A model generated the notes under the pieces. It was given only the letters and a program-made list of their open reading frames with translations. It searched no databases and was not told the origin of the DNA. The position numbers were made by a program, and so were the translations under genes. Positions 1 to 64,000 of a DNA stretch of 64,000 nt are shown here, piece after piece. The DNA is taken from positions 632,030-696,029 of the forward strand of contig NZ_SMZJ02000004.1 in NCBI RefSeq assembly GCF_004358095.2, written 5' to 3'. Within the stretch, counting starts at the first letter, position 1. Every line of letters starts with the position of its first letter. This stretch comes from Seonamhaeicola sediminis. GTDB lineage: Bacteria; Bacteroidota; Bacteroidia; Flavobacteriales; Flavobacteriaceae.

Positions 1-162
1 GTGTTGTCTTGGGCAACATGGATAATGATTTTTGTAGGACTAGGGTTGATTGCTCTAGGAGCTTTTAGATATGATGAAATAGCAGGTTGGGGATTTGCAG
101 CAGTAGGTTTTGGTTTTTTCGCTATTGCTTGGGTGTTTAACGCATTAAAAGGAAGAGTGTAA
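1..162 (+). CDS. Small membrane protein, C-terminal part (5' end outside window)
   Basis: The reading frame is open from base 1 and stops at 160-162, giving 53 residues. They include two hydrophobic stretches (about residues 7-22 and 30-48) and a short basic end (ALKGRV). This looks like the small two-helix membrane protein that commonly precedes ettA in flavobacteria (I recall the name CAL67264 family, unverified). Its stop overlaps the ettA start by one base (TAATG), so the two are probably translationally coupled. Function is unknown. The true start may lie upstream of the window. Confidence 0.7.
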   Translation: MLSWATWIMIFVGLGLIALGAFRYDEIAGWGFAAVGFGFFAIAWVFNALKGRV

Positions 163-1853
163 TGAGTGATGATAAAAAGATAATTTTTTCAATGTCTGGT
201 GTTACCAAGACATTTCAAAGTGCAAATACACCAGTTTTAAAGAATATTTATTTAAGTTTCTTTTATGGAGCTAAAATTGGGATACTAGGACTTAACGGTT
301 CAGGTAAATCCACATTATTGAAAATTATTGCTGGCGTTGATAAAAATTATCAAGGGGATGTGGTGTTTTCTCAAGGTTACACCGTTGGATATCTAGAGCA
401 AGAACCTCAATTAGATGATGAAAAAACGGTTTTAGAGGTTGTTAAAGAAGGTGCTGCTGAAACCGTTGCAATTCTTGATGAATACAACAAAATAAACGAT
501 ATGTTTGGTTTGGAAGAGGTTTATAGTGATCCTGATAAAATGGAGAAACTCATGAACCGTCAAGCTGAACTTCAGGATCAGATTGATGCTGCCAATGCTT
601 GGGAATTAGATACCAAACTTGAAATAGCTATGGATGCACTTAGAACACCAGATAGCGATAAAAAAATAGGGGTGTTATCAGGAGGTGAACGTCGTCGTGT
701 GGCTTTGTGCCGATTATTACTTCAAGAGCCAGATGTGTTGCTTTTAGATGAGCCTACCAACCATTTAGATGCAGAGTCAGTACATTGGTTGGAGCATCAT
801 TTGGCACAGTATAAAGGAACTGTTATAGCGGTTACTCATGATAGATACTTTTTAGATAATGTAGCTGGTTGGATTCTAGAGTTAGATAGAGGTGAAGGTA
901 TTCCTTGGAAAGGAAACTATTCTTCTTGGTTAGACCAAAAATCTAAACGAATGGCTCAAGAAGGAAAAGCAGCTTCAAAACGTCAAAAAACTTTAGAACG
1001 AGAGCTAGAATGGGTAAGACAAGGTGCTAAAGGACGCCAGACGAAACAGAAAGCCCGTTTAAAGAATTATGATAGGTTATTAAGTCAAGATCAAAAACAA
1101 TTAGATGAAAAACTTGAAATCTACATCCCTAATGGTCCGCGACTAGGAACCAATGTTATTGAAGCTGTTGGTGTTAGTAAAGGATACGATGATAAACTAT
1201 TATATGAAGATTTAAACTTCAAGTTACCACAAGCAGGAATAGTTGGTGTTATTGGTCCTAATGGTGCTGGAAAAACTACCATTTTTAGAATGATTATGGG
1301 AGAGGAAACCCCAGACAAAGGAGCGTTTATTGTAGGTGATACAGCTAAAATTGCTTACGTAGATCAAAGTCATTCTAACATAGACCCAGAAAAGACTATC
1401 TGGCAAAACTTTAGTGATGGACAGGAGTTGGTTATGATGGGTGGCAGACAAGTTAACTCTAGAGCCTATTTAAGTAGGTTTAATTTCTCTGGAAGTGAGC
1501 AAAACAAAAAGGTTAAGCTTCTTTCTGGAGGAGAGAGAAACCGTTTACATTTAGCAATGACACTAAAGGAGGAAGGTAATGTATTGCTTTTAGATGAGCC
1601 TACTAACGACCTTGATGTTAATACATTACGTGCTTTAGAAGAAGGATTAGAGAATTTTGCAGGTTGCGCAGTGGTTATTAGTCATGACCGTTGGTTTTTA
1701 GACAGAATTTGCACCCATATTTTAGCTTTTGAAGGCGATTCTCAAGTGTATTTCTTTGAAGGAAGTTTTTCAGATTATGAAGAAAATAAAAAGAAAAGAT
1801 TGGGTGGCGATATCATGCCGAAACGAATTAAGTATAAGAAATTAGTAAGATAA
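162..1853 (+). CDS. ettA: Energy-dependent translational throttle protein EttA (ABC-F ATPase)
   Basis: This is a soluble ABC-F protein of 563 residues, the usual EttA length. It binds the ribosomal E site and gates the first elongation steps according to the ATP/ADP level. Two ABC cassettes are visible. The first has Walker A GLNGSGKST (43-51), signature LSGGERRR (about 172) and Walker B LLLDEPTNHLD (about 191). The second has GPNGAGKTT (about 365), LSGGERNR (about 453) and LLLDEPTNDLD (about 475). Between them is a charged linker of the P-site-tRNA interaction motif type. There is no membrane segment, as expected for ABC-F. The ATG overlaps the stop of the preceding small gene. The basic tail (PKRIKYKKLVR) is typical of EttA. 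Confidence 0.95.
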   Translation: MSDDKKIIFSMSGVTKTFQSANTPVLKNIYLSFFYGAKIGILGLNGSGKSTLLKIIAGVDKNYQGDVVFSQGYTVGYLEQEPQLDDEKTVLEVVKEGAAETVAILDEYNKINDMFGLEEVYSDPDKMEKLMNRQAELQDQIDAANAWELDTKLEIAMDALRTPDSDKKIGVLSGGERRRVALCRLLLQEPDVLLLDEPTNHLDAESVHWLEHHLAQYKGTVIAVTHDRYFLDNVAGWILELDRGEGIPWKGNYSSWLDQKSKRMAQEGKAASKRQKTLERELEWVRQGAKGRQTKQKARLKNYDRLLSQDQKQLDEKLEIYIPNGPRLGTNVIEAVGVSKGYDDKLLYEDLNFKLPQAGIVGVIGPNGAGKTTIFRMIMGEETPDKGAFIVGDTAKIAYVDQSHSNIDPEKTIWQNFSDGQELVMMGGRQVNSRAYLSRFNFSGSEQNKKVKLLSGGERNRLHLAMTLKEEGNVLLLDEPTNDLDVNTLRALEEGLENFAGCAVVISHDRWFLDRICTHILAFEGDSQVYFFEGSFSDYEENKKKRLGGDIMPKRIKYKKLVR

Positions 1854-1860
1854 TTGTTTC

Positions 1861-1937
1861 GTCAACCTAAACTTGTTTCAGGTTCTCATAACGTTGCTTA
1901 TTAGAAGAAAGAGATTCTGAAATAAATTCAGAACCAC
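1861..1937. repeat. Degenerate copy of the GTCATTCC palindromic repeat
   Basis: Directly after ettA, GTCAACCTAAACTTG, GTTTCAGGTTCTC and, at the far end, GATTCTGAAATAAATTCAGAA form two imperfect hairpins. They have the same arrangement as the better preserved copies at 7880 and 9795. The right terminal GAATGAC has decayed to GAACCAC. It sits between convergent genes and could help end transcription. Confidence 0.55.
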
Positions 1938-1965
1938 AGGTTTTCGTTCTTTTTAGAACATTACT

Positions 1966-2154
1966 TTATGAATTCAGTTGATTTTCTAAAAATTTGATTC
2001 TCTTATTCTGTTTGTAGACCTTTTTAAGGTTTAAAACTAAAAGGAGTAGTACCGTAATTGAGAATATTGACAAAATACTAATTAGAGTCCTTATTGACTC
2101 AACTTCAGCTTGCTCAATACTATTTTGAGCTAAAAAAACAAGTAAAGCTTTCAT
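1966..2154 (-). CDS. Small membrane protein with C-terminal coiled coil (unknown)
   Basis: I do not recognise this 62-residue protein. It has a short N-terminal hydrophobic run, a strong membrane helix (about residues 27-43, ILSIFSITVLLLLVLNL) and then a basic, coiled-coil-like tail (KKVYKQNKRIKFLENQL). It follows the 94-residue gene at 2166-2450 with an 11-base gap on the same strand. That gene has the same helix-then-charged-tail architecture, so the two may be distant paralogues or partners. It converges on ettA. Confidence 0.6.
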   Translation of the reverse strand: MKALLVFLAQNSIEQAEVESIRTLISILSIFSITVLLLLVLNLKKVYKQNKRIKFLENQLNS

Positions 2155-2165
2155 GATATTTGGGG

Positions 2166-2450
2166 TTATTGATACATATGCCCACTAGTAAAGTCTTTAT
2201 ATTCCTCTTCTTTTTTCTTGGCTAGTTCTTGACTAATTTGATCTAATCGTTCATTTTCCTTTTTTAATTTATAGGACTTTCTAATGCCTAATATCAACAA
2301 TAAAGCAAAAAAGATTACCACTACAATTAAAACGGTAAGTATCGTGTATTCCGCTACAAGTAGAAAATATGAGGTTAGGTTAAGAGACATAAATAGGTGA
2401 AATCTGGTTAATTGCATGTCAAATATAGCATTTAAAAGCACTCTAAACAA
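2166..2450 (-). CDS. Small membrane protein with charged coiled-coil tail (unknown)
   Basis: The longest frame is 94 residues, but the more likely start is Met21 at 2390 (MSLNLTSYFLL), because a short hydrophobic N-terminus then leads straight into the membrane helix. The helix covers about residues 35-55 (TILTVLIVVVIFFALLLILGI). It is followed by KSYKLKKENERLDQISQELAKK, a clear heptad-like coiled coil. No family is recognised. It is the first gene of a two-gene unit with 1966-2154 and is divergent from the nine-gene block beginning at 2716. Confidence 0.6.
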   Translation of the reverse strand: MFRVLLNAIFDMQLTRFHLFMSLNLTSYFLLVAEYTILTVLIVVVIFFALLLILGIRKSYKLKKENERLDQISQELAKKKEEEYKDFTSGHMYQ

Positions 2451-2683
2451 TTAATAATGAAAAGGATATAAACAAATTATGTTAATAGATTTGACGTAAT
2501 ACAACGATAATACATTTATAACCAAGGAGTTTAGATTACTTTTAAAGAAATAAAATCTTACATAAACAACCTGCATTTCATCGAAAAATTAAAAAATTGT
2601 AACAATTTGATAATATTAAATACAAATAATTATGAGTGATTTCTATTTCAAAAGTCATCTTTTTTAACGAAATTGCTTGTCAG

Positions 2684-2691
2684 TAAATTTG
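2684..2691 (+). promoter_or_regulatory. Bacteroidota -7 promoter element (TAAATTTG)
   Basis: This is an exact match to TAnnTTTG, 25 bases before the ATG at 2716. It overlaps the region that would encode an N-terminal extension from a TTG at 2677, so the gene should start at 2716 and not at the TTG. No clear -33 TTG at standard spacing is visible. Confidence 0.5.
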
Positions 2692-2715
2692 TTCAACTTT
2701 AATACTATACCGACT

Positions 2716-4059
2716 ATGTCTGATGATTTCGATTTATTAGAAACCAGTTCAAATGAAAAAACAGAAAAAGTAGATGTTAACTGGGGAAAAGCCATTGACA
2801 CCATGAAATCTAAATTAGCACAAGAAGATGATCCAGAAGTACGCCAAAAAATATTGAATGCCACATTAGATGATGTGGTTCACATGGCAGAAAAAGACAG
2901 AACAACGCTTCTTGATGCCATTAAAGATTTAACTGATTATCAAGATGAGGTTGGTATTTTGTTTGAGAAATTTTCATCATTAAATGCCACAGAGCAAAAA
3001 GTGATTGATGATGCTCAAAAAGCTTTAGAACGAGCTAAAGTTGAGTTAGAAGATGCCGAAAGTAAACCTGATACGTGGTGGAATAACCTTTGGGGGCGTA
3101 AAAGTAAAATTGCTAAAGCAGAACAAACCTTAAAAAATGCTGAAAAAGTTAGAGCTGCAGCTGATAATAAAGCTAAAGCCATGTTTCAAGAGCGTATTGA
3201 AAATGCCGATGTTCAAACCCTCTTAAGCGAATTATCATACAAGAGTCAAGCTGCCGTTACACGTTTAAAAAATCGTGAAGTTGAAATTAAGGAAGTAGAA
3301 GATAAATTGCAAGACGCTATTGTAGAAGCTACAAAAAACCACACAAAAGCTTTAGAAAAAAAGAAAGAAGTAGAGGACAGGCTTGAAGAACAATATGCTT
3401 TATTAAAGCAAGCACGACAAGAATTGGAGGATATTGCCGATAAACAATCTGCAGAATATGCACAGGCCATTGGAAAAGTTACAGAACTTGAGCAAAAAGT
3501 AGAGGAATTAGAAGGGCTTAAAAACGCTTATACTACTTTAGCTGCCAGTAAAGACAGCTTTGTACACAAGCACAACTTAACCATAAAAGTATTAACGTCG
3601 TTACGCAGTAATTTACAAACGCATCGAGCTAAATTAAAATCAGATACCGAAGAAAGATTGAAGTATTACGACGGTTATGTGGTGGCTCTAAAAGCTCGTA
3701 CAGACCAAGAGTTTGCTGCAATTTTAGAACACCTGGGTGTTAAAACCGATGAGCATATTGGCGAAACATTGGCAGCTATGCATACAGCAAGTGCCAAAGC
3801 ACGTCAGGATATGATGGACAATATTCCAGTTCATGAAAAAGTAATGCAGGGAGTTTATAGTAGTTATGCTGAGGCTTTACAAGAAATTAGAGCTAAAGAT
3901 ATTGATATCCAAAAGAATTTTGCAGAGCGCTATGGTATAGATATGAAAGAACTTTTTGAAGACTATTACAAAGCAGAAGCTAACAAACCAGATGGATCTG
4001 TTAATGCTCCTGAAGGAAGCCCTAAACCCAAAACCGAAGAAGACGATTTACTATCTTAA
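2716..4059 (+). CDS. Large coiled-coil cytoplasmic protein, first gene of an uncharacterised AAA+ block
   Basis: This 447-residue protein has no signal or membrane segment. Two coiled-coil regions dominate (about residues 85-160 and 180-280). They are separated by a Trp-rich turn (DTWWNNLWGRKSK) and followed by an alpha-helical part and an acidic tail (KPKTEEDDLLS). The overall shape recalls TelA-like or PspA-like helical proteins, but I see no diagnostic motif and do not assign either. The ATG at 2716 (MSDDFDLLE) is preferred to the TTG at 2677, which lies in the promoter. It heads a run of nine co-directional genes and is followed after 147 bases by an unknown gene and an AAA+ ATPase, for which it could be substrate or scaffold (inference). 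Confidence 0.85.
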   Translation: MSDDFDLLETSSNEKTEKVDVNWGKAIDTMKSKLAQEDDPEVRQKILNATLDDVVHMAEKDRTTLLDAIKDLTDYQDEVGILFEKFSSLNATEQKVIDDAQKALERAKVELEDAESKPDTWWNNLWGRKSKIAKAEQTLKNAEKVRAAADNKAKAMFQERIENADVQTLLSELSYKSQAAVTRLKNREVEIKEVEDKLQDAIVEATKNHTKALEKKKEVEDRLEEQYALLKQARQELEDIADKQSAEYAQAIGKVTELEQKVEELEGLKNAYTTLAASKDSFVHKHNLTIKVLTSLRSNLQTHRAKLKSDTEERLKYYDGYVVALKARTDQEFAAILEHLGVKTDEHIGETLAAMHTASAKARQDMMDNIPVHEKVMQGVYSSYAEALQEIRAKDIDIQKNFAERYGIDMKELFEDYYKAEANKPDGSVNAPEGSPKPKTEEDDLLS

Positions 4060-4073
4060 AATTATAGAGCGTT

Positions 4074-4104
4074 GCCGCGCTTTTTTTTAAAAGCGCGGTC
4101 CGGC
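4074..4104. repeat. GC-rich hairpin between genes
   Basis: GCCGCGCTTTT and AAAAGCGCGG, followed by TCCGGC, form a strong stem in an AT-rich context, 15 bases after a stop codon. The form GTTGCCGCGC...GCGCGGTC resembles a dispersed repeat that I recall from Bacteroidota genomes. It could also act as a partial terminator, although the T-run lies mostly in the loop. Confidence 0.6.
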
Positions 4105-4206
4105 TTTCTATTTAATCTTATTTAAAAAAAGAGAAGTTAATCCTGAGCAAATTAGAAGGGCTTTAATCCTTAACGCAAATCAAATTCTTGTCAATTATTT
4201 TAAAAC

Positions 4207-5274
4207 ATGACAATTAATCATATTACTACACCTTTAGATTCAACAACATTAGATTCTAAGGAACACTATGTTTTTTATCATAAAATGGTAGATTATGTGT
4301 TCAAGGAACTAATAGTAGCTATGCAACAAAACAGTATTATTAATAATCAAGAGCTTAACATGTTTAAGCAATATTGTGATTTGTTACTATATTCAATAGA
4401 GTCCATGCGTGTTAAGTATATGTATGATGAGGAAGATAATATGAAGGTAGATTTAACGGAGTCTGGCTTCCCTAATTACCTAGAGTTTAGATATTTGTTT
4501 AACGATTTAGAGTTGCGAGATGATTATCTAGGTAAGTTAACTCCGGTTAGTGAATTGCAAGAAGAATTTCTTGATACGTTGTTACGAAAAAAGGAACCTA
4601 TTAAAAAAACAAAGCTGTTTCAAGCAGCATCTATTGTGTACTATTCATCTGTTAATAAACGATACATATTTAACAGGTTTGTTCAGGGTAAAATTGTTAA
4701 TGCCCCCAAAGATTCGGGTGCCCATTTATTAACTAGTTGGAGTTTTTATGATGTAGCAAGTAATCGTCCATTTGTCTGTTTTATGTACTTCAATTATGAT
4801 GGAAATATAATAAACGATTATAAAGATGATATTTATGAAGTATTAAAGCATGTAGCAGATAGAAAAATGAATCTAGATACCATGGCCTATGGTATTGACA
4901 GAAAGTTAGACAAAGTTTCACCAAAACTTATAAAAAGAATAGACTTGGGACCACTACACAATATGTTTGCTAAAGATGCCAATGAACTTACCCATCTTAT
5001 TTTGGAGGGCATTATTAAAAAAGAAATTCCTGTGGAATCTTATGCCTTATCAATGAAAATAGACCAAGTGGCATCTAAAAGTGAATTTAAGGAAGGGAGC
5101 TTCTTTAGCAAGCAAATTTTACAACGATGGGATGAAGTTTATAAACAAAAGTATGTCTTTGCGCCTCATAGAATCATTCAGTTATTCTACAACAAAAGTC
5201 CAGAGCTTATGAATACATTGGCTAAACCGCCTATTGAAATGGCAGAATTGAAAATTGAAAAAATAAAAAGTTAA
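4207..5274 (+). CDS. Unknown cytoplasmic protein of the AAA+ block
   Basis: This 355-residue soluble protein has no signal peptide or membrane helix. I recognise no family. The N-terminal third is helical (HYVFYHKMVDYVFKELIVAMQQ) and the middle is mixed (SWSFYDVASNRPFVCFMYFNYDG). The C-terminus is basic (MAELKIEKIKS). It lies between the coiled-coil gene and the AAA+ ATPase on the same strand, 63 bases before the ATPase start. Its position suggests an adaptor or partner of the ATPase (inference only). Confidence 0.8.
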   Translation: MTINHITTPLDSTTLDSKEHYVFYHKMVDYVFKELIVAMQQNSIINNQELNMFKQYCDLLLYSIESMRVKYMYDEEDNMKVDLTESGFPNYLEFRYLFNDLELRDDYLGKLTPVSELQEEFLDTLLRKKEPIKKTKLFQAASIVYYSSVNKRYIFNRFVQGKIVNAPKDSGAHLLTSWSFYDVASNRPFVCFMYFNYDGNIINDYKDDIYEVLKHVADRKMNLDTMAYGIDRKLDKVSPKLIKRIDLGPLHNMFAKDANELTHLILEGIIKKEIPVESYALSMKIDQVASKSEFKEGSFFSKQILQRWDEVYKQKYVFAPHRIIQLFYNKSPELMNTLAKPPIEMAELKIEKIKS

Positions 5275-5337
5275 AAGTATAAATACAATAGGCCTAAGCC
5301 TCTCACAACTTTTAATATGTAACTTTTTAACTTGAAT

Positions 5338-7299
5338 ATGGAACACAACTCAACTTTCCCAATAAAACAATCAGAATTAGATATGCTTCGTGATGAGGCA
5401 ACATCTTATTTAAAAAGTATTCAATGGCAGCAGGGAGCTCGCGCAAAAAATCGAGATAAAGATGCCAAAGATGATTCTATTCTCTTGTATTTGTCTCGGG
5501 CTAATAATGGAAGCTCGACCAGTGAAATAACATCAGTTTCAAAAACTATTTTAGCATTAAAAAAGCGCTTATTGCCAGATTCTGTAGCTATTCCTATTTA
5601 TTTAAATCAAACACTCTATGCTGTTCAAGAAGGGATTACTATGGGTATATGGGTAAAAGACAGTTATTATGATGCATCCGGATTAACAAGTTTAAATGAA
5701 AATAAGTCGGCTTTAGATGCCAGCGGAAAACGTGAGTTTGAAAGTAAAATGCATACTGCTACAGCATTTATGCTATTTTCAATGGCTTACAAAATATTAC
5801 ATGATTTAAAAACACATGCTTCAGATGATTTAAGTGTAATGAAACAGAAGTTTGTTGGCATTCCAGAGATGTCATTATTATCACCCATAAAAGGAATTTC
5901 TTGTGCATTGTTTTATTATGATAAATATTTGGGACATCCTGAAATTGTAAAATCAGATAAAGATGTCATTGATTTTACCGTGGTGTATTTTGAAGCTTTA
6001 ATTGATGAGATTCAACTACGCAAAAGTAGTTTAGAGTATACCGAAACTATTGAAGACAGGACCTATAAGTTAGAAAGTTCTGAGTTTGCAATTTCTGGAT
6101 GGAATAATGTGTTTGCAGGTACCGCCAAAAGTGTAGCGTTTAATAAAATTAAATTTGAACAGATAGTTGGTAACCGAGATGCTAAACATTTTGCACGTAG
6201 ACTAACCGAGCGTTTGTTGAGTTACGACTTCATTGCTAAAAAGAATCCGTTTCAAGAACTTGGAGGTTTTATGCCCGTTTTTATGGGTTACGGTATACCT
6301 GGCACAGGAAAGAGTATGCTCATTGCAGCTATTGCAACTAAACTTAAAGAACATTGTGATACCTTAGATATTCCATTTCTATTTCATCCCATGCCAGACA
6401 CCTTGATAAGTACGTTTCAAGGCGGTTCTGCAGAAAAAATGGTGGAATGGATGAAACCCCTTCAAGATCCTTCAAAATTAATATTTGCGCCCATTGATGA
6501 TGCTGAAAATAATTTACAGGAACGTACCGCTCAAGGAGTGTCAGCAGGTGTAAAGGAAGTTATAGGCGTGTTTTTACGCTATACCGAAGGAGCTTATGCA
6601 GTAAATTATGGCAACAGTTCTATAGGTTTGTTCACTAATCTACCAGAAATGTTAGATAAGGCTGTTATTTCACGTGTTCAAGGACGATTTAAAATTGATG
6701 GAGCACGAACAGAACATGATTTTCTAGATCAAGATTTTCTTTGGTGGCATAAATTAGATGATACGTTGCCAGATTTTGTAAACATGCAAGAGCCTAGCAA
6801 TTATAAGTATTTGCAAAATCAAGGTTTAGCCAAAAATATGGGTGAAATTTTAAGCGCTATTGAAAAACCTTCGGAGCAACGTGTGCATGAGATTTATGAG
6901 GATGTTGAGAAAAAGTTTAAAACTAATGAACATTTGTTCTATGCCAATTTATATAAGGAAATGCAAAAAGAGTTTCCATTCTTTTCATCTAGAGATGTTA
7001 GAAATATTCAAAGTGCAGTATCATTGCGTTTAACCGATTTTGACTTAGAGGATGATTGGTTTGATAATCCTGAGGTTTATTTCAAACAAGATTACGAAAC
7101 CAAATTCAATATGCTTCAGGAATTAATGAGAGCCAATATGAAAGGGCTGGATTTCTCTGAAATAAGAAGACAAGAAGTAGTGAGATATTTAGATAATGTG
7201 GCTACAATAGCAGATACCGATTTTAAACGAAAAGTTGATGCTAGAGTAAATCAGTTAAATATTGAAATGGAGGCCAGAAAAACATTTGAAGATGATTAA
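5338..7299 (+). CDS. AAA+ ATPase with unique helical N-terminal half
   Basis: This 653-residue protein has one AAA+ module in its centre. Walker A is GIPGTGKS (about residues 319-326). The Walker B equivalent is LIFAPIDDAEN (about 382-392), with tandem acidic residues. There is a sensor-type NYGNSSIGLFTNLP and an arginine-rich ISRVQGRF (about 445-452). The N-terminal 280 residues are a helical domain I cannot place, and the C-terminal 150 are helical and charged. It is not FtsH, Clp or MoxR in layout. The ATG at 5338 is preferred to a TTG two codons upstream. It overlaps the next gene by eight bases (ATGATTAA), so they are translationally coupled. It likely remodels a partner encoded in the same block, such as the coiled-coil protein (inference). 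Confidence 0.85.
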   Translation: MEHNSTFPIKQSELDMLRDEATSYLKSIQWQQGARAKNRDKDAKDDSILLYLSRANNGSSTSEITSVSKTILALKKRLLPDSVAIPIYLNQTLYAVQEGITMGIWVKDSYYDASGLTSLNENKSALDASGKREFESKMHTATAFMLFSMAYKILHDLKTHASDDLSVMKQKFVGIPEMSLLSPIKGISCALFYYDKYLGHPEIVKSDKDVIDFTVVYFEALIDEIQLRKSSLEYTETIEDRTYKLESSEFAISGWNNVFAGTAKSVAFNKIKFEQIVGNRDAKHFARRLTERLLSYDFIAKKNPFQELGGFMPVFMGYGIPGTGKSMLIAAIATKLKEHCDTLDIPFLFHPMPDTLISTFQGGSAEKMVEWMKPLQDPSKLIFAPIDDAENNLQERTAQGVSAGVKEVIGVFLRYTEGAYAVNYGNSSIGLFTNLPEMLDKAVISRVQGRFKIDGARTEHDFLDQDFLWWHKLDDTLPDFVNMQEPSNYKYLQNQGLAKNMGEILSAIEKPSEQRVHEIYEDVEKKFKTNEHLFYANLYKEMQKEFPFFSSRDVRNIQSAVSLRLTDFDLEDDWFDNPEVYFKQDYETKFNMLQELMRANMKGLDFSEIRRQEVVRYLDNVATIADTDFKRKVDARVNQLNIEMEARKTFEDD

Positions 7300-7876
7300 C
7301 AAAAAGATAAGAAATATTGAGAAAACACTGCTTTCTGATAACTACTATGTTCTGAATCGGGTAACTTTTGATTATTTAATGCCTAACGGATGTTGGGTGA
7401 ATCAAATGCGAGAGGTATATGATAGAGGAGATGGTGCTGGTATTTTACTTTACAATAAAGAAAAAAGAACCGTTATACTTATCAAACAATTTAGGATGCC
7501 TACTTATTTAAATGACAATGAAGATGGGGCTTTAATAGAAATAGCCGCGGGAATGTTAGATAAAGACAACCCTGAAGCATGTATTATTAGAGAAACCGAA
7601 GAAGAAACTGGCTTTAGGCTTAAAGAAGTAAAAAAAGTATATGAAGGATATTCATCACCAGGTGTTATGACAGAAAAAATGCATTTTTTTGTTGGTGAAT
7701 ATACAGATGCCATGAAAGTAAATCAAGGCGGTGGATTAGATAGTGAAGCTGAAGATATTGAGGTTATTGAAATTCCTTTTGATAGAGCCGTGAACATGCT
7801 TCATAATGGAGAAATAATTGATACGCGTACTATTGTGTTATTGCAATATGCGATAATTCATAAACTAATAGCATAG
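7292..7876 (+). CDS. nudK: NudK-like NUDIX hydrolase (GDP-mannose pyrophosphatase family)
   Basis: This 194-residue protein resembles E. coli NudK along its whole length: LSDNYYVLNRVTFDY, REVYDRGDGAGILLYN, VILIKQFRMPTY, GALIEIAAGMLD, SPGVMTEKMHFFVGEY and GGGLDSEAEDIEV all have direct counterparts as I recall them. The NUDIX box reads AGMLDKDNPEAC then RETEEETGF, with the catalytic REx2EE glutamates present. The family hydrolyses GDP-mannose and related sugar nucleotides to two monophosphates. The start at 7292 overlaps the AAA+ gene stop by eight bases. Linkage to an AAA+ ATPase suggests a role in the same process, perhaps removing a nucleotide-sugar or ADP-ribose-like signal (inference). Confidence 0.88.
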   Translation: MINKKIRNIEKTLLSDNYYVLNRVTFDYLMPNGCWVNQMREVYDRGDGAGILLYNKEKRTVILIKQFRMPTYLNDNEDGALIEIAAGMLDKDNPEACIIRETEEETGFRLKEVKKVYEGYSSPGVMTEKMHFFVGEYTDAMKVNQGGGLDSEAEDIEVIEIPFDRAVNMLHNGEIIDTRTIVLLQYAIIHKLIA

Positions 7877-7879
7877 TTT

Positions 7880-7954
7880 GTCATTCCCGCGTAGGCGGGA
7901 ATCCACAAAGCAATAAATATAATAAAAATAGATTCCTGCCTTCGCAGGAATGAC
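7880..7954. repeat. GTCATTCC/GGAATGAC palindromic repeat (75 bp, two hairpins)
   Basis: The left hairpin is GTCATTCCCGCG..GCGGGAATC (7880-7902) and the right hairpin is GATTCCTGCC..GCAGGAATGAC (7931-7954). They are separated by an AT-rich spacer and end in the 8-base inverted repeat GTCATTCC/GGAATGAC. It fills the gap between nudK and the next gene. The ATG inside GGAATGAC is in frame with that next gene. It looks like a non-autonomous REP/MITE-like element. Confidence 0.85.
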
Positions 7955-7958
7955 AGAA

Positions 7959-9194
7959 ATGCAAAAACTAATAGAAGCCAATTTATATAGAAGTGAACTA
8001 ATTCCGGTAAGTGGAAAATTGGTAGACCGTTATAATAAATGCCTAACAAAACTTGGCTTTACTCCAACAAAACTTAAGAGTTTTTTAATTGATGGAATTG
8101 GTTGGAGTCCTGAAATAGCTGAAGAAAAGCAGAATTTAAATTATCTAAATAACGGAGAAGCAAATCCGCATGGTATCATAATTACACCTTTGCAAAAAGG
8201 AAAGCCTGTGTATTTTCCATTCCATACCTTTGATCGAGAGATGATTAAGTACATTTTTAAGATGTATGGTGATAAAATTAAAGATATTACTAGAGACTCT
8301 GCCATTTGTATTGATTTTGATCAGAAAATTGATGCTTTTTATGAACCATTGGATGTTTTAAAGTATGATACAATACATATTAATTTTCATTTAATGAATA
8401 ATTTGTATCATCAGCAACAAGAACAATTTCAGTTAATAGAAAAGTTTAAACATGATTATAATTTTATTAATGAAGATGTTCATGCAGAGTTGTTAAAATC
8501 GGCTAAAGAATATGGTGATTTGCGTCAAAGGGATTTAGAGCTTCCAGCCATAGATTTTAAAGTAAGTTCATTCTACACAAGAGCCTTTGGTGGGGTTTAT
8601 GTATTGAGAGATTTTATTTCTCCCATAGTAATTTTTGAAGACAGAAAATGGCATAAAGAGGCCATAAAGGATACTAACCATGAAGTACTCATATATCATA
8701 TTCACCAAAAGGAATTAATGGTGAAATTAAGAGAACATATCATAATTGAATACAATTTGGAAAAGGCTGTAAAAACAGATCGTTATGAACGTATCAAAAA
8801 ATATGAAATGTCGCTTCAGCTAAAGAAAACAGAACATCCTATAAATGATATTTTAAGTAACCCAATTCTTTTTAAAAGCTACTTAAATAAATTGGATATA
8901 GATACACGTAAAAAAGTGATGAGTGTTGAAAGGTATCTAGAAAAACTAGAAACAAGCAACCAGTTTAAAATATCTGATATTGTTGAGCCTAAAATGTTTG
9001 ATGCCCTACATAGACCTCATTCATCACTAGAACCTAAGCATCAAGATTTAATTTGGAAATTACTAGTTAATATAGCTCCCAAAGATGTTTTGTATTGGTA
9101 TTGGTATGATAAGGAAGATTTCTATAAAAACTATGAAGGTTGGGATGACTCATTAAAGACGTGGGTTGTGGAGACTATTAGTAACAATATTTAA
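7959..9194 (+). CDS. Unknown soluble protein of the AAA+ block (possibly the DUF6638 family)
   Basis: This 411-residue protein has no signal peptide or membrane helix. From memory the neighbourhood and length fit a Flavobacteriaceae family catalogued as DUF6638, but I cannot verify this. Visible features are conserved-looking aromatic stretches (FYTRAFGGVYVLRDF; VLYWYWYDKEDFYKNYEGW) and an internal His-rich strand (VLIYHIHQKEL). I place the start at ATG 7959 (MQKLIEANLY). An in-frame ATG at 7950 lies within the palindromic repeat and adds only three repeat-derived codons. It sits in the middle of the nine-gene block, 82 bases after nudK, with that gap filled by the repeat. Confidence 0.85.
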   Translation: MQKLIEANLYRSELIPVSGKLVDRYNKCLTKLGFTPTKLKSFLIDGIGWSPEIAEEKQNLNYLNNGEANPHGIIITPLQKGKPVYFPFHTFDREMIKYIFKMYGDKIKDITRDSAICIDFDQKIDAFYEPLDVLKYDTIHINFHLMNNLYHQQQEQFQLIEKFKHDYNFINEDVHAELLKSAKEYGDLRQRDLELPAIDFKVSSFYTRAFGGVYVLRDFISPIVIFEDRKWHKEAIKDTNHEVLIYHIHQKELMVKLREHIIIEYNLEKAVKTDRYERIKKYEMSLQLKKTEHPINDILSNPILFKSYLNKLDIDTRKKVMSVERYLEKLETSNQFKISDIVEPKMFDALHRPHSSLEPKHQDLIWKLLVNIAPKDVLYWYWYDKEDFYKNYEGWDDSLKTWVVETISNNI

Positions 9195-9252
9195 GAAATT
9201 TAGACTAATAGGCAGAAGATTAAATATTATAACTTTTAACTAACAAAATAAC

Positions 9253-9786
9253 ATGGGACTAGAATTAGTAATTTTTATTGCGGCCATTTTATTTGGGATT
9301 TTTATTTATTGGCGGGAATCCCAAGCAAATAAACTTTATCGGTTTTTCAACAAAATATTTAATAGCAAAGAATTACAAATGAAACCAGAGAATAAAAAGG
9401 GGTTTGTATTCAAACAAGCCTTTTTGCCAAGGTTGGTTTACGTGGTTGGTTTCTTTTTGGTAACAGGGTTGATTATACAATTTTTATCCCCTTTTGAAAT
9501 TTTTACAAGTTATAACGGTATTTCAGCCTTTGCATCAATTTCTGTAGGGACTCTAATAGGAACTTACCTAGCCAATTTTGTTTTAAAATCAGGTAAAGTA
9601 ATTGAAGAAAAAAGTGATAGTTTAGGTGAGGTTGTTAATGCAACTATTGAAAAAGGAAAAGACATTATTGAAGATATAAAAACCAAAGATTTCAAAGAAG
9701 AGCCTGAAGAAGACTTACAGAAGGAACCTAAAAAACAAGGTAAAAGTGCCAGAGAGCGTCTAAAAGATAAAGGATATTTAAAATAA
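9253..9786 (+). CDS. Membrane protein with charged cytoplasmic tail (unknown)
   Basis: This 177-residue protein has three hydrophobic helices: residues 1-19 (LELVIFIAAILFGIFIYW), about 58-78 (LPRLVYVVGFFLVTGLIIQF) and about 92-110 (ISAFASISVGTLIGTYLANF). A strongly charged tail of about 65 residues follows (EEPEEDLQKEPKKQGKSARERLKDKGYLK). No family is recognised. It follows the 411-residue gene after 58 bases. It is the first of four consecutive membrane proteins that would place the machinery of this block at the inner membrane. Confidence 0.8.
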   Translation: MGLELVIFIAAILFGIFIYWRESQANKLYRFFNKIFNSKELQMKPENKKGFVFKQAFLPRLVYVVGFFLVTGLIIQFLSPFEIFTSYNGISAFASISVGTLIGTYLANFVLKSGKVIEEKSDSLGEVVNATIEKGKDIIEDIKTKDFKEEPEEDLQKEPKKQGKSARERLKDKGYLK

Positions 9787-9794
9787 ACCTTTTT

Positions 9795-9874
9795 GTCATC
9801 CCGAACTGGTTTCGGGATCTCAAAAAAGAGAAAAATAATTAACAAATAAGATTCTGAAACAAGTACAGAATGAC
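9795..9874. repeat. GTCATTCC-family palindromic repeat (80 bp)
   Basis: The left hairpin is GTCATCCCGAACTGG..TTTCGGGATCT (9795-9820) and the right hairpin is GATTCTGAAACAAG..ACAGAATGAC (9850-9874), with an A-rich spacer. This is the same two-hairpin plan as 7880-7954, with different stem bases. It occupies almost the whole gap between two co-directional membrane-protein genes. Confidence 0.8.
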
Positions 9875-9883
9875 AAATATAAT

Positions 9884-11569
9884 ATGATAAAATCTTATTG
9901 GAATAAAGGAAGAAAACAAAAGCGAAATACAATTATTATTGGATTAATTTTACTAATTCTGTTATTTGTTTTAAGGGATGATTATCAGCCATTTCTATTA
10001 TTTTTAAGAAAATTTGTTTTCATCATTTTATTAAGTGGGTTGGTTTTGTTCTTTGGTTTAAGAAAATTTAGAAAAACAGCTAGTACTGGTGGTAGATTAG
10101 GTGTTTTAGGGGTTTTGATTTCGTTTTTTGGTATTTTATATGTAGTTGGTTGGCATTTTAAAATGTACGATTACATGAAAACATATAATGTCTTCAATAG
10201 TTTAAATCGGGTTGAAATTAATGAATTACCTCTAACACAAAACGAACGCATACAACCATTGCGTAACATTTTTTCAATGGCAAATGAAAGTGTAGGAGAG
10301 ACCAAAGATGTATCATTACCACATTTAGTTAGAGTTGATGATGAAAATAAATGGACTATGGCCATTCAACCCACTGAAAAGTATGTGTGGCAAGGTATTA
10401 CAGATAATACTGAGGAAGTATTTTCGGTATCAAGTACCACACCTTTTCCAAGGTTTTCAAATGAAAATAGAATACCTGTTACTTTTTCCATAGGAGAATC
10501 TTTAAAGTTTAGTAGAAACACCTATAATGCCGTAGTGCAACGATTTAATATTTTTAAGTTGTTTACTATGGAACCCAGTGACACCTATTATATGAAAAAT
10601 GATACTGGACAGTGGGTTCAAGTGGTAAGTTTAATTAAATGGAAGGGGTTCTTATTTCCTTACCCAACCTTTGGAGGGGTTATGGTGATAGACGCTGGAG
10701 AACACAATTTTAAAGATTATATAGAACGCATATTAATAGGTAAGGGCACATACATAAGTCCAAATGAAATGAACAACCATCCCTATCTAACAAGGCAAAA
10801 TACACTTGCTGAAAAAGTATCAAGAATACAAGCGGAGTCTTTAAAATTTTTAGGTGGTTTTAGTGACCCTCTACCTTGGAATATGGAAACAGCTGTTAAA
10901 ATTCCAGATTTACCAGACGATCAAAATCAACAACCTTTTGTAACCGATTTTGATTTTTCTGATACAGATTCTGATGCGTATAGCGGATTGTATCATTGGT
11001 TTGGACTAGAGCCTGTTGGTGATCAGCGTACCAGTTTAACCTTTAGTGTTTTTATTCCTGCTGATGGAACCAAAAAACTTTATTATTATGACCATGCATC
11101 AAAGAAACAAGGCTATGCAGGAGTCTCGGCAATGCCTTTAAAAGTAATCGAGTCTAGGAAAGAATTTGATTGGTCGGTTAACAAACCCGTAGAATTTAGA
11201 CCATACATCAAAAATATAGCGGGTAGAAAACGCATGTTTTTCTTAGGAACCATTTCTGCTATAAGAGACAATGAAGCTGATAAATTTGATGGCTCAGCCA
11301 CACCAGATTTAGCTTTGGTTGATAGTGAATACCGTGATGTTGTTTGGATAGATGTAAAACACCCAAGCCAATGGGATAAAACGGTGTATGATCAATTAAA
11401 TGAGGCTTGGAGAGCTAGTGAGGGTATAAGTCATTATTTTATTGAAGAAACAAAAAAGATTGATGTTGTTGAGCAATTAATAGATTCATCATTAATTAAA
11501 ACTGAAAAGGAAATTCAAATTGAAACTCTCCAAAGAAAAATAGATTCTTTAAAAGCAAATAATAATTAA
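9884..11569 (+). CDS. Large membrane protein with extracytoplasmic or soluble domain (unknown)
   Basis: This is a 561-residue protein. The N-terminus is basic (WNKGRKQKRN) and is followed by three closely spaced membrane helices (about 15-28, 35-55 and 67-88). Then comes a soluble, beta-rich domain of about 450 residues with many Trp/Tyr residues (VWQGITDNTEEVF; WVQVVSLIKWKGFLFPYP; FFLGTISAIRDNEADKFDG). It ends in a short coiled coil (KTEKEIQIETLQRKIDSLKANNN). No family is recognised. The stop is one base before the next ATG, so translation is coupled. It is probably the membrane core of the block (inference). Confidence 0.82.
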   Translation: MIKSYWNKGRKQKRNTIIIGLILLILLFVLRDDYQPFLLFLRKFVFIILLSGLVLFFGLRKFRKTASTGGRLGVLGVLISFFGILYVVGWHFKMYDYMKTYNVFNSLNRVEINELPLTQNERIQPLRNIFSMANESVGETKDVSLPHLVRVDDENKWTMAIQPTEKYVWQGITDNTEEVFSVSSTTPFPRFSNENRIPVTFSIGESLKFSRNTYNAVVQRFNIFKLFTMEPSDTYYMKNDTGQWVQVVSLIKWKGFLFPYPTFGGVMVIDAGEHNFKDYIERILIGKGTYISPNEMNNHPYLTRQNTLAEKVSRIQAESLKFLGGFSDPLPWNMETAVKIPDLPDDQNQQPFVTDFDFSDTDSDAYSGLYHWFGLEPVGDQRTSLTFSVFIPADGTKKLYYYDHASKKQGYAGVSAMPLKVIESRKEFDWSVNKPVEFRPYIKNIAGRKRMFFLGTISAIRDNEADKFDGSATPDLALVDSEYRDVVWIDVKHPSQWDKTVYDQLNEAWRASEGISHYFIEETKKIDVVEQLIDSSLIKTEKEIQIETLQRKIDSLKANNN

Positions 11570-11570
11570 G

Positions 11571-11843
11571 ATGCTATGGACTAGAAATCATTTTAAGAAT
11601 GTTTTGCAGAGACAAAAGGAACGAATTGAAGAAGTCAATGCTAGGTTTGATAAAAGAAAAGATTTGTCTAAAGGTGCAAGTAAAAAACTAGAATTCAATC
11701 ATCCAGAACTAAGTTCTATAGAACAAAAAAAATTAAAAGCTAAGATGAAATCAAAGATGAAAAGGGATAATTTCAATGATTATGTCTTATATTTCCTCAT
11801 TTTTTTAGTCCTATTTATTTCTTTCTATTTTTTCATGAATTAA
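11571..11843 (+). CDS. Small tail-anchored protein (unknown)
   Basis: This 90-residue protein has a highly charged, helical N-terminal part (RQKERIEEVNARFDKRKD). It ends in a single C-terminal membrane helix (YVLYFLIFLVLFISFYFFM, residues 70-89), which is a tail-anchor layout. It starts one base after the stop of the 561-residue membrane protein, so the two are almost certainly co-translated. No homology is recognised. Confidence 0.78.
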   Translation: MLWTRNHFKNVLQRQKERIEEVNARFDKRKDLSKGASKKLEFNHPELSSIEQKKLKAKMKSKMKRDNFNDYVLYFLIFLVLFISFYFFMN

Positions 11844-11909
11844 TATAATTGGTGCCAGTGTTTTCCGTAACATTTATGAAAACAATTAGACTTATAAATA
11901 AAGTCTATT

Positions 11910-12410
11910 ATGTTCAATTATTTAGAGTTAGATTATAAAACCAAAAAGGAAAGAGAATTAAGAAACGCTATAAGGAAACTACAGTCTCATAGAATAAATA
12001 CTTCTTTTAGGTCTTCATTTTCAAATAGTTTAAATAAGTTCATAGTAAAACTTAAGTTGCATTGGGGAAAAACAATTTTATTTACAACCACTGTATTGTT
12101 TGCTATTATTACAGCAATATTATTGTTAAACCCTATAATCTCTAGATATGAGAAATACTCCAATACGCAGAGAGAGGAAATTATTTTGCTACGTAAAAGA
12201 AATAATCAAAGAGCTTTTAATTTTTTGATAAATTCTGGAAAAAAAAGATTGTACCATGGGAACATTAGTGGTGCTTACAAAGAATTTAAATTAGCTCATG
12301 CTATTTATCCTGATAATAAAGAATTAAATAAATTACTTGTAAAAACTTTAAATATTCTGTGTGAAAAGCAAGTAAGTTATTGCGAAGTGTTAGATGTTTT
12401 TAAACCTTGA
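11910..12410 (+). CDS. Single-helix membrane protein with TPR-like tail (unknown)
   Basis: This 166-residue protein has a basic N-terminus of about 50 residues, one membrane helix (about 52-76, TILFTTTVLFAIITAILLLNPII) and a C-terminal helical pair. That pair resembles a single tetratricopeptide-like repeat (LYHGNISGAYKEFKLAHAIY). It is the last gene of the co-directional block, 66 bases after the tail-anchored gene, and may be in the same transcript. Its last 11 bases overlap the end of the convergent arginase-like gene. Confidence 0.75.
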   Translation: MFNYLELDYKTKKERELRNAIRKLQSHRINTSFRSSFSNSLNKFIVKLKLHWGKTILFTTTVLFAIITAILLLNPIISRYEKYSNTQREEIILLRKRNNQRAFNFLINSGKKRLYHGNISGAYKEFKLAHAIYPDNKELNKLLVKTLNILCEKQVSYCEVLDVFKP

Positions 12411-13410
12411 TAAAATCAGTGATCAAATAAGTAATAAGTTTTCCTATTTGGTACTCTGTTTTCTTTTTAGGAGTTGCTTCACAAACATGTAAATACTGCG
12501 CATGCTCATGCTTTGCAAAATAATTTACAAATCGTCTCACTTTATTTACACTGAACGCACTAGGAGTCATAGCGCTACTTGGTATACCCTCAATGGCATC
12601 ACAATCTATTTCAATACCAAAAGTATCTTTAGACACATGTTTCAAGGCACGTTCCATTTGAGAATCAAACTCTAAATCCTTTTTAACTTCAATACTTTCA
12701 AACGTATTATATTTTACCGCCTTAATTTTGTTGAGTGTGGTTAGCGTTTTTTCAGAAGTATAGTTTTCATGTAATCCAAAAGCAAAATACCTACCTAAAA
12801 ACCCTTCGGCAAAAGCATAGCTAAAACCGTTTCCGCTATGGCGACCTTCTTCGGGTTTAAAATCGGGGTAGGCATCAAGGTTTACAGCATTCACAGCTTT
12901 ATTTAATGCTAAACTTGTTCCTTTTATAATACCGTAAGCATTATTTTGACCACCACCAACTATAATAGGTTTTTTACCAGCAGAAACAATTTGATTCACC
13001 AAATATGTTATATGCGTATCTATTTGGCTAACCAAATCTCTAATTTTTTTTAAATCTTTTTTCTGAGCTACATCAAGCTTAGCACAATACTCCATTTCTT
13101 GTGAGAAATCTAAATGCCCCAGTATTAAAATATCTTTTGCTCTAGTATATATATTACTTTGAATGTTTAACAAAACTTTAATTGTGGCATCCCATGCCTT
13201 AGAGGTTCCCAATTTTCCTTGGTTTGCTAAAACACCAATATCTTCAGGAATTCCAAAAATAACATACTCGACGTCCAAATTTTTAAGTTGTTCGTATATG
13301 TTAGAAATGTTCGTTAAAATTTTGACGTGTTGCCCAAATTTAGTTTCGCCTTGGCGTTTGCTTAAAAGTTTATTTAAGTTCGATTTTTTAAATAAAATCA
13401 GTTTGTCCAT
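12400..13410 (-). CDS. Arginase/formimidoylglutamase-fold protein with altered metal site
   Basis: The 336-residue length and the order of blocks match the ureohydrolase (arginase, agmatinase, formimidoylglutamase) family of flavobacteria. The blocks are PIIVGGGQNNAYG, VNLDAYPDFKPEEGRHSGNG, FGIEIDCDAIEG and AYLHVCEATP-like YLHVCEATP. The Mn-binding GGGH is GGGQ here and DAHxD is DAYPD, so two histidines expected to act at the metal site are missing. The third motif keeps two Asp residues (EIDCD). The protein is probably catalytically changed or inactive. Both substitutions are confirmed at base level (Gln codon near 12950, Tyr codon near 12870). It stands alone, convergent with the AAA+ block. 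Confidence 0.8.
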   Translation of the reverse strand: MDKLILFKKSNLNKLLSKRQGETKFGQHVKILTNISNIYEQLKNLDVEYVIFGIPEDIGVLANQGKLGTSKAWDATIKVLLNIQSNIYTRAKDILILGHLDFSQEMEYCAKLDVAQKKDLKKIRDLVSQIDTHITYLVNQIVSAGKKPIIVGGGQNNAYGIIKGTSLALNKAVNAVNLDAYPDFKPEEGRHSGNGFSYAFAEGFLGRYFAFGLHENYTSEKTLTTLNKIKAVKYNTFESIEVKKDLEFDSQMERALKHVSKDTFGIEIDCDAIEGIPSSAMTPSAFSVNKVRRFVNYFAKHEHAQYLHVCEATPKKKTEYQIGKLITYLITDFIKV

Positions 13411-13521
13411 CCAGAAATTAGTTTGAATAAAAATACATCAATATTTAATTATAGCGTAATAAAATCAGAAGTAAAACTAAGTAAGTATTAAACTTAACAG
13501 AAACATTAAAAACAAGTAATT

Positions 13522-14403
13522 ATGGAAGGAAACAAAAGTAGTCAGGGGTTAAAAATTGCACTAGGTGTAGCATTAGCTCTTTTTTTAGGAGTTGGATTTT
13601 ACACTATGAATCTTTATAGTGATAGCAAAGAAAACGAGAAACAATTAACTGAGGAGAAACAGTTAGTTATGAACGATTTAAACGCCATGGCAAAGCAATA
13701 TGATGAAGCTATAAGCGAAAATAAAGTTACTAACGAGAGTTTAGTAGAGGCAAGAGAAAGAATTCAAGGCTTAATAGATTCTTTAAAAATTTCTGAAACA
13801 AATGTAAGAAGCCTATGGAGATATAAGAAGAAGTACTTATCACTTCAAAAAGAAATGGATGTATTATTGGCTCAAAATGATTCATTACGAGTTGAGAATT
13901 CTTATTTAGCAACTTCTTTAGATAGTACGAGAGTAAAACTAGAAGAGCGTACTATGTTTACAGATTCTTTATTAGTACAAAATACAGCTTTAGCTGAAGT
14001 TGTAGAAAATGCCTCTATTTTAGGAACTGTTGGTTTAAAAGGTTTTGGCGTTATAGAAAGAACATCTGGTAAATTAATTCCAACAGAAAGAGCTGGCAGA
14101 ACAGATAAAATTAGAGTTTGCTTTACAGTTGCCAAAAATAACTTGGTACAAGCAGGAGATCAAGAATTATATGTTCAGGTAATTGACCCAAAAAACAATA
14201 CATTAGGTTTAAATGAGCAAGTAGAATTTGAAGATAAAACTTTAAACTACAGTATTATTAGTAAGTTTAATTATGAAAATGCCAACCTTAATGTTTGTGA
14301 GTTTGTAACAACTAAAGGACAAGACTATGAGAAAGGTCGCTATGTAGTGAATGTTTTCAATCATAAAGATCTTGTATCAACCTCAGAGTTTACTTTGAAA
14401 TAG
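13522..14403 (+). CDS. Membrane-anchored coiled-coil protein with C-terminal beta domain
   Basis: This 293-residue protein has an N-terminal membrane anchor (residues 10-29, LKIALGVALALFLGVGFYTM). A long periplasmic coiled coil follows, about 30-155 (LTEEKQLVMNDL; LQKEMDVLLAQNDSLRVENSYL). The C-terminal domain of about 130 residues is beta-rich (IRVCFTVAKNNLVQAGDQELYVQV; GRYVVNVFNHKDLVSTSEFTLK). Homologues in this phylum are sometimes named as chromosome-partitioning proteins, for which I see no support. It is monocistronic, with a strong terminator 33 bases downstream. Confidence 0.82.
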   Translation: MEGNKSSQGLKIALGVALALFLGVGFYTMNLYSDSKENEKQLTEEKQLVMNDLNAMAKQYDEAISENKVTNESLVEARERIQGLIDSLKISETNVRSLWRYKKKYLSLQKEMDVLLAQNDSLRVENSYLATSLDSTRVKLEERTMFTDSLLVQNTALAEVVENASILGTVGLKGFGVIERTSGKLIPTERAGRTDKIRVCFTVAKNNLVQAGDQELYVQVIDPKNNTLGLNEQVEFEDKTLNYSIISKFNYENANLNVCEFVTTKGQDYEKGRYVVNVFNHKDLVSTSEFTLK

Positions 14404-14435
14404 AAAAAGAAAAATCTATTTATTAATTTACAAGT

Positions 14436-14461
14436 AACCCCAAGTCCTCTTGGGGTTTTTT
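14436..14461 (+). terminator. Intrinsic terminator after the coiled-coil gene
   Basis: The nine-base stem AACCCCAAG/CTTGGGGTT has a TCCT loop and is followed by a T-run, 33 bases after the stop at 14403. Confidence 0.85.
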
Positions 14462-14662
14462 GTAGCCTTATATTTAAGTTTTAAATATTTATGAACTGAT
14501 TAAGAGAATGATTTAAATGGTATTATAAGAGATATTATAATGTCATTTCATCGGTAATTTTTACATAAAATCGCAATTCATCGTTTTATTTTAAAGTTCA
14601 CATAGTTTTTATTAGTTCTGGGATATAATATTCTAATTTTAAATAAATTAATTTTTGTCCCC

Positions 14663-15292
14663 ATGAAATTTAAATACATAATAGTCATAATTTCTGTTAT
14701 TTTAATTTTAGCAAATTGTTATGTAGTAACAGCTCAGGAACCTACTGATGTTTTAAAAGATATTCCTGAAAATTATAAAAAGCGTAGTCCTATTTATGAT
14801 TTTTCGGAAAAGAATTTGAATAGTATTGATACCATTCCTGATTTTTCTTCAAAAAAAAATAAACTCAAAATAACTGGAACTATTTACGAAAGTGATGGTG
14901 TCACACCGGCAAAAAACATATTACTCTTTGTTCACCAAACTGATGAAAACGGAAATTTTGAGCTAAAAAGACATAACAAAAAGCGTTATGTACACCACAG
15001 AGGTTGGGTAAGAACAGATGAAAATGGTAAATACACCTTGTATACGTTTGTCCCTGGAAGTTTTATTTACGGAAAAGAATTAAAACAAATTTACCCAATA
15101 GTTAAAGAACCTAATAAACCTGAATATAAAATAGAAACATTTCTATTTGATGACGATCCTTTGCTTACTGGTAAATGTAGAGCTAAAGTAGAAGACACAG
15201 ACCCTCAAAGAATTTTAAAGTTAGATAAAAAAGAAGGTTTATGGGTTGCTACCAGAGACATTGTTCTTGGTAAAGAAATAGAATCTTACTAG
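14663..15292 (+). CDS. Secreted intradiol-dioxygenase-fold protein, iron ligands not evident
   Basis: This 209-residue protein has a signal peptide (residues 1-24, cleavage near VTA-QE). The domain TGTIYESDGVTPAKNILLFV, then GWVRTDENGKYTLYTFVPG, matches the beta-sandwich of the small flavobacterial intradiol ring-cleavage dioxygenase-like proteins. The usual HxH iron-binding pair after that block is missing: the stretch reads YGKELKQIYPIVKEPNKPEY. It may therefore be a non-catalytic carbohydrate- or protein-binding relative. It stands alone between a terminator and a convergent peptidase gene. Confidence 0.65.
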   Translation: MKFKYIIVIISVILILANCYVVTAQEPTDVLKDIPENYKKRSPIYDFSEKNLNSIDTIPDFSSKKNKLKITGTIYESDGVTPAKNILLFVHQTDENGNFELKRHNKKRYVHHRGWVRTDENGKYTLYTFVPGSFIYGKELKQIYPIVKEPNKPEYKIETFLFDDDPLLTGKCRAKVEDTDPQRILKLDKKEGLWVATRDIVLGKEIESY

Positions 15293-15312
15293 AGTTTTAA
15301 AAATATACCCGT

Positions 15313-16218
15313 TTATTTTTCAATAAGTAATTTCTGCCCAATTTTAATGACAGAGTTTCTCCTAATCTGGTTAAGTTTACAAATAGAAGCAATAGTTACA
15401 TTGTTGTTTACTGAAATTCTGGATAATGTGTCGCCAGGTCTTACCACATAAATAGAACGCTGTTTTATTAAACTAGCCAAGGCTTCCTTTTTGGTTAATA
15501 AAGGCTTAATATGGCTTTGTCTTCTTGAATTATGAAAAATAGGTTGTGTCCATTTTTTAGTTACCCAAAGCTCTTTAGCTCTTATGGTATTATTATCATC
15601 AAACTTGAATAAATATTCAGGATTTATTGAAACCCCCTTGTAATTTATAACCAAGTGTAAATGGCTCCCACGGGCATTACCAGATGTGCCACCTTTACCT
15701 AAATAATCACCTTTAGCAACCGTATCATTTTCTTTAACACCATATCTTGATAAATGGGCGTAAACAGTCTCTAAACCATTGTAATGTCTTACCACTACTG
15801 TTCTTCCATGACCACTAGTGTATCTAGACATCCTCACTACACCATCAAACATGGCAAATATACTATCTCCAGTAATTAGGTCTATATCAATACCTTTGTG
15901 AGCACGTCCCCATCTCCATCCGTAGTGCGACGTAACTACTTTATCCTTTCCAATAGGAGAGTGATACGTGGAGTCTTCAAATTGTATTTTTAATGGAAAT
16001 TTAACATGAACTTCTTTGTATGGGTTATAAACAGTATGATTCCAATATTCTGATTTGATGTTTGGCTTATCAGAAACCACATTCAAGGAATCTGTTTTAG
16101 TTGAATCTTCTAAAATAGATTCGATAGCCATAGCAAGTGATTCTATATCATTGAAGCGATTCTGGCTAAGCGCATCGAAAGAAATAAAAAGTAATAAGCT
16201 GGTTATTAAAAACTTCAT
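15313..16218 (-). CDS. M23 (LytM) peptidoglycan endopeptidase with LysM domain
   Basis: This 301-residue protein has a signal peptide (MKFLITSLLLFISFDALSQ). The M23 metallopeptidase domain covers about residues 90-205, with zinc ligands HKGIDID (H and D) and HLHL intact, so it is likely active. A C-terminal LysM domain (YVVRPGDTLSRISVNNNVT.., about 258-300) binds peptidoglycan. It acts in the periplasm or at the cell wall in murein remodelling. It is a single gene on the minus strand, convergent with the dioxygenase-fold gene at a spacing of 20 bases. Confidence 0.92.
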   Translation of the reverse strand: MKFLITSLLLFISFDALSQNRFNDIESLAMAIESILEDSTKTDSLNVVSDKPNIKSEYWNHTVYNPYKEVHVKFPLKIQFEDSTYHSPIGKDKVVTSHYGWRWGRAHKGIDIDLITGDSIFAMFDGVVRMSRYTSGHGRTVVVRHYNGLETVYAHLSRYGVKENDTVAKGDYLGKGGTSGNARGSHLHLVINYKGVSINPEYLFKFDDNNTIRAKELWVTKKWTQPIFHNSRRQSHIKPLLTKKEALASLIKQRSIYVVRPGDTLSRISVNNNVTIASICKLNQIRRNSVIKIGQKLLIEK

Positions 16219-16377
16219 TCTAGATACCTGACGAATATAACTTTTTGAATTGCGAATATAAGTATTATTAACGCTTCGTTTGTAATTGTATTGTTTGAGT
16301 TATTAACATAGAAAAGTAAAAAGTACTTTATATAATGTCAACAAAATAATAAAAGACTAGCTTATAGTTTCATTCTC

Positions 16378-18333
16378 TTACCTTATTACAATACGCCTAT
16401 TGATAGATTTATTATCCCAACTTATTTTAAGAATATATGTGCCACCTGATAGATCAGAAGTATCAAGTTTTATAATTTCAAAGCTTGTATTAGTTTTATC
16501 GAAAGCAACAGTCTTAATCTTTCTACCAGAGATATTGAACAAATCAATTTGTAAATTATTAGATGATATTTTTTCTAAATCAATATTTAAAATATCATAT
16601 GTTGGGTTAGGGTAAATTTTTAGAGTGCCTTCTAATTTCTTTTCAGCATTATTTAGGGTGTTTGTATAAAATTGGGCCTCTTGCATAATTTCTGGACTTG
16701 ACTTTCCATGGGTACTCCAGAGATCATAAAGCTCAATTCCCTTGGTATTTGTAATATTCTTGTCTCTCAGGAACTCAATATATTCTTTAGAAACGGTTTG
16801 GTAGAGTAATTTTACTTCAATTTCATAAGTATCTATTGGTAAAGTATAAGAAGTAATATCAGAATACGCCCCATCAGCGTATGAATATCCTACCGGCGCT
16901 GCTTGAATGGCTTCAAAATTAGCATTAGTAAAACCTCGTGGGGGTATTCTGTTGTCTTTTACAACCATATTATTAAGTGCAAAATGGAAAGATTCTCCAG
17001 CTACATAACTTCCCATACCATTAATGTTTGCTAATGCAGCTACGTCATCACTCATACCTAATTTAGCTTCATAAATTTTAGTGCTATTTTGGTCTAATGT
17101 TGCTGTTTCACTATCATAAGCACCAGATTCATATATCAAGTTATCTGAGATATCATAGCCCCTTACATTAATCCACATACGCCTGCCTTCGGGATAACCA
17201 GAGGGTAGTTTGTGCCCTGTTTCATTTATGATCTCTACATCTAGATTATAGCCGCTTCCAGATTCTGTCACAAACAAATTCATAGTGGCTGCATTCTCTA
17301 ACATATATCTGGCTCTTTCAATTCCAGCGTTAATGGCATTTTGAATTTCAATATTATCTGGAAAATGCAATGTTTTAACTAATTCTGGAACAAAAGTGTT
17401 ACCTCCGGTTAAGTCATGTTGGCCAATATCATTTCTAACAGGAACGTAGTTTTTATTAGCTCCTTTACCCGTCATATCCTGCATATGACAATCCTGACAT
17501 GAAATTACATTCTCTTTATTTCCTCCAAATACAGACGAAGGTACACCTGTTGGTGTATTGTAGGCACTCATTTTCCATTCGCTATACGTTCGTTCTACAG
17601 GAAACATTTCATAAGTATCAAATGAAGGCGCCTGCAAATCCAAAGTATTTGGTTTATAGGTGCCATCAGCCTGTTTTGAAAATACAGGGTTACTCACATC
17701 ATGACAGGTGGCACATAATTCTGATTTAGTATGAAATTCAGAATAAAGTACATCATGATTTACTTGCGTTATATCATTATAAGGACCACGACGTAAATCT
17801 TGAGAATCTACAATAAACATACCATTGCCGTGTATTGTAGTTGGATTGCTTAAGGTATTTATATAGGCAAGATCTGTAGGGCTTGTACTTAAAGGGTCTG
17901 TTAATTTATGGCAAAAATGACATTGTACGCCTTCATGATCATTATCAGTAAGGGCAGAGCCATCAGTAGGAGTAGAGCGACCTTCTAACCAACCTACAGG
18001 GGAGTGACATCTAATACATAAATCACCACTATCAATGGCATCTTGATTGGCTATTGTTAAGGAGGCCTCAAATAATGGGTCTCGCATACTATGTGCCATC
18101 ATACTACCGCGCCAGGTAAAAGCTGGTTCAATGGCTGAGTCATAACCGCCATGACAATTGTCACACTGTTCTGGGTGGTTAAATGTTCCTGATTCCAAGG
18201 GTTGCGAACCAGGCATGAAAAAATCATTTAAAGTTGTAGGGACATAACCGGGTTGTATATTAATGTTAATCCATCCTATTAAGGTAAGAATCAACCCCAG
18301 TAATATTATTAGTATGAAATAATAGCGCTTCAT
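16378..18333 (-). CDS. Pentaheme cytochrome c with type IX secretion sorting domain
   Basis: This 651-residue protein has an N-terminal hydrophobic signal or anchor (residues 4-22). Five CxxCH heme-binding motifs follow: CDNCH (57), CIRCH (106), CHFCH (138), CATCH (207) and CQDCH (279). There is a beta-rich central part (about 300-560). The C-terminal domain of about 80 residues begins LKIYPNPTYDILNI and ends YILKISWDNKSINRRIVIR, the type A sorting signal of the Bacteroidota type IX secretion system. It should be exported across the outer membrane, where hemes could serve extracellular electron transfer or a surface redox reaction (inference). It stands alone. Confidence 0.9.
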   Translation of the reverse strand: MKRYYFILIILLGLILTLIGWININIQPGYVPTTLNDFFMPGSQPLESGTFNHPEQCDNCHGGYDSAIEPAFTWRGSMMAHSMRDPLFEASLTIANQDAIDSGDLCIRCHSPVGWLEGRSTPTDGSALTDNDHEGVQCHFCHKLTDPLSTSPTDLAYINTLSNPTTIHGNGMFIVDSQDLRRGPYNDITQVNHDVLYSEFHTKSELCATCHDVSNPVFSKQADGTYKPNTLDLQAPSFDTYEMFPVERTYSEWKMSAYNTPTGVPSSVFGGNKENVISCQDCHMQDMTGKGANKNYVPVRNDIGQHDLTGGNTFVPELVKTLHFPDNIEIQNAINAGIERARYMLENAATMNLFVTESGSGYNLDVEIINETGHKLPSGYPEGRRMWINVRGYDISDNLIYESGAYDSETATLDQNSTKIYEAKLGMSDDVAALANINGMGSYVAGESFHFALNNMVVKDNRIPPRGFTNANFEAIQAAPVGYSYADGAYSDITSYTLPIDTYEIEVKLLYQTVSKEYIEFLRDKNITNTKGIELYDLWSTHGKSSPEIMQEAQFYTNTLNNAEKKLEGTLKIYPNPTYDILNIDLEKISSNNLQIDLFNISGRKIKTVAFDKTNTSFEIIKLDTSDLSGGTYILKISWDNKSINRRIVIR

Positions 18334-18528
18334 GATACTGAAATTGAGTAAGATTATAGTAACTAATAAAGTTACTCAACAAGCGAAGAAATTAATATGA
18401 TAAAGATCAGTTTAAAAATAAAATTTAACGATTTTTAGAATAACATTATTAATGACCTTTGATGCGTTTTGTTTCTATTTTCATAAGTGAAACAAGATAT
18501 ATTTATCCTAAACCTGATAAATCTCATG

Positions 18529-18557
18529 TTTGATAATTTATTTGAGAAGTATTTTTG
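18529..18557 (+). promoter_or_regulatory. Bacteroidota promoter (TTTG-17-TATTTTTG)
   Basis: TTTG at 18529-18532 and an exact TATTTTTG at 18550-18557 are separated by 17 bases. This is the best two-element promoter in the window. It lies 39 bases before the ATG of the DUF3360-like gene. Confidence 0.6.
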
Positions 18558-18596
18558 TTGAATCAAAAAGCGAAATAGGAATTCAACTAACCACAA

Positions 18597-20051
18597 ATGG
18601 AGGAAAAAAACCAAAACACGTATCAAGAGAAACGTAAAAAATCAGAAGAATTTAAAAGTAGAGAAGACTATTTAGAGCACGAATTACTTAGTATGAAATT
18701 TAGAAGATGGCGTATTCATATGCCATTTAGAGATTTTCATATAGAATTTGAAGATTTGGTACCCGCATTAGCAGCAACCATAGGAAAAGTAGTTATGGTA
18801 ACAGCAATGGTAGCGGCATTTGCAGTACAATTTGGACTATCTCCTGAGTTTGTAGCTGAGAATGTTAGATATGAGTTACTAATAGCTGGTGGTATTTTTG
18901 TGCTAATTTTTTCAGCTATTTTAAACCCTAGAGCCAATTTGGCAGGCACACATGGCCCTATGATTCCGTTGATACCCATTATAGCAGCTGCTGGTGGACA
19001 CCCACTAGCTTTGGGTATTTTAATTGGTGTTTTTGGCCTTTTTTTAAGTATAACAAAAGGAGGTTCTAAATTAATGGAATTAACAGGAGTAGGGGTAAGA
19101 GGAGGGCTTCTTATTTATTTAGGTGCCGTTGGTCTCATAGGGCAAATATCAAAATTCGAATTGTGGACATCATCTCAAGATGCTAGTACAGTATCTTTTG
19201 CCGTAATAGGTATTACCGTTTTTGTTTATGCCTATTTAGCAAGGATTAAAAAGCGGTGGCTAGCAATTCCATTATGTTCTGCAATAGCTGGAATAACAGC
19301 GTATGTTATGGGTGTTGGCTTTGAATTTTCTACTGCACCAGGACTTCCGCATTTCAATCCATTCTGGTGGTGGGGCGAAGATACAGGATGGCAATTAGGG
19401 TGGCCAGATTTTGGACATTTTGTAGCGGTGATTCCTTTTGCAATTCTTGCAGTGGCCATGTGGTCTCCAGATTATTTAGGTCATCGTGTTTTTCAGGAAA
19501 TGAATTATCCTAAAAAAGCAAAAGATGTTTTAATGGATGTAGATGATACTATGACCGTTTCTTCTATACGACAAGTTGTTGGAGCCTTTTTAGGAGGCGG
19601 TAATATTGCATCTTCATGGGGAACTTATATGATTCCAGCTGCCATTGCAAAAAGACCAATACCGGGTGGCGCCATTCTAACAGCTATACTATGTATTTTG
19701 GCATCGGTATTTGGCTATCCTATGGATTTAGCTATGTGGGAACCAGTACTAAGAGTCGCCTTAATAGTTGGTGTGTTTTTACCTCTACTAGAGGCTGGTA
19801 TGCAAATGGTACAAAAGCAAAACGATTCTTTAAGTGCCGGTACCTGTATTTTTGCGTGTGCATTTGTTAATCCTGTTTTTGGTTGGGCCTTAACTATGCT
19901 GCTTGATAATCTTGGGTTAATAGGTGATAGAGACAGGGCTAAAAAACTATCCTTAAAAGAACGATTAATCATTCCTGGTATCATGTTTTTAGTATGTGTT
20001 GTAGCACTAGCTTTAGTAGGCCAATTACCAGGCATTCCTGGAATATTTTAA
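18597..20051 (+). CDS. Multi-pass membrane transporter-like protein (DUF3360 family)
   Basis: This 484-residue protein has a hydrophilic N-terminus of about 55 residues and then about a dozen hydrophobic segments. Signature stretches are RDFHIEFEDLVPALAATIGK, NPRANLAGTHGPMIPLIP and FGYPMDLAMWEPVLRVAL. They fit my memory of DUF3360, a family distantly related to SulP/NCS2-type anion or nucleobase transporters. The substrate is unknown. It is preceded by a strong promoter at 18529 and converges on the deiminase-like gene with 78 bases between stops. Confidence 0.75.
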   Translation: MEEKNQNTYQEKRKKSEEFKSREDYLEHELLSMKFRRWRIHMPFRDFHIEFEDLVPALAATIGKVVMVTAMVAAFAVQFGLSPEFVAENVRYELLIAGGIFVLIFSAILNPRANLAGTHGPMIPLIPIIAAAGGHPLALGILIGVFGLFLSITKGGSKLMELTGVGVRGGLLIYLGAVGLIGQISKFELWTSSQDASTVSFAVIGITVFVYAYLARIKKRWLAIPLCSAIAGITAYVMGVGFEFSTAPGLPHFNPFWWWGEDTGWQLGWPDFGHFVAVIPFAILAVAMWSPDYLGHRVFQEMNYPKKAKDVLMDVDDTMTVSSIRQVVGAFLGGGNIASSWGTYMIPAAIAKRPIPGGAILTAILCILASVFGYPMDLAMWEPVLRVALIVGVFLPLLEAGMQMVQKQNDSLSAGTCIFACAFVNPVFGWALTMLLDNLGLIGDRDRAKKLSLKERLIIPGIMFLVCVVALALVGQLPGIPGIF

Positions 20052-20129
20052 ATGTAATGTGATGATTTTGTCAAAATAGAAGATACGTCGTCTGGATATA
20101 AGAAATAAAAAAAATCAAAAAAATTTAAA

Positions 20130-21320
20130 TCAAAGACTGAAGTTTATGAAATAGTTAAGCTGCTTTTTTTCTTTTCTTTTTTTTGGTTTATTAATTGTAA
20201 TACAATGAAATCCGCCACCGTTTCTATTAAGTTCAATACAATCCAGCATAACTATTTTCTTTTCAGGAAAAATACTTTTAAATATAACTTCTATCTCGGC
20301 ATCTTTAGCTATAGCATAATCACTTCCCAAATGTTGTGCATAACTTGGTACAATAACTTTATTTTTGGTAATTATAAAATTTAAATAGCTGGTAGATCTT
20401 ATAAAAGTTCTGGTTTCGTTTTCATATGCTTCAATTTCAAAAAGCAATGGAGCCATGGGAACTCTAATAATATTTAAAGGGTTCCCATCATGATCAGAAG
20501 CATTTTTAAGAATAGCGTAATTTTCCTCTAAGCGCTCATGAGCAATCTTCATAATAGGGTTTGTAATTAATTCACTACTATCTACCTTGGCCAATAATAC
20601 AGTATTAGGGGAAATAAACCTACAAAAACTATCGATATGATTACCCGCTCCATTGGTATAAATACTATCTAAAAATGGCTTAACAGCACGCAATTCATCT
20701 TGAGGAAGTCCACTTTTTAACCAAATAATTTTTTTGACGCCTAATTTCTTTTTCAACTCTTTTCCTATTTGTTCTTTAGTTAGCTTAGGATTATTGGCCA
20801 TTTCATGCTTTTCAACTAAAATAGCTAATCCTTTGCCATTTAACTCTCTTGCTCCACCAACACTAACAAGTTTAGAGGCTCTTAACCTTTCTTTGAATAA
20901 ATTTTGGTACTCATATGGAAAGGTATTTCTCTTGCTATTGTGATAATTAAAACTTATGGTTTTGAATTTTCCACTTTTATTTAATAGAAATAGGGGGCCA
21001 AAATCTCTAATCCAAATATCAGCACTGTTAATAGTTTGCAGTAGAATGTTATCCATATTGACACCAAACAATTTAAGTTCATTAAATAAGCTATCAGAAT
21101 CAATGGTGTCTGGTACAAATAAAATAACATGGTCATCTTCAGCTAAATTTTTAATAAAATTACGATACGTATTTCTATGATAAGGTGACCAAACTAATAG
21201 ATGAGATTCTGTTTCATCAAAATCTGTAGAAGGTTGGTAATCTCGGTCTAAAGTAATAAAATACCAAGCTAAACTTATTGCCAATACAAGTCCAATAAGC
21301 ACAATTATTTTTCTTTTCAT
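20130..21320 (-). CDS. Membrane-anchored agmatine/peptidylarginine deiminase-family protein
   Basis: This 396-residue protein has an N-terminal membrane anchor (residues 4-20), so the enzyme domain should face the periplasm or outside. Catalytic elements of the guanidine-modifying superfamily are visible: WIRDFGP (Asp), GNHIDSF (His and Asp), TSYLN (Asn) and the nucleophile in GGGFHC (Cys). The family hydrolyses agmatine or C-terminal arginine side chains to citrulline-type products. Membrane anchoring and a basic tail (KPKKRKEKKQ) set it apart from cytoplasmic AguA. The substrate cannot be told from the sequence. Confidence 0.8.
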   Translation of the reverse strand: MKRKIIVLIGLVLAISLAWYFITLDRDYQPSTDFDETESHLLVWSPYHRNTYRNFIKNLAEDDHVILFVPDTIDSDSLFNELKLFGVNMDNILLQTINSADIWIRDFGPLFLLNKSGKFKTISFNYHNSKRNTFPYEYQNLFKERLRASKLVSVGGARELNGKGLAILVEKHEMANNPKLTKEQIGKELKKKLGVKKIIWLKSGLPQDELRAVKPFLDSIYTNGAGNHIDSFCRFISPNTVLLAKVDSSELITNPIMKIAHERLEENYAILKNASDHDGNPLNIIRVPMAPLLFEIEAYENETRTFIRSTSYLNFIITKNKVIVPSYAQHLGSDYAIAKDAEIEVIFKSIFPEKKIVMLDCIELNRNGGGFHCITINKPKKRKEKKQLNYFINFSL

Positions 21321-21723
21321 TGAGCGTTACTATAAACTCTGTAATTAATACTAAATTAGTAATTAGTTTAATGCAAAAAACGGTCTTCCTAAAAAAAATC
21401 ATTAATTTTTTTCACTTAAATACATTCAAATTATGGTGCGTGAAATGAGTTTTAAACAGATATTTTTTTAAAACATAGTTGTTTTGTGAAAATAAAAGCC
21501 TTAATTTGCAGTGTTCGAATAGAGCACCTTTCAGTTTTCAAGGTAGTTATTTAGTAATTAGTTTTTTCGAGTTTTTCTCTTCTTATCTTTTTTATTTCAT
21601 CATTACTTTATTAGTTGTTTAAGTATTTTTAAGAAGCATTTAGCTGTATAGTGATTGCTACATACTTAGTAAGGGAGGTTAATTGAACAAAAAAGAATTA
21701 ATAATATATAAACACTAGTAAAG
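21321..21723. other. Gap with probable long 5' leader of the cold-shock gene
   Basis: There is no coding frame in these 403 bases. A near-consensus promoter (TTTG at 21483, TAATTTG at 21502) would give a leader of roughly 200 bases before the ATG at 21724. The leader is pyrimidine-rich and has GAGCACCTTTCAGTTTTCAAGG near its 5' end. Long structured leaders are known for cspA-type genes. Here this is inference only. Confidence 0.35.
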
Positions 21724-21912
21724 ATGCAAGAAGGCACAGTAAAATTTTTTAATAACTCAAAAGGATTTGGGTTTATAACATCATCAGAAGGCGAAGATAT
21801 TTTTGTTCACAATTCAGGCTTAATTGATGATATAAGAGAAAATGACAAAGTACAGTACTCTACTCAACCTGGAAAAAAAGGTTTAAATGCTGTTAATGTA
21901 GAAGTTCTATAA
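21724..21912 (+). CDS. Cold-shock domain protein (CspA family)
   Basis: This 62-residue single cold-shock domain has RNP1 KGFGFIT and RNP2 DIFVH, the nucleic-acid-binding motifs. It begins MQEGTVKFFNNSKGFGFI, the classical CspA start. It acts as a single-stranded RNA/DNA-binding chaperone in the cytoplasm. A long leader upstream and a terminator directly downstream make it a separate transcript from the second cold-shock gene at 22035. Confidence 0.93.
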   Translation: MQEGTVKFFNNSKGFGFITSSEGEDIFVHNSGLIDDIRENDKVQYSTQPGKKGLNAVNVEVL

Positions 21913-21934
21913 AAATAGAGTTATGCAAAAATTT

Positions 21935-21969
21935 AAAACCTATTACTAAAAAAGTGATAGGTTTTTTTT
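21935..21969 (+). terminator. Intrinsic terminator after the cold-shock gene
   Basis: The stem AAAACCTATTAC/GTGATAGGTTTT has one T-G pair and is followed by a run of T, 23 bases after the stop. Confidence 0.85.
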
Positions 21970-22034
21970 ATGATTTTAAAAAAATAAAGTCAGTAGGAAT
22001 ATGATTAAATTAATAGTAGTATCTTAAATAATTT

Positions 22035-22490
22035 ATGGGGAGATCGCAACAAACTTTCGGCAAAAGTGAAAGAGAAAAAAAGCGTTTAAAAAAGCGTGAA
22101 GAGAAGAAAAAGAAAATGGAAGCTCGCAAACTAGACGCAAAAGAAAATGGGAAAAAAGGCATTGAATTTGCCTACGTTGGCTATGATGGTCAGCTAACAG
22201 ATACACCACCAGATCCTTCAAAAAAGATAAAGGTAAAAGCTAAAACTATAGAGCTTGGTATTCCAAAAAAGACTGAGGAAACTGAAGTTTTTAATCCGGT
22301 AAGAAAAGGAACCGTTTCATTTTTTGATCATTCTAAAGGTTTTGGTTTTATAATAGATTCAGAAACTCAAGAAAAATTCTTTACACATGTTAGCGGTCTT
22401 ATTGATGAAATCTCTGAAGCCAATAAGGTTCTATTTGAACTTGAAAAAGGTCAAAAAGGCATGAATGCGGTTAGAGTAAAGCTTTTATGA
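22035..22490 (+). CDS. Cold-shock domain protein with basic N-terminal extension
   Basis: This is a 151-residue protein. Residues 1-40 are extremely basic and coiled-coil-like (KSEREKKRLKKREEKKKKME). A linker (about 40-88) carries the stretch EFAYVGYDGQLTDTPPDP. The C-terminal cold-shock domain (88-151) has KGFGFII and KFFTHVSG. The fusion suggests an RNA-binding protein with a second, charge-based contact to RNA or ribosomes (inference). It follows the short csp gene after an intrinsic terminator, so it is probably expressed on its own. Confidence 0.88.
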   Translation: MGRSQQTFGKSEREKKRLKKREEKKKKMEARKLDAKENGKKGIEFAYVGYDGQLTDTPPDPSKKIKVKAKTIELGIPKKTEETEVFNPVRKGTVSFFDHSKGFGFIIDSETQEKFFTHVSGLIDEISEANKVLFELEKGQKGMNAVRVKLL

Positions 22491-23003
<513 letters not shown>

Positions 23004-23624
23004 ATGAAACCCAAAGCCAAGACTAAAACTTACGGGAAATCCCGTTTACGTTTATTACATCAGTATTATAGTTATACCGGCTTTTATAGCTTTGTAGGTA
23101 AAAGTGTTCTTAAAGCTTTACCTTATATTTTATTGGCCGTCATTGTTATTTACGTGGTTAATACCTTTTTTAATATTAATGAGCTGCTTACAAATATTAC
23201 AGAGGTTTTGCCTATTTATGGTGTTTTAATTTTCTTTTTTATTTCTGAAACCTTGTTGGGGCTCATACCTCCAGAATTGTTTATTGCATGGTCTGGTAAG
23301 CTTAGTGCACCTTGGGGTTACCTTATTTTATTGGCTATATTGTCTTATATAGGTGGTCTGTTAAGCTATTACATTGGTGCTGTAATCACCAATATACCAA
23401 GGGTACACCGTTATTTAGAAGAAAAAATGCAAAAACAGCTTAAAAATTCTAAAAAATGGGGCGGTTTTCTAATAGTTGTAGGCGCCTTATTGCCACTACC
23501 CTTTTCAATTTCATGCTTAGCTGCTGGTATTATTAACTACCCGTTTAAAGGTGTGGTTTCCTTTGGATCTTTGCGTTTATTACGTTTTGTGATTTACGGA
23601 CTGGTTATTTTTAATGTATTCTAA
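23004..23624 (+). CDS. DedA/YqaA-like small membrane protein
   Basis: The 206-residue frame from ATG 23004 (MKPKAKTKTYGKSRLRLLHQ) is preferred. The longer frame from 22887 would start before the putative promoter near 22973. It has four to five membrane helices and the motifs ETLLGLIPPELFIAW, ILSYIGGLLSYYIG and VGALLPLPFSISCLAAGI. These fit the SNARE-associated/DedA (VTT) fold seen in YqaA-type proteins, which are implicated in lipid or ion homeostasis of the inner membrane. The specific function is unknown. It converges on the DUF4251 lipoprotein gene with only three bases between stops. Confidence 0.75.
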   Translation: MKPKAKTKTYGKSRLRLLHQYYSYTGFYSFVGKSVLKALPYILLAVIVIYVVNTFFNINELLTNITEVLPIYGVLIFFFISETLLGLIPPELFIAWSGKLSAPWGYLILLAILSYIGGLLSYYIGAVITNIPRVHRYLEEKMQKQLKNSKKWGGFLIVVGALLPLPFSISCLAAGIINYPFKGVVSFGSLRLLRFVIYGLVIFNVF

Positions 23625-23627
23625 GTA

Positions 23628-24164
23628 TTATTTCTCAATAACTTCACCTCTATAACCTATATAAGCTCGTAAATTACTATTTACATGTATATCGGTGTTT
23701 AAATTAGGGAAAAGTGTCAGGTTAATTTGAAAAATTTCGGCGTTGTTTTTTAATTCAAAATAGTACTCATACTTATTCTTTTTCTTATTGAAGGTTTGTT
23801 TATATTCTTTGGGCTTTCCATCAAAACTTATACCTGTTTCTCTAGCGCCATAAGGAGGTGCAAATCGCCATTCCCCATAGTATGGTAGATAAATGGATAC
23901 ACTATCTCCTATTATCTTGAAGTAATTGGCATTACCTATAAGACTTATATTTCCTGCAGTGGAGCCAACCGGAAGCAATCCTGTATTAGCTATCATATTG
24001 GAATTTAAGGGGTTTGCCCAATTTGATATTATGTTTATGGTATCCATTTTTACAATGGCATGAATTTTTTCCATTTTATCTGCTGTAGCGGTTAGTTGTT
24101 TTCTGGAACTACAGCCAATGATAATGATAGAAAACATAAATATCCAAACAATTCTAAGCATCAT
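23628..24164 (-). CDS. DUF4251-family lipoprotein
   Basis: This 178-residue protein has a lipoprotein signal with lipobox IIIGC (Cys18). The mature part has ANPLNSNMIAN, VSIYLPYYGEWRFAPPYGA and KYEYYFELKNNAEIF, ending in VNSNLRAYIGYRGEV. This is the pattern of DUF4251, a beta-rich periplasmic family common in Bacteroidota with no known function. It is expected to be anchored in a cell-envelope membrane. It has its own promoter region, and no operon partner is obvious. Confidence 0.82.
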   Translation of the reverse strand: MMLRIVWIFMFSIIIIGCSSRKQLTATADKMEKIHAIVKMDTINIISNWANPLNSNMIANTGLLPVGSTAGNISLIGNANYFKIIGDSVSIYLPYYGEWRFAPPYGARETGISFDGKPKEYKQTFNKKKNKYEYYFELKNNAEIFQINLTLFPNLNTDIHVNSNLRAYIGYRGEVIEK

Positions 24165-24250
24165 AAACTTTTATATTTTATTTAATAAAGACACAACATT
24201 CATACCATTATAAATCAATATCATCAAATTACTAATTAATTGATTAACAT

Positions 24251-24288
24251 AAAAAAAGCTAGAACATTTTAACATTCTAGCTTTTTTT
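24251..24288 (-). terminator. Intrinsic terminator downstream of the EF-G-like unit
   Basis: AAAAAAAGCTAGAA and TTCTAGCTTTTTTT form a long stem around an AT-rich loop, 18 bases past the stop of the 126-residue gene on the minus strand. The symmetric A/T runs would let it work in both directions. Confidence 0.85.
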
Positions 24289-24305
24289 ACTTCTTGAAGT
24301 TTAAT

Positions 24306-24686
24306 TTATAACCACTCTCTAAAGAAATCCATCATTTCCTCTTTGAGGTCGTAATGCATTTTAATATACGTACGCATATCATCCTTTAAAGTATGCTGTT
24401 CATTTTGAAATCTGCCTTCAATGTTTTCGTTATAATCGGCTTGATTTATATTGGCCATTTTATTTCTAATACGGTGTTTTAATTTAGAAATAGCGTCTTT
24501 TTCAATCATGATTCTATTTTGAAAATTCTCCAAGGGCACCGTTGCTTTTTTACCAAATTCTCGTGCTGCTATTTCTTCTAATTTTTCTTCAAAGGTATCC
24601 ATTTCGTTAAAATGAAACCGTAATTCTCTTTTCCATGTATCTAAATTAAATTTAAGGTCGCTTAAATAATTTGCTTTCGTTATCAT
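24306..24686 (-). CDS. Helical protein co-transcribed with the EF-G-like gene (unknown)
   Basis: This is a 126-residue, all-helical, charged, cytoplasmic protein (LKFNLDTWKRELRFHFNEMD; LKHRIRNKMANINQADYNEN). It has no motif I recognise. It starts 18 bases after the end of the EF-G-like gene and ends just before a strong terminator, so the two form an operon. A functional link to ribosome or GTPase action is plausible but not shown. Confidence 0.75.
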   Translation of the reverse strand: MITKANYLSDLKFNLDTWKRELRFHFNEMDTFEEKLEEIAAREFGKKATVPLENFQNRIMIEKDAISKLKHRIRNKMANINQADYNENIEGRFQNEQHTLKDDMRTYIKMHYDLKEEMMDFFREWL

Positions 24687-24704
24687 AGTTACATACTTAT
24701 TTAA

Positions 24705-26813
24705 TTATACTTCTTCTTTTACTAATTGTTTTTGAATGTTATTTGGTACCGGTTGGTATGATGAAAACCTGGAACTAAATGTAGCTTTTCCTTGTGTTAA
24801 CGATCGTAAATCTGTAGAATAGCCAAATAGTTCTGCTGCAGGAATGGTACATTTTAGTATTTGATAATGGTCTAAATTGTCAAATCCTTGAATGATAGAG
24901 CGTCTACTTTGTAAATCGGTCATCACATTACCTACCATATCTTCAGGTACTTTAACGGTTAACTCGTTTGTAGGTTCTAATAACTTAGGATTGGCGTTTA
25001 AAAAGGCTTCTTTAAAAGCGTGCGCCCCTGCTATTTTAAACGATATATCATTAGAATCTACTGGATGCATTTTGCCATCATAAACCATCACCCTCACATC
25101 GCGTATATAAGATCCTGTTAAAGGGCCTTCTTCCATAACTTCTAAAACCCCTTTCATAACCGAAGGAATATAGCGCGCATCAATAACACCTCCTACAATA
25201 CAGTTGTAAAATACCAGTTTTCCACCCCAAGGTAAACTTACTTCCTCTTTACCTCTAATATTAAAACCTTCAGGTTCTGGCATACCTTCAAACCATGGCT
25301 CTATTTTAAGGTGTACCTGTGCAAATTGACCAGAGCCCCCCGATTGTTTTTTGTGTCGGTAATTAGCCGTTGAAGAACGTTGTATGGTCTCCCTATATTT
25401 AATTTTAGGTTTTTCATAATGAGCAGTTATTTTATAGTCACTTTTCAACGTCATATCTATAATAGCCAAGTGTAACTCTCCTTGACAACCTAAAACTTGC
25501 TCTTTAGATTCTTTAGAATAGTTAATAACCACCGTTGGATCTTGTTTATGAATTTTACGTAGTGCATCGCTTAATTTTTCCTCATCGGCTTTGTTACTAG
25601 CAGTCACAGCTTTATTAATTCTTGGTTCTGGGTATTGAATGGGTTTTATGGTAATAGGCTTACTGCCACTATAAAGCGTGTCATTAGTTTCAGTGTCTTT
25701 TAATTTTAAACTGGCACCAATATCACCCGTACTTAATTTATTTACAGGTTCACGGTTCTTGCCATCCATAATAAATAACTGATTGATAACCTCAGTTTCT
25801 CCAGTTCTAGAATTGGTTAACCTGTCATTAAGGTTAATTTCTCCAGACTTAACTTTAAAGAAAGTAATCTGACCCAAATTAGGTTGATATAAGGTTTTAA
25901 AAACAAAAAGTGAGGTGTCTGCTTCTGCCTTGGGCACAATCTCCTCGCCCTCTAAACTTTGTTCTGGTTTTAAATCGGCCGCAGCAGGCGCAACATTATC
26001 AATGAATCCCATTAATCGTCCGCTGCCCATATCTTGTAAGGCCGATACGCAGAATACTGGGAACAAGTCATGGTTTAGCATACCTGCCTTAATACCTTGG
26101 CGCATTTCATCTTCATTTAAAGTACCTTTGTCAAAATAAAGTTCCATAAGTGCTTCATCATTCTCGGCAGCCTTTTCAACTAGCTCGTTATGTAAAGCTT
26201 CAGCTTTTGCTTTTTCAAAATCAGGAATTTCTAATTTTTCTGGCTTTCCTCCTTCGGGTCCAAACTTATAGCATTTCATTTTTAAAACATCAACAATACA
26301 TTGCGCACCATCAAGTTTTATGGGGTATTGTATTTGTGCAACATTATTTCCTACTAATGTTTTTATACTTTTAAAGGCATCTTCAAAATTACAATCGGGG
26401 TGATCAATTTGGTTTATAATAAATAAGGTTGGCTTGTTGTATTTATCTATATAATTCCAGATAATTTCAGTGCCAACCTCTACGCCGTGTTTTCCATTAA
26501 TCACGGTAGCTATGGTGTCTCCCACCCTGATGGATGAAATAATTTCCCCAATAAAATCGTCTAAACCAGGAGTGTCAATAATATTAATTTTGTAATTGCG
26601 CCATTCGGTATGTATAGGCGTTGCAAATACCGATGCTTGACGTTGGTGTTCAATCTCATGGTAATCTGAAACCGTGTTTTGATCTTCAATGGTACCACGT
26701 CTATTAATCAGTCCTGCTTCAAATAGCATGGTTTCTGCCAAAGTAGTTTTACCGCTATTATGGGCCCCTACAAATACCACATTTTTAATGTGCTTATCAT
26801 CAAATACTTTCAT
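24705..26813 (-). CDS. Elongation factor G-like GTPase, second type
   Basis: This 702-residue protein has the EF-G domain order: G domain, beta-barrel, and domains III-V with the EF-G domain IV and C-terminal fold (IVGGVIDARYIPSVMKGV; DNLDHYQILKCTIPAAELFGY). G1 is GAHNSGKTT, G3 is DTPGLDDF, G4 is NQID and G5 is near CVSAL. In canonical EF-G the G3 motif is DTPGH, whose His activates GTP hydrolysis; it is Leu here. G4 NQID also differs from NKxD. It belongs to the EF-G-like paralogue class rather than the translocase itself and may have altered GTPase control. It is in an operon with the 126-residue gene. Confidence 0.88.
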   Translation of the reverse strand: MKVFDDKHIKNVVFVGAHNSGKTTLAETMLFEAGLINRRGTIEDQNTVSDYHEIEHQRQASVFATPIHTEWRNYKINIIDTPGLDDFIGEIISSIRVGDTIATVINGKHGVEVGTEIIWNYIDKYNKPTLFIINQIDHPDCNFEDAFKSIKTLVGNNVAQIQYPIKLDGAQCIVDVLKMKCYKFGPEGGKPEKLEIPDFEKAKAEALHNELVEKAAENDEALMELYFDKGTLNEDEMRQGIKAGMLNHDLFPVFCVSALQDMGSGRLMGFIDNVAPAAADLKPEQSLEGEEIVPKAEADTSLFVFKTLYQPNLGQITFFKVKSGEINLNDRLTNSRTGETEVINQLFIMDGKNREPVNKLSTGDIGASLKLKDTETNDTLYSGSKPITIKPIQYPEPRINKAVTASNKADEEKLSDALRKIHKQDPTVVINYSKESKEQVLGCQGELHLAIIDMTLKSDYKITAHYEKPKIKYRETIQRSSTANYRHKKQSGGSGQFAQVHLKIEPWFEGMPEPEGFNIRGKEEVSLPWGGKLVFYNCIVGGVIDARYIPSVMKGVLEVMEEGPLTGSYIRDVRVMVYDGKMHPVDSNDISFKIAGAHAFKEAFLNANPKLLEPTNELTVKVPEDMVGNVMTDLQSRRSIIQGFDNLDHYQILKCTIPAAELFGYSTDLRSLTQGKATFSSRFSSYQPVPNNIQKQLVKEEV

Positions 26814-27153
26814 ACGTTTAAATTTTAATAATTAGTAGATTTCATGTTAATTATAAAATTGAGAACGTATGTCATTGTTACGCTCTCACATTAAAACTTT
26901 AAACATTCCATTAATAACAATGTTCAAAATTTATTAACACTCGTTTCATTTGCCTTTGGTTTAATTTAAGTTGATATTTTTTTAAAAAAAGAAACTCTTT
27001 AAATTTTTAAGATGATATAAAGCTACCCTCAATATTTATAAAAAAATATGATTATTGTCATACCCTGAGGCAAGTATCAAATGATAAATGTGGCAAGTCC
27101 TATAAAGTTACAACAAAATTGCAGTATCTCAACCATTATTTAATCAGTCTGTG
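26814..27153. other. Divergent intergenic region, no gene seen
   Basis: This is AT-rich sequence between the divergent EF-G-like and DUF3817 genes. It holds no coding frame or strong hairpin. It should contain the promoter of the EF-G-like unit, but I find no exact -7 match on that strand. Confidence 0.5.
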
Positions 27154-27161
27154 TATTTTTG
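27154..27161 (+). promoter_or_regulatory. Bacteroidota -7 promoter element (TATTTTTG)
   Basis: This exact TAnnTTTG lies 16 bases before ATG 27177. A TTG start at 27159 would lie inside the element, which argues for the ATG at 27177. Confidence 0.5.
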
Positions 27162-27176
27162 TCTAAAATTTTGTAT

Positions 27177-27467
27177 ATGTTTTCACTCCTTAATATATTT
27201 AGAGTAGTCGCTTTTTTAGAAGGTGTATCTTATATACTTCTACTTTTTATCGCTACCCCCATGAAACATTTTGCAGAAGATCCTCAATATGTAAAACTAT
27301 TAGGAATGCCTCATGGAATTCTTTTCATGTTATATATAGTATTAGCTTTTGTTTTGAAACCTGATTTTAACTGGTGTAAAAAGGCTTTTAGTGGTGTGCT
27401 TTTAGCAGCTATTATTCCATTTGGGACTTTTTTAATTGAACGTAAATATTTAAAACCTGTAAAATGA
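27177..27467 (+). CDS. DUF3817-family membrane protein
   Basis: This 96-residue protein has three membrane helices. The motifs NIFRVVAFLEGVSYILLLF, GMPHGILFMLYIVLAF and LAAIIPFGTFLIERKYL are characteristic of DUF3817 (YdzA-like) integral membrane proteins, whose function is unknown. The ATG at 27177 is chosen because the upstream TTG lies in the promoter. The stop overlaps the next start (ATGA), so it is co-translated with the MscS-type channel. Confidence 0.85.
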   Translation: MFSLLNIFRVVAFLEGVSYILLLFIATPMKHFAEDPQYVKLLGMPHGILFMLYIVLAFVLKPDFNWCKKAFSGVLLAAIIPFGTFLIERKYLKPVK

Positions 27468-28756
27468 TTCAAGACAAGGAAAATACAGAGGTACTAACAG
27501 AAGCTACTCTTGATTTTAATAGGTTTTTCTTTGATTTTTTAACACAAAAAGATATTGAAGAAGATACAGCTGTATGGTTAAACATGGCAGGGTTGTTAAT
27601 TGCTTCTACCATCATTGTGTTTTTAATTGACTTTCTAATTAGAAAGATTCTCTTGCAAATGTTTACGCGGTTTGCAAGTGCTTCAAAGTCTAATTTTGAT
27701 GATTTATTAGTTGCTAATAAGGTTCCAAGAAATGTAGCACATATCATTCCTCTGCTTATAGCTTTAGAATTGGTTCCTATAATATTTTATGATTTCCCTG
27801 ACTTTGAAATAGTTGTTGAAAAAGGGTTGCAAGTATTTGCTATTGTACTAACGCTTTGGATAGTGAGAAGCCTTTTATTCACTGTAAAAGATTTTTTAAA
27901 GACCTTGCCAAGTTTAAGAGATAAACCTGTAGAAAGTTATATACAGGTCTTTATGATATTTGCTTGGGTTGCAGGCATCATGTCTGCTATAGCTGTAATA
28001 ACAGATATTCCTTTCTTAAAATTTTTGACTGGTTTAGGGGCTGCCTCTGCCGTGATTATATTAATATTTAAAGATACCATTCTAGGTTTTGTTGCTAGTA
28101 TTCAGGTATCTATAAATGATATGGTACGTATTGGTGATTGGGTGACTTTTGAAAAATTTGGAGCTGATGGTGATGTTATTGAAATTACCCTAGCTACTGT
28201 AAAGGTTCAGAATTGGGATAAAACCATTACTACTATTCCAACTTATGCGTTGATTTCGGAATCTTTTAAGAACTGGCGAGGAATGACTAGTTCTGATGGT
28301 AGACGTATAAAGCGTTCATTAAGTATTAAAATGGAAAGTGTTAAATATTTAAATCAAGCCGATATTGAAAAACTTAAGGGTATTGAGCTTATTGAAAAAT
28401 ATTTAGATAAACGACAAAGTGATATTGATACCCATAATAAAACAAACCAAATTGATAAGTCTTTAGCTATAAATGGAAGAAACCTAACCAACCTTGGAGT
28501 TTTTAGAAAGTATGTTCAAGAATATATTGAAAACCATGCTGCTATAAACAAGGATATGACTATCATGGTGCGCCAATTAGCACCATCATCTCAAGGTATA
28601 CCTATTGAAATTTATGCTTTCAGTAGTGATAAACGCTGGGTTAATTATGAATATATCATGGCCGATATTTTTGACCATGTTATAGCTGCTACGCCTTATT
28701 TTGATTTAGAAATATTTGAATTGCCTAGTGGTTCTAGTTTTTCTATCAAAGAATAG
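27464..28756 (+). CDS. Mechanosensitive ion channel, MscS/YbdG-like
   Basis: This 430-residue inner-membrane channel has membrane helices at about 42-62, 85-105, 115-135, 160-180 and the pore-lining segment about 185-210 (LTGLGAASAVIILIFKDTIL). The MscS beta domain follows (IGDWVTFEKFGADGDVIEIT, then TIPTYALISESFKNW). An extra insertion and C-terminal domain of about 130 residues matches the YbdG/MscM subtype. It opens on membrane tension to release solutes after osmotic downshift. Its ATG overlaps the stop of the DUF3817 gene by four bases. Confidence 0.9.
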   Translation: MIQDKENTEVLTEATLDFNRFFFDFLTQKDIEEDTAVWLNMAGLLIASTIIVFLIDFLIRKILLQMFTRFASASKSNFDDLLVANKVPRNVAHIIPLLIALELVPIIFYDFPDFEIVVEKGLQVFAIVLTLWIVRSLLFTVKDFLKTLPSLRDKPVESYIQVFMIFAWVAGIMSAIAVITDIPFLKFLTGLGAASAVIILIFKDTILGFVASIQVSINDMVRIGDWVTFEKFGADGDVIEITLATVKVQNWDKTITTIPTYALISESFKNWRGMTSSDGRRIKRSLSIKMESVKYLNQADIEKLKGIELIEKYLDKRQSDIDTHNKTNQIDKSLAINGRNLTNLGVFRKYVQEYIENHAAINKDMTIMVRQLAPSSQGIPIEIYAFSSDKRWVNYEYIMADIFDHVIAATPYFDLEIFELPSGSSFSIKE

Positions 28757-28803
28757 ACATACCCTTTTATCGGTAAAATTTTACTTTTTAACGTAAAATA
28801 ACG

Positions 28804-28811
28804 TATATTTG
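28804..28811 (+). promoter_or_regulatory. Bacteroidota -7 promoter element (TATATTTG)
   Basis: This exact TAnnTTTG lies 68 bases before the ATG of the secreted protein at 28879. No clear -33 TTG is visible. Confidence 0.4.
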
Positions 28812-28878
28812 AACACTTCCCTCAATTAAGTGTTTGTAGTTATGCCACTTAATTTTCATTATAAAATAATATATTGTT

Positions 28879-29673
28879 ATGAAATTTTTATGTTTTATAG
28901 CTACGTTGGTTTCAATATGTTCTCAGCTAAATGCTCAAAATACAGAATTTGTTTTTGACAAAGAGCTAAACAAATTAATTGCTTTAAAAGAAGGGGGATC
29001 TCCTTACGTGTTTGAGGTATTATCAAAAGAATACACTACAGCCATAAAAAAACCTGAGACAAAAAGAGTATCTAAATTTTATAAAAAGGCTTTAGCATTT
29101 GCTAATAAGGCTAAGAATGATAGCGTGAAAATAGCAGAACTAAAAAAAGAATCAAATTACACCCCTAACAAGGTGAAAGAACTTAATGCAGAGGAAATTA
29201 ATAATCGTTTAAGAACTGCTAGTCGAATCTTGAAAAATACTAAGAAGTATGAATTAGTGTCAAGTAAAATTGTACTTCAAAAACAAGAAGATTTAAAAAT
29301 GAGACGAAGTATTTTTAAGCCTCAGAATATAATAATCGGAAAATTTAAATATTTAGGCTCATATTATGTCGCTAAGGGTTTTGATGGTTACTCAGAACGA
29401 AGCTTAATTTCGGTTACCGATGCACAAAAAAATAAATTAACAAAAGAGCACTTTCTTTTAGATACTGTATTTCAATTAATTCAAAATGTTAAAACAAAAG
29501 TATTATATATTGTTTACACAGATTTTTTAGAAAAATATCCAATAAATATGGTAGCATCTCAAAATAAATACAAAGGAAAAATAACCTTATCAGCCTCCTA
29601 TGTTAATGAGATAGATAAAAACTTAGATGCAATCATTATAGAATATAATAGAAGTTTATTGAAAATTATGTAG
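28879..29673 (+). CDS. Secreted protein of unknown function
   Basis: This 264-residue protein has a clear signal peptide (MKFLCFIATLVSICSQLNAQ, cleavage after Ala). The mature part is lysine-rich and helical in its first half (AIKKPETKRVSKFYKKALAFANKA). The second half has beta character (IIIGKFKYLGSYYVAKGFDGYSE). I recognise no domain. It is a single gene with its own promoter and a downstream terminator shared with leuB. Confidence 0.78.
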   Translation: MKFLCFIATLVSICSQLNAQNTEFVFDKELNKLIALKEGGSPYVFEVLSKEYTTAIKKPETKRVSKFYKKALAFANKAKNDSVKIAELKKESNYTPNKVKELNAEEINNRLRTASRILKNTKKYELVSSKIVLQKQEDLKMRRSIFKPQNIIIGKFKYLGSYYVAKGFDGYSERSLISVTDAQKNKLTKEHFLLDTVFQLIQNVKTKVLYIVYTDFLEKYPINMVASQNKYKGKITLSASYVNEIDKNLDAIIIEYNRSLLKIM

Positions 29674-29679
29674 AATTAA

Positions 29680-29708
29680 AAAAGACCTATCAATTTTGAT
29701 AGGTCTTT
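29680..29708. terminator. Bidirectional intrinsic terminator
   Basis: AAAGACCTATCAA/TTGATAGGTCTTT forms a 13-base stem between convergent genes. Read on the minus strand it is followed by a six-T run and ends the leu operon. Read on the plus strand it follows the secreted-protein gene. Confidence 0.8.
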
Positions 29709-29742
29709 CCAGTTTTAGTTAGTTTTATGTAGTAATATAATA

Positions 29743-30798
29743 TTAAATATTGGCCGCTAACCAGTCTCCTACTTCACTAGTTCCATAAGCTTTATCGCCT
29801 TCCGATAGGTCTTCTGTAACTATTCCTTCAGCCAGAGCTTTGTTTACAGCTTCTCTTATTACTTTGCCTTCTTCGATTAAATCAAAATTTTCAAACATCA
29901 TAGCTGCTGATAATACGGTTGCCATAGGATTCGCTATATTTTTTCCTGCCGCTTGCGGGTATGATCCGTGAATTGGCTCAAATAAACCAATGTCAGACCC
30001 TAAAGATGCTGATGGCATTAAACCCATAGACCCTGAAATCACAGAAGCTTCATCGGTTAAGATATCTCCAAATAAGTTTTCTGTAATTAACACATCATAA
30101 TCAGAAGGCCATTGAACTAAACGCATGGCTACAGCATCAACAAACTCATAAGATACTTCTACTTCTGGGTATTCAGCTTCTAAACCTTGTACAGTTTCTC
30201 TCCACAAACGAGATGTTTCCAACACGTTAGCTTTATCAACGCAACACAAGCGCTTAGAACGTTGCATAGCTAATTCAAAGCCTTTACGAGCTAAACGTGT
30301 TACTTCTTCTTTAGTGTATACACAATTGTCATATGCTGTGTTTCTATCATCTCTCCTGCCCTTTTCTCCAAAGTAAATCCCACCAGTTAGTTCACGTAAA
30401 AACACTAAATCTGTTCCTTCAATACGTTCTTTTTTTAACGGTGATTTGTCTAATAATGATGGGAATACAAAAGTTGGGCGAACATTAGCAAATAACCCTA
30501 AGGCTTTTCGCATTTTTAATAAACCCTGTTCCGGACGTACAGGTGCAGATGGATCATTATCGTATTTGGGGTCTCCAATAGCTCCAAACAACACAGCATC
30601 AGATGTTTTACAAATATTATGAGTTTCATCTGGATATGGCTCGCCAACAGCATCAATAGCTGCAGCTCCTGTTAATGCAGGTTTCCAAGTAATCTCATGA
30701 CCAAATTTTTTGGCAACAGCATCACTTACTTTTACAGCTTGATCTATAACTTCTGGTCCTATACCATCTCCGGCTAAAAGGGCTATGTTTAATTTCAT
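29743..30798 (-). CDS. leuB: 3-Isopropylmalate dehydrogenase LeuB
   Basis: LeuB is a cytoplasmic NAD-dependent oxidative decarboxylase that converts 3-isopropylmalate to 2-oxoisocaproate in leucine synthesis. The 351 residues are the usual length. Visible motifs are LLAGDGIGPEV at the N-terminus, LRELTGGIYFGEKG, NLFGDILTDEASVISGSMGL (Mg/substrate site) and GLFEPIHGSYPQAAGKNIANP (NAD site). It is the last gene of leuC-leuD-leuA-leuB, 18 bases after leuA, and is followed by a terminator. Confidence 0.96.
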   Translation of the reverse strand: MKLNIALLAGDGIGPEVIDQAVKVSDAVAKKFGHEITWKPALTGAAAIDAVGEPYPDETHNICKTSDAVLFGAIGDPKYDNDPSAPVRPEQGLLKMRKALGLFANVRPTFVFPSLLDKSPLKKERIEGTDLVFLRELTGGIYFGEKGRRDDRNTAYDNCVYTKEEVTRLARKGFELAMQRSKRLCCVDKANVLETSRLWRETVQGLEAEYPEVEVSYEFVDAVAMRLVQWPSDYDVLITENLFGDILTDEASVISGSMGLMPSASLGSDIGLFEPIHGSYPQAAGKNIANPMATVLSAAMMFENFDLIEEGKVIREAVNKALAEGIVTEDLSEGDKAYGTSEVGDWLAANI

Positions 30799-30816
30799 TT
30801 TATAGTTTTATTATAT

Positions 30817-32334
30817 CTAATTATTAATAATGTTAAGCATTTTCTCTGTGGCTTTTATAGCCGATACCGTTTGATCTGAGTCTAACCCTCTAGTTTTAAA
30901 TTCAGATGCTTTATTTTTCCATGTAATTATGGTTTCACACAATGCATCAGAACGACTACCAGGGGGGATTCTCACAGCATAGTCAACTAAATCTGGAAGC
31001 ACCAGTTTTTTCTTTTTAAAAATCTTTCTAATGGCATTCATAAACGCATCAAATTGCCCATCGCCTTGAGCATTTTCTTCAAATGATTCACCCTCAATGT
31101 TAAGCGCTATTGTAGTAGATGGTTTTAAACCTTTAGAATGTGTTAAAACATAAGAATCTACCGTTATCTTCTCTTCATAAGAGCCACTATCTAAAACATC
31201 TGAAATGATATATGGTAAATCTTCTTTTGTTACAACTTGTTTTTTATCACCAAGCTCAATAATACGTTGGGTTACTTTTTTAAGTTCGTCTTCATTTAGT
31301 TTTAACCCTAATTCTTGTAAATTTTTCTGGATATTAGCTTTACCAGAAGCCTTACCAAGTGCATATTGTCTTGTTCTACCAAAGCGTTCTGGTAACAAAT
31401 CACTAAAATAGAGATTGTTTTTGTTATCACCATCGGCATGAATACCAGCGGTTTGGGTAAAAACGTTGGCTCCTATGATAGGCTTGTTTGCAGGAATCAT
31501 AATTCCAGAAAAGTTCTCTACTAATTTACTTACGGTGTAGAGCACCTTTTCATTAACCCCAATGGTAACGTTTGGGACAAAATCGTTGATAACTGCAATG
31601 GTACTAGACATGGGGGCATTACCAGCACGTTCACCCATTCCGTTCACAGTTAGATGTAATCCGTCTGCTCCAGCTCTTAAGCCTTCAATAGCATTAGAAA
31701 CCCCTAAATCATAATCATTATGGGCATGAAAGTCAAAATGTATATTAGGATATGCATTCTTTATTTCAAAAACAAAATCATAAGATTCCTTTGGCGTTAA
31801 GATTCCCAAAGTGTCTGGAAGCATAATACGCTTAATAGGTTGTGTTGATAAAAATTCTAAAAATTCAAAAACATAATCTTTAGAATTACGCATACCATTA
31901 CTCCAATCTTCTAAATAAACATTGGTAGCTATACCCTTATCTGAAGCTAAAGAAATAACATTTTTCGCTTCATTAAAGTGCTGATTTGGAGTCTTTTTTA
32001 ACTGATGAGTTAAATGGTTAAGTGAACCTTTAGTGAGAAGGTTTTGCACTCTAGCTCCAGCCTTTACCATCCAATCTATAGAAACACCACCGTCTACAAA
32101 CGATAATACCTCTACAGCATTTAAATGGTTGTATTCATTTGCCCATTCTGTGATGTTTTTTACTGCTTGAAATTCACCTTCTGACACTCGCGCCGAAGCT
32201 ATTTCTATTCTATCAACCTTAAGTTCTTCTAATAGAAGTTTTGCTAATGTAAGTTTTTCAGAAGCAGAAAACGACACACTCGATGTTTGTTCACCATCGC
32301 GTAATGTCGTATCCATTATCTCAATTTTCTTCAT
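30817..32334 (-). CDS. leuA: 2-Isopropylmalate synthase LeuA
   Basis: This 505-residue protein has an N-terminal HMGL-like TIM barrel with DTTLRDGEQ, HFDFHAHNDYDLGVSNA and NGMGERAGNAPM (metal and acetyl-CoA chemistry). A C-terminal regulatory LeuA dimer domain covers about residues 375-505 (VDSYVLTHSKG..). The enzyme condenses acetyl-CoA with 2-oxoisovalerate and is usually inhibited by leucine through the C-terminal domain. Placement between leuD and leuB supports LeuA over the related citramalate synthase CimA, which shares this architecture. Confidence 0.9.
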   Translation of the reverse strand: MKKIEIMDTTLRDGEQTSSVSFSASEKLTLAKLLLEELKVDRIEIASARVSEGEFQAVKNITEWANEYNHLNAVEVLSFVDGGVSIDWMVKAGARVQNLLTKGSLNHLTHQLKKTPNQHFNEAKNVISLASDKGIATNVYLEDWSNGMRNSKDYVFEFLEFLSTQPIKRIMLPDTLGILTPKESYDFVFEIKNAYPNIHFDFHAHNDYDLGVSNAIEGLRAGADGLHLTVNGMGERAGNAPMSSTIAVINDFVPNVTIGVNEKVLYTVSKLVENFSGIMIPANKPIIGANVFTQTAGIHADGDNKNNLYFSDLLPERFGRTRQYALGKASGKANIQKNLQELGLKLNEDELKKVTQRIIELGDKKQVVTKEDLPYIISDVLDSGSYEEKITVDSYVLTHSKGLKPSTTIALNIEGESFEENAQGDGQFDAFMNAIRKIFKKKKLVLPDLVDYAVRIPPGSRSDALCETIITWKNKASEFKTRGLDSDQTVSAIKATEKMLNIINN

Positions 32335-32372
32335 GTAAAATGAATGAGCTATTAAATTGTTTTGATGTGTTA

Positions 32373-32993
32373 TTAAAAAGGTCTAGTTTCACCAAAGGCA
32401 GCAATTTCTTCCTTCATGTTTTGTAAATAATCTATATCGTCAAAACCATTTAGCATATTACCTTTTTTGTAGCCATTAATATCAAAAGATTCAGATTCAC
32501 CAGTTGATACCAATGTAACTGTTTGGTTTGGTAAATCTACTTTTATTTCAGTTTTCGAGTCTGCTTCAATGGCATCAAATAATTTTTGAGCAAACTCAGG
32601 AGACACCTGAACAGGAAGCACGCCAATGTTTAAACAGTTGTTTCTAAATATATCTGCAAAGAATGATGAAATTACACAACGTAATCCAAAATCATACACA
32701 GACCAAGCAGCATGCTCTCTTGACGAGCCAGAACCAAAGTTCTTACCACCAACCAATATTTTAGAACCCTCATATTTTGCATCATTTAAAGGAAAATCTG
32801 GAATAGGGTTTCCTTCAGAATCGTATCTCCAATCTCTAAAAAAATTATCTCCAAAACCTTTACGCTCTGTAGCTTTTAAGAAACGTGCAGGAATGATTTG
32901 GTCTGTATCTACGTTTTCTATTGGTAACGGATACGCTGTGCTTGTTAATACTTCAAATTTATCGTAAGCCATGTTTTTTATGCTTTTAGCCAA
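32373..32993 (-). CDS. leuD: 3-Isopropylmalate dehydratase small subunit LeuD
   Basis: This 206-residue swivel-domain subunit works with LeuC to isomerise 2- to 3-isopropylmalate. Visible motifs are NVDTDQIIPARFLK, GGKNFGSGSSREHAAW (substrate loop) and FFADIFRNNCLNIGVLPV. It lies 39 bases after leuC and 38 before leuA in the leu operon. Its length and motifs are normal. Confidence 0.96.
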   Translation of the reverse strand: MAKSIKNMAYDKFEVLTSTAYPLPIENVDTDQIIPARFLKATERKGFGDNFFRDWRYDSEGNPIPDFPLNDAKYEGSKILVGGKNFGSGSSREHAAWSVYDFGLRCVISSFFADIFRNNCLNIGVLPVQVSPEFAQKLFDAIEADSKTEIKVDLPNQTVTLVSTGESESFDINGYKKGNMLNGFDDIDYLQNMKEEIAAFGETRPF

Positions 32994-33032
32994 TACGTGT
33001 TTTTTATTGACAATATTTTTTTAATTACTAAT

Positions 33033-34442
33033 TTATACGGCAACTTCTTCAAGTAATGTTCTTGGGTCTGTAACAACTCCTGAAACAGCTGTTGCTGCTG
33101 CCACTAATGGTGATGCTAACAAGGTTCTAGAACCTGGTCCTTGACGGCCTTCAAAGTTTCTGTTAGATGTTGATACCGCTAATTTACCTGCAGGAACTTT
33201 ATCGTCATTCATTGCAAGACAAGCAGAACATCCAGGTTCTCTTAATACAAAACCTGCAGCATTTAAGATTTTATCTAAACCTTCTTCTTTGATTTGGTCT
33301 ACTACTTTATGTGATCCAGGTACTAACCAAGCCGTAATATTATCTGCTTTTTGACGTCCTTCTACAATTGAGCAAAACGCTCTAAAGTCTTCAATTCTTC
33401 CATTAGTACAAGACCCCAAGAAAACATAATCTACTTCTTTACCAATCATGTTATCACCTTCATTGAACTTCATGTAGCCTAGTGATTTTTTATATGTAGC
33501 TACACCACCTTCAACCTGTTCAGCCAATGGGATTGATTTAGTAACACCAATTCCCATTCCCGGGTTGGTTCCATAAGTAATCATGGGCTCAATATCGGCA
33601 GCATTATAAGTAAACTCAGCATCAAACTCAGCTCCTTCTTCAGTATATAAAGTTTCCCAGTATTCCATAGCTTTATCCCAATCTGCTCCTTTTGGCGTAT
33701 GCTTTCTCCCTTTAATATATTCAAAAGTCTTTTCATCTGGAGCAATCATACCTCCACGAGCTCCCATTTCAATAGAAAGGTTACAAACGGTCATACGCCC
33801 CTCCATAGTCATGTTTTCAAAAACATCACCAGCATATTCAACAAAGTATCCTGTAGCACCAGAAGTAGTTTGTTGTGAAATGATGTAAAGCGCCACATCT
33901 TTAGGAGTCACACCAAAACCTAATTTTCCATTCACGTTAATACGCATCTTTTTAGGTTTAGGTTGCATGATACATTGCGTAGATAATACCATTTCTACCT
34001 CAGACGTACCGATACCAAAAGCAATGGCACCAAAAGCACCGTGTGTAGACGTGTGAGAATCTCCACAAACTATTGTAGAACCCGGAAGCGTAATTCCATT
34101 TTCAGGACCAACAATATGAACTATTCCGTTATTTCTATGACCTAATCCCCAGTGTGAAATACCATACTCTGCTGCATTGTTAGCTAAAGCTTCTAACTGG
34201 TTTGCAGATAAAGGATCTGCCACAGGTAAATGTTGGTTCCAAGTTGGTGTGTTATGGTCTGCAGTAGCAAAAGTACGCTCAGGATACATAACACCTATAC
34301 CTCTACTCTTTAAGCCAACAAAGGCTACTGGACTTGTTACTTCGTGAATAAAATGACGGTCTATAAAAAACACATCAGGCCCATCTTCAATTTTTCTGAC
34401 CACATGCGAATCCCATACTTTGTCAAATAATGTTTTGCTCAT
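33033..34442 (-). CDS. leuC: 3-Isopropylmalate dehydratase large subunit LeuC
   Basis: This 469-residue aconitase-fold subunit carries a [4Fe-4S] cluster, with ligands seen in FLGSCTNGR and GCSACLAMN. It has [19 protein letters not shown] and other aconitase motifs. It works with LeuD in leucine synthesis. The start is placed at ATG 34442 ([15 protein letters not shown]), the family's normal N-terminus. A frame extended to a TTG at 34517 would begin inside the promoter element at 34515-34522. First gene of the leu operon. Confidence 0.95.
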
Positions 34443-34514
34443 AATATTTTTATTAATTGTATAAAAGCTGTTTTTGCTAAATAAAATATACCCTTTTGGG
34501 GCTATAAAGGTTGA

Positions 34515-34522
34515 CAAAGTTA
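34515..34522 (-). promoter_or_regulatory. Promoter -7 element of the leu operon (TAACTTTG)
   Basis: This exact TAnnTTTG on the minus strand lies 73 bases before the leuC ATG. The implied short leader contains a small hairpin (TATAGCCC, loop, GGGTATA). No leucine-codon-rich leader peptide was found, unlike the his operon. Confidence 0.5.
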
Positions 34523-34636
34523 AAACATTATACCAGTTTTATAAAGCTTTACAAAGGTTTGTTATTAACTTTTTATAAAATTGATAAAGGAGGTATTATA
34601 AAATGAATTTTATTCAATGTATTTATAAAATCACTT

Positions 34637-34662
34637 ATAATTTTTAAATCTTTAAAAATTAT
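34637..34662 (-). terminator. Possible AT-only terminator after the DUF72 gene
   Basis: The perfect 12-base palindrome arms ATAATTTTTAAA/TTTAAAAATTAT around TC start four bases past the stop of the minus-strand DUF72 gene. The stem has no G or C pair, so the terminator role is uncertain. Confidence 0.3.
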
Positions 34663-34665
34663 TGA

Positions 34666-35553
34666 CTAGAGTAAGGTTTGTTGGTTGTTATCATTTGGGA
34701 TTGCTAAAGAACAACCTAGTGATGCATTTAATTTTTTAATAAAGTATGCGGATAATAACGGTGATTCTTTTTCAATATTTTGATGGATGAAAAAACCTAT
34801 TTCCTTTATGCCTTGTTCTTGCCAAAGTTTTAATCGCTCTACCCAATCATCCAATCGGGTATAATCTGTTTCATGATTGGCTCCTACATAGCGTATAAAA
34901 GCTATTGGGTTTGTTAATCTCATATGCATTAAATCACGTCTTCCAGCAGTATCTACAATAACATTAGAAATATTATTGGTTTCTAAAAGATGATAGAGTT
35001 CATTGGCAACAGATTTATCATTATACCAATTGGTATGTCTAAACTCTATTGCTAATGAGACTTCTTTTGGCCACTCTTCAATAAAATTTACTACCCTATC
35101 AAAATCTTTTGGAGCAAAGTTATTATGCATTTGTAAAAATATGGTTCCCAGCTTATCTTTTAGATTAGCAGCATTATATAAATAATGCTCAACAATTTCT
35201 TTAGTTTCATTGAGTCGTTTCCAATGGCTTATTTCCTGATTTAACTTTGGAAAGAACTTAAAGTTTGATGGCGTTTTGTCATACCATGTTGAAAATTGTT
35301 CAGCAGGAAAAATGCGATAAAACGTGGCATTTAACTCAATAGAATTAAATTGTCTGGAATAATATTCCAACTCATCTTTGGTGCCTCTGGGATAAAAACC
35401 CTTCAAGTCTGCCCTATTCCATTTGGCACAACCTACATAGATTTCAGGAACATTGTCGTCTTTAACTTTATTTAGTAAACCTTTGGTTTTAGGGTGGTCT
35501 TTGGGTAATCTAAAATCTACATCTTGAGGATTATCTACACTTCCGAATTTCAT
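34666..35553 (-). CDS. DUF72 (YecE-like) protein
   Basis: This is a 295-residue cytoplasmic protein. EIYVGCAKWNRADLKGFYP, YSRQFNSIELNATFYR, FKFFPKLNQEISHWKRL, LAIEFRHTNW and IRYVGANHETDYTRLDDW are the conserved blocks of DUF72, a TIM-barrel-like family of unknown activity. Length is slightly above the family norm because of an N-terminal extension of about 35 residues. It has its own -7 element 14 bases upstream of the ATG and is not in an operon. Confidence 0.9.
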   Translation of the reverse strand: MKFGSVDNPQDVDFRLPKDHPKTKGLLNKVKDDNVPEIYVGCAKWNRADLKGFYPRGTKDELEYYSRQFNSIELNATFYRIFPAEQFSTWYDKTPSNFKFFPKLNQEISHWKRLNETKEIVEHYLYNAANLKDKLGTIFLQMHNNFAPKDFDRVVNFIEEWPKEVSLAIEFRHTNWYNDKSVANELYHLLETNNISNVIVDTAGRRDLMHMRLTNPIAFIRYVGANHETDYTRLDDWVERLKLWQEQGIKEIGFFIHQNIEKESPLLSAYFIKKLNASLGCSLAIPNDNNQQTLL

Positions 35554-35566
35554 ATTTTGCTTTCTT

Positions 35567-35574
35567 CAAAAGTA
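35567..35574 (-). promoter_or_regulatory. Promoter -7 element of the DUF72 gene (TACTTTTG)
   Basis: This exact TAnnTTTG on the minus strand lies 14 bases before the ATG at 35553, implying a nearly leaderless transcript. Confidence 0.45.
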
Positions 35575-35723
35575 ATCATTTCCGCTACGCAAAAAAACCA
35601 CAAGTCTTAATTCACTGAAAGTAAATATGTTATTTAAAATTGTTGATAACCTCGTTAAAAACTATGCAAACACCATTGTTTTTTGGCTTATATATTCTAT
35701 ACTTTTATTAAAACCCAATAGTT

Positions 35724-36140
35724 ATGAACCCACGACAAACTAACCTAAAGGATATTCGTCCTGAGATTTCTTCTATAACTATTCATGATAATATGAGTAG
35801 TGATGAGCGTTTTCAGAATCAAGTACTAAGACCAGTTATAAAGCTTCAAAACGACTTATTATTAGCTGTATTCAAAAATTATATTGTGAAGCATAAATCA
35901 GTTTTTTATGATTTAACCATGGAAAAACGTATTGATTATATTGAAAACGCGATTCATAAGGATATGAAATTCCGAAACTCCATGAAAGGTATGGTTATAG
36001 GATTATTCACTGTAGAAGAATACACTTTATATACCCAGAACTCTTCAGCCTTAAATAAACGTATGATGAATCTTGTTAAGGAACGTTTGTTGAGTCAAAT
36101 TCAGTTGCTTGAAAGACCTGAGTTATTGGCTGCGGTTTAG
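35724..36140 (+). CDS. Small helical protein of unknown function
   Basis: This 138-residue soluble, helical protein has no signal (SSDERFQNQVLRPVIKLQND; YDLTMEKRIDYIENAIHKD; LLSQIQLLERPEL). Similar flavobacterial proteins are sometimes labelled glyoxalase, but I see no metal-binding pattern of that fold and do not support the label. Its stop overlaps that of the convergent DUF2461 gene by four bases. Confidence 0.75.
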   Translation: MNPRQTNLKDIRPEISSITIHDNMSSDERFQNQVLRPVIKLQNDLLLAVFKNYIVKHKSVFYDLTMEKRIDYIENAIHKDMKFRNSMKGMVIGLFTVEEYTLYTQNSSALNKRMMNLVKERLLSQIQLLERPELLAAV

Positions 36141-36820
36141 TCTATAAGCGACACCCCATTTAAATCTGTAGTCAACACATCACTCATGTAATCAAAAAAT
36201 GGGCGTACCGCTTTAAATGAAGCGCTCACATCATCTAAGAAATTAGATGAAAGTACCTCTATATCTGTATATTTCTTAATAAAGATATATTGTTTTTTCT
36301 TGATTAAATCAATAGCTTTATGTTCTTTACTAAATCCTTTGGGTGCTGTTTTTACTTCATCACCAAAAAAAGTATTGCCCCATACCCTATTGAAATCTTT
36401 ATTAGCCAAAATTACACGAATTTCCTCATCATCCATTTCAAATTCCTTCCTTATACGTAATAAATCAGCAGAATTAGGTTCCCAAAAGCCTGTAGCTATA
36501 AAACTTTCGTCATTAGGTTGTATATGTAAATAATAACCACCTCTTAATTTGGGTTTGGTTCTATGAAAGGATCCGCCAAAATGCGTTTTATAGGGTAATT
36601 TGTTTTTAGAAAAACGAACATCACGGTAAATTCTGAACATTTTCATTTTATCAATATCATCATACGTATTCAGTTTTTCAAAAATGGCATTATACACACC
36701 TTTTACTTCTAATTCAATCGCTTTAAATTCCTTTTTATGGTCATTAAACCAATCGCGATTATTGTTTTTTTCTAATTTTTTAAAAAAATCTAAAGCAGCT
36801 TTTGGTACCGTAACACTCAT
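36137..36820 (-). CDS. DUF2461 (TIGR02453-type) protein
   Basis: This 227-residue protein has LDFFKKLEKNNNRDWFNDHK, FRIYRDVRFSKNKLPYKTHF, GGYYLHIQPNDESFIATGFW and the C-terminal AVRPFFDYMS. These are the conserved blocks of DUF2461. The family is cytoplasmic with no known biochemical role. It is a single gene, convergent with 35724-36140 and 80 bases downstream of the truA-like gene on the same strand. Confidence 0.88.
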   Translation of the reverse strand: MSVTVPKAALDFFKKLEKNNNRDWFNDHKKEFKAIELEVKGVYNAIFEKLNTYDDIDKMKMFRIYRDVRFSKNKLPYKTHFGGSFHRTKPKLRGGYYLHIQPNDESFIATGFWEPNSADLLRIRKEFEMDDEEIRVILANKDFNRVWGNTFFGDEVKTAPKGFSKEHKAIDLIKKKQYIFIKKYTDIEVLSSNFLDDVSASFKAVRPFFDYMSDVLTTDLNGVSLID

Positions 36821-36899
36821 TTTATATTTGTTTTTGAAAATTAGTTTTTAGATAATAAATAGTTTTTAATAAATACTGAAAATTACAAAAAGTGAAGAT

Positions 36900-37676
36900 T
36901 TATTCAAATTCTACACCTTTAAGAATTAATCCAGATGCTGGGGCTATATATTCCATTTTAACAAAAACATTAGACCGTAAGCTATGTTTAATGTCTTCTA
37001 ATGAAAGTTTACCTTTTCCTAAATCGATCAATGTTCCCATCATGAGTCTAATTTGATTACGCATAAAACCTTTTCCTCTTACTCTGAGTAAATAAGATTT
37101 CTCAGGAAAGTAATTGGCACTGTACAAATTGTTTTCAACCAGTTCACACAATTCAATTTCTCGATCATAAACTCCATTATCTGTTGGTTTGAAACAATAG
37201 GACTTAAAATAATGTCTTCCTTGAAATAATTTAGCACCTTGTTTCATTACGTCTATATTTAAATGATCTAAAATGGTTGTCATTATGGGCGCACAAAACG
37301 GATGGCATTTTTCTCCATATGTAAACAAATAAATATATTCCTTTGTTTTTGAGTGATTAATAATGTTGAATTTTGAGTCAACTTCCTTAATTGTTAAAGC
37401 TCTGATATCTTGAGGAAGATTGTAATTAAACAACTCTAAAAAGGTTTTCAAATCATCTAATGGTTCTTTTAAAAACAGTTCAAAAGCAGCACATTCGGCT
37501 GATACCATGGCGTCAGTTCTTCCAGAGCTTAAGCTTTTAAAAGGCTTTCCATCTAAAATAAAATTTAGGGTTCGGTCTACCATTAAATGCAGTGTTTTAA
37601 CATCGGGTTGCTTTTGCCACCCGTGAAACCGATACCCCAAATATTGAATAGTGATAACGTAAAAATACTTTTTCAT
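36900..37676 (-). CDS. truA: tRNA pseudouridine synthase A-like protein
   Basis: This 258-residue protein has the TruA fold: YVITIQYLGYRFHGWQKQPD at the start, SSGRTDAMVSAE with the catalytic Asp, HYFKSYC, and LRVRGKGFMRNQIRLMMGTL near the end. TruA converts U38-40 of tRNA anticodon arms to pseudouridine. The active-site loop reads GRTDAMVSA instead of the common (S/G)RTDxGVHA, and similarity to canonical TruA looks weaker than usual. It may be a diverged second TruA-type enzyme, so the symbol is given with reserve. Confidence 0.78.
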   Translation of the reverse strand: MKKYFYVITIQYLGYRFHGWQKQPDVKTLHLMVDRTLNFILDGKPFKSLSSGRTDAMVSAECAAFELFLKEPLDDLKTFLELFNYNLPQDIRALTIKEVDSKFNIINHSKTKEYIYLFTYGEKCHPFCAPIMTTILDHLNIDVMKQGAKLFQGRHYFKSYCFKPTDNGVYDREIELCELVENNLYSANYFPEKSYLLRVRGKGFMRNQIRLMMGTLIDLGKGKLSLEDIKHSLRSNVFVKMEYIAPASGLILKGVEFE

Positions 37677-37773
37677 GATGTTATTTAATGCCTCGAAAAG
37701 TACGCTGTTTTCCTAATTGTAGCAAAATTTTTATAAATTGTATCATTAATTAATTGATTAAAAAATAATATCT

Positions 37774-38193
37774 ATGTCAGATTCAGCAGCAAACAAACCC
37801 CCTATTACATTTTGGATTGTAAGTGTCATTGCTCTTATTTGGAATGGCATGGGCGTTAAAGCTTATTTACAACAAGCTTATAATACTGAAGCATACCAAA
37901 ATATGTATACTGCAGAACAACTTGAAATTACAGCTAATATGCCTACCTGGGTCACAGCACTTTTTGCTATTGCGGTTTTTGTAGGTGCCTTAGCGTCCAT
38001 TGGTCTTTTGCTACGAAAAAAATGGGCCACCAAACTTTGGTTAATATCACTAATAGCTGTTATAGGTCAAATGGCTTACATATTAATTAATGTTCATGCC
38101 TCCAGTATTGGAATGACCATTATGATAATTGTATTGGCAATATTCTTTTATTGGTTTTCAAGAATGTCCGGGGCAGAAGGTTGGCTTAAATAA
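37774..38193 (+). CDS. Four-helix membrane protein (unknown)
   Basis: This 139-residue protein has membrane helices at about 12-30, 60-80, 86-106 and 112-130 (ITFWIVSVIALIWNGMGVKA; VTALFAIAVFVGALASIGLLL; WLISLIAVIGQMAYILI; MTIMIIVLAIFFYWF). It ends in SRMSGAEGWLK. It looks like a small sugar- or DoxX-like membrane protein, but I do not assign a family. It stands alone, divergent from truA and convergent with hisIE. Confidence 0.75.
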   Translation: MSDSAANKPPITFWIVSVIALIWNGMGVKAYLQQAYNTEAYQNMYTAEQLEITANMPTWVTALFAIAVFVGALASIGLLLRKKWATKLWLISLIAVIGQMAYILINVHASSIGMTIMIIVLAIFFYWFSRMSGAEGWLK

Positions 38194-38255
38194 GTTAAAC
38201 TAATTACCAAATATGCTAAGAGGGTATTAGAGTTAACCATCTTATACCTTCTTTT

Positions 38256-38882
38256 TTATTTGTGTCTCCCCTTTAATTCAGCTTCAACATCCTTTAATGT
38301 AAAACCTTTTGCTTGAAGCAACATTAGGTAGTGGAACAATAAATCTGCTGATTCATACAAGAACAATGCATCATTATTATCCATCGCTTCAATAACGGTT
38401 TCAACAGCTTCCTCCCCCACTTTTTGTGCCACTTTATTAATTCCTTTTGAGAATAAGCTAGCTACATAAGACTTATTAGTTTCTTTATTTGCAACACGTT
38501 CTGCAATCACTTCTTCTAAAGTAGAAAAGAATCCGTAAGTTGATTTGTTGTCTTCTCCCCAGCAATTCCCTGTGCCTTTATGACATGTTGGACCTACTGG
38601 ATTCACTTGTATTAACAATGTGTCTTTATCACAATCGTTTTTGATATTAACTAAATTCAAAAAGTTCCCACTTTCCTCTCCCTTAGTCCACAAACGTTGT
38701 TTACTTCTGCTGTAAAAAGTTACTTTTTTAGTGTTAATCGTTTGTTGATAAGCTTCTTCATTCATATAACCTAACATCAAAACATTCTTTGTTATAGCAT
38801 CTTGAATGATGGCTGGGACTAAAGCCCCCTCTAACTCCCCCCAAGGGGGAGAAATCAAATCTTTACTGTTTTCTTTACTCAT
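38256..38882 (-). CDS. hisIE: HisIE: phosphoribosyl-AMP cyclohydrolase / phosphoribosyl-ATP pyrophosphatase
   Basis: This 208-residue bifunctional enzyme catalyses steps 2 and 3 of histidine synthesis. The HisI domain (about 21-115) has VPAIIQDAITKNVLMLGYMN, KQRLWTKGEESGNF and the metal-binding CHKGTGNCW. The HisE domain (about 118-208) has KVGEEAVETVIEA and ESADLLFHYLMLL. The N-terminus is odd: residues 11-20 (SPPWGELEGA) are encoded by a C/G-run palindromic repeat (38822-38851) that lies in frame. A normal HisI begins about eight to ten residues before the VPAIIQD block. No alternative start exists between the repeat and that block. Last gene of the his operon. Confidence 0.93.
   Translation of the reverse strand: MSKENSKDLISPPWGELEGALVPAIIQDAITKNVLMLGYMNEEAYQQTINTKKVTFYSRSKQRLWTKGEESGNFLNLVNIKNDCDKDTLLIQVNPVGPTCHKGTGNCWGEDNKSTYGFFSTLEEVIAERVANKETNKSYVASLFSKGINKVAQKVGEEAVETVIEAMDNNDALFLYESADLLFHYLMLLQAKGFTLKDVEAELKGRHK
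38822..38851. repeat. C/G-run palindromic repeat, copy 1, inside hisIE
   Basis: AAGCCCCCTCTAACTCCCC followed by CCAAGGGGGAG forms a CCCCC-AA-GGGGG hairpin. It is the inverted partner of the copy at 38951-38973. It codes in frame for residues 11-20 of HisIE. Confidence 0.8.
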
Positions 38883-38950
38883 ATTATTATTTTATAAACT
38901 TTGTAGATTAGTTTTCAAGTTATTCAATCATATCCGATTGAGTAAGCGTT

Positions 38951-38973
38951 CCCCCTTGGGGGTTAGGGGGCTT
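38951..38973. repeat. C/G-run palindromic repeat, copy 2, at the hisF stop
   Basis: CCCCCTTGGGGGTTAGGGGG followed by CTT is the reverse complement of the copy at 38822-38851, with a few base differences. Its end overlaps the hisF stop codon (38972-38974). The two copies bracket about 100 bases containing the hisF-hisIE junction. Confidence 0.8.
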
Positions 38974-39727
38974 ATAATCGTACTTCAATATTATGTTTTT
39001 TTAATTCTTTCTTTAAGTCAGGAATAGGAATTTCACCAAAGTGAAAAACGCTTGCTGCTAAAGCCGCATCAGATTTCCCTATTGTAAAGGTATCAATAAA
39101 GTGTTGTACATTACCTGCTCCACCGGAAGCAATAATTGGAATGTTCAATTCTTCTGATAATCTTGCTAACGCCTTATTAGCAAAACCACCCTTGGTACCA
39201 TCGTGATTCATTGAGGTAAATAAAATCTCTCCAGCCCCTCTTTCTTCCACTTCTTTTGCCCATTCAAACAAATCAATTTCTGTAGGAATGGTTCCTCCTG
39301 CTAAATGCACTTTCCATGCACCATCAATTTCTTTGGCGTCAATAGCAACTACAACACATTGGCTACCAAATTTATCAGCTAATTCATTTACTAATTCAGG
39401 GCGCTTTACTGCAGAAGAATTAATAGATACTTTATCTGCACCATTTTTTAGGAGAGCATCAACATGTTCCACAGATGAAATACCACCTCCAACCGTAAAT
39501 GGAATATTTACCTGTTCTGCCACATGCAATACCATTTCTAGAGTGGTTGCTCGCGCTTCAAGGGTTGCGGTGATATCTAAAAAAACTAACTCGTCAGCTC
39601 CGTAATCAGCATATTGTTTTGCTAATTCTACGGGGTCTCCAGCATCACGTAAGTCTACAAAATTAACACCTTTTACAGTGCGTCCATTTTTAATGTCTAG
39701 GCATGGTATAATTCGTTTTGTTAGCAT
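38972..39727 (-). CDS. hisF: Imidazole glycerol phosphate synthase cyclase subunit HisF
   Basis: This 251-residue TIM barrel works with HisH to make imidazole glycerol phosphate and AICAR. It starts [20 protein letters not shown] and has [34 protein letters not shown] and [11 protein letters not shown]. These include the catalytic Asp residues (CLD near 11, NHD near 130). Three bases separate it from hisA, which supports co-translation. Its stop overlaps a C/G-run repeat. Confidence 0.97.
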
Positions 39728-39730
39728 AAA

Positions 39731-40465
39731 TTACACGAATTTTTCAAGTTGTTTTAAGCTAATTCTATTTTCATAAAGGGCTTTTCCCATAATGACACCT
39801 TCACAGCCAATTTCCTTTAAGACAGGTAGTTCATCGATATGTGAAATACCTCCGGAAGCGATAAGTTTTACAGACTGACCATTACTGCTATTTGAGCATT
39901 CAGCTATAATTTGCTTATATAAATTGACAGATGGACCTTCAAGCATACCGTCTTTAGCAATGTCGGTACAAATAACATATTGTATGCTTTTCTTTTGATA
40001 TGCTTTGATGAACGGAATTAAATCTTCATTGCTATCTTCTTGCCACCCACTAATCGCAATTTTACCGGCATTACTATCTGCTCCTAAAATAATCTTTTCA
40101 CTACCATACTTAGTAATCCATCCCTCAAATGTTTTGACATCATTAACGGCAATACTACCTCCGGTAATCTGTCGAGCTCCAGAATTAAAGGCGATATGTA
40201 AATCTTCATCTGATTTTAACCCTCCTCCAAAATCTATTTTTAATTTGGTTTTTGCCGCTATTTGTTCTAAAACTTTATAGTTTACAATATGCTTTGCTTT
40301 GGCGCCATCTAAATCTACTAAATGTAAATATTCAATCCCTGAATCTTCAAACATTTTAGCTACTTCTAGCGGGTTTTCATTATATATTTTTTTTGTGTCG
40401 TAGTCTCCTTTGGTTAAACGAACACATTTACCTTCAATAATATCTATGGCAGGAATTATTCTCAT
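39731..40465 (-). CDS. hisA: ProFAR isomerase HisA
   Basis: This 244-residue TIM barrel catalyses the Amadori rearrangement of ProFAR to PRFAR in histidine synthesis. [20 protein letters not shown] (catalytic Asp8), [34 protein letters not shown] (second catalytic Asp) and [14 protein letters not shown] are visible. It sits between hisH and hisF. The upstream gap to hisH holds a GTCATTCC-family repeat. Confidence 0.97.
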
Positions 40466-40480
40466 TGATTATCTTGTTAA

Positions 40481-40548
40481 TCAACCCCAAATTTATTTCA
40501 GGGCCTAATTATTTATTTTGATAGATTCTGAAACAAGTTCAGAATGAC
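40481..40548. repeat. GTCATTCC-family palindromic repeat between hisH and hisA
   Basis: The right hairpin GATTCTGAAACAAG..TTCAGAATGAC (40524-40548) is intact. The left arm (AACCCCAAATTTATTTCAGGG) is degenerate. It fills almost all of the 84-base hisH-hisA gap. Confidence 0.7.
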
Positions 40549-40549
40549 A

Positions 40550-41131
40550 CTAAAGTGTCAAAAAATTTTGTAAAATTTTAGCGCCTTCATTTCCACTTTT
40601 TTCAGGGTGGAATTGTGTGCCATAAAAGTTTTCATGTTGTAAGGCCGATGCATAATTGATTTCATAATCCGTTGCTGCTATAGTCTCATCACAATGTTCT
40701 GCATAATAACTGTGAACCAAATACATATATTCATTTTCTTTGATGCCTTTGAACAAATCAGACTTGAGTTCCTTAATGACATTCCATCCCATTTGGGGTA
40801 CTTTAACATTTTGTGAAAAACGTTTCACCTTGGTTTGAAAAATACCTAGCCCTTTAGTATCACCTTCTTCGGTGTGTAAACACATAAGTTGCATTCCTAA
40901 ACAAATCCCTAAAACCGGTTGCTTTAAGGTTGGAATTAATGTATCTAAACCACTTTCTTTAAGCATTTTCATGGCTGAACTAGCTTCTCCAACACCAGGA
41001 AATATAACTTTATCTGCAGTTTTGATTTCTTCTGGATTTTTAGACAAAATAGCCTCATAACCAAGACGATTAAAAGCAAACTGGATACTTTTAATATTTC
41101 CAGCGCCGTAATCTATTATTACTAATTTCAT
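40550..41131 (-). CDS. hisH: Imidazole glycerol phosphate synthase glutaminase subunit HisH
   Basis: This 193-residue class I glutamine amidotransferase feeds ammonia to HisF. It has IIDYGAGNIKSIQFAFNRLG, the nucleophile in GICLGMQLM and the His/Glu pair in GTQFHPEKSG. Length and motifs are normal. It lies between hisB and hisA, and the 68-base gap to hisB is one long palindrome. Confidence 0.97.
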   Translation of the reverse strand: MKLVIIDYGAGNIKSIQFAFNRLGYEAILSKNPEEIKTADKVIFPGVGEASSAMKMLKESGLDTLIPTLKQPVLGICLGMQLMCLHTEEGDTKGLGIFQTKVKRFSQNVKVPQMGWNVIKELKSDLFKGIKENEYMYLVHSYYAEHCDETIAATDYEINYASALQHENFYGTQFHPEKSGNEGAKILQNFLTL

Positions 41132-41136
41132 TTTTA

Positions 41137-41194
41137 AGCTTTTTGCTCTTAACTTTTGCTATTTGCTAATTCCAAATAGCAAAACGCTAAAAGC
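41137..41194. repeat. Long palindrome filling the hisB-hisH gap
   Basis: Inner arms TTTTGCTATTTG/CAAATAGCAAAA and outer arms AGCTTTT/AAAAGCT make a cruciform-like element of about 58 bases. It occupies the gap between the hisH start (41131) and the hisB stop (41200). Its sequence is unrelated to the GTCATTCC family. Confidence 0.75.
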
Positions 41195-41199
41195 TATTT

Positions 41200-42336
41200 T
41201 TATAACAATCCTTTTGTACTTGGTAAAAACATTTTATTGGCATCTCGCTTAACAGCCATTTTCATGGCTTTAGCAAAAGCCTTGAAAATACCTTCAATTT
41301 TATGATGTTCATTTACCCCTTCGGCTTTCACATTTAAATTGCATTTGGCACCATCAGTAAACGATTTGAATAAGTGAAAAAACATTTCTGTTGGCATATC
41401 TCCTATTTTTTCGCGTTTAAATTCGGTATCCCATTCTAACCAATTTCTCCCTCCAAAATCAACGGCTACCTGAGCTAAACAATCGTCCATAGGTAAACAG
41501 AATCCATAGCGCTCTATGCCTAATTTGTTACCTAAAGCTTTATTGAAAACTTCACCCAAAGTAATCATAGTATCTTCAATAGTGTGGTGTTCATCAACGT
41601 CTAAATCACCATTTACTTTTACCGTTAAATCCATAGCACCATGACGCCCAATTTGATCTAGCATGTGATCAAAAAATGATAAGCCTGTATTAATATCATT
41701 TTTACCTGAACCATCTAGATTTAATTTTATATATATCTGTGTTTCATTAGTATTACGTGTAATTTCTTCAACTCTATCTTCAAGTTTTAAAAACTCATAT
41801 ATGGTTTTCCAATCTGTACTCGTCAATACAATACAATCTAAAATTTCTTGTTTAGAAGCTTTGATTTCGTCAGCTCCTAACTCAGGGTTTTCAGAGAGAT
41901 AAATACCCTTTGCTCCTAAGTTTTTAGCTAATTCCATATCGGTAATTCTATCTCCTAAAACAAAAGAATTAGCCAAATCATAGTCTTCAGAAAAATATTT
42001 CGTCAATAAACCGGTTTTAGGTTTACGCGTGTTGGCATTTTCATGTGGAAAAGTTTTATCAATATGAATGGCAGCGAACTCCACGCCTTCGTTTTTAAAC
42101 GCATCAATAATTTTATTTTGAGCTGGCCAAAACGTGTCTTCAGGAAAGGAATCGGTTCCTAAGCCATCTTGATTGGTAACCATAACAAGTTCAAAATCTA
42201 ATTCACTTGCAATTTTTGCCATGTATTGAAACACCTTGGGATAAAACTCTAATTTCTCTAAGCTATCCAATTGGTAATCTACCGGGGGCTCTAATACCAA
42301 TGTTCCGTCTCTGTCTATGAATAGTACTTTTTTCAT
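41200..42336 (-). CDS. hisB: HisB: histidinol-phosphatase / imidazoleglycerol-phosphate dehydratase
   Basis: This 378-residue bifunctional enzyme catalyses steps 7 and 9 of histidine synthesis. The HAD phosphatase domain (about 1-165) starts [12 protein letters not shown] with both Asp residues, then [10 protein letters not shown] and [11 protein letters not shown]. The IGPD domain (about 185-378) has [13 protein letters not shown] and [13 protein letters not shown], the Mn-binding repeats. The start is ATG 42336. A longer frame reaches a TTG at 42372 only by reading through a palindromic repeat. Confidence 0.95.
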
Positions 42337-42343
42337 CTTTTTT

Positions 42344-42442
42344 GTAATTCCTGCCTGTCGTCTATCGCTCAAGATAAATTTTGGCAGGAATTTATTTAAT
42401 ATTATTTGAATTTATGTGGATTCCGCATTAAGTGCGGAATAA
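42344..42442. repeat. GTCATTCC-family palindromic repeat between hisC and hisB
   Basis: The left hairpin is ATTCCTGCC...GGCAGGAAT (42347-42391, with a 27-base loop) and the right hairpin is GATTCCGCAttaagTGCGGAAT (42420-42440). The outer ends GTAATTCC and GGAATAAC are diverged copies of GTCATTCC/GGAATGAC. It fills the hisC-hisB gap. Confidence 0.7.
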
Positions 42443-42446
42443 CAAA

Positions 42447-43484
42447 TCATTTTAATTCTTTTAATACCTTTATTAATGTTTCATTTTCAGCTTGCGTTCC
42501 AACTGTAAAACGCAAACAGTTTTCACAACTAGGTTGTGAGGTTCTATTTCTTATTACAATACCCTTTTCAATGAGCTCATTATAGCGTTTGGTGGCATCA
42601 TCAACTTTTGCTAGAACAAAATTTGCATCTGAAGGGTATATTTTAGACACAAAAGAAACTTTTTTAAGTTTATCAACTAAGGTAGCTCTTTCGTGTAAAA
42701 TACATTGTACCTGACTTTGCGTTAGTTCGTGATTTTTAAGTTGTTCAATGGCTCTTTGTTGCGTCAACTCATTTACATTATATGGTGGTTTAATATTGTT
42801 CAAAACCGAAATTATTTCTTTTGAAGCATAACAAATTCCTAACCGAATTCCAGCCATACCATAAGCTTTAGATAAGGTTTGTGTTATAATCAAATTCGGA
42901 AATTCTTTTAACCTTTCAATCCAACTTGGAACATCAGAAAAGTCAATATATGCCTCATCAATAACCACAACGCCATTAAACTCTTTTAGTAATTTTTCAA
43001 TAGATTTTTGTGAAAAGCTGTTGCCTGTTGGGTTGTTTGGTGAGCATAAAAACAAAAGTTTAGTATTATTATCAGCAATTTGTAATATCTTATCAACTTG
43101 AGGTTGAAAATTATCGGATAATTGTACTTCTTTTATTCCTACCGCATTAATATTAGCTAATACACTATACATACCATACGTTGGTGGCAACGTGATAATA
43201 TTATCAATATTTGGTTCACAAAAAGCTCTATAGATTAAATCCAAAACTTCATCACTACCATTACCTAATAATATATTCTCAACAGGTATTCCTTTTAATT
43301 TTGAAAGCAAATCTTTGACGGTTCCTTGTTGTGGATCAGGATAACGATTTACACCATTTTCATAAGGATTCTCATTGGCATCTAGAAACACCATATCATC
43401 AGTATTACCTTTAAATTCATCTCTAGCTGAGGAATAAGGTTTCAACGCCTTTATGCTTGGTCTTATTAAATCTAAAACATTCAT
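42447..43484 (-). CDS. hisC: Histidinol-phosphate aminotransferase HisC
   Basis: This 345-residue PLP enzyme, fold type I, converts imidazole acetol-phosphate to histidinol-phosphate. It has VFLDANENPYENGVNRYPDP, LGNGSDEVLDLIYRAF, CSPNNPTGN, VVIDEAYIDF and QTLSKAYGMAGIRLG with the PLP lysine. The start is ATG 43484 (MNVLDLIRPSI). Upstream in-frame ATGs at 43511 and 43502 are inside a palindromic repeat and add MFGMTNDNK. Confidence 0.95.
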   Translation of the reverse strand: MNVLDLIRPSIKALKPYSSARDEFKGNTDDMVFLDANENPYENGVNRYPDPQQGTVKDLLSKLKGIPVENILLGNGSDEVLDLIYRAFCEPNIDNIITLPPTYGMYSVLANINAVGIKEVQLSDNFQPQVDKILQIADNNTKLLFLCSPNNPTGNSFSQKSIEKLLKEFNGVVVIDEAYIDFSDVPSWIERLKEFPNLIITQTLSKAYGMAGIRLGICYASKEIISVLNNIKPPYNVNELTQQRAIEQLKNHELTQSQVQCILHERATLVDKLKKVSFVSKIYPSDANFVLAKVDDATKRYNELIEKGIVIRNRTSQPSCENCLRFTVGTQAENETLIKVLKELK

Positions 43485-43497
43485 TTTGTTATCATTT

Positions 43498-43555
43498 GTC
43501 ATTCCGAACATTTTGAGGAATCTAAAAAGAGATTCTTCGCTTTGTTCTGAATGAC
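43498..43555. repeat. GTCATTCC-family palindromic repeat between hisD and hisC
   Basis: GTCATTCCGAACATTTTGAG begins and GTTCTGAATGAC ends this 58-base element. Internal AGGAATCT/AGATTCTT arms give the two-hairpin plan. It spans the whole hisD-hisC gap and supplies two spurious in-frame ATGs for hisC. Confidence 0.8.
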
Positions 43556-43557
43556 AT

Positions 43558-44841
43558 TTACTTTAAATCCTTTAATCTTATGCTTACAGCATTTTTATGT
43601 GCTTGTAGGCCTTCAGCTTCTGCCATTAACTCTATGGTTTCACCAATATTTAATATCCCTTCTTTAGATATCTTTTGAAATGTCATACTCTTTAAGAAAC
43701 TATCTAAATTAACTCCAGAATAGGCTTTACTAAACCCATTAGTTGGCAATGTATGATTGGTTCCTGAGGCGTAATCTCCCGCACTTTCAGGGGTGTAATC
43801 ACCAATAAATACTGAACCAGCATTTCTTATTCCATTCACGTAAAAATCTTCATTTTCTGTACAAATGATAAAATGCTCTGGTCCGTAGTGATTTATTAAT
43901 TCTAAAGCTTTTTTATCATCTTCAATATAGATTAACTTAGAATTATTTATAGCTTTTTCAGCTATTTCTTTTCTAGGTAAAACGGCCACCTGAGCACTCA
44001 CTTCATTAGCAACTTTATTAATCATTTCTTTTGATGTACAAACCAAAATAACTTGACTGTCGGTACCATGTTCTGCCTGACTTAACAAATCTGAAGCAAT
44101 ATATGCAGGGTTAGCACTTTTATCAGCAACCACCAACAATTCACTTGGTCCTGCAGGCATATCTATGGCTACGCCATATTTTGTAGCTAATTGTTTTGCA
44201 ACCGTTACAAACTGATTTCCTGGCCCGAAAATTTTATAAACTTGCGGGATGGTTTCTGTTCCAAAAGTTAATGCGGCCACCGCCTGAATACCACCAACTT
44301 TAAAAATCTTAGTCACGCCACACAGTTTAGCAGCATATAAAATTTCTGCGGCCAACTTCCCTTCTTTATTGGGTGGTGAACATAAAACAATGTCATTACA
44401 ACCTGCAATTTGAGCTGGTGCAGCTAACATTAAAACTGTAGAAAACAAAGGTGCTGTTCCTCCAGGAATGTATAAACCCACGCTTTCAATAGGACGCTTT
44501 TCTTGCCAACATTGTACACCATTAGTTGTTTGAACAGTAACTATAGATGTTTTTTGAGCAGCGTGAAAAGCTTCAATGTTTTGCTTTGCGTTTGCAATAG
44601 CCTCTTTTAAAGTTTCTGGAATGGTTTTAATAGCATCTTCAATTTCTTTAGTAGAAACTAAATTACTAGCCAGATTAACCTTATCAAATCGTTTAGTATA
44701 GCGCTTGATTGCTTGGTCTCCGTTATTTTGAACTTCAACAAATACTTCGCTAACAATACCTTCAATATCATCAACAGTTTGTGTAGGACGCTTTAGAATA
44801 TCAGACCAAGTACTTCTATTTGGATTATCTATTATTTGCAT
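43558..44841 (-). CDS. hisD: Histidinol dehydrogenase HisD
   Basis: This 427-residue zinc and NAD-dependent enzyme catalyses the last two oxidations, from histidinol to histidine. It has VGLYIPGGTAPLFSTVLMLA, CSPPNKEGK, DMPAGPSELLVVADKSA, DLLSQAEHGTDSQVIL (zinc-site Gln/His), YGPEHFIICTE and YASGTNHTLPT. Length is normal. It follows hisG after a 74-base gap that contains a repeat. Confidence 0.97.
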   Translation of the reverse strand: MQIIDNPNRSTWSDILKRPTQTVDDIEGIVSEVFVEVQNNGDQAIKRYTKRFDKVNLASNLVSTKEIEDAIKTIPETLKEAIANAKQNIEAFHAAQKTSIVTVQTTNGVQCWQEKRPIESVGLYIPGGTAPLFSTVLMLAAPAQIAGCNDIVLCSPPNKEGKLAAEILYAAKLCGVTKIFKVGGIQAVAALTFGTETIPQVYKIFGPGNQFVTVAKQLATKYGVAIDMPAGPSELLVVADKSANPAYIASDLLSQAEHGTDSQVILVCTSKEMINKVANEVSAQVAVLPRKEIAEKAINNSKLIYIEDDKKALELINHYGPEHFIICTENEDFYVNGIRNAGSVFIGDYTPESAGDYASGTNHTLPTNGFSKAYSGVNLDSFLKSMTFQKISKEGILNIGETIELMAEAEGLQAHKNAVSIRLKDLK

Positions 44842-44860
44842 ATCAATATCTGTTTAATCA

Positions 44861-44910
44861 GATTCTGAAACAACACTACGACTACATTGAGTGAGACCAT
44901 TCAGAATGAC
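44861..44910. repeat. GTCATTCC-family repeat between hisG and hisD
   Basis: GATTCTGAAACAACACTACG at 44861 and CCATTCAGAATGAC ending at 44910 are the paired arms, with a longer loop containing TACGACTACATTGAG. Only the right-hand hairpin of the family is present, so this may be a half element. Confidence 0.65.
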
Positions 44911-44915
44911 AAAAA

Positions 44916-45773
44916 TTAAAGTACCATTTTTTCAATTGGACACACTAAAATACCTTGGGCGCCATTCGCTTTAAGCTCATCAATAACATCCCAGAATTCA
45001 TTTTTACTAATTACAGAATGTACTGAACTCCAACCTTCTTCTGCTAGTGGCAACACGGTTGGGCTTTTCATTCCTGGTAATAAACTTACTATTTTTTCAA
45101 GTTTATCATTAGGTGCGTTTAATAGCACATATTTTGAGTTCTTACCTTTTAAAACAGCTTTCATTCTAAATAAAAGCGTATCCAAAATCTGCTGTTTATC
45201 TTCTGATAAGTCTGGAGTTGCTGTTAAAACTGCTTCACTTTTAAAAAGTACTTCAACCTCCTTTAAATTATTTTTAAACAAGGTACTTCCGCTTGAAACT
45301 ATATCAACAATGGCATTTGCTAAACCAATATTTGGTGCAATTTCTACCGACCCATTTATAATGTGTATATCGGCTTTTTCACCTTTATTTTCAAAATACT
45401 GATGTACAGTATTTGGATAGGAAGTGGCTATTTTTTTACCACGCAAATCCTCTATAGAATTATATTCAGCGTCTTTAGGAACTGCTATAGATACTTTACA
45501 TTTAGAAAAACCTAAACGCTCTACAATTGGCAAATCTTGTCCTTTTTCAATTAGTGTGTTTTCACCTAAAATAGCAATATCAACTACGCCATCACGTAAA
45601 TATTGAGGAATATCGCCATTACGTAAATACAAAACTTCCATAGGGAAATTTCTAGCCTCTGCCTTTAACTGGTCTTTACCATTATCTATGGATATACCAC
45701 AATTTTTTAATAATTCTAACGACTCTTCATTTAATCGTCCTGATTTTTGAACTGCAATTTTTAACTTACTCAT
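44916..45773 (-). CDS. hisG: ATP phosphoribosyltransferase HisG (long form)
   Basis: This 285-residue first enzyme of histidine synthesis joins ATP and PRPP and is feedback-inhibited by histidine. It has LKIAVQKSGRLNEESLELL, RNGDIPQYLRDGVVDIAILG and KIATSYPNTVHQYF, with the PRPP loop region at VDIVSSGSTL. The C-terminal regulatory ACT-like domain (about 210-285) marks the long form that needs no HisZ. The start is ATG 45773 (MSKLKIAVQ). First structural gene of the his operon, 48 bases after the attenuator. Confidence 0.96.
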   Translation of the reverse strand: MSKLKIAVQKSGRLNEESLELLKNCGISIDNGKDQLKAEARNFPMEVLYLRNGDIPQYLRDGVVDIAILGENTLIEKGQDLPIVERLGFSKCKVSIAVPKDAEYNSIEDLRGKKIATSYPNTVHQYFENKGEKADIHIINGSVEIAPNIGLANAIVDIVSSGSTLFKNNLKEVEVLFKSEAVLTATPDLSEDKQQILDTLLFRMKAVLKGKNSKYVLLNAPNDKLEKIVSLLPGMKSPTVLPLAEEGWSSVHSVISKNEFWDVIDELKANGAQGILVCPIEKMVL

Positions 45774-45820
45774 TTTGTTTTTGTTATGAGTTTGAAACAA
45801 CCTAGTTGATTTTATAAATG

Positions 45821-45851
45821 AAAAACCCGCTTGATTGTCTCAAACGGGTTT
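45821..45851 (-). terminator. his attenuator: intrinsic terminator in the leader
   Basis: In the minus-strand RNA, AAACCCGTTTGA and TCAAGCGGGTTT form a 12-pair stem (one G-U) around loop GACAA, followed by five U. It stands 48 bases before hisG and 32 bases after the stop of the His-rich leader frame. Its 5' arm (45838-45846) can instead pair with 45889-45897 in the leader, nine pairs with one G-U, which would block the terminator. Confidence 0.88.
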
Positions 45852-45882
45852 AAATATATTATTGATTTTATTCAATACATTT

Positions 45883-45936
45883 TCACTTCGCTTGAGAGCA
45901 AATATGAAAATGATGATGTGTTTGAATAAAAGTCAT
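45883..45936 (-). CDS. hisL: His-operon leader peptide (17 residues, four His)
   Basis: ATG at 45936 opens the frame MTFIQTHHHFHICSQAK with a TGA at 45883-45885. Four of five consecutive codons 7-11 are CAT (His), as expected for a ribosome-stalling leader peptide. Ribosome stalling here under histidine shortage would leave 45889-45897 free to form the antiterminator. Complete translation would cover it and let the terminator at 45821-45851 form. Codons and pairings were checked base by base on the minus strand. A near-consensus -7 element (GATATTTG at 45954-45961) lies 18 bases upstream. Confidence 0.88.
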   Translation of the reverse strand: MTFIQTHHHFHICSQAK

Positions 45937-46083
45937 TTTTTACTTTGTTTTTGCAAATATCTATAAAACTTGATTAAAATTCCAAATAAAGCCTTTGATT
46001 TTTTAAAATTTAGTTTTTAATCAAATATGACCTCTAATTGTTATTTAAAATTTAAAATATAAGCAAGAAAACTGATTTTTTAT
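45937..46083. other. Promoter region of the his operon and 3' end of the prohibitin gene
   Basis: There is no coding frame here. It should hold the his promoter (near-consensus GATATTTG on the minus strand at 45954-45961). No clear terminator for the upstream minus-strand prohibitin-like gene is visible, so read-through into the his leader is possible. Confidence 0.4.
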
Positions 46084-46899
46084 TTACTGATTTCCTAATA
46101 TAAGAGGTAGCCCACTATCTCCAGAACCAATGACTATTACTTTACTGTTTGGTGATTCTGCTAGTTTGTTAGTGGCTTCTATACCTTTATCCTGTAAAAT
46201 TTTATCATTCAAAGACGCACTTAGAATTCTATTAGCATCTGCTTTACCTTGTGCTTCAATGCGTTGTCTTTCTGCTTCTTTTTCAGCGGTTACTAACCTA
46301 AACTCATACTCTAATGATTCTTGTTCCTGCTTTAATTTACGCTCTATAGCATCCTTAATTGTAGGTGGTAAAGTAACATCTCTTACTAGTATTTCATCTA
46401 AAATGATATACTGATCACTTACAATTTTTTTTGTTTCTTCAAAAATTTCAGCTTGTATGGCATCTCTTTTACTAGAATATAGTTGCTCAGGAGTATAGCG
46501 CCCAACAACACTTCTTGCTGCAGATCTTATTGTTGGTAATAAAATACGATTTAAGTAATTTTCACCAATCTCTTGATGAAGCTTTCCTAACTCATCGTAT
46601 TTTGGTTTGTACCAAGCAGAGGCATCTAACTGAATATCTAATCCGTTAGACGATAACACTTTCATTTTTTCAAATATCTCTTGCCTTCTAACCTCATAAA
46701 CATACACTTTGTTCCAAGGTGCAACAATATGAAACCCTTCTCCTAATGGTGGTTGATCTGTTACTACACCATCATCAAAAGTCTTATAGAGTACTCCAGC
46801 CTGACCAGACCCTATGGTTACAGCAGATTTAGCAATTACAATTACTAGTATTATGATTCCAACTATGATTGGCAATCCAATTTTGGGTAATTTTTCCAT
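46084..46899 (-). CDS. Prohibitin-like SPFH/Band 7 membrane protein
   Basis: This 271-residue protein has an N-terminal membrane anchor (8-28). The SPFH domain covers about 30-200 (AVTIGSGQAGVLYKTFDDGV; GFHIVAPWNKVYVYEVRRQE; RSAARSVVGRYTPEQLYS; ILVRDVTLPPTIKDAIERKL). A coiled coil follows (EQESLEYEFRLVTAEKEAER). Such proteins form ring-like membrane assemblies that modulate proteases or membrane domains. It follows the SDR gene after 31 bases and may be in the same transcript. Confidence 0.9.
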   Translation of the reverse strand: MEKLPKIGLPIIVGIIILVIVIAKSAVTIGSGQAGVLYKTFDDGVVTDQPPLGEGFHIVAPWNKVYVYEVRRQEIFEKMKVLSSNGLDIQLDASAWYKPKYDELGKLHQEIGENYLNRILLPTIRSAARSVVGRYTPEQLYSSKRDAIQAEIFEETKKIVSDQYIILDEILVRDVTLPPTIKDAIERKLKQEQESLEYEFRLVTAEKEAERQRIEAQGKADANRILSASLNDKILQDKGIEATNKLAESPNSKVIVIGSGDSGLPLILGNQ

Positions 46900-46930
46900 T
46901 TTAATTATGTTTATTATTTATTTATAAAAT

Positions 46931-47707
46931 TTATAGTTTTCCTTGATTAACTAACTGCCCGCCATCAATGGTTAACAACTGACCAGACGTTGTATTAGCA
47001 TCGGCTCCAAGATATACAATACCTTTAGCTATATCTTCAGGTAATGAGGTTCTACCCACAAGCGCTGCATTTTCAAATTTCTTTTTTACAGATTCATAAC
47101 GATCTCCTAAAAAGTCTTTGGTCCACCTTGTTTGAATAAAACCAGGGCAAATACCATTTACTCTAACGTCTGGAGCCAAGGCATGTGCCAATGATAATGT
47201 CATGGTAGATAAAGCGCCTTTAGATGCAGAATAAGCTATAGAACTTCCAACACCAGATATGGCACTCATTGATGAAATATTCACAATACTTCCATGCATT
47301 TTTTTTAAATGCGGCGCAGCATACTTTACCATGTGATAGGCTCCAATAACATTTACTTTATAAACATCAATGAAGTCTTTTTCATTTAACCCACCTAAGT
47401 CATTATAGTCACAAAATTTAGTTGCCCCTGCATTGTTCACTAAAACATCTATTCTGCCAAAAACTTCAATGGTTTTATCAACCATGTTTTTACAATCTTG
47501 TTCATTTGCTACATTAGCTTTGCAAACTATGGCATTAACTCCAATGTGTTCACATTTTTCCTTTAATGCAAATGCTGCATCTTCACTCCTTGAATAATTT
47601 ATCACTACATTCCATCCTCTTTCTGCAAACGCAACACATGTAGACGCTCCAACTCCAGAGGAAGAGCCTGTAACCAAAACAGTTTTAATTCCTTTTACTT
47701 TATCCAT
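46931..47707 (-). CDS. Short-chain dehydrogenase/reductase (FabG-like)
   Basis: This 258-residue Rossmann-fold enzyme has the NAD(P) site TGSSSGVG (14-21), NNAG, the catalytic Ser in NISSMSAISG, YSASK (Tyr and Lys) and the C-terminal PGFIQTRW. The substrate is unknown. Its ATG overlaps the stop of the VWA gene by one base (TAATG), so it is translationally coupled to it. The same transcription unit begins with the true fabG. Confidence 0.9.
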   Translation of the reverse strand: MDKVKGIKTVLVTGSSSGVGASTCVAFAERGWNVVINYSRSEDAAFALKEKCEHIGVNAIVCKANVANEQDCKNMVDKTIEVFGRIDVLVNNAGATKFCDYNDLGGLNEKDFIDVYKVNVIGAYHMVKYAAPHLKKMHGSIVNISSMSAISGVGSSIAYSASKGALSTMTLSLAHALAPDVRVNGICPGFIQTRWTKDFLGDRYESVKKKFENAALVGRTSLPEDIAKGIVYLGADANTTSGQLLTIDGGQLVNQGKL

Positions 47708-49743
47708 TAAATCAACCCGTTATATTTCCTTAGAAACCATTCTGCAGACAAACAAAAAGCAATGATAGCCAAAAGGAATTTCCAATCTATCAAAGGTATG
47801 ATATTTTTGTTTCTTTTTTGAATAGAGATGTATCTATTATCATTCATCAAATCATTTATCAAACCACTTGTATTATCTATAAAATAGCTTTTACCACCAC
47901 TATTGGTTGCCAATTGTTCTAGCTTTACTACGTTGGCATTTAAAAATTGCTGTTCAACATCATATTCTAAAACTGTAAAACTACCAGACTTACTTAGGTT
48001 TGCTTTGGAAGCCTTCACAGTAAAACTATATTCTGAAGGTGGTAAGCTACTTAGGTCTACTTGATAATTATTGTTTTTCAATACAAAAGGAAATTCAATG
48101 TCATTTTTAGACAACTTGTCTTTTATTCTTATATTCAAAACTTCTCTATCATCAAAGACGTAATTTTTATCAAAAAACTGGGCATTGATAATTATATTGT
48201 TGTTACCTATATAAAAAGATTCGTGGTCTACATTTAAACGACTTCGTTGTCGGTTGGAAGCCAAATATTGAACCAGTTTTCCAATAAAATTGTCAAAGTC
48301 GTTAAATGTTTTGGTGTTCAAGTAACTTTGGGCACGCCATTTCCATATATTTTCACCAAATAAAATAGCTTCTCGCCTATTATTAGTTTCAAAGGTTGCT
48401 AACAGAGGCTCATTAATGGATACGTCACCAATTCTTTTTGTTAAAATGGATTGATAAGGTACTTTTAAATTGACAGCGCCATAATTGGAAGTTAAAGGAG
48501 GAAACGATTCAAAATCAATATCAGTTACTTGAAAAGGTGAAAAATTAGAGTTAAAATCAGCTTGATAATCTTCGGTTTGTAAAACAATATCATGCGAAAA
48601 GTTATCATTGATATTATTGATGAAATTTAAATCTGTTTTAGGACCAATAATAATAAACCTATTTTTATTTTGCTTATTTAATTCTTCAAAAAGCAATTTG
48701 AAACTATTGTTAGGCTGATTAATGATTATTAATTGATAATCATTGATTTGACCAATAATATCATCAGAATTTAAAACAGTTACCGAACGTTGTTCATTAC
48801 TTTCAATACTTTTTTTGAACGCACCAATGTCTGGATGCCAAATATTAGTCACAAAAGCTATTTTAGTTTTTTGGTCTATAACCTCAATAGCAAAATTTTT
48901 AGAGTTATTAATGGTATTCTTTTCGTTTTCAATAGGGTTTAAACTTAACTTATAACTGTTTGTACCAATAGTATTGGCAGGGAGTGTAAAGTTTATAATT
49001 TTAGAGTTATCAGACTTTGAGAAACTTACAGATTGAGAATAAATGGTAGTGTTACCGTTAGCTACTTCGAGCTTTGTATTTATATTATTATTTCCACTAT
49101 AAACCAAAATGGCTTCCACAGGGAATCTGTTTTTTAAATAAGCATATTTGTTAACATTCAGTTGCTGAACCTTTAAATCGGTGTAGGTTATTGTGTCTCC
49201 TAAAATAATGGGATAAATAGGCTGTTTGTAATTTATATAGGAAAATTGGTAATCATTACCATAGGTTTGATTGCCATCGGTGATCATAACCGTTGGAGAT
49301 ACAGATGATTTATAAACTTGAGCAAGTTGTTTGAATGCATTATTAATGTTTGTTTCAGTTTCATTAAAAGTTAGTGAGTCTGAAGATTTTAAAATATTTC
49401 CAAACGTATAGGTTGAAACATTGAATTTATCATTTAAACGCGTATCACTAAGTAATTTATCAACTAAAAGAACAGACGCTTCATCTTTTTTTAAATGTTT
49501 TATAGAGCTTGAATTATCTACAGCAACAATTAAGTTTGGTTTTTCAGTGTACACGCTAATTTGCTCAAATTTAGGGTTTATAATGAGTAATAAAATTGAA
49601 AAAATAGTAATAAACCTTAAAAATGAAAATAGCGCATTTAACCTAAAACGTGTTATTTTAGATTTATATCTATACTGAAAAAGCGCTATAAATAGCGCTA
49701 ATATTCCAGATAATATAATATAAATTAAAGTCTCTGTAGACAT
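47707..49743 (-). CDS. VWA-domain membrane protein (BatA-like topology)
   Basis: This is a 678-residue protein. Two N-terminal membrane helices (about 5-24 and 38-58) are followed by a von Willebrand A domain with MIDAS AVDNSSS (DxSxS, about 80) and MITDGNQTYG. A long periplasmic part and a final membrane helix (IIPLIDWKFLLAIIAFCLSAEW) complete it. The layout resembles large VWA proteins of Bacteroidota that accompany aerotolerance-type Bat genes, but here it is set between two SDR genes. It starts three bases after fabG and overlaps the next SDR gene by one base. Confidence 0.85.
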   Translation of the reverse strand: MSTETLIYIILSGILALFIALFQYRYKSKITRFRLNALFSFLRFITIFSILLLIINPKFEQISVYTEKPNLIVAVDNSSSIKHLKKDEASVLLVDKLLSDTRLNDKFNVSTYTFGNILKSSDSLTFNETETNINNAFKQLAQVYKSSVSPTVMITDGNQTYGNDYQFSYINYKQPIYPIILGDTITYTDLKVQQLNVNKYAYLKNRFPVEAILVYSGNNNINTKLEVANGNTTIYSQSVSFSKSDNSKIINFTLPANTIGTNSYKLSLNPIENEKNTINNSKNFAIEVIDQKTKIAFVTNIWHPDIGAFKKSIESNEQRSVTVLNSDDIIGQINDYQLIIINQPNNSFKLLFEELNKQNKNRFIIIGPKTDLNFINNINDNFSHDIVLQTEDYQADFNSNFSPFQVTDIDFESFPPLTSNYGAVNLKVPYQSILTKRIGDVSINEPLLATFETNNRREAILFGENIWKWRAQSYLNTKTFNDFDNFIGKLVQYLASNRQRSRLNVDHESFYIGNNNIIINAQFFDKNYVFDDREVLNIRIKDKLSKNDIEFPFVLKNNNYQVDLSSLPPSEYSFTVKASKANLSKSGSFTVLEYDVEQQFLNANVVKLEQLATNSGGKSYFIDNTSGLINDLMNDNRYISIQKRNKNIIPLIDWKFLLAIIAFCLSAEWFLRKYNGLI

Positions 49744-49746
49744 AAA

Positions 49747-50493
49747 TTAAGTGAGCATTCCTCCGTCAACATTTAAAGTCTGACCAGTTACATAAGCTGA
49801 TAAATCACTGGCTAAAAACACGCAAGCATTTGCAACGTCTTCTGGAGTACCGCCTCGTTTTAATGGTATTCCAGCACGCCATCCTTTAACAACTTCTTCA
49901 TCCAACTTAGCAGTCATTTCTGTTTCTATAAAACCTGGCGCAATCACATTACTTCTAATGTTTCTGGAGCCTAATTCTAAGGCAACCGACTTAGAAAACC
50001 CAATAATACCTGCTTTAGATGCTGCATAATTGGTTTGTCCTGCATTTCCTTTTACCCCAACAACAGAACTCATATTAATTATAGACCCCTTGCGTTGTTT
50101 TAACATTGTACGTTGAACAGCTTTGGTCATATTAAAAACCGACTTCAGGTTTACTTCAATAACGGTATCAAAGTCTTCTTCACTTATACGCATTAATAAG
50201 TTGTCTTTTGTAATTCCAGCATTATTAACTAAAATATCAATACTTCCAAATTCAGACACAACATCGTTAGCTAGTTGTTGTGCTTCTTCAAAACTAGCAG
50301 CGTTACTCTGGTATCCTTTTGCTTTTACACCCAAGGCATTTAATTCATCTTCTAGAGCTTTAGCTGCTTCTACAGACGAACTGAATGTAAATGCTACATT
50401 AGCACCTTGTTGAGCAAATACCTGTGCTATTCCTTTACCTATACCTCTACTAGCCCCTGTGATAATGGCCGTTTTTCCTTCTAATAATTTCAT
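49747..50493 (-). CDS. fabG: 3-Oxoacyl-[acyl-carrier-protein] reductase FabG
   Basis: This 248-residue NADPH-dependent enzyme catalyses the first reduction of fatty-acid elongation. It has TGASRGIGKGIA, LVNNAGITKDNLLMRISEEDFD, NMSSVVGVKGNAGQTNYAASKAGIIGFSKS split over the Ser-Tyr-Lys triad, and VIAPGFIETEMT, the classical FabG pattern. It has its own -7 element at 50528 and is separated from sucD by a terminator. It heads the fabG-VWA-SDR(-prohibitin) unit. Confidence 0.93.
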   Translation of the reverse strand: MKLLEGKTAIITGASRGIGKGIAQVFAQQGANVAFTFSSSVEAAKALEDELNALGVKAKGYQSNAASFEEAQQLANDVVSEFGSIDILVNNAGITKDNLLMRISEEDFDTVIEVNLKSVFNMTKAVQRTMLKQRKGSIINMSSVVGVKGNAGQTNYAASKAGIIGFSKSVALELGSRNIRSNVIAPGFIETEMTAKLDEEVVKGWRAGIPLKRGGTPEDVANACVFLASDLSAYVTGQTLNVDGGMLT

Positions 50494-50527
50494 GCGTTAA
50501 ATCTAATTTCTTAAAATAGTTGATATT

Positions 50528-50535
50528 CAAATATA
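50528..50535 (-). promoter_or_regulatory. Promoter -7 element of the fabG unit (TATATTTG)
   Basis: This exact TAnnTTTG on the minus strand lies 35 bases before the fabG ATG and just past the sucD terminator. Confidence 0.5.
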
Positions 50536-50557
50536 CTAATTACAAGTTGTTTGAAAT

Positions 50558-50587
50558 AAAAAACCTCACAAAATATTGTGAGGTTTT
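50558..50587 (-). terminator. Intrinsic terminator after sucD
   Basis: AAAACCTCACAA/TTGTGAGGTTTT, with a short AT loop, lies 23 bases past the sucD stop on the minus strand and is flanked by A/T runs on both sides. Confidence 0.85.
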
Positions 50588-50609
50588 CAAACTAATATAT
50601 TGTTAAAGA

Positions 50610-51482
50610 TTAAGCCAAAACTTCAGCTACTTTCTTTCCTATTTCAGCAGGTGAATCTACTACGTGAATTCCACAGGCTCTCATAATTTTTTTCTTAGCT
50701 TGGGCTGTATCATCACTCCCTCCAACTATGGCTCCAGCGTGCCCCATGGTACGTCCAGCAGGAGCTGTTTCACCAGCAATAAAACCTACAACAGGCTTGT
50801 TACTGCCACTTGCTTTATACCAATTAGCAGCATCTGCTTCCAACTGGCCTCCAATTTCACCAATCATAACAACAGCTTCAGTCTCAGGATCATTTATTAA
50901 TAACTCCACAGCCTCTTTTGTTGTAGTACCAATAATTGGGTCGCCACCAATTCCTATGGCAGTAGTAATTCCTAACCCCTGTTTTACAACTTGATCTGCA
51001 GCTTCATAAGTTAAAGTTCCAGATTTAGAAACAATACCAACTTTTCCTTTTTTGAAAACAAAACCAGGCATGATACCAACTTTAGCCTCTTCAGGTGTTA
51101 TAACCCCAGGGCAGTTTGGACCAATTAAACGGCAGTTTTTTCCCTTAATATACTCTGAAGCCATAATCATATCGGCTACAGGAATACCTTCAGTTATTGT
51201 TATAATTACTTTAATTCCAGCATCAGCAGCTTCCATAATGGCATCAGCAGCAAAAGCTGGTGGTACAAAAATAATGGTTGTATCTGCTCCTACTCCCTTC
51301 ACAGCGTCTTCAACGGTATTAAAAACAGGTTTATCTAGGTGAGTTTGCCCACCTTTACCTGGAGTAACACCGCCAACAACATTAGTACCATAATCAATCA
51401 TTTGACCTGCGTGAAATGTTCCTTCACTTCCAGTAAAACCTTGAACTATTATTTTTGAATCTTTATTTACTAAAACGCTCAT
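50610..51482 (-). CDS. sucD: Succinyl-CoA synthetase alpha subunit SucD
   Basis: This 290-residue TCA-cycle enzyme subunit binds CoA and carries the phospho-His. [73 protein letters not shown] and the active-site [13 protein letters not shown] are all present. The beta subunit gene is not in the window. It is monocistronic by its own -7 element (51517) and terminator. Confidence 0.97.
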
Positions 51483-51516
51483 ACGTAAATATTTTATTAT
51501 CTAAAAAATTGAAAGG

Positions 51517-51524
51517 CAAATGTA
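51517..51524 (-). promoter_or_regulatory. Promoter -7 element of sucD (TACATTTG)
   Basis: This exact TAnnTTTG on the minus strand lies 35 bases before the sucD ATG. Confidence 0.5.
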
Positions 51525-51578
51525 ATTTTTTTGAGATGATTTTTTAAAACAATATCTCATTAATTTTAGAAAAATCTA

Positions 51579-52523
51579 TTAAATATTATTCTTGTTTTTT
51601 AAAATATCTAAAATTTCAGGAATCTTTTTAATAGAAGCAATCTCTTTATATTTAGATCTAAAATCATCTGCGGGAATACCAAAGTAACTTTTGTCACCTT
51701 CTAAAGACTTACTAACACCTGCCTTAGCAGATATTATAGCCTTGGCACCAATAGTTATACCGCTTGTAATACCCACCTGACCCCAAATAGTTACCTCGTC
51801 TTCTATAACCACACAACCAGCAATACCAACTTGTGATGCTATTAAGCATTTTTTACCAATAATGGTATCATGTCCCACCTGAACTAGATTGTCTATTTTT
51901 GTACCAGCTTTTATGGTTGTATCTCCTGTAACACCTCTATCAATGGTACAATTGGAGCCAAGGTCTACGTTATTTTCTAAAACAACTCTACCACAAGATA
52001 AAAGCCTATCAAAACCTTCAGGTCGTTTCTTATAATAGAAAGCATTAGCACCAAGTACAGTACCTGAGTGAACAGTTACATTATCACCAATTACAGTATC
52101 ATCATAAATACTTACATTGGAATGAATAACACAATTTTTACCTATTATTACATGATGACCTATAAAGCAATTGGGTTGAATAATTGTACCTTCTCCAATT
52201 ACAGCCGTATCCGATATTTGACTATGAGCTTTTTGAAAAGGTTTAAAATGAATTGAAAGTTTGTTGAAATCTCTGAAAGGATCATCACTAATTAACAAAG
52301 CTTTTCCTTCGGGGCAATCAACTTCTTTGTTTATTAATATTATAGTTGCAGCTGAATTTAAAGCCTTGTCATAATATTTTGGGTGGTCCACAAAAACAAT
52401 ATCACCCGGTTCTACTACATGAATTTCATTCATGCCTAAAACAGGAAAGTCAATAGCACCAACAAAATTACAATTTATTAATTCTGCTATTCCTTGAAGT
52501 GTTTGAGGTTGTGGAAATTTCAT
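51579..52523 (-). CDS. LpxD-like left-handed beta-helix acyltransferase (second LpxD paralogue)
   Basis: This 314-residue protein has an N-terminal LpxD-like uridine-binding domain (about 1-95) and hexapeptide repeats of the left-handed beta-helix (about 100-270). LDLGSNCTIDRGVTGDTTI-type and QVGHDTIIGKKCLIASQVGI stretches are visible, the latter with the putative catalytic His. The loop carrying GFGFAP in true LpxD is NAFYYKKRPEGFDRL here. It therefore probably acylates a related substrate or regulates lipid A assembly. It starts directly after the efp stop with no spacer. Confidence 0.85.
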   Translation of the reverse strand: MKFPQPQTLQGIAELINCNFVGAIDFPVLGMNEIHVVEPGDIVFVDHPKYYDKALNSAATIILINKEVDCPEGKALLISDDPFRDFNKLSIHFKPFQKAHSQISDTAVIGEGTIIQPNCFIGHHVIIGKNCVIHSNVSIYDDTVIGDNVTVHSGTVLGANAFYYKKRPEGFDRLLSCGRVVLENNVDLGSNCTIDRGVTGDTTIKAGTKIDNLVQVGHDTIIGKKCLIASQVGIAGCVVIEDEVTIWGQVGITSGITIGAKAIISAKAGVSKSLEGDKSYFGIPADDFRSKYKEIASIKKIPEILDILKNKNNI

Positions 52524-53090
52524 TTATTCCTTAATACGCTCTTTATAAGTTCCTTTGTCGGTTTCAACCTTAATCTTATCGCCTTCATTAATAAATAAAG
52601 GGACATTAACTATGGCTCCAGTTTCAACGGTTGCCGGCTTTGTGGCGTTAGTGGCGGTATTTCCTTTAACACCCGGTTCAGTATGAGTTACCTCTAATAC
52701 AACGTTTGCTGGCATTTCAACAGAAAGCGGCATATTATCTTCAGCATTTATTAGCACCGTTACTACTTCACCTTCTTTCATTAAATCTGGACTATCTAAT
52801 GTTGCTTTTTGTAGTTCAATTTGAGAGTAATCTTCAGTATTCATAAAGTGATACGTCTCACCTTCATTGTACAAAAATTGAAATTTATGAGTTTCAACTC
52901 TAACATCATCCAGTTTATGACCTGCTGAAAATGTGTTATCAATAACTTTTCCGGTAGTTACACTTTTTAGTTTAGTTCTTACAAAAGCAGGGCCTTTACC
53001 GGGTTTAACATGTAAAAATTCAATAATTTTAAAAATATCATGATTATACCTTATACATAATCCGTTTCTAATATCACTTGTAGTGGCCAT
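52524..53090 (-). CDS. efp: Elongation factor P
   Basis: This 188-residue three-barrel protein rescues ribosomes stalled at polyproline. KOW-like domain I has the loop VKPGKGPAFV with Lys32 at its tip. The OB domains have SYNEGETYHFM-like LYNEGETYHFMNTEDY and the C-terminal GAIVNVPLFINEGDKIKVET then GTYKERI. No modification enzyme gene is seen nearby. It is embedded in the lpx block: four bases after lpxA and zero bases before the second LpxD-like gene. Confidence 0.96.
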   Translation of the reverse strand: MATTSDIRNGLCIRYNHDIFKIIEFLHVKPGKGPAFVRTKLKSVTTGKVIDNTFSAGHKLDDVRVETHKFQFLYNEGETYHFMNTEDYSQIELQKATLDSPDLMKEGEVVTVLINAEDNMPLSVEMPANVVLEVTHTEPGVKGNTATNATKPATVETGAIVNVPLFINEGDKIKVETDKGTYKERIKE

Positions 53091-53094
53091 AAAT

Positions 53095-53880
53095 TTAGTT
53101 TGTTTTAAAATATCCTTTCATTATTCCTCGGTGCGAATTTCTTATAAATTGAAGAATTTCATCACGTTCTGGTGTTGCTTCCATCTCGGCTTCAATAATA
53201 TTAGAAGCCTGGGTGTTGTTATAGTTTTTTTGATATAGAATTCTATATATATTCTGAATTTCTCTTATTTTTTCTGCATTAAATCCACGTCTTCGTAACC
53301 CAACCGAGTTTATCCCCACATAGGATAATGGTTCGCGAGCCGCTTTTACAAAAGGCGGTACATCCTTTCTAACTAAAGATCCACCAGTTACAAAAGCATG
53401 GTTTCCAACAGATACAAATTGATGCACTGCTGTCATACCTGCTAATACAACATAATCACCAATAGTTATATGACCAGCTAGGGTACTGTTATTTGAAAAA
53501 ATACAATTATTACCAACTACACAGTCATGAGCAATGTGGCAATAAGCCATTATTAAACAATTGTTACCCACAACAGTTTTCATTTTATCGGTCGTTCCCC
53601 TATTTATGGTAACACATTCTCTAATGGTTACATTGTCACCAATTTCTACAGTAGTATCTTCTCCCTGATATTTTAAATCTTGAGGAATTGCAGAAATAAC
53701 TGATCCAGGAAAAATGCTGCAATTTTTTCCAATACGCGCACCTTCCATAATGGTAACATTACTACCAATCCAAGTGCCTTCTCCAATAACAACATTATTA
53801 TCTATGGTGGCAAATGGTTCTATAACTACATTTTTAGCTATTTTAGCTCCAGGATGAACGTATGCAAGTGGTTGATTCAT
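53095..53880 (-). CDS. lpxA: UDP-N-acetylglucosamine acyltransferase LpxA
   Basis: This 261-residue left-handed beta-helix enzyme catalyses the first acylation of lipid A synthesis. Hexapeptide repeats run from about residue 8 to 190. Catalytic His is in YCHIAHDCVVGNN. VTIRECVTINRGT, GMTAVHQFVSVG and the C-terminal GINSVGLRRRGFNAEKI are characteristic. It follows lpxC/fabZ after 93 bases and is four bases upstream of efp. Confidence 0.97.
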   Translation of the reverse strand: MNQPLAYVHPGAKIAKNVVIEPFATIDNNVVIGEGTWIGSNVTIMEGARIGKNCSIFPGSVISAIPQDLKYQGEDTTVEIGDNVTIRECVTINRGTTDKMKTVVGNNCLIMAYCHIAHDCVVGNNCIFSNNSTLAGHITIGDYVVLAGMTAVHQFVSVGNHAFVTGGSLVRKDVPPFVKAAREPLSYVGINSVGLRRRGFNAEKIREIQNIYRILYQKNYNNTQASNIIEAEMEATPERDEILQFIRNSHRGIMKGYFKTN

Positions 53881-53973
53881 TTTAATAGTTTTACTTTGAT
53901 AATTGGTAACATATATATTGACATTTTAGCGTAGAAAAAACAATATGAATTCTACAAAAGCCTTTATACATAA

Positions 53974-55380
53974 TTACTTAACTTTGGTTATTTGAGCCAT
54001 TAGTTCTGCTTCTGCACAAAGTTTACCATTGGCATAAGCATACCCTTGCATGTGACAAATACCACGACGTATTGGTGTGATTAACGTACATTTGAATATT
54101 AAAGTGTCTCCAGGCATGACCTTTTGTTTAAACTTAACATTATCCATTTTCATGAAAAAAGTTAAATAGTTTTCTGGATCAGGAACAGTACTTAAAACCA
54201 ATATACCTCCTGTTTGAGCCATAGCTTCTACTATAAGTACTCCAGGCATTACAGGGGCTCCAGGAAAATGCCCTTTAAAGAACTCTTCATTCATAGTTAC
54301 ATTTTTGGTAGCTGTAACATGATTATCAGTAAGTTCAAATACTTTATCAATTAATAAGAATGGTTGCCTGTGGGGTAACATTGCCATGATTTGAGAAATA
54401 TCCATTAATGGTGTTTGGTTCAAATCTATGTTAGGCACATTGTTACGGCGCTCATTTTTAATAATCTTTGAAAGTTTTTTTGCAAATTGAGTATTTATAA
54501 AATGACCGGGTTTATTAGCAATAACCTTCCCTCTAATGCGGGTTTTAACTAAAGCTAAATCACCTAAAACATCTAAAAGCTTGTGTCTAGCAGCTTCGTT
54601 AGGGTAATGCAGCGTTAAGTTATCTAAAATACCATTTGGTTTTACGGCAATGGAATCCTTTTTAAAAGCTATTTTTAACTTCTCCATAGTTTCAGGAGAT
54701 AAGGGCTTATCTACATACACAATGGCATTGTTTAAATCACCTCCTTTAATTAAACCATGCTCTAAAAGCATTTCTAACTCATGTAAAAAGCTAAATGTAC
54801 GGGAATTTGCAATATCGTTTTTAAAATCTGATATGTTATTTAGTGTTGCATTTTGAGTACCTAAAACTTTTGTACCAAAATCTACCATAGTAGTAATTTG
54901 ATATTCTTTTGCAGGCATTACTAATATCTCACTTCCAGATTCTTCATCGGTATAAGTCACAATATCTGTTACAACAAATTCTTCTCTAAAAGCATCTAAT
55001 TCAACTATACCGGCTTTTTCGATAGCTTCAACAAAAAACTTTGATGACCCATCCATTATGGGGGGTTCTGAAGCATTGAGCTCAACAATAACATTATCTA
55101 TATCCAATCCAACTAAAGCAGCCAAAACATGTTCTGACGTTTGAATGGTAACCCCATTTTTTTCTAAACACGTACCTCGTTGTGTATTAGTAACATAATT
55201 GGCATCTGCTTCAATTACGGGTTCACCTTCTAAATCAACTCTTTTAAAGGCTAAACCAAAATTAGCAGGGGCTGGGGTAAAATTTAAAGTAACATCTTTC
55301 CCTGTATGCAAGCCCACACCAGTTAAAGAAATTTCTTTTTTAATGGTTTTTTGTTTTACGTCTGTATTTATTATTCCCAT
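53974..55380 (-). CDS. lpxC-fabZ: LpxC-FabZ fusion: UDP-acyl-GlcNAc deacetylase / hydroxyacyl-ACP dehydratase
   Basis: This 468-residue bifunctional protein is the usual Bacteroidota fusion. LpxC part (about 1-300): [36 protein letters not shown] (zinc His) and [13 protein letters not shown] (zinc His and Asp). FabZ part (about 320-468): [19 protein letters not shown], then [22 protein letters not shown] with the catalytic His and Glu. It commits UDP-acyl-GlcNAc to lipid A and dehydrates beta-hydroxyacyl-ACP, balancing both pathways. Its start overlaps the lpxD stop by ten bases. Confidence 0.97.
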
Positions 55381-56393
55381 TTATTTTTTTCTAAGTCATT
55401 AATTGTTTTGACAATTTTAGGCAGGTTTTTAAAATGCACATAGGATTTGTTATAATCTGCATAAGGTAAAGCAGGCGATCCTTGGAGTACTTCATTATCT
55501 TTTACGTTTCTGCCTATACCAGATTGTGCTTGAATTTTCACATTATTACCAATTGTAATATGGCCAACAATACCTACTTGACCTCCTATTTGACAATTCT
55601 CTCCAATTTTTGTTGAACCAGCTACGCCAGTTTGAGCAGCAATCACTGTGTTTTTTCCAATGTCTACGTTGTGTGCTATTTGAATTTGATTATCCAGCTT
55701 TACACCTCTTCTTATTATTGTAGAACCTAAAGTAGCTCTATCTATTGTAGTGGCTGCACCAATATCCACAAAGTCTTCAAGAATAACATTACCTATTTGT
55801 GGTACCTTGTTATATTCTCCTTTTTCATTGGGAGCAAAACCAAATCCGTCTGCTCCTATAATAGCACCAGAGTTAATGACACAACCATCCCCGATAACAG
55901 TTTCAGAGTATATTTTAGCACCAGCAAAAATAACCGAATTATGTCCTATGGTTACGTTATCTCCTATATACACGTTTGGAAAAATCTTTACATTGTCACC
56001 AATAGATACATTTTCACCTAAATAAGAAAAAGCACCTAAGTACAAGTTTTCACCGTGATTAGCTGTAGATGAGATAAAACTTGGCTCTTCAATTCCAACT
56101 TTATTGTTTTTAACCTCATTATAATACTCTAGCAATTTTGAAAACGATTTGTAGGCGTCTTCAACTTTAATTAAGGTTGTTTCAATATTACTCTCCGGAT
56201 TAAATGTTTTGTTAACAATGGTTACACTTGCCTTGGTAGTATAAATATGCGAAGTGTACTTTGGATTTGCCAGAAAGGTTAAGGACCCTTCAGTGCCCTC
56301 TTCAATTTTAGAGAGTTTTGATACTTCGGCTTCTGGATTACCAACAACATCACCTTCCAGAATGCCTGCTATTTGTTGTGCTGTAAATTTCAC
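55371..56393 (-). CDS. lpxD: UDP-3-O-acylglucosamine N-acyltransferase LpxD
   Basis: This 340-residue enzyme has the uridine-binding N-domain ([30 protein letters not shown]) and the beta-helix with [20 protein letters not shown] and [20 protein letters not shown] (catalytic His). The helical C-terminus reads [17 protein letters not shown]. It adds the N-linked hydroxyacyl chain in lipid A synthesis. First gene of the lpx operon, with its own -7 element at 56428, and it overlaps lpxC/fabZ by ten bases. Confidence 0.96.
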
Positions 56394-56427
56394 ACTAGAT
56401 AGAGTTTGTAGTTTTTGTTTGGTAGCG

Positions 56428-56435
56428 CAAAAATA
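56428..56435 (-). promoter_or_regulatory. Promoter -7 element of the lpx operon (TATTTTTG)
   Basis: This exact TAnnTTTG on the minus strand lies 35 bases before the lpxD ATG, in the 91-base gap after the HD-domain gene. Confidence 0.5.
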
Positions 56436-56484
56436 GGAAAAATGTCCTAAAGTTTTTCACAGATAGAGGCTTATTAAAAAATCC

Positions 56485-57708
56485 TTACTGTAGAAGCTCT
56501 TTTGGGTAGCATAAATAGTATTTTGTAACTGGTTTTGATAAGGTTTTGATATTAAGGTGATCTGAGGCCTTTACAATATCCATAATTTTACCAGATTTAA
56601 ATAATACGTTTATACGATTGTTCTTTGACTGATAGGCCTGATTGGAAATACTTCCCGTAAAAACAAAATACGCTGCCTCTTCCCTACTAACCCCGTAGTG
56701 AGCCATAAATGTATTTATATGATTTTCAAGATGCTTATCTTTTATTTTATTGTTTTTTACTTTTATTTTAAGCAAATTCCTGTTAATAATCATTTTGCAT
56801 AATTTACTCAAAATAAAATCTTCATCATGTTGCCAATGCTTCATTGCTGAAATAATATCGTAATCGTCTAATTCTGAAAATATTTCAAGGGTTTCATGGT
56901 TAAAATTTTCAATTGAAATCTTATTATCTAAAAAGAATAATAGGGCTTTACTAGCCTGTAATTTACGTCCTTTTTGATGAAGTTCCTTTGCTCGTTTTAA
57001 TACTCTTATCAATAATAATTCTGCTGCCACACCTGTTTTGTGCAAATAGACTTGCCAATACATAAGTCTTCTAGCAACAATAAACTTCTCTACACTATAA
57101 ATACCTTTTTCTTCAATAACCAATTCATCATCCACCACATTAAGCATTGTAATTAAACGCTCACTATTTATGTTTCCCTCGGCAACCCCAGTATAAAAAC
57201 TATCACGTTTTAAGTAATCAGCTCTATCCATATCTAGCTGCCCAGAAATTAGCTGACATAAAAAATTTCTGTGATAGTCTCCTTTAAATATTGTAATGGC
57301 AAGCGTTAAATTTCCGTTAAATTCTTCGTTTAAACGCTCCATAAAAAGCATGGAAATCTCTTCATGAGATACGTTATTTACAATACTATGTTCCATAGCA
57401 TGTGAGAATGGGCCATGACCAATATCGTGTAGTAAAATAGCAGCATAAAGGGCATTTTCTTCATTACTTGATATTGTAACTCCCTTAAAACGAAGTACAT
57501 TAACAGCCTGTTGCATTAAGTGCACACAACCAATAGCATGATGAAACCTTGTATGATGTGCTCCAGGATATACCAAATAAGACATTCCCATTTGGGTAAT
57601 TCTTCTTAACCTTTGAAAATACCTATGCTGGATTAAGTCGAAAATTAGAGAATTTGGAATCGTAATAAATCCGTAAATTGGATCGTTTAATATTTTAAGT
57701 TTGTTCAA
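56485..57708 (-). CDS. HD-domain phosphohydrolase (dGTPase-like)
   Basis: This 407-residue cytoplasmic protein starts at a TTG (57708): an in-frame TAA lies two codons upstream and the family N-terminus NKLKILNDPIYGFITIP follows directly. HD-superfamily metal ligands are visible: YLVYPGAHHTRFHHAIGCVH, AAILLHDIGHGPFSHAMEH and LDMDRADYLKRDSFY. The family resembles SAMHD1/dNTP triphosphohydrolases. The physiological substrate is unknown. It is divergent from porX, an arrangement I recall as common in flavobacteria. Confidence 0.9.
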   Translation of the reverse strand: MNKLKILNDPIYGFITIPNSLIFDLIQHRYFQRLRRITQMGMSYLVYPGAHHTRFHHAIGCVHLMQQAVNVLRFKGVTISSNEENALYAAILLHDIGHGPFSHAMEHSIVNNVSHEEISMLFMERLNEEFNGNLTLAITIFKGDYHRNFLCQLISGQLDMDRADYLKRDSFYTGVAEGNINSERLITMLNVVDDELVIEEKGIYSVEKFIVARRLMYWQVYLHKTGVAAELLLIRVLKRAKELHQKGRKLQASKALLFFLDNKISIENFNHETLEIFSELDDYDIISAMKHWQHDEDFILSKLCKMIINRNLLKIKVKNNKIKDKHLENHINTFMAHYGVSREEAAYFVFTGSISNQAYQSKNNRINVLFKSGKIMDIVKASDHLNIKTLSKPVTKYYLCYPKELLQ

Positions 57709-57734
57709 ACTTTAAAAATTGTGGTTATCTACTA

Positions 57735-57742
57735 CAAATATA
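57735..57742 (-). promoter_or_regulatory. Promoter -7 element of the HD-domain gene (TATATTTG)
   Basis: This exact TAnnTTTG on the minus strand lies 27 bases before the TTG start at 57708, within the 66-base divergent gap with porX. Confidence 0.45.
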
Positions 57743-57774
57743 ATTATAAGATTAACATTTAAAGTGACGCCTTA

Positions 57775-59328
57775 ATGAATACCATACAAATACTTTGGGT
57801 TGATGATGAAATTGATTTACTAAAACCCCATATTTTATTTTTAGAACAACGAAACTATAAAGTTACTACAAGTACAAGTGGTATTGATGCTATAGATTTG
57901 TTGGATAGTAACAGTTTTGATATTGTTTTTCTGGATGAAAATATGCCTGGGTTAACAGGACTTGAAACTTTAAATGACATTAAAGAAAAACAAGCTAACC
58001 TGCCAGTGGTAATGATCACAAAAAGTGAAGAAGAATATATTATGGAAGAAGCTATAGGTAATAAAATAGCAGATTACCTAATTAAACCTGTTAATCCAAA
58101 TCAAATTCTACTAAGCTTAAAAAAGAATTTAGACCACTCTAGATTGGTTTCTGAGAAAACAACATCTAATTATCAGCAAGAGTTTAGAAAAATTGCCATG
58201 GATATGGCTATGGTAAACTCTTATGAGGCATGGGTAGAACTCTATCAAAAACTCATCTATTGGGAAATTCAGCTTGAAGATATTGAAGACACGGGTATGT
58301 TTGAGATTTTAGAGTCTCAAAAAACAGAAGCCAATATCCAATTCGGGAAGTTTATTGAGAAGAACTATAGTAAATGGTTTCAACCACATACCAGTGCGCC
58401 TGTGATGTCACACACTCTTTTTAAAGAACGGGTCGTTCCTGAAATTAGTAAAAAACAACCAACCATTTTGGTAGTTATAGATAATTTACGCTATGACCAG
58501 TGGAAAGCCTTTGAACCTATTATAAATACGTATTACAAAAAAGAAAAAGAAGACGCCTACTTCAGTATTTTACCATCTGCAACACAATACGCAAGAAATG
58601 CCATTTTCTCAGGTTTGATGCCTAGTGATATGGAAAAACTATTTCCTCAATATTGGAAAAATGATACGGATGAAGGTGGGAAAAATTTGTTTGAAGCCGA
58701 ATTTTTAGAAGCACAGATGAAACGATTAGGATGCAATCATTTAAACTATGAATATTTTAAAATCACTAATGTAAAGAATGGGAAAAGGCTTGTAGAAAAC
58801 TTTAACGCGCTTAAAAAAAATGATTTAACCGTTGTGGTCTATAATTTTGTAGATATGCTTTCACATGCTAAAACAGAAATGGAAGTTGTTAAAGAATTAG
58901 CCTCAAATGATAAAGCTTACAGGTCATTAACGGTGAGTTGGTTTAAAAACTCGCCGTTGCTTGAAATGATTCAACAAGCTCAAAACCTTGGTTTTAAATT
59001 AATTATAACAACAGATCATGGCACCATAAATGTTAAAAACCCTTCTAAAGTCATTGGAGATAGAGATACCAGTTTAAATCTTCGTTATAAAACAGGGCGT
59101 AGTTTAACGTATGAAGGTAAAGATGTTTTTGAAGCAAAAAAACCTCATGAACTTCATTTACCTGCTATTACCATGAGTAGTTCTTATATTTTTGCCAAAA
59201 GTGATTTGTTTTTTGCTTATCCCAATAACTACAATCATTACGTAAGCTATTACAGGAATACCTATCAACATGGCGGCGTATCTTTAGAAGAAATGATTAT
59301 TCCTTTTGTTATTTTTAGTCCAAAATAA
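57775..59328 (+). CDS. porX: PorX: response regulator with PglZ phosphodiesterase domain
   Basis: This is a 517-residue protein. The receiver domain (1-120) has VDDE, the phospho-acceptor Asp in FLDENMPG and the Lys in IKPVN. A helical linker follows. The PglZ/alkaline-phosphatase-like domain (about 200-517) has VVIDNLRYDQW, LPSATQYARNAIFSGL (nucleophile Thr) and TTDHGTI with metal ligands. PorX controls type IX secretion genes together with PorY and the SigP sigma factor in other Bacteroidota, and hydrolyses oligonucleotides. A type IX substrate (16378-18333) is encoded in the same window, so the system should be active here. Confidence 0.95.
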   Translation: MNTIQILWVDDEIDLLKPHILFLEQRNYKVTTSTSGIDAIDLLDSNSFDIVFLDENMPGLTGLETLNDIKEKQANLPVVMITKSEEEYIMEEAIGNKIADYLIKPVNPNQILLSLKKNLDHSRLVSEKTTSNYQQEFRKIAMDMAMVNSYEAWVELYQKLIYWEIQLEDIEDTGMFEILESQKTEANIQFGKFIEKNYSKWFQPHTSAPVMSHTLFKERVVPEISKKQPTILVVIDNLRYDQWKAFEPIINTYYKKEKEDAYFSILPSATQYARNAIFSGLMPSDMEKLFPQYWKNDTDEGGKNLFEAEFLEAQMKRLGCNHLNYEYFKITNVKNGKRLVENFNALKKNDLTVVVYNFVDMLSHAKTEMEVVKELASNDKAYRSLTVSWFKNSPLLEMIQQAQNLGFKLIITTDHGTINVKNPSKVIGDRDTSLNLRYKTGRSLTYEGKDVFEAKKPHELHLPAITMSSSYIFAKSDLFFAYPNNYNHYVSYYRNTYQHGGVSLEEMIIPFVIFSPK

Positions 59329-59418
59329 TCCATGTAAAGCAAAAAACATCGACGAAATGCATTTTTTTCTAGGTTTTATCAAATTATATTACTAATATTG
59401 CATTAAAATTGTTCAATT

Positions 59419-59850
59419 TTGAGAGTCATTTATAAGCTAGAAAATGTAGATACTATAGCTAAAGAAATTATTAATAATGTAAAAAGCAAAACCATTTTCT
59501 TTTACGGAAATATGGGGACTGGTAAAACCACATTAATAAAATCAATAGTTAAGTGCCTTGGAAGTAAAGATGAAGTTAGTAGCCCAACGTTTTCAATTGT
59601 AAATGAATACGAAACTGAAAATCAAATAATATATCATTTTGATTTGTACAGAATCAATGATCTGGAAGAAGCCTATAATTTTGGAATTGAAGATTATTTA
59701 TTTTCTAATAAATGGATATTAATTGAGTGGCCAGAGTTAATTGAGCACATAGTACCTGAACATGATAGCATTAACATCACACTACGTGATGATAATTCTA
59801 GAATTTTAGAACTAAAATGTAAACCAAATTTAACCGAAAAAACATGCTGA
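59419..59850 (+). CDS. tsaE: tRNA threonylcarbamoyladenosine synthesis ATPase TsaE
   Basis: This 143-residue P-loop protein has Walker A GNMGTGKTT (about 30-38), SSPTFSIVNEYE, IYHFDLYRI and the Walker B-type WILIEWPE. TsaE is needed with TsaB and TsaD for the t6A37 tRNA modification. The start is TTG at 59419 (MRVIYKLENV). No ATG exists between it and the P-loop. It follows porX after 90 bases in the same direction. Confidence 0.95.
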   Translation: MRVIYKLENVDTIAKEIINNVKSKTIFFYGNMGTGKTTLIKSIVKCLGSKDEVSSPTFSIVNEYETENQIIYHFDLYRINDLEEAYNFGIEDYLFSNKWILIEWPELIEHIVPEHDSINITLRDDNSRILELKCKPNLTEKTC

Positions 59851-59890
59851 AACCACGCTTAAAAACAACTTAAAACTTCCTAATTTTGAA

Positions 59891-59912
59891 GTTTTACGGT
59901 AAAACCTCAACA
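59891..59912. promoter_or_regulatory. Palindrome and shared 15-base motif upstream of the small secreted gene
   Basis: GTTTTACGGTAAAAC (59891-59905) is a perfect palindrome around a central G. It runs into GGTAAAACCTCAACA (59898-59912), which recurs exactly at 63107-63121 upstream of ald. Both copies are in the same orientation, 107 and 120 bases before the next plus-strand ATG. It may be an operator, but chance is possible. Confidence 0.35.
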
Positions 59913-60019
59913 GTATTTTTATAAAATCCTGTTTTTAACATTTTTTTAACATTTTACCGAATTCTTCAAGATACTCTTTAGTTACATTTGGGTAATTAAT
60001 TAATTAAATCCCTTATAAA

Positions 60020-60160
60020 ATGAAAACTAAAAAGTACATAATTGCAATCGCAATTTTCGGAGGTATGATGTTTTTAGCTAGTGCTGCAACAACATACAAT
60101 TTAGATGGAAACCAAACAGCAAAAATCGAAAGAGGAGCGAAACTACCAAGTCACAGATAA
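60020..60160 (+). CDS. 46-residue secreted or membrane peptide
   Basis: ATG at 60020 opens a frame ending TAA at 60160: it begins MKTKKYIIAIAIFGGMMFLA and ends KIERGAKLPSHR. The first 22 residues are a good signal peptide or single helix (SAA cleavage region). The mature part would be a basic peptide of about 24 residues. It is too short for most gene finders. Its last 56 bases overlap the next gene in another frame. I recognise no family. Confidence 0.6.
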   Translation: MKTKKYIIAIAIFGGMMFLASAATTYNLDGNQTAKIERGAKLPSHR

Positions 60161-60644
60161 AAATAATCTATTACTTGGTAGCATAATAGCTACAATTATA
60201 GCTATTTCTCCTTATTTGTATTACTTACATGAAAGTGTTCCAGACACTAAAGTCTGGGACACTTTTTTATTTACATACAATAGCGGTTATTTTGGTAGTG
60301 CCAATAATGCCATGTATTTTGTTTTTAGTAAAGCCATCCCCTTACTTTTAATTTTTATTTGGTTTTTTACATGCAGACATTGGTGGTATCATACATTATT
60401 GGTTCCTGTTACTATGTATGTATACCAAATAATTAATGTTTTTAATGATGATATTAAATATGTGGATGAGTTTGAACTGATTTATATGATTCCCGTGATG
60501 GCAATAATAATTCCATCCGTTTATCTACTTCGGGCCAAAATGTTTAATAAAATCAACGAGGCAACAAAATCAATGGAAGAATTAGAAGATGAGTTTAAAG
60601 TGTCCCCTAAAAATTTCTGGGAAAGAGTAAAACAATATTTTTAA
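60105..60644 (+). CDS. Four-helix membrane protein (unknown)
   Basis: This 179-residue protein has a charged N-terminus (METKQQKSKEERNYQ). Membrane helices follow at about 24-42, 68-86, 93-112 and 127-146 (ILLGSIIATIIAISPYLYY-type, then IPLLLIFIWFFTC, YHTLLVPVTMYVYQ and IYMIPVMAIIIPSVYLL). A helical tail (INEATKSMEELEDEFK) completes it. The ATG at 60105 lies inside the 46-residue gene, and no other Met precedes the second helix, so the overlap seems real. It converges on the TonB-family gene with a four-base overlap of ends. Confidence 0.78.
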   Translation: METKQQKSKEERNYQVTDKNNLLLGSIIATIIAISPYLYYLHESVPDTKVWDTFLFTYNSGYFGSANNAMYFVFSKAIPLLLIFIWFFTCRHWWYHTLLVPVTMYVYQIINVFNDDIKYVDEFELIYMIPVMAIIIPSVYLLRAKMFNKINEATKSMEELEDEFKVSPKNFWERVKQYF

Positions 60645-63055
60645 TCATTTAATCTATCTCTTTCTTCTAAATCAATTGTTTTATTATTGTTTTGGAGCTT
60701 AGTATTTCCGAATTTATAATTAAATCCAAAAGTGAGCATTCTGTTTTCAAGCGTTGTTTCTCTGAGTATGTCTTGATTTAGATATTTAGTACTCTTGTTG
60801 TAATTTAACCCATTAAATATATCGGTTATTCCAATACTCAAAGATGCTTTATTTTTAATTAAATTTTTTCTTATACTTAAATCTACCCCACTTCTATCAC
60901 TAACCACAGAGGCTCCTTGAGAATCCCTTGAAGTATATATCATGGATATATTAAGCAATAAACTTCTGTCTTTTAAAAAAGTAAAATAGTTAGCTATTTG
61001 GATAAAAACAGCCCATCTATTGTTATTGGTTAATTCGTTATTACTTTCCAAAGCAAAAAATTGCTCATTGGTGTAGTAAATAGATGATAAAGTAGAAAAG
61101 CTCCAATTGGTCAATATATTAGTATATGCAATGAAATCAAGTCCGTAAGAAATACTGCTATCTATATTTGTATTAACGTATTTTAATTTTTTATCTATAT
61201 TATCTTGAAAAACTATTTCCAAAGCAGGGTCTTTTTCATAGCGATAATACAACTCGAAGGTGAAATCTTTATTCACACTGTATCCAAATGTAAAAACATC
61301 ATCTATTTGAGGCTTTAAACTAGGATTGCCAGTAATGTAAGCATTATCGTTTAAAAAATATTTAAATGGATTTAATTGATTATATCTTGGTCTAAATATT
61401 CGCTTCTTATAATTAAAATAAACCTCATTTTTATCATCAACTTTATGTTGTAAATAAAAGGTTGGAAAGAATTTTATGTAATCATTATTGTTAACTTGAT
61501 TATTTAAAATTGAATTTCCTTTAATATTAGTGTATTCTGTTCGTAAGCCCAATTTTAAATCCCATTTATCCCAAGTTTTACCAAAACTACCATAAATAGC
61601 GTAATTAGTTTCATCATATAAAAAAGTATCAGAATTGAGAGTGTCTTCCTGTCTAATTCCATTATCAAACGTAAATTGATTTAAAATACTTTCAGAATTT
61701 ATGTTTGAAACTTTGGCTCCAGTCTCAAAATTAGACGATTCATTTATTGGTAGTGTGTAATCAATTTGTCCAGTAAATAATTTTACGGTTTGACTAGAGA
61801 AGGTCTGAAATCTATTTTCTCTAATTAAACTTTCATCTGCAAACAAATAATCGGTATCAACATTTTGAAAACTTGAAAAATCATAATAAGTATGATGCCC
61901 ATTTACAGATAGTTTTTCCCCTTTTCTATCAAAATTGTGAACATAATCCAAATCAAAAGCAAAATTAAATGTTTCATCTCTTAGACTATTATTTGTTTTA
62001 AAAATAGAATCTAAAAGTTTATCCAAACCGTAAACGTTAGTTTCAGAAATTTCACTCGTTTTAGTGGCTCTCCTAGGAGAGATTAGCATATTTGAAGTAA
62101 ACGACAAGCTGTTTTTTTGATCTATTTCATAATCAATAGTGGTGTTTATATTTTGTTTTGAATTTTCTCTTATTCTAGAAGAAAAACTTTCCCAACGAGA
62201 TGTTACTTGATTATTGTTGAAAAAATTTACAAACTCATCATTTCCGGTAAAATCTTTTCGAGGGTTATCGCTAAAATTTATATAGGTACTTAATTTTTTA
62301 GTTTTAAAAAAATGACTGGTACCATAAGAATACTTTGGGAACTCAGAACCTTGTTTAAAATTACCAAATATACTGCCATGATAACCAGCAACAATATTTT
62401 TACTGGTAACAATATTTAAAACAGCCCCTCCTTCGGCTTCATATCGTGCTGGTGGATTAGTAATAACTTCTATAGATTTAATATTCTCAGCTGGAGTTCC
62501 CTGCAGAAGTTGTTGAACTTCTTCTATTGAGAGATGTACTCTTCTATCATTTATATAAACCACCGGTGTGGCATTTTTTACAGTTATATTACCATCATGC
62601 ACCAAAACACCGGGGGTTTGTTTTAATACATCCAGTACATTATTATTTGAAAGCGTTGAGTTTTCAACATTAAAAACAATTCTATCTACCATTCTTTTTA
62701 CAGTAGGTTTCTTAGCAATTACGATAACACCATCCAAAGCTTCAATAATTTCTTTAAGAATGATATTCTCAACAGTAATATCAGATGTTAAGGAAATAGG
62801 CAATTCAACAGATTCATAACCCAAAAAACTCACTTTAAGGATATAGTTTGAAGCGTTTAAATTTTCAATTTGAAAATACCCATTGTCATTGGTTGTAGTT
62901 CCATTTACAAATGCACCATTATTAAAGACAACCACGTTAGCAAATGCTACAGGAAGACTTTTTTCATCCTGTACTCTACCTTGTATAACTAAATCTTGAG
63001 AAAAACAGATATAAGAGAACGTAAAAAATATGAGAGCTAAAAATCGTTTTTGCAT
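60641..63055 (-). CDS. TonB-dependent-receptor-like outer-membrane protein
   Basis: This 804-residue protein has a signal peptide (MQKRFLALIFFTFSYICFSQ). A CarboxypepD_reg/CNA-B-like N-terminal domain follows (about 21-105, IQGRVQDEKSLPVAFANVVV; GYFQIENLNASNYILKVSFL), then a plug domain (VLDVLKQTPGVLVHDGNITV; NIKSIEVITNPPARYEAEG) and an outer-membrane beta-barrel of about 550 residues of the 'outer membrane beta-barrel family' type. The ligand is unknown and no SusD partner is adjacent. The start is ATG 63055. A TTG at 63076 would fall in the -7 element at 63074-63081. Confidence 0.9.
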   Translation of the reverse strand: MQKRFLALIFFTFSYICFSQDLVIQGRVQDEKSLPVAFANVVVFNNGAFVNGTTTNDNGYFQIENLNASNYILKVSFLGYESVELPISLTSDITVENIILKEIIEALDGVIVIAKKPTVKRMVDRIVFNVENSTLSNNNVLDVLKQTPGVLVHDGNITVKNATPVVYINDRRVHLSIEEVQQLLQGTPAENIKSIEVITNPPARYEAEGGAVLNIVTSKNIVAGYHGSIFGNFKQGSEFPKYSYGTSHFFKTKKLSTYINFSDNPRKDFTGNDEFVNFFNNNQVTSRWESFSSRIRENSKQNINTTIDYEIDQKNSLSFTSNMLISPRRATKTSEISETNVYGLDKLLDSIFKTNNSLRDETFNFAFDLDYVHNFDRKGEKLSVNGHHTYYDFSSFQNVDTDYLFADESLIRENRFQTFSSQTVKLFTGQIDYTLPINESSNFETGAKVSNINSESILNQFTFDNGIRQEDTLNSDTFLYDETNYAIYGSFGKTWDKWDLKLGLRTEYTNIKGNSILNNQVNNNDYIKFFPTFYLQHKVDDKNEVYFNYKKRIFRPRYNQLNPFKYFLNDNAYITGNPSLKPQIDDVFTFGYSVNKDFTFELYYRYEKDPALEIVFQDNIDKKLKYVNTNIDSSISYGLDFIAYTNILTNWSFSTLSSIYYTNEQFFALESNNELTNNNRWAVFIQIANYFTFLKDRSLLLNISMIYTSRDSQGASVVSDRSGVDLSIRKNLIKNKASLSIGITDIFNGLNYNKSTKYLNQDILRETTLENRMLTFGFNYKFGNTKLQNNNKTIDLEERDRLND

Positions 63056-63073
63056 ACAAAATACACGTATGTA

Positions 63074-63081
63074 CAAATTTA
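63074..63081 (-). promoter_or_regulatory. Promoter -7 element of the outer-membrane protein gene (TAAATTTG)
   Basis: This exact TAnnTTTG on the minus strand lies 19 bases before the ATG at 63055. It excludes the longer frame from TTG 63076. Confidence 0.5.
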
Positions 63082-63106
63082 AAGGATTTAAATTAAAGTA
63101 AGCTAT

Positions 63107-63121
63107 GGTAAAACCTCAACA
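63107..63121. promoter_or_regulatory. Second copy of the GGTAAAACCTCAACA motif, upstream of ald
   Basis: This is identical to 59898-59912, in the same orientation, 120 bases before the ald ATG. The flanking palindrome of the first copy is not conserved here (CTATGGTAAAAC). Confidence 0.3.
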
Positions 63122-63241
63122 AATTTAATTAAAATTCTTACAATATAAGCTCTTTGATTTATATAAAAAATCAATTAAATTTTTAGTTTTTGTAAGCATT
63201 AAAAAATTTATTTGTAATTTGATTTTTATTTACAATTTTCC

Positions 63242-64000
63242 ATGTCTAAACAACTTTCTCCGTTTACAAAGCAACAGCTTTTACCCCAAGAAGAAACCCT
63301 AGAAATATTTAAGAAAAAGGGCGACTTATTTATTGGAATACCCAAGGAAACAGCTTTTCAAGAGCAGCGTATATGCCTCACACCCGATGCCGTTTTTGCT
63401 TTGGTTAATAACGGACATAAAGTACTACTTGAATCTGGTGCAGGTGAAGGTGCCAGTTTTAGTGATAAGGATTATAGTGAAGCAGGTGCAGAAATCACCA
63501 AAGATACTGCAAAAGTATTTGCATGTCCAATTGTACTAAAAGTGGAGCCACCAACCCTTGAGCAAATAAAACTTCTCAATCCACAAACCATATTAATTTC
63601 TGCATTACAACTTAAAACGCAAACAAAAAAGTATTTTGAGGCTTTAGCATCTAAACGAATTACAGCAATGGCGTTTGAGTTTATAAGAGATGCCGATGGC
63701 AATTACCCTGCAGTTCGTTCGTTAAGTGAGATTGCCGGAACAGCATCTGTTTTAATAGCCTCAGAGTTATTATCAGACACCCATGACGGTAATGGCATCA
63801 TGTTTGGAAATATTAGTGGTGTACCTCCTGTAGAAGTGGTTATTTTAGGGGCTGGAACTGTTGGCGAGTTTGCTGCTCGTGGTGCTATGGGTCTGGGAGC
63901 TGGTATCAAAATTTTTGATAACTCCATTACCAAACTCAGGCGTATTCAAACCAACTTAGGCAGGCCATTTTTCACCTCTACCATTCAGCCAAAAAACTTA
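63242..64000 (+). CDS. ald: Alanine dehydrogenase, N-terminal part (3' end outside window)
   Basis: The frame is open from ATG 63242 (MSKQLSPFTKQQLLPQEETL) to the last base, giving 253 codons. GIPKETAFQEQRICLTPDAV, the catalytic Lys in VLKVEPP, RSLSEIAGTASVLIA and the Rossmann motif VVILGAGTVGEFAARGAMGL identify the alanine dehydrogenase/transhydrogenase-alpha family. The enzyme reversibly deaminates L-alanine to pyruvate with NAD. Compared with Bacillus Ald it has an N-terminal extension of about 30 residues, usual for Bacteroidota. Pyridine-nucleotide transhydrogenase alpha is a weaker alternative. Confidence 0.9.
   Translation, partial: MSKQLSPFTKQQLLPQEETLEIFKKKGDLFIGIPKETAFQEQRICLTPDAVFALVNNGHKVLLESGAGEGASFSDKDYSEAGAEITKDTAKVFACPIVLKVEPPTLEQIKLLNPQTILISALQLKTQTKKYFEALASKRITAMAFEFIRDADGNYPAVRSLSEIAGTASVLIASELLSDTHDGNGIMFGNISGVPPVEVVILGAGTVGEFAARGAMGLGAGIKIFDNSITKLRRIQTNLGRPFFTSTIQPKNL

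Follow-up and report, generated by a model that had tools for sequence, protein, structure and literature searches.

Does the histidine operon of Seonamhaeicola sediminis, a member of the Flavobacteriaceae, carry a leader that links the translation of histidine codons to the termination of transcription? Most accounts of leader-peptide attenuation come from Proteobacteria, Actinobacteria and some Firmicutes, and the question is raised here by a short, histidine-rich reading frame that stands before hisG. The window, as we call the whole stretch of DNA that was analysed, is 64,000 nucleotides of contig NZ_SMZJ02000004.1, and positions are given in its coordinates. On its minus strand, the frame MTFIQTHHHFHICSQAK (45936-45883) is followed by an intrinsic terminator (45851-45821) and then by hisG of a complete his operon, an arrangement in which an earlier reading made from the letters alone (the sequence-only reading) had seen ribosome-mediated attenuation.

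A run of codons for the end product, an intrinsic terminator and an antiterminator with the corresponding geometry and pairing are all found at this locus; the anatomy is that of an attenuator, its geometry is nearly fixed and its conservation is wide. We consider it highly probable that a classical his-type ribosome-mediated (leader-peptide) transcription attenuator precedes the hisG operon. Two features are absent from the sequence-only reading, namely a covarying segment before hisG and the class-wide spread of the leader.

The his operon and its leader

The first operon gene, hisG (44916-45773, minus strand; NCBIfam TIGR00070), is followed in the same direction by hisD, hisC, hisB, hisH, hisA, hisF and hisIE (38256-44841, minus strand), which are assigned by NCBIfam models that name hisB as bifunctional. 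The closest named relatives of hisG belong to Tamlana (91% identical), and identity reaches up to 96% in other genomes of the same genus. Two of the open reading frame calls in the operon begin at an upstream TTG: that of hisG starts at 45800, and the alignment of its relatives starts at the ATG at 45773; that of hisB spans 41200-42372, and the HisB family matches start at residue 13 of this longer frame.

The leader peptide frame, identified as an open reading frame and by its conservation, runs on the minus strand from the ATG at 45936 to the TGA at 45883 and is 17 codons long, as had been described. The four His codons reported within codons 7-11 are present, at codons 7, 8, 9 and 11, of which the fourth (codon 11, 45904-45906) is unconserved in the alignment of relatives, where its place is taken by H, Y, Q, L, C or N. 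The sensor is therefore the HHH or HHHH run, represented here by the CAT CAT CAT of codons 7-9 (45910-45918), which is conserved in the same alignment. Among the 103 unique leaders defined below there are 415 His codons, 383 of them CAT and 32 CAC.

Bacteroidota promoters follow the consensus TTG / TAnnTTTG. A candidate −7 element, GATATTTG (45954-45961, minus strand), matches five of the six fixed bases of TAnnTTTG and ends 17 nt before the leader ATG, with a candidate −33 element, TTTG (45983-45986, minus strand), separated from it by a 21-nt spacer. A −7 box with at least five of six matches, together with a TTG, occurs in 70% of the 103 leaders compared with 15% of shuffles. These elements suggest that a Bacteroidota-like promoter sits 5' of the leader frame.

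The terminator (45821-45851, minus strand) consists of a 12-pair stem formed by 45851-45840 and 45834-45823, the loop GACAA (45839-45835) and a T run to 45821. Its sequence from 45851 to 45823 is AAACCCGTTTGA-gacaa-TCAAGCGGGTTT, one of the 12 pairs is a G-U, and TTCATTT comes after the stem, which confirms the U-tailed 12-pair hairpin of the sequence-only reading, with a T tract that is short. The antiterminator arm TCTCAAGCG (segment 2; 45889-45897, minus strand) lies within the end of the peptide frame, and its partner CGTTTGAGA (segment 3; 45838-45846, minus strand) is made up of part of the terminator 5' arm and loop. Paired as 45897-45889 with 45846-45838, they form nine base pairs including one G-U, in agreement with the nine-base pairing claimed earlier. 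Segment 2 begins 15 nt past the first base of the run's final His codon, and from the start of segment 2 it is 12 nt to the stop codon.

Loci and criteria

Within the 260 nt before hisG, a frame was counted when it began with ATG, spanned 8-50 codons and had three or more His in six residues. The relatives comprised 80 loci from named genomes and a set of 59 related genomes, 41 of which had hisG and 30 of which were returned as loci; G051 was left out, its hisG being split over two contigs, and L082, a duplicate that represents the window's own copy (L001 was kept), was excluded from the count of 110 loci. Structure counts exclude three loci that have no ATG His frame, namely L015, where the contig holds no more than 180 nt before hisG, as well as L047 and L106, whose frames, as read by hand, hold just two nearby His codons. 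The remaining 108 loci gave 103 unique stop-to-hisG regions, and alignment A1 contains 99 leaders, identical ones having been removed. The segment 5 analysis described below used the 101 loci with enough room, L101 and L107 being dropped.

The class set of 77 loci combines the hisG matches of 68 genomes other than the window's own, from a draw of 158 in which just 69 genomes had a hisG match, with nine loci from the 59-genome set, seven from the order and two from the family; one of the 68 genomes is also among the 59 related ones. For the phylum, 20 of 97 genomes with a match were taken, 17 of the 20 lying outside the class.

Conservation of the leader

A His-rich ATG frame precedes hisG at 107 of the 110 mostly Flavobacteriaceae loci (107 distinct sequences among the 110); dinucleotide shuffles give 0.5 on average and 2 at most, and the reverse strand gives 0 of 110. 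Across the class the frame is present at 66 of 77 loci from 37 families (shuffle mean 1.0, maximum 3; reverse strand 0), rising to 70 of 77 under a looser criterion. When 12 other amino acids were tried with the same frame criterion, none was found in more than five loci of either set. The two strands of the window hold six short ATG frames with at least three His in six residues, the leader included, so a single such frame is weak by itself and the significance comes from conservation. Six such frames in 64 kb are what speaks for a chance origin, in which a CAT-rich stretch happens to lie beside the ordinary terminator of an upstream gene; the counts among relatives and across the class contradict this, and we give it practically no credence. 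The His frame is instead common equipment of hisG loci across the class, and no quirk of one genome.

The spacing of the elements is conserved together with the frame. In 97 of 103 leaders, 14-17 nt separate the last His of the run from the antiterminator arm (the median is 15, and the extremes are 1 and 28). Extra His codons in the alignment are added 5' in the run, so that the distance to segment 2 stays the same, and the stop codon lies 10-14 nt past the start of segment 2 in 94 of 103. The antiterminator pairing has a median of 9 bp; of the 103 unique leaders, 101 reach 7 bp or more and 90 reach 8 bp or more. Loss of the His frame or of the pairing in relatives had been named in advance as evidence against attenuation, and the opposite was found; the frame, the arm pairing and the near-fixed distance all support the ribosome-mediated reading.

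Covariation in both stems had been named as a sign in favour. Compensated double changes are seen, in one sequence or more, at 5 of 11 pairs of the terminator stem, but covariation in the antiterminator is thin because segments 2 and 3 are highly conserved in the family. The first base of segment 2 is paired with its terminator-loop partner in 46 of 74 leaders, with 27.9 expected, a count that took only leaders where both patterns were found and that ignores kinship. In L032, L067, L094 and L102, an early stop falls inside the antiterminator arm and the arm is still able to pair via G-U; with the frame truncated and the pairing intact, the arm seems to be kept as RNA and not as peptide. The QAK/QAR tail of the peptide, too, looks conserved as RNA rather than protein.

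Other families of the class have a similar order with different arm sequences (for example GGCTTACC), and the His run lies 14-20 nt from the arm in 38 of the 65 class loci with a called terminator. Over the 77 class-wide loci, a qualifying ATG frame is missing in 10 and a terminator in 2, and several of the terminator calls look spurious (for example L117, L136, L138, L156, L180, L182, L183 and L185). Of the 65 loci for which a terminator was called, 29 have the end of the terminator itself 14-30 nt before the ATG. Outside the window's order, the His frame appears better supported than the full switch.

Beyond the class, 9 of 17 phylum loci have, by raw count, a frame with at least three His in seven residues, and four of these nine frames are 30-47 codons long. 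His-rich frames before hisG outside the class are seen at L205-L213 (families f82, f87, f89, f90 and f95). No such frame is present at the other 8 of the 17 (f79, f80 twice, f83, f84 twice, f91 and f97), at three of which HisG is only about 30% identical.

Rfam returned no family at gathering score over the whole window, and His_leader was absent from the matches up to E = 5 in 45770-46083. The best of the weak matches around the leader have E values of 0.16 and 0.31, the second being Trp_leader at 18.1 bits where 41 are required. A conserved, structured leader is also what would be expected if an RNA sensor other than the ribosome (a T-box, a riboswitch or an antiterminator protein) used the terminator and the frame were incidental. 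Such a sensor is extremely improbable given the Rfam result and a conserved spacing that is measured from the His codons themselves, and ribosome-mediated attenuation is again the preferred reading.

Folding of the leader

The leader (45945-45815) folds at −37.1 kcal/mol, compared with −15.55 +/− 3.05 kcal/mol for 200 dinucleotide shuffles (z = −7.07), none of which equals it. In its minimum-energy fold, segments 1 and 2 form a leader hairpin (45863-45935, minus strand) with an inner stem at 45912-45878 and an outer stem that includes two bases of the start codon, U and G, together with sequence 3' of the stop. The sequence-only reading held that full translation hides the antiterminator arm. 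Covering by the ribosome would do so, but the 1:2 hairpin leaves the arm (45897-45889) partly paired, with its CUCA forming the loop. Among the relatives, the pre-terminator part has a z below −2 in 89 of 103 leaders, and the paired share of segment 2 in the 1:2 fold has a median of 0.50, being at least 0.7 in 1 of 103. The consensus fold of the leader alignment contains the terminator only, with no 1:2 consensus stem.

Even when the region under a stalled ribosome is masked, equilibrium folding favours the terminator in most leaders; the antiterminator exceeds a probability of 0.5 in 9 of 73, the median being 0.01. Since equilibrium prefers the terminator, the attenuator model needs a co-transcriptional order of folding, on which the attenuators of Enterobacteria likewise depend.

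Proposed mechanism

From the arrangement of these elements we infer where transcription starts, where the ribosome stalls, when termination takes place and how the operon responds to histidine. The transcript would begin shortly 5' of the leader frame. A shortage of charged tRNA-His would stall the ribosome while one of the codons of the HHH run occupies the A site. A stalled ribosome covers about 12-14 nt downstream, and segment 2, which starts 15 nt past the last His, would be left free to pair with segment 3; this 2:3 pairing would block the terminator, and the his operon would be read. When histidine is plentiful, the ribosome would move on to the stop codon, which lies 12 nt from the start of segment 2, and would cover that segment, upon which segments 3 and 4 would form the terminator. 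The distances to the last His and to the stop are those that a stalled or a finished ribosome needs, the footprint being a matter of general knowledge. The leader most likely turns the his genes on when histidine is short, and an attenuator would account for a short frame that gene callers overlook.

Other loci of the same genome

When the genome of S. sediminis was scanned with the leader model R1, a high score was obtained at the hisG locus only (124 bits). The next match (29.8 bits, E 0.008) is the terminator that follows an rplI-like gene, which lies two genes before hisS; hisS itself has no His frame ahead of it (gene names as read by hand). The three weaker matches include the hisG leader read on its reverse strand. 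trpE is preceded by a WWW leader frame, MNNFLNNTWWWCSRN (L189:1319-1366, contig C1), and then by a strong terminator that ends about 10 nt before the trpE ATG. Frame and terminator together make a candidate classical trp attenuator, and leader-peptide attenuation therefore probably reaches beyond his in S. sediminis. No obvious leader was seen at ilvD in the same genome.

A fifth segment beside the hisG start

Segment 5, GGTTGTTTCAAAC (45790-45802, minus strand), can pair over 13 nt, including two G-U, with 45845-45833 and covaries with the terminator loop. Its partner, GTTTGAGACAATC (45833-45845, minus strand), runs from the upper 5' arm of the terminator through the loop and 2 nt into the 3' arm. 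Segment 5 ends 16 nt before the hisG ATG in the window. A strong ungapped match is present in 73 of 101 loci, where the distance from the 3' end of segment 5 to the ATG has a median of 16 nt (quartiles 14-17), and is missing in the other 28. By eye, at least 10 loci in which repeats or other additional sequence separate the terminator from hisG are without segment 5. Inverted repeats (for example CCCGCTTTCTCGGG-like) or other extra sequence before hisG occur in L003, L023, L024, L046, L049, L051, L058, L059, L061 and L088. In the class set, segment 5 is found in f1 and in six other families of the 37.

In a swap test on 26 clusters at below 75% identity, misses included, each locus's own pairing scored 21.5 and swapped pairings 17.3, and none of 20,000 permutations was as high; in only 7 of the 26 clusters did the own partner rank first or share first place. 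Seven loci from six other families, among them L113 with a quite different arm, gave 26.1 for own and 18.2 for swapped pairings (11 of 20,000), these seven having been chosen for showing the pairing and the 26-cluster test being unselected. Changes were also placed on a hisG tree, with 65 loci picked because their pairing is near-complete, a choice that inflates coincident changes. At the second loop base, 10 of 12 changes share a branch with a partner change (1.3 expected) and 9 end paired. The corresponding figures are 4 of 5 at the third loop base, with 2 ending paired, 6 of 10 at the fourth, with 6 paired, and 0 of 3 at the first. In 65 loci selected in this manner the complementarity is centred on the loop and stops sharply at the basal CCC, the next three positions being paired in 0, 0 and 3 of 65, an edge that an A-rich, G-poor start region could also produce. 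That the pairing of segment 5 with the terminator loop is under selection appears well supported by these comparisons.

The isolated hairpin 3:4 is stabler than 3:5 in 72 of 73 loci, and the equilibrium probability of 3:5 exceeds 0.5 in 10 of 73, with 0.60 in the window's own leader. A cis hairpin 3:5 as the dominant fold is therefore unsupported at equilibrium. With the plain terminator favoured over 3:5, a loop-centred contact, in cis or in trans, is possible, and so is the lack of any function. For the latter, the terminator and segment 5 form an imperfect inverted repeat, whose adjacent copies would be kept alike by replication template switching. The loss of segment 5 from at least 10 loci by eye and the 28 of 101 without a strong match, where it would be dispensable, are consistent with this, as are the small number of clusters in which the own partner is best or tied and the greater stability of 3:4. 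Template switching fits less well with a near-constant distance to the hisG ATG over 73 loci, with complementarity that ends sharply at the CCC clamp and with the presence of segment 5 in six other families with partly different arms, and we judge a nonfunctional segment unlikely, while giving it appreciable weight.

Under the preferred reading of segment 5 as a selected element, its role should not be in the termination decision, since it is transcribed after the terminator; it could matter in the read-through mRNA or as a target in trans. We tentatively propose, as a possibility that deserves serious consideration, that the pairing lowers hisG translation, either in read-through mRNA or through the terminated leader RNA acting in trans. 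It would then act on the few transcripts that read through while histidine is plentiful. In F. johnsoniae, structure near the start codon tunes initiation, according to PMC6847099, and the corresponding region would be reached by a hairpin or pseudoknot whose end lies 14-17 nt before the ATG.

This tuning, and the end of a segment about 14-17 nt before the hisG ATG that pairs with the terminator hairpin, would also suit a different account of the whole leader, in which the His-rich frame works via translation (coupling, reinitiation or occlusion of the hisG start) or via Rho, and not via intrinsic termination. The unique, aligned leaders have a strong intrinsic terminator with a T tract 3' of the frame, and segments 2 and 3 pair in the classical manner, which makes this account very unlikely; transcription attenuation is retained as the preferred account. 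If the proposed role of segment 5 is true, the histidine supply would be read once by the ribosome and applied at two levels, the end of transcription and the translation of hisG, in a lineage where translation does not depend on Shine-Dalgarno pairing by the ribosome. The pairing between terminator loop and start region, if functional, would be an extra regulatory layer of which no description was found.

Comparison with known systems

The ribosomes of this lineage are reported, in PMC9976891, not to recognise Shine-Dalgarno sequences, and a term search of that paper did not find the word attenuation. Naville and Gautheret (2010; PMC2965389) state that leader-peptide systems had to their knowledge previously been shown only in Proteobacteria and Actinobacteria, and they add Bacilli; words beginning with 'Bacteroid' are absent from its main text. 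The leader of the Bacilli hisS-paralogue/hisZ genes, as presented in the same paper, resembles the present one in its premature terminator and in its short frame, where several His codons stand in a stretch, and is unlike it in belonging to other genes and another phylum. Parts of PMC4833913 deal with his attenuation in gammaproteobacteria and in Bacillus/Clostridium and there mention Bacteroidetes only for leader-frame spacing, and PMC1262725 covers Actinobacteria.

No Bacteroidota his attenuator was found in the literature searched on Bacteroidota attenuators and leader peptides. A 2010 survey by Lopatovskaya, Seliverstov and Lyubetsky may include Bacteroidetes, and an earlier prediction of a Bacteroidota his attenuator may exist. 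The mechanism of attenuation is known, the lineage is little described, and for the covarying element no description was found. Histidine control, and perhaps tryptophan control, in gut, soil and marine Bacteroidota would become predictable from sequence, and the leader would offer a natural codon-stalling reporter where Shine-Dalgarno sequences mostly go unused.

In Sinorhizobium, the terminated trp leader rnTrpL acts in trans, which the trans reading of segment 5 would resemble, trans action being hypothetical here. The closest comparison for the leader as a whole is with the his operon leader of Enterobacteria (Rfam RF00514, His_leader). The two are alike in the run of His codons within a short frame, the choice between antiterminator and terminator, the stop codon placed so that a ribosome there covers the antiterminator arm, and hisG as first gene. 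The leader described here differs from that of Enterobacteria in having no Rfam match at gathering score, in belonging to another lineage, in its three or four consecutive His codons and in the extra segment 5.
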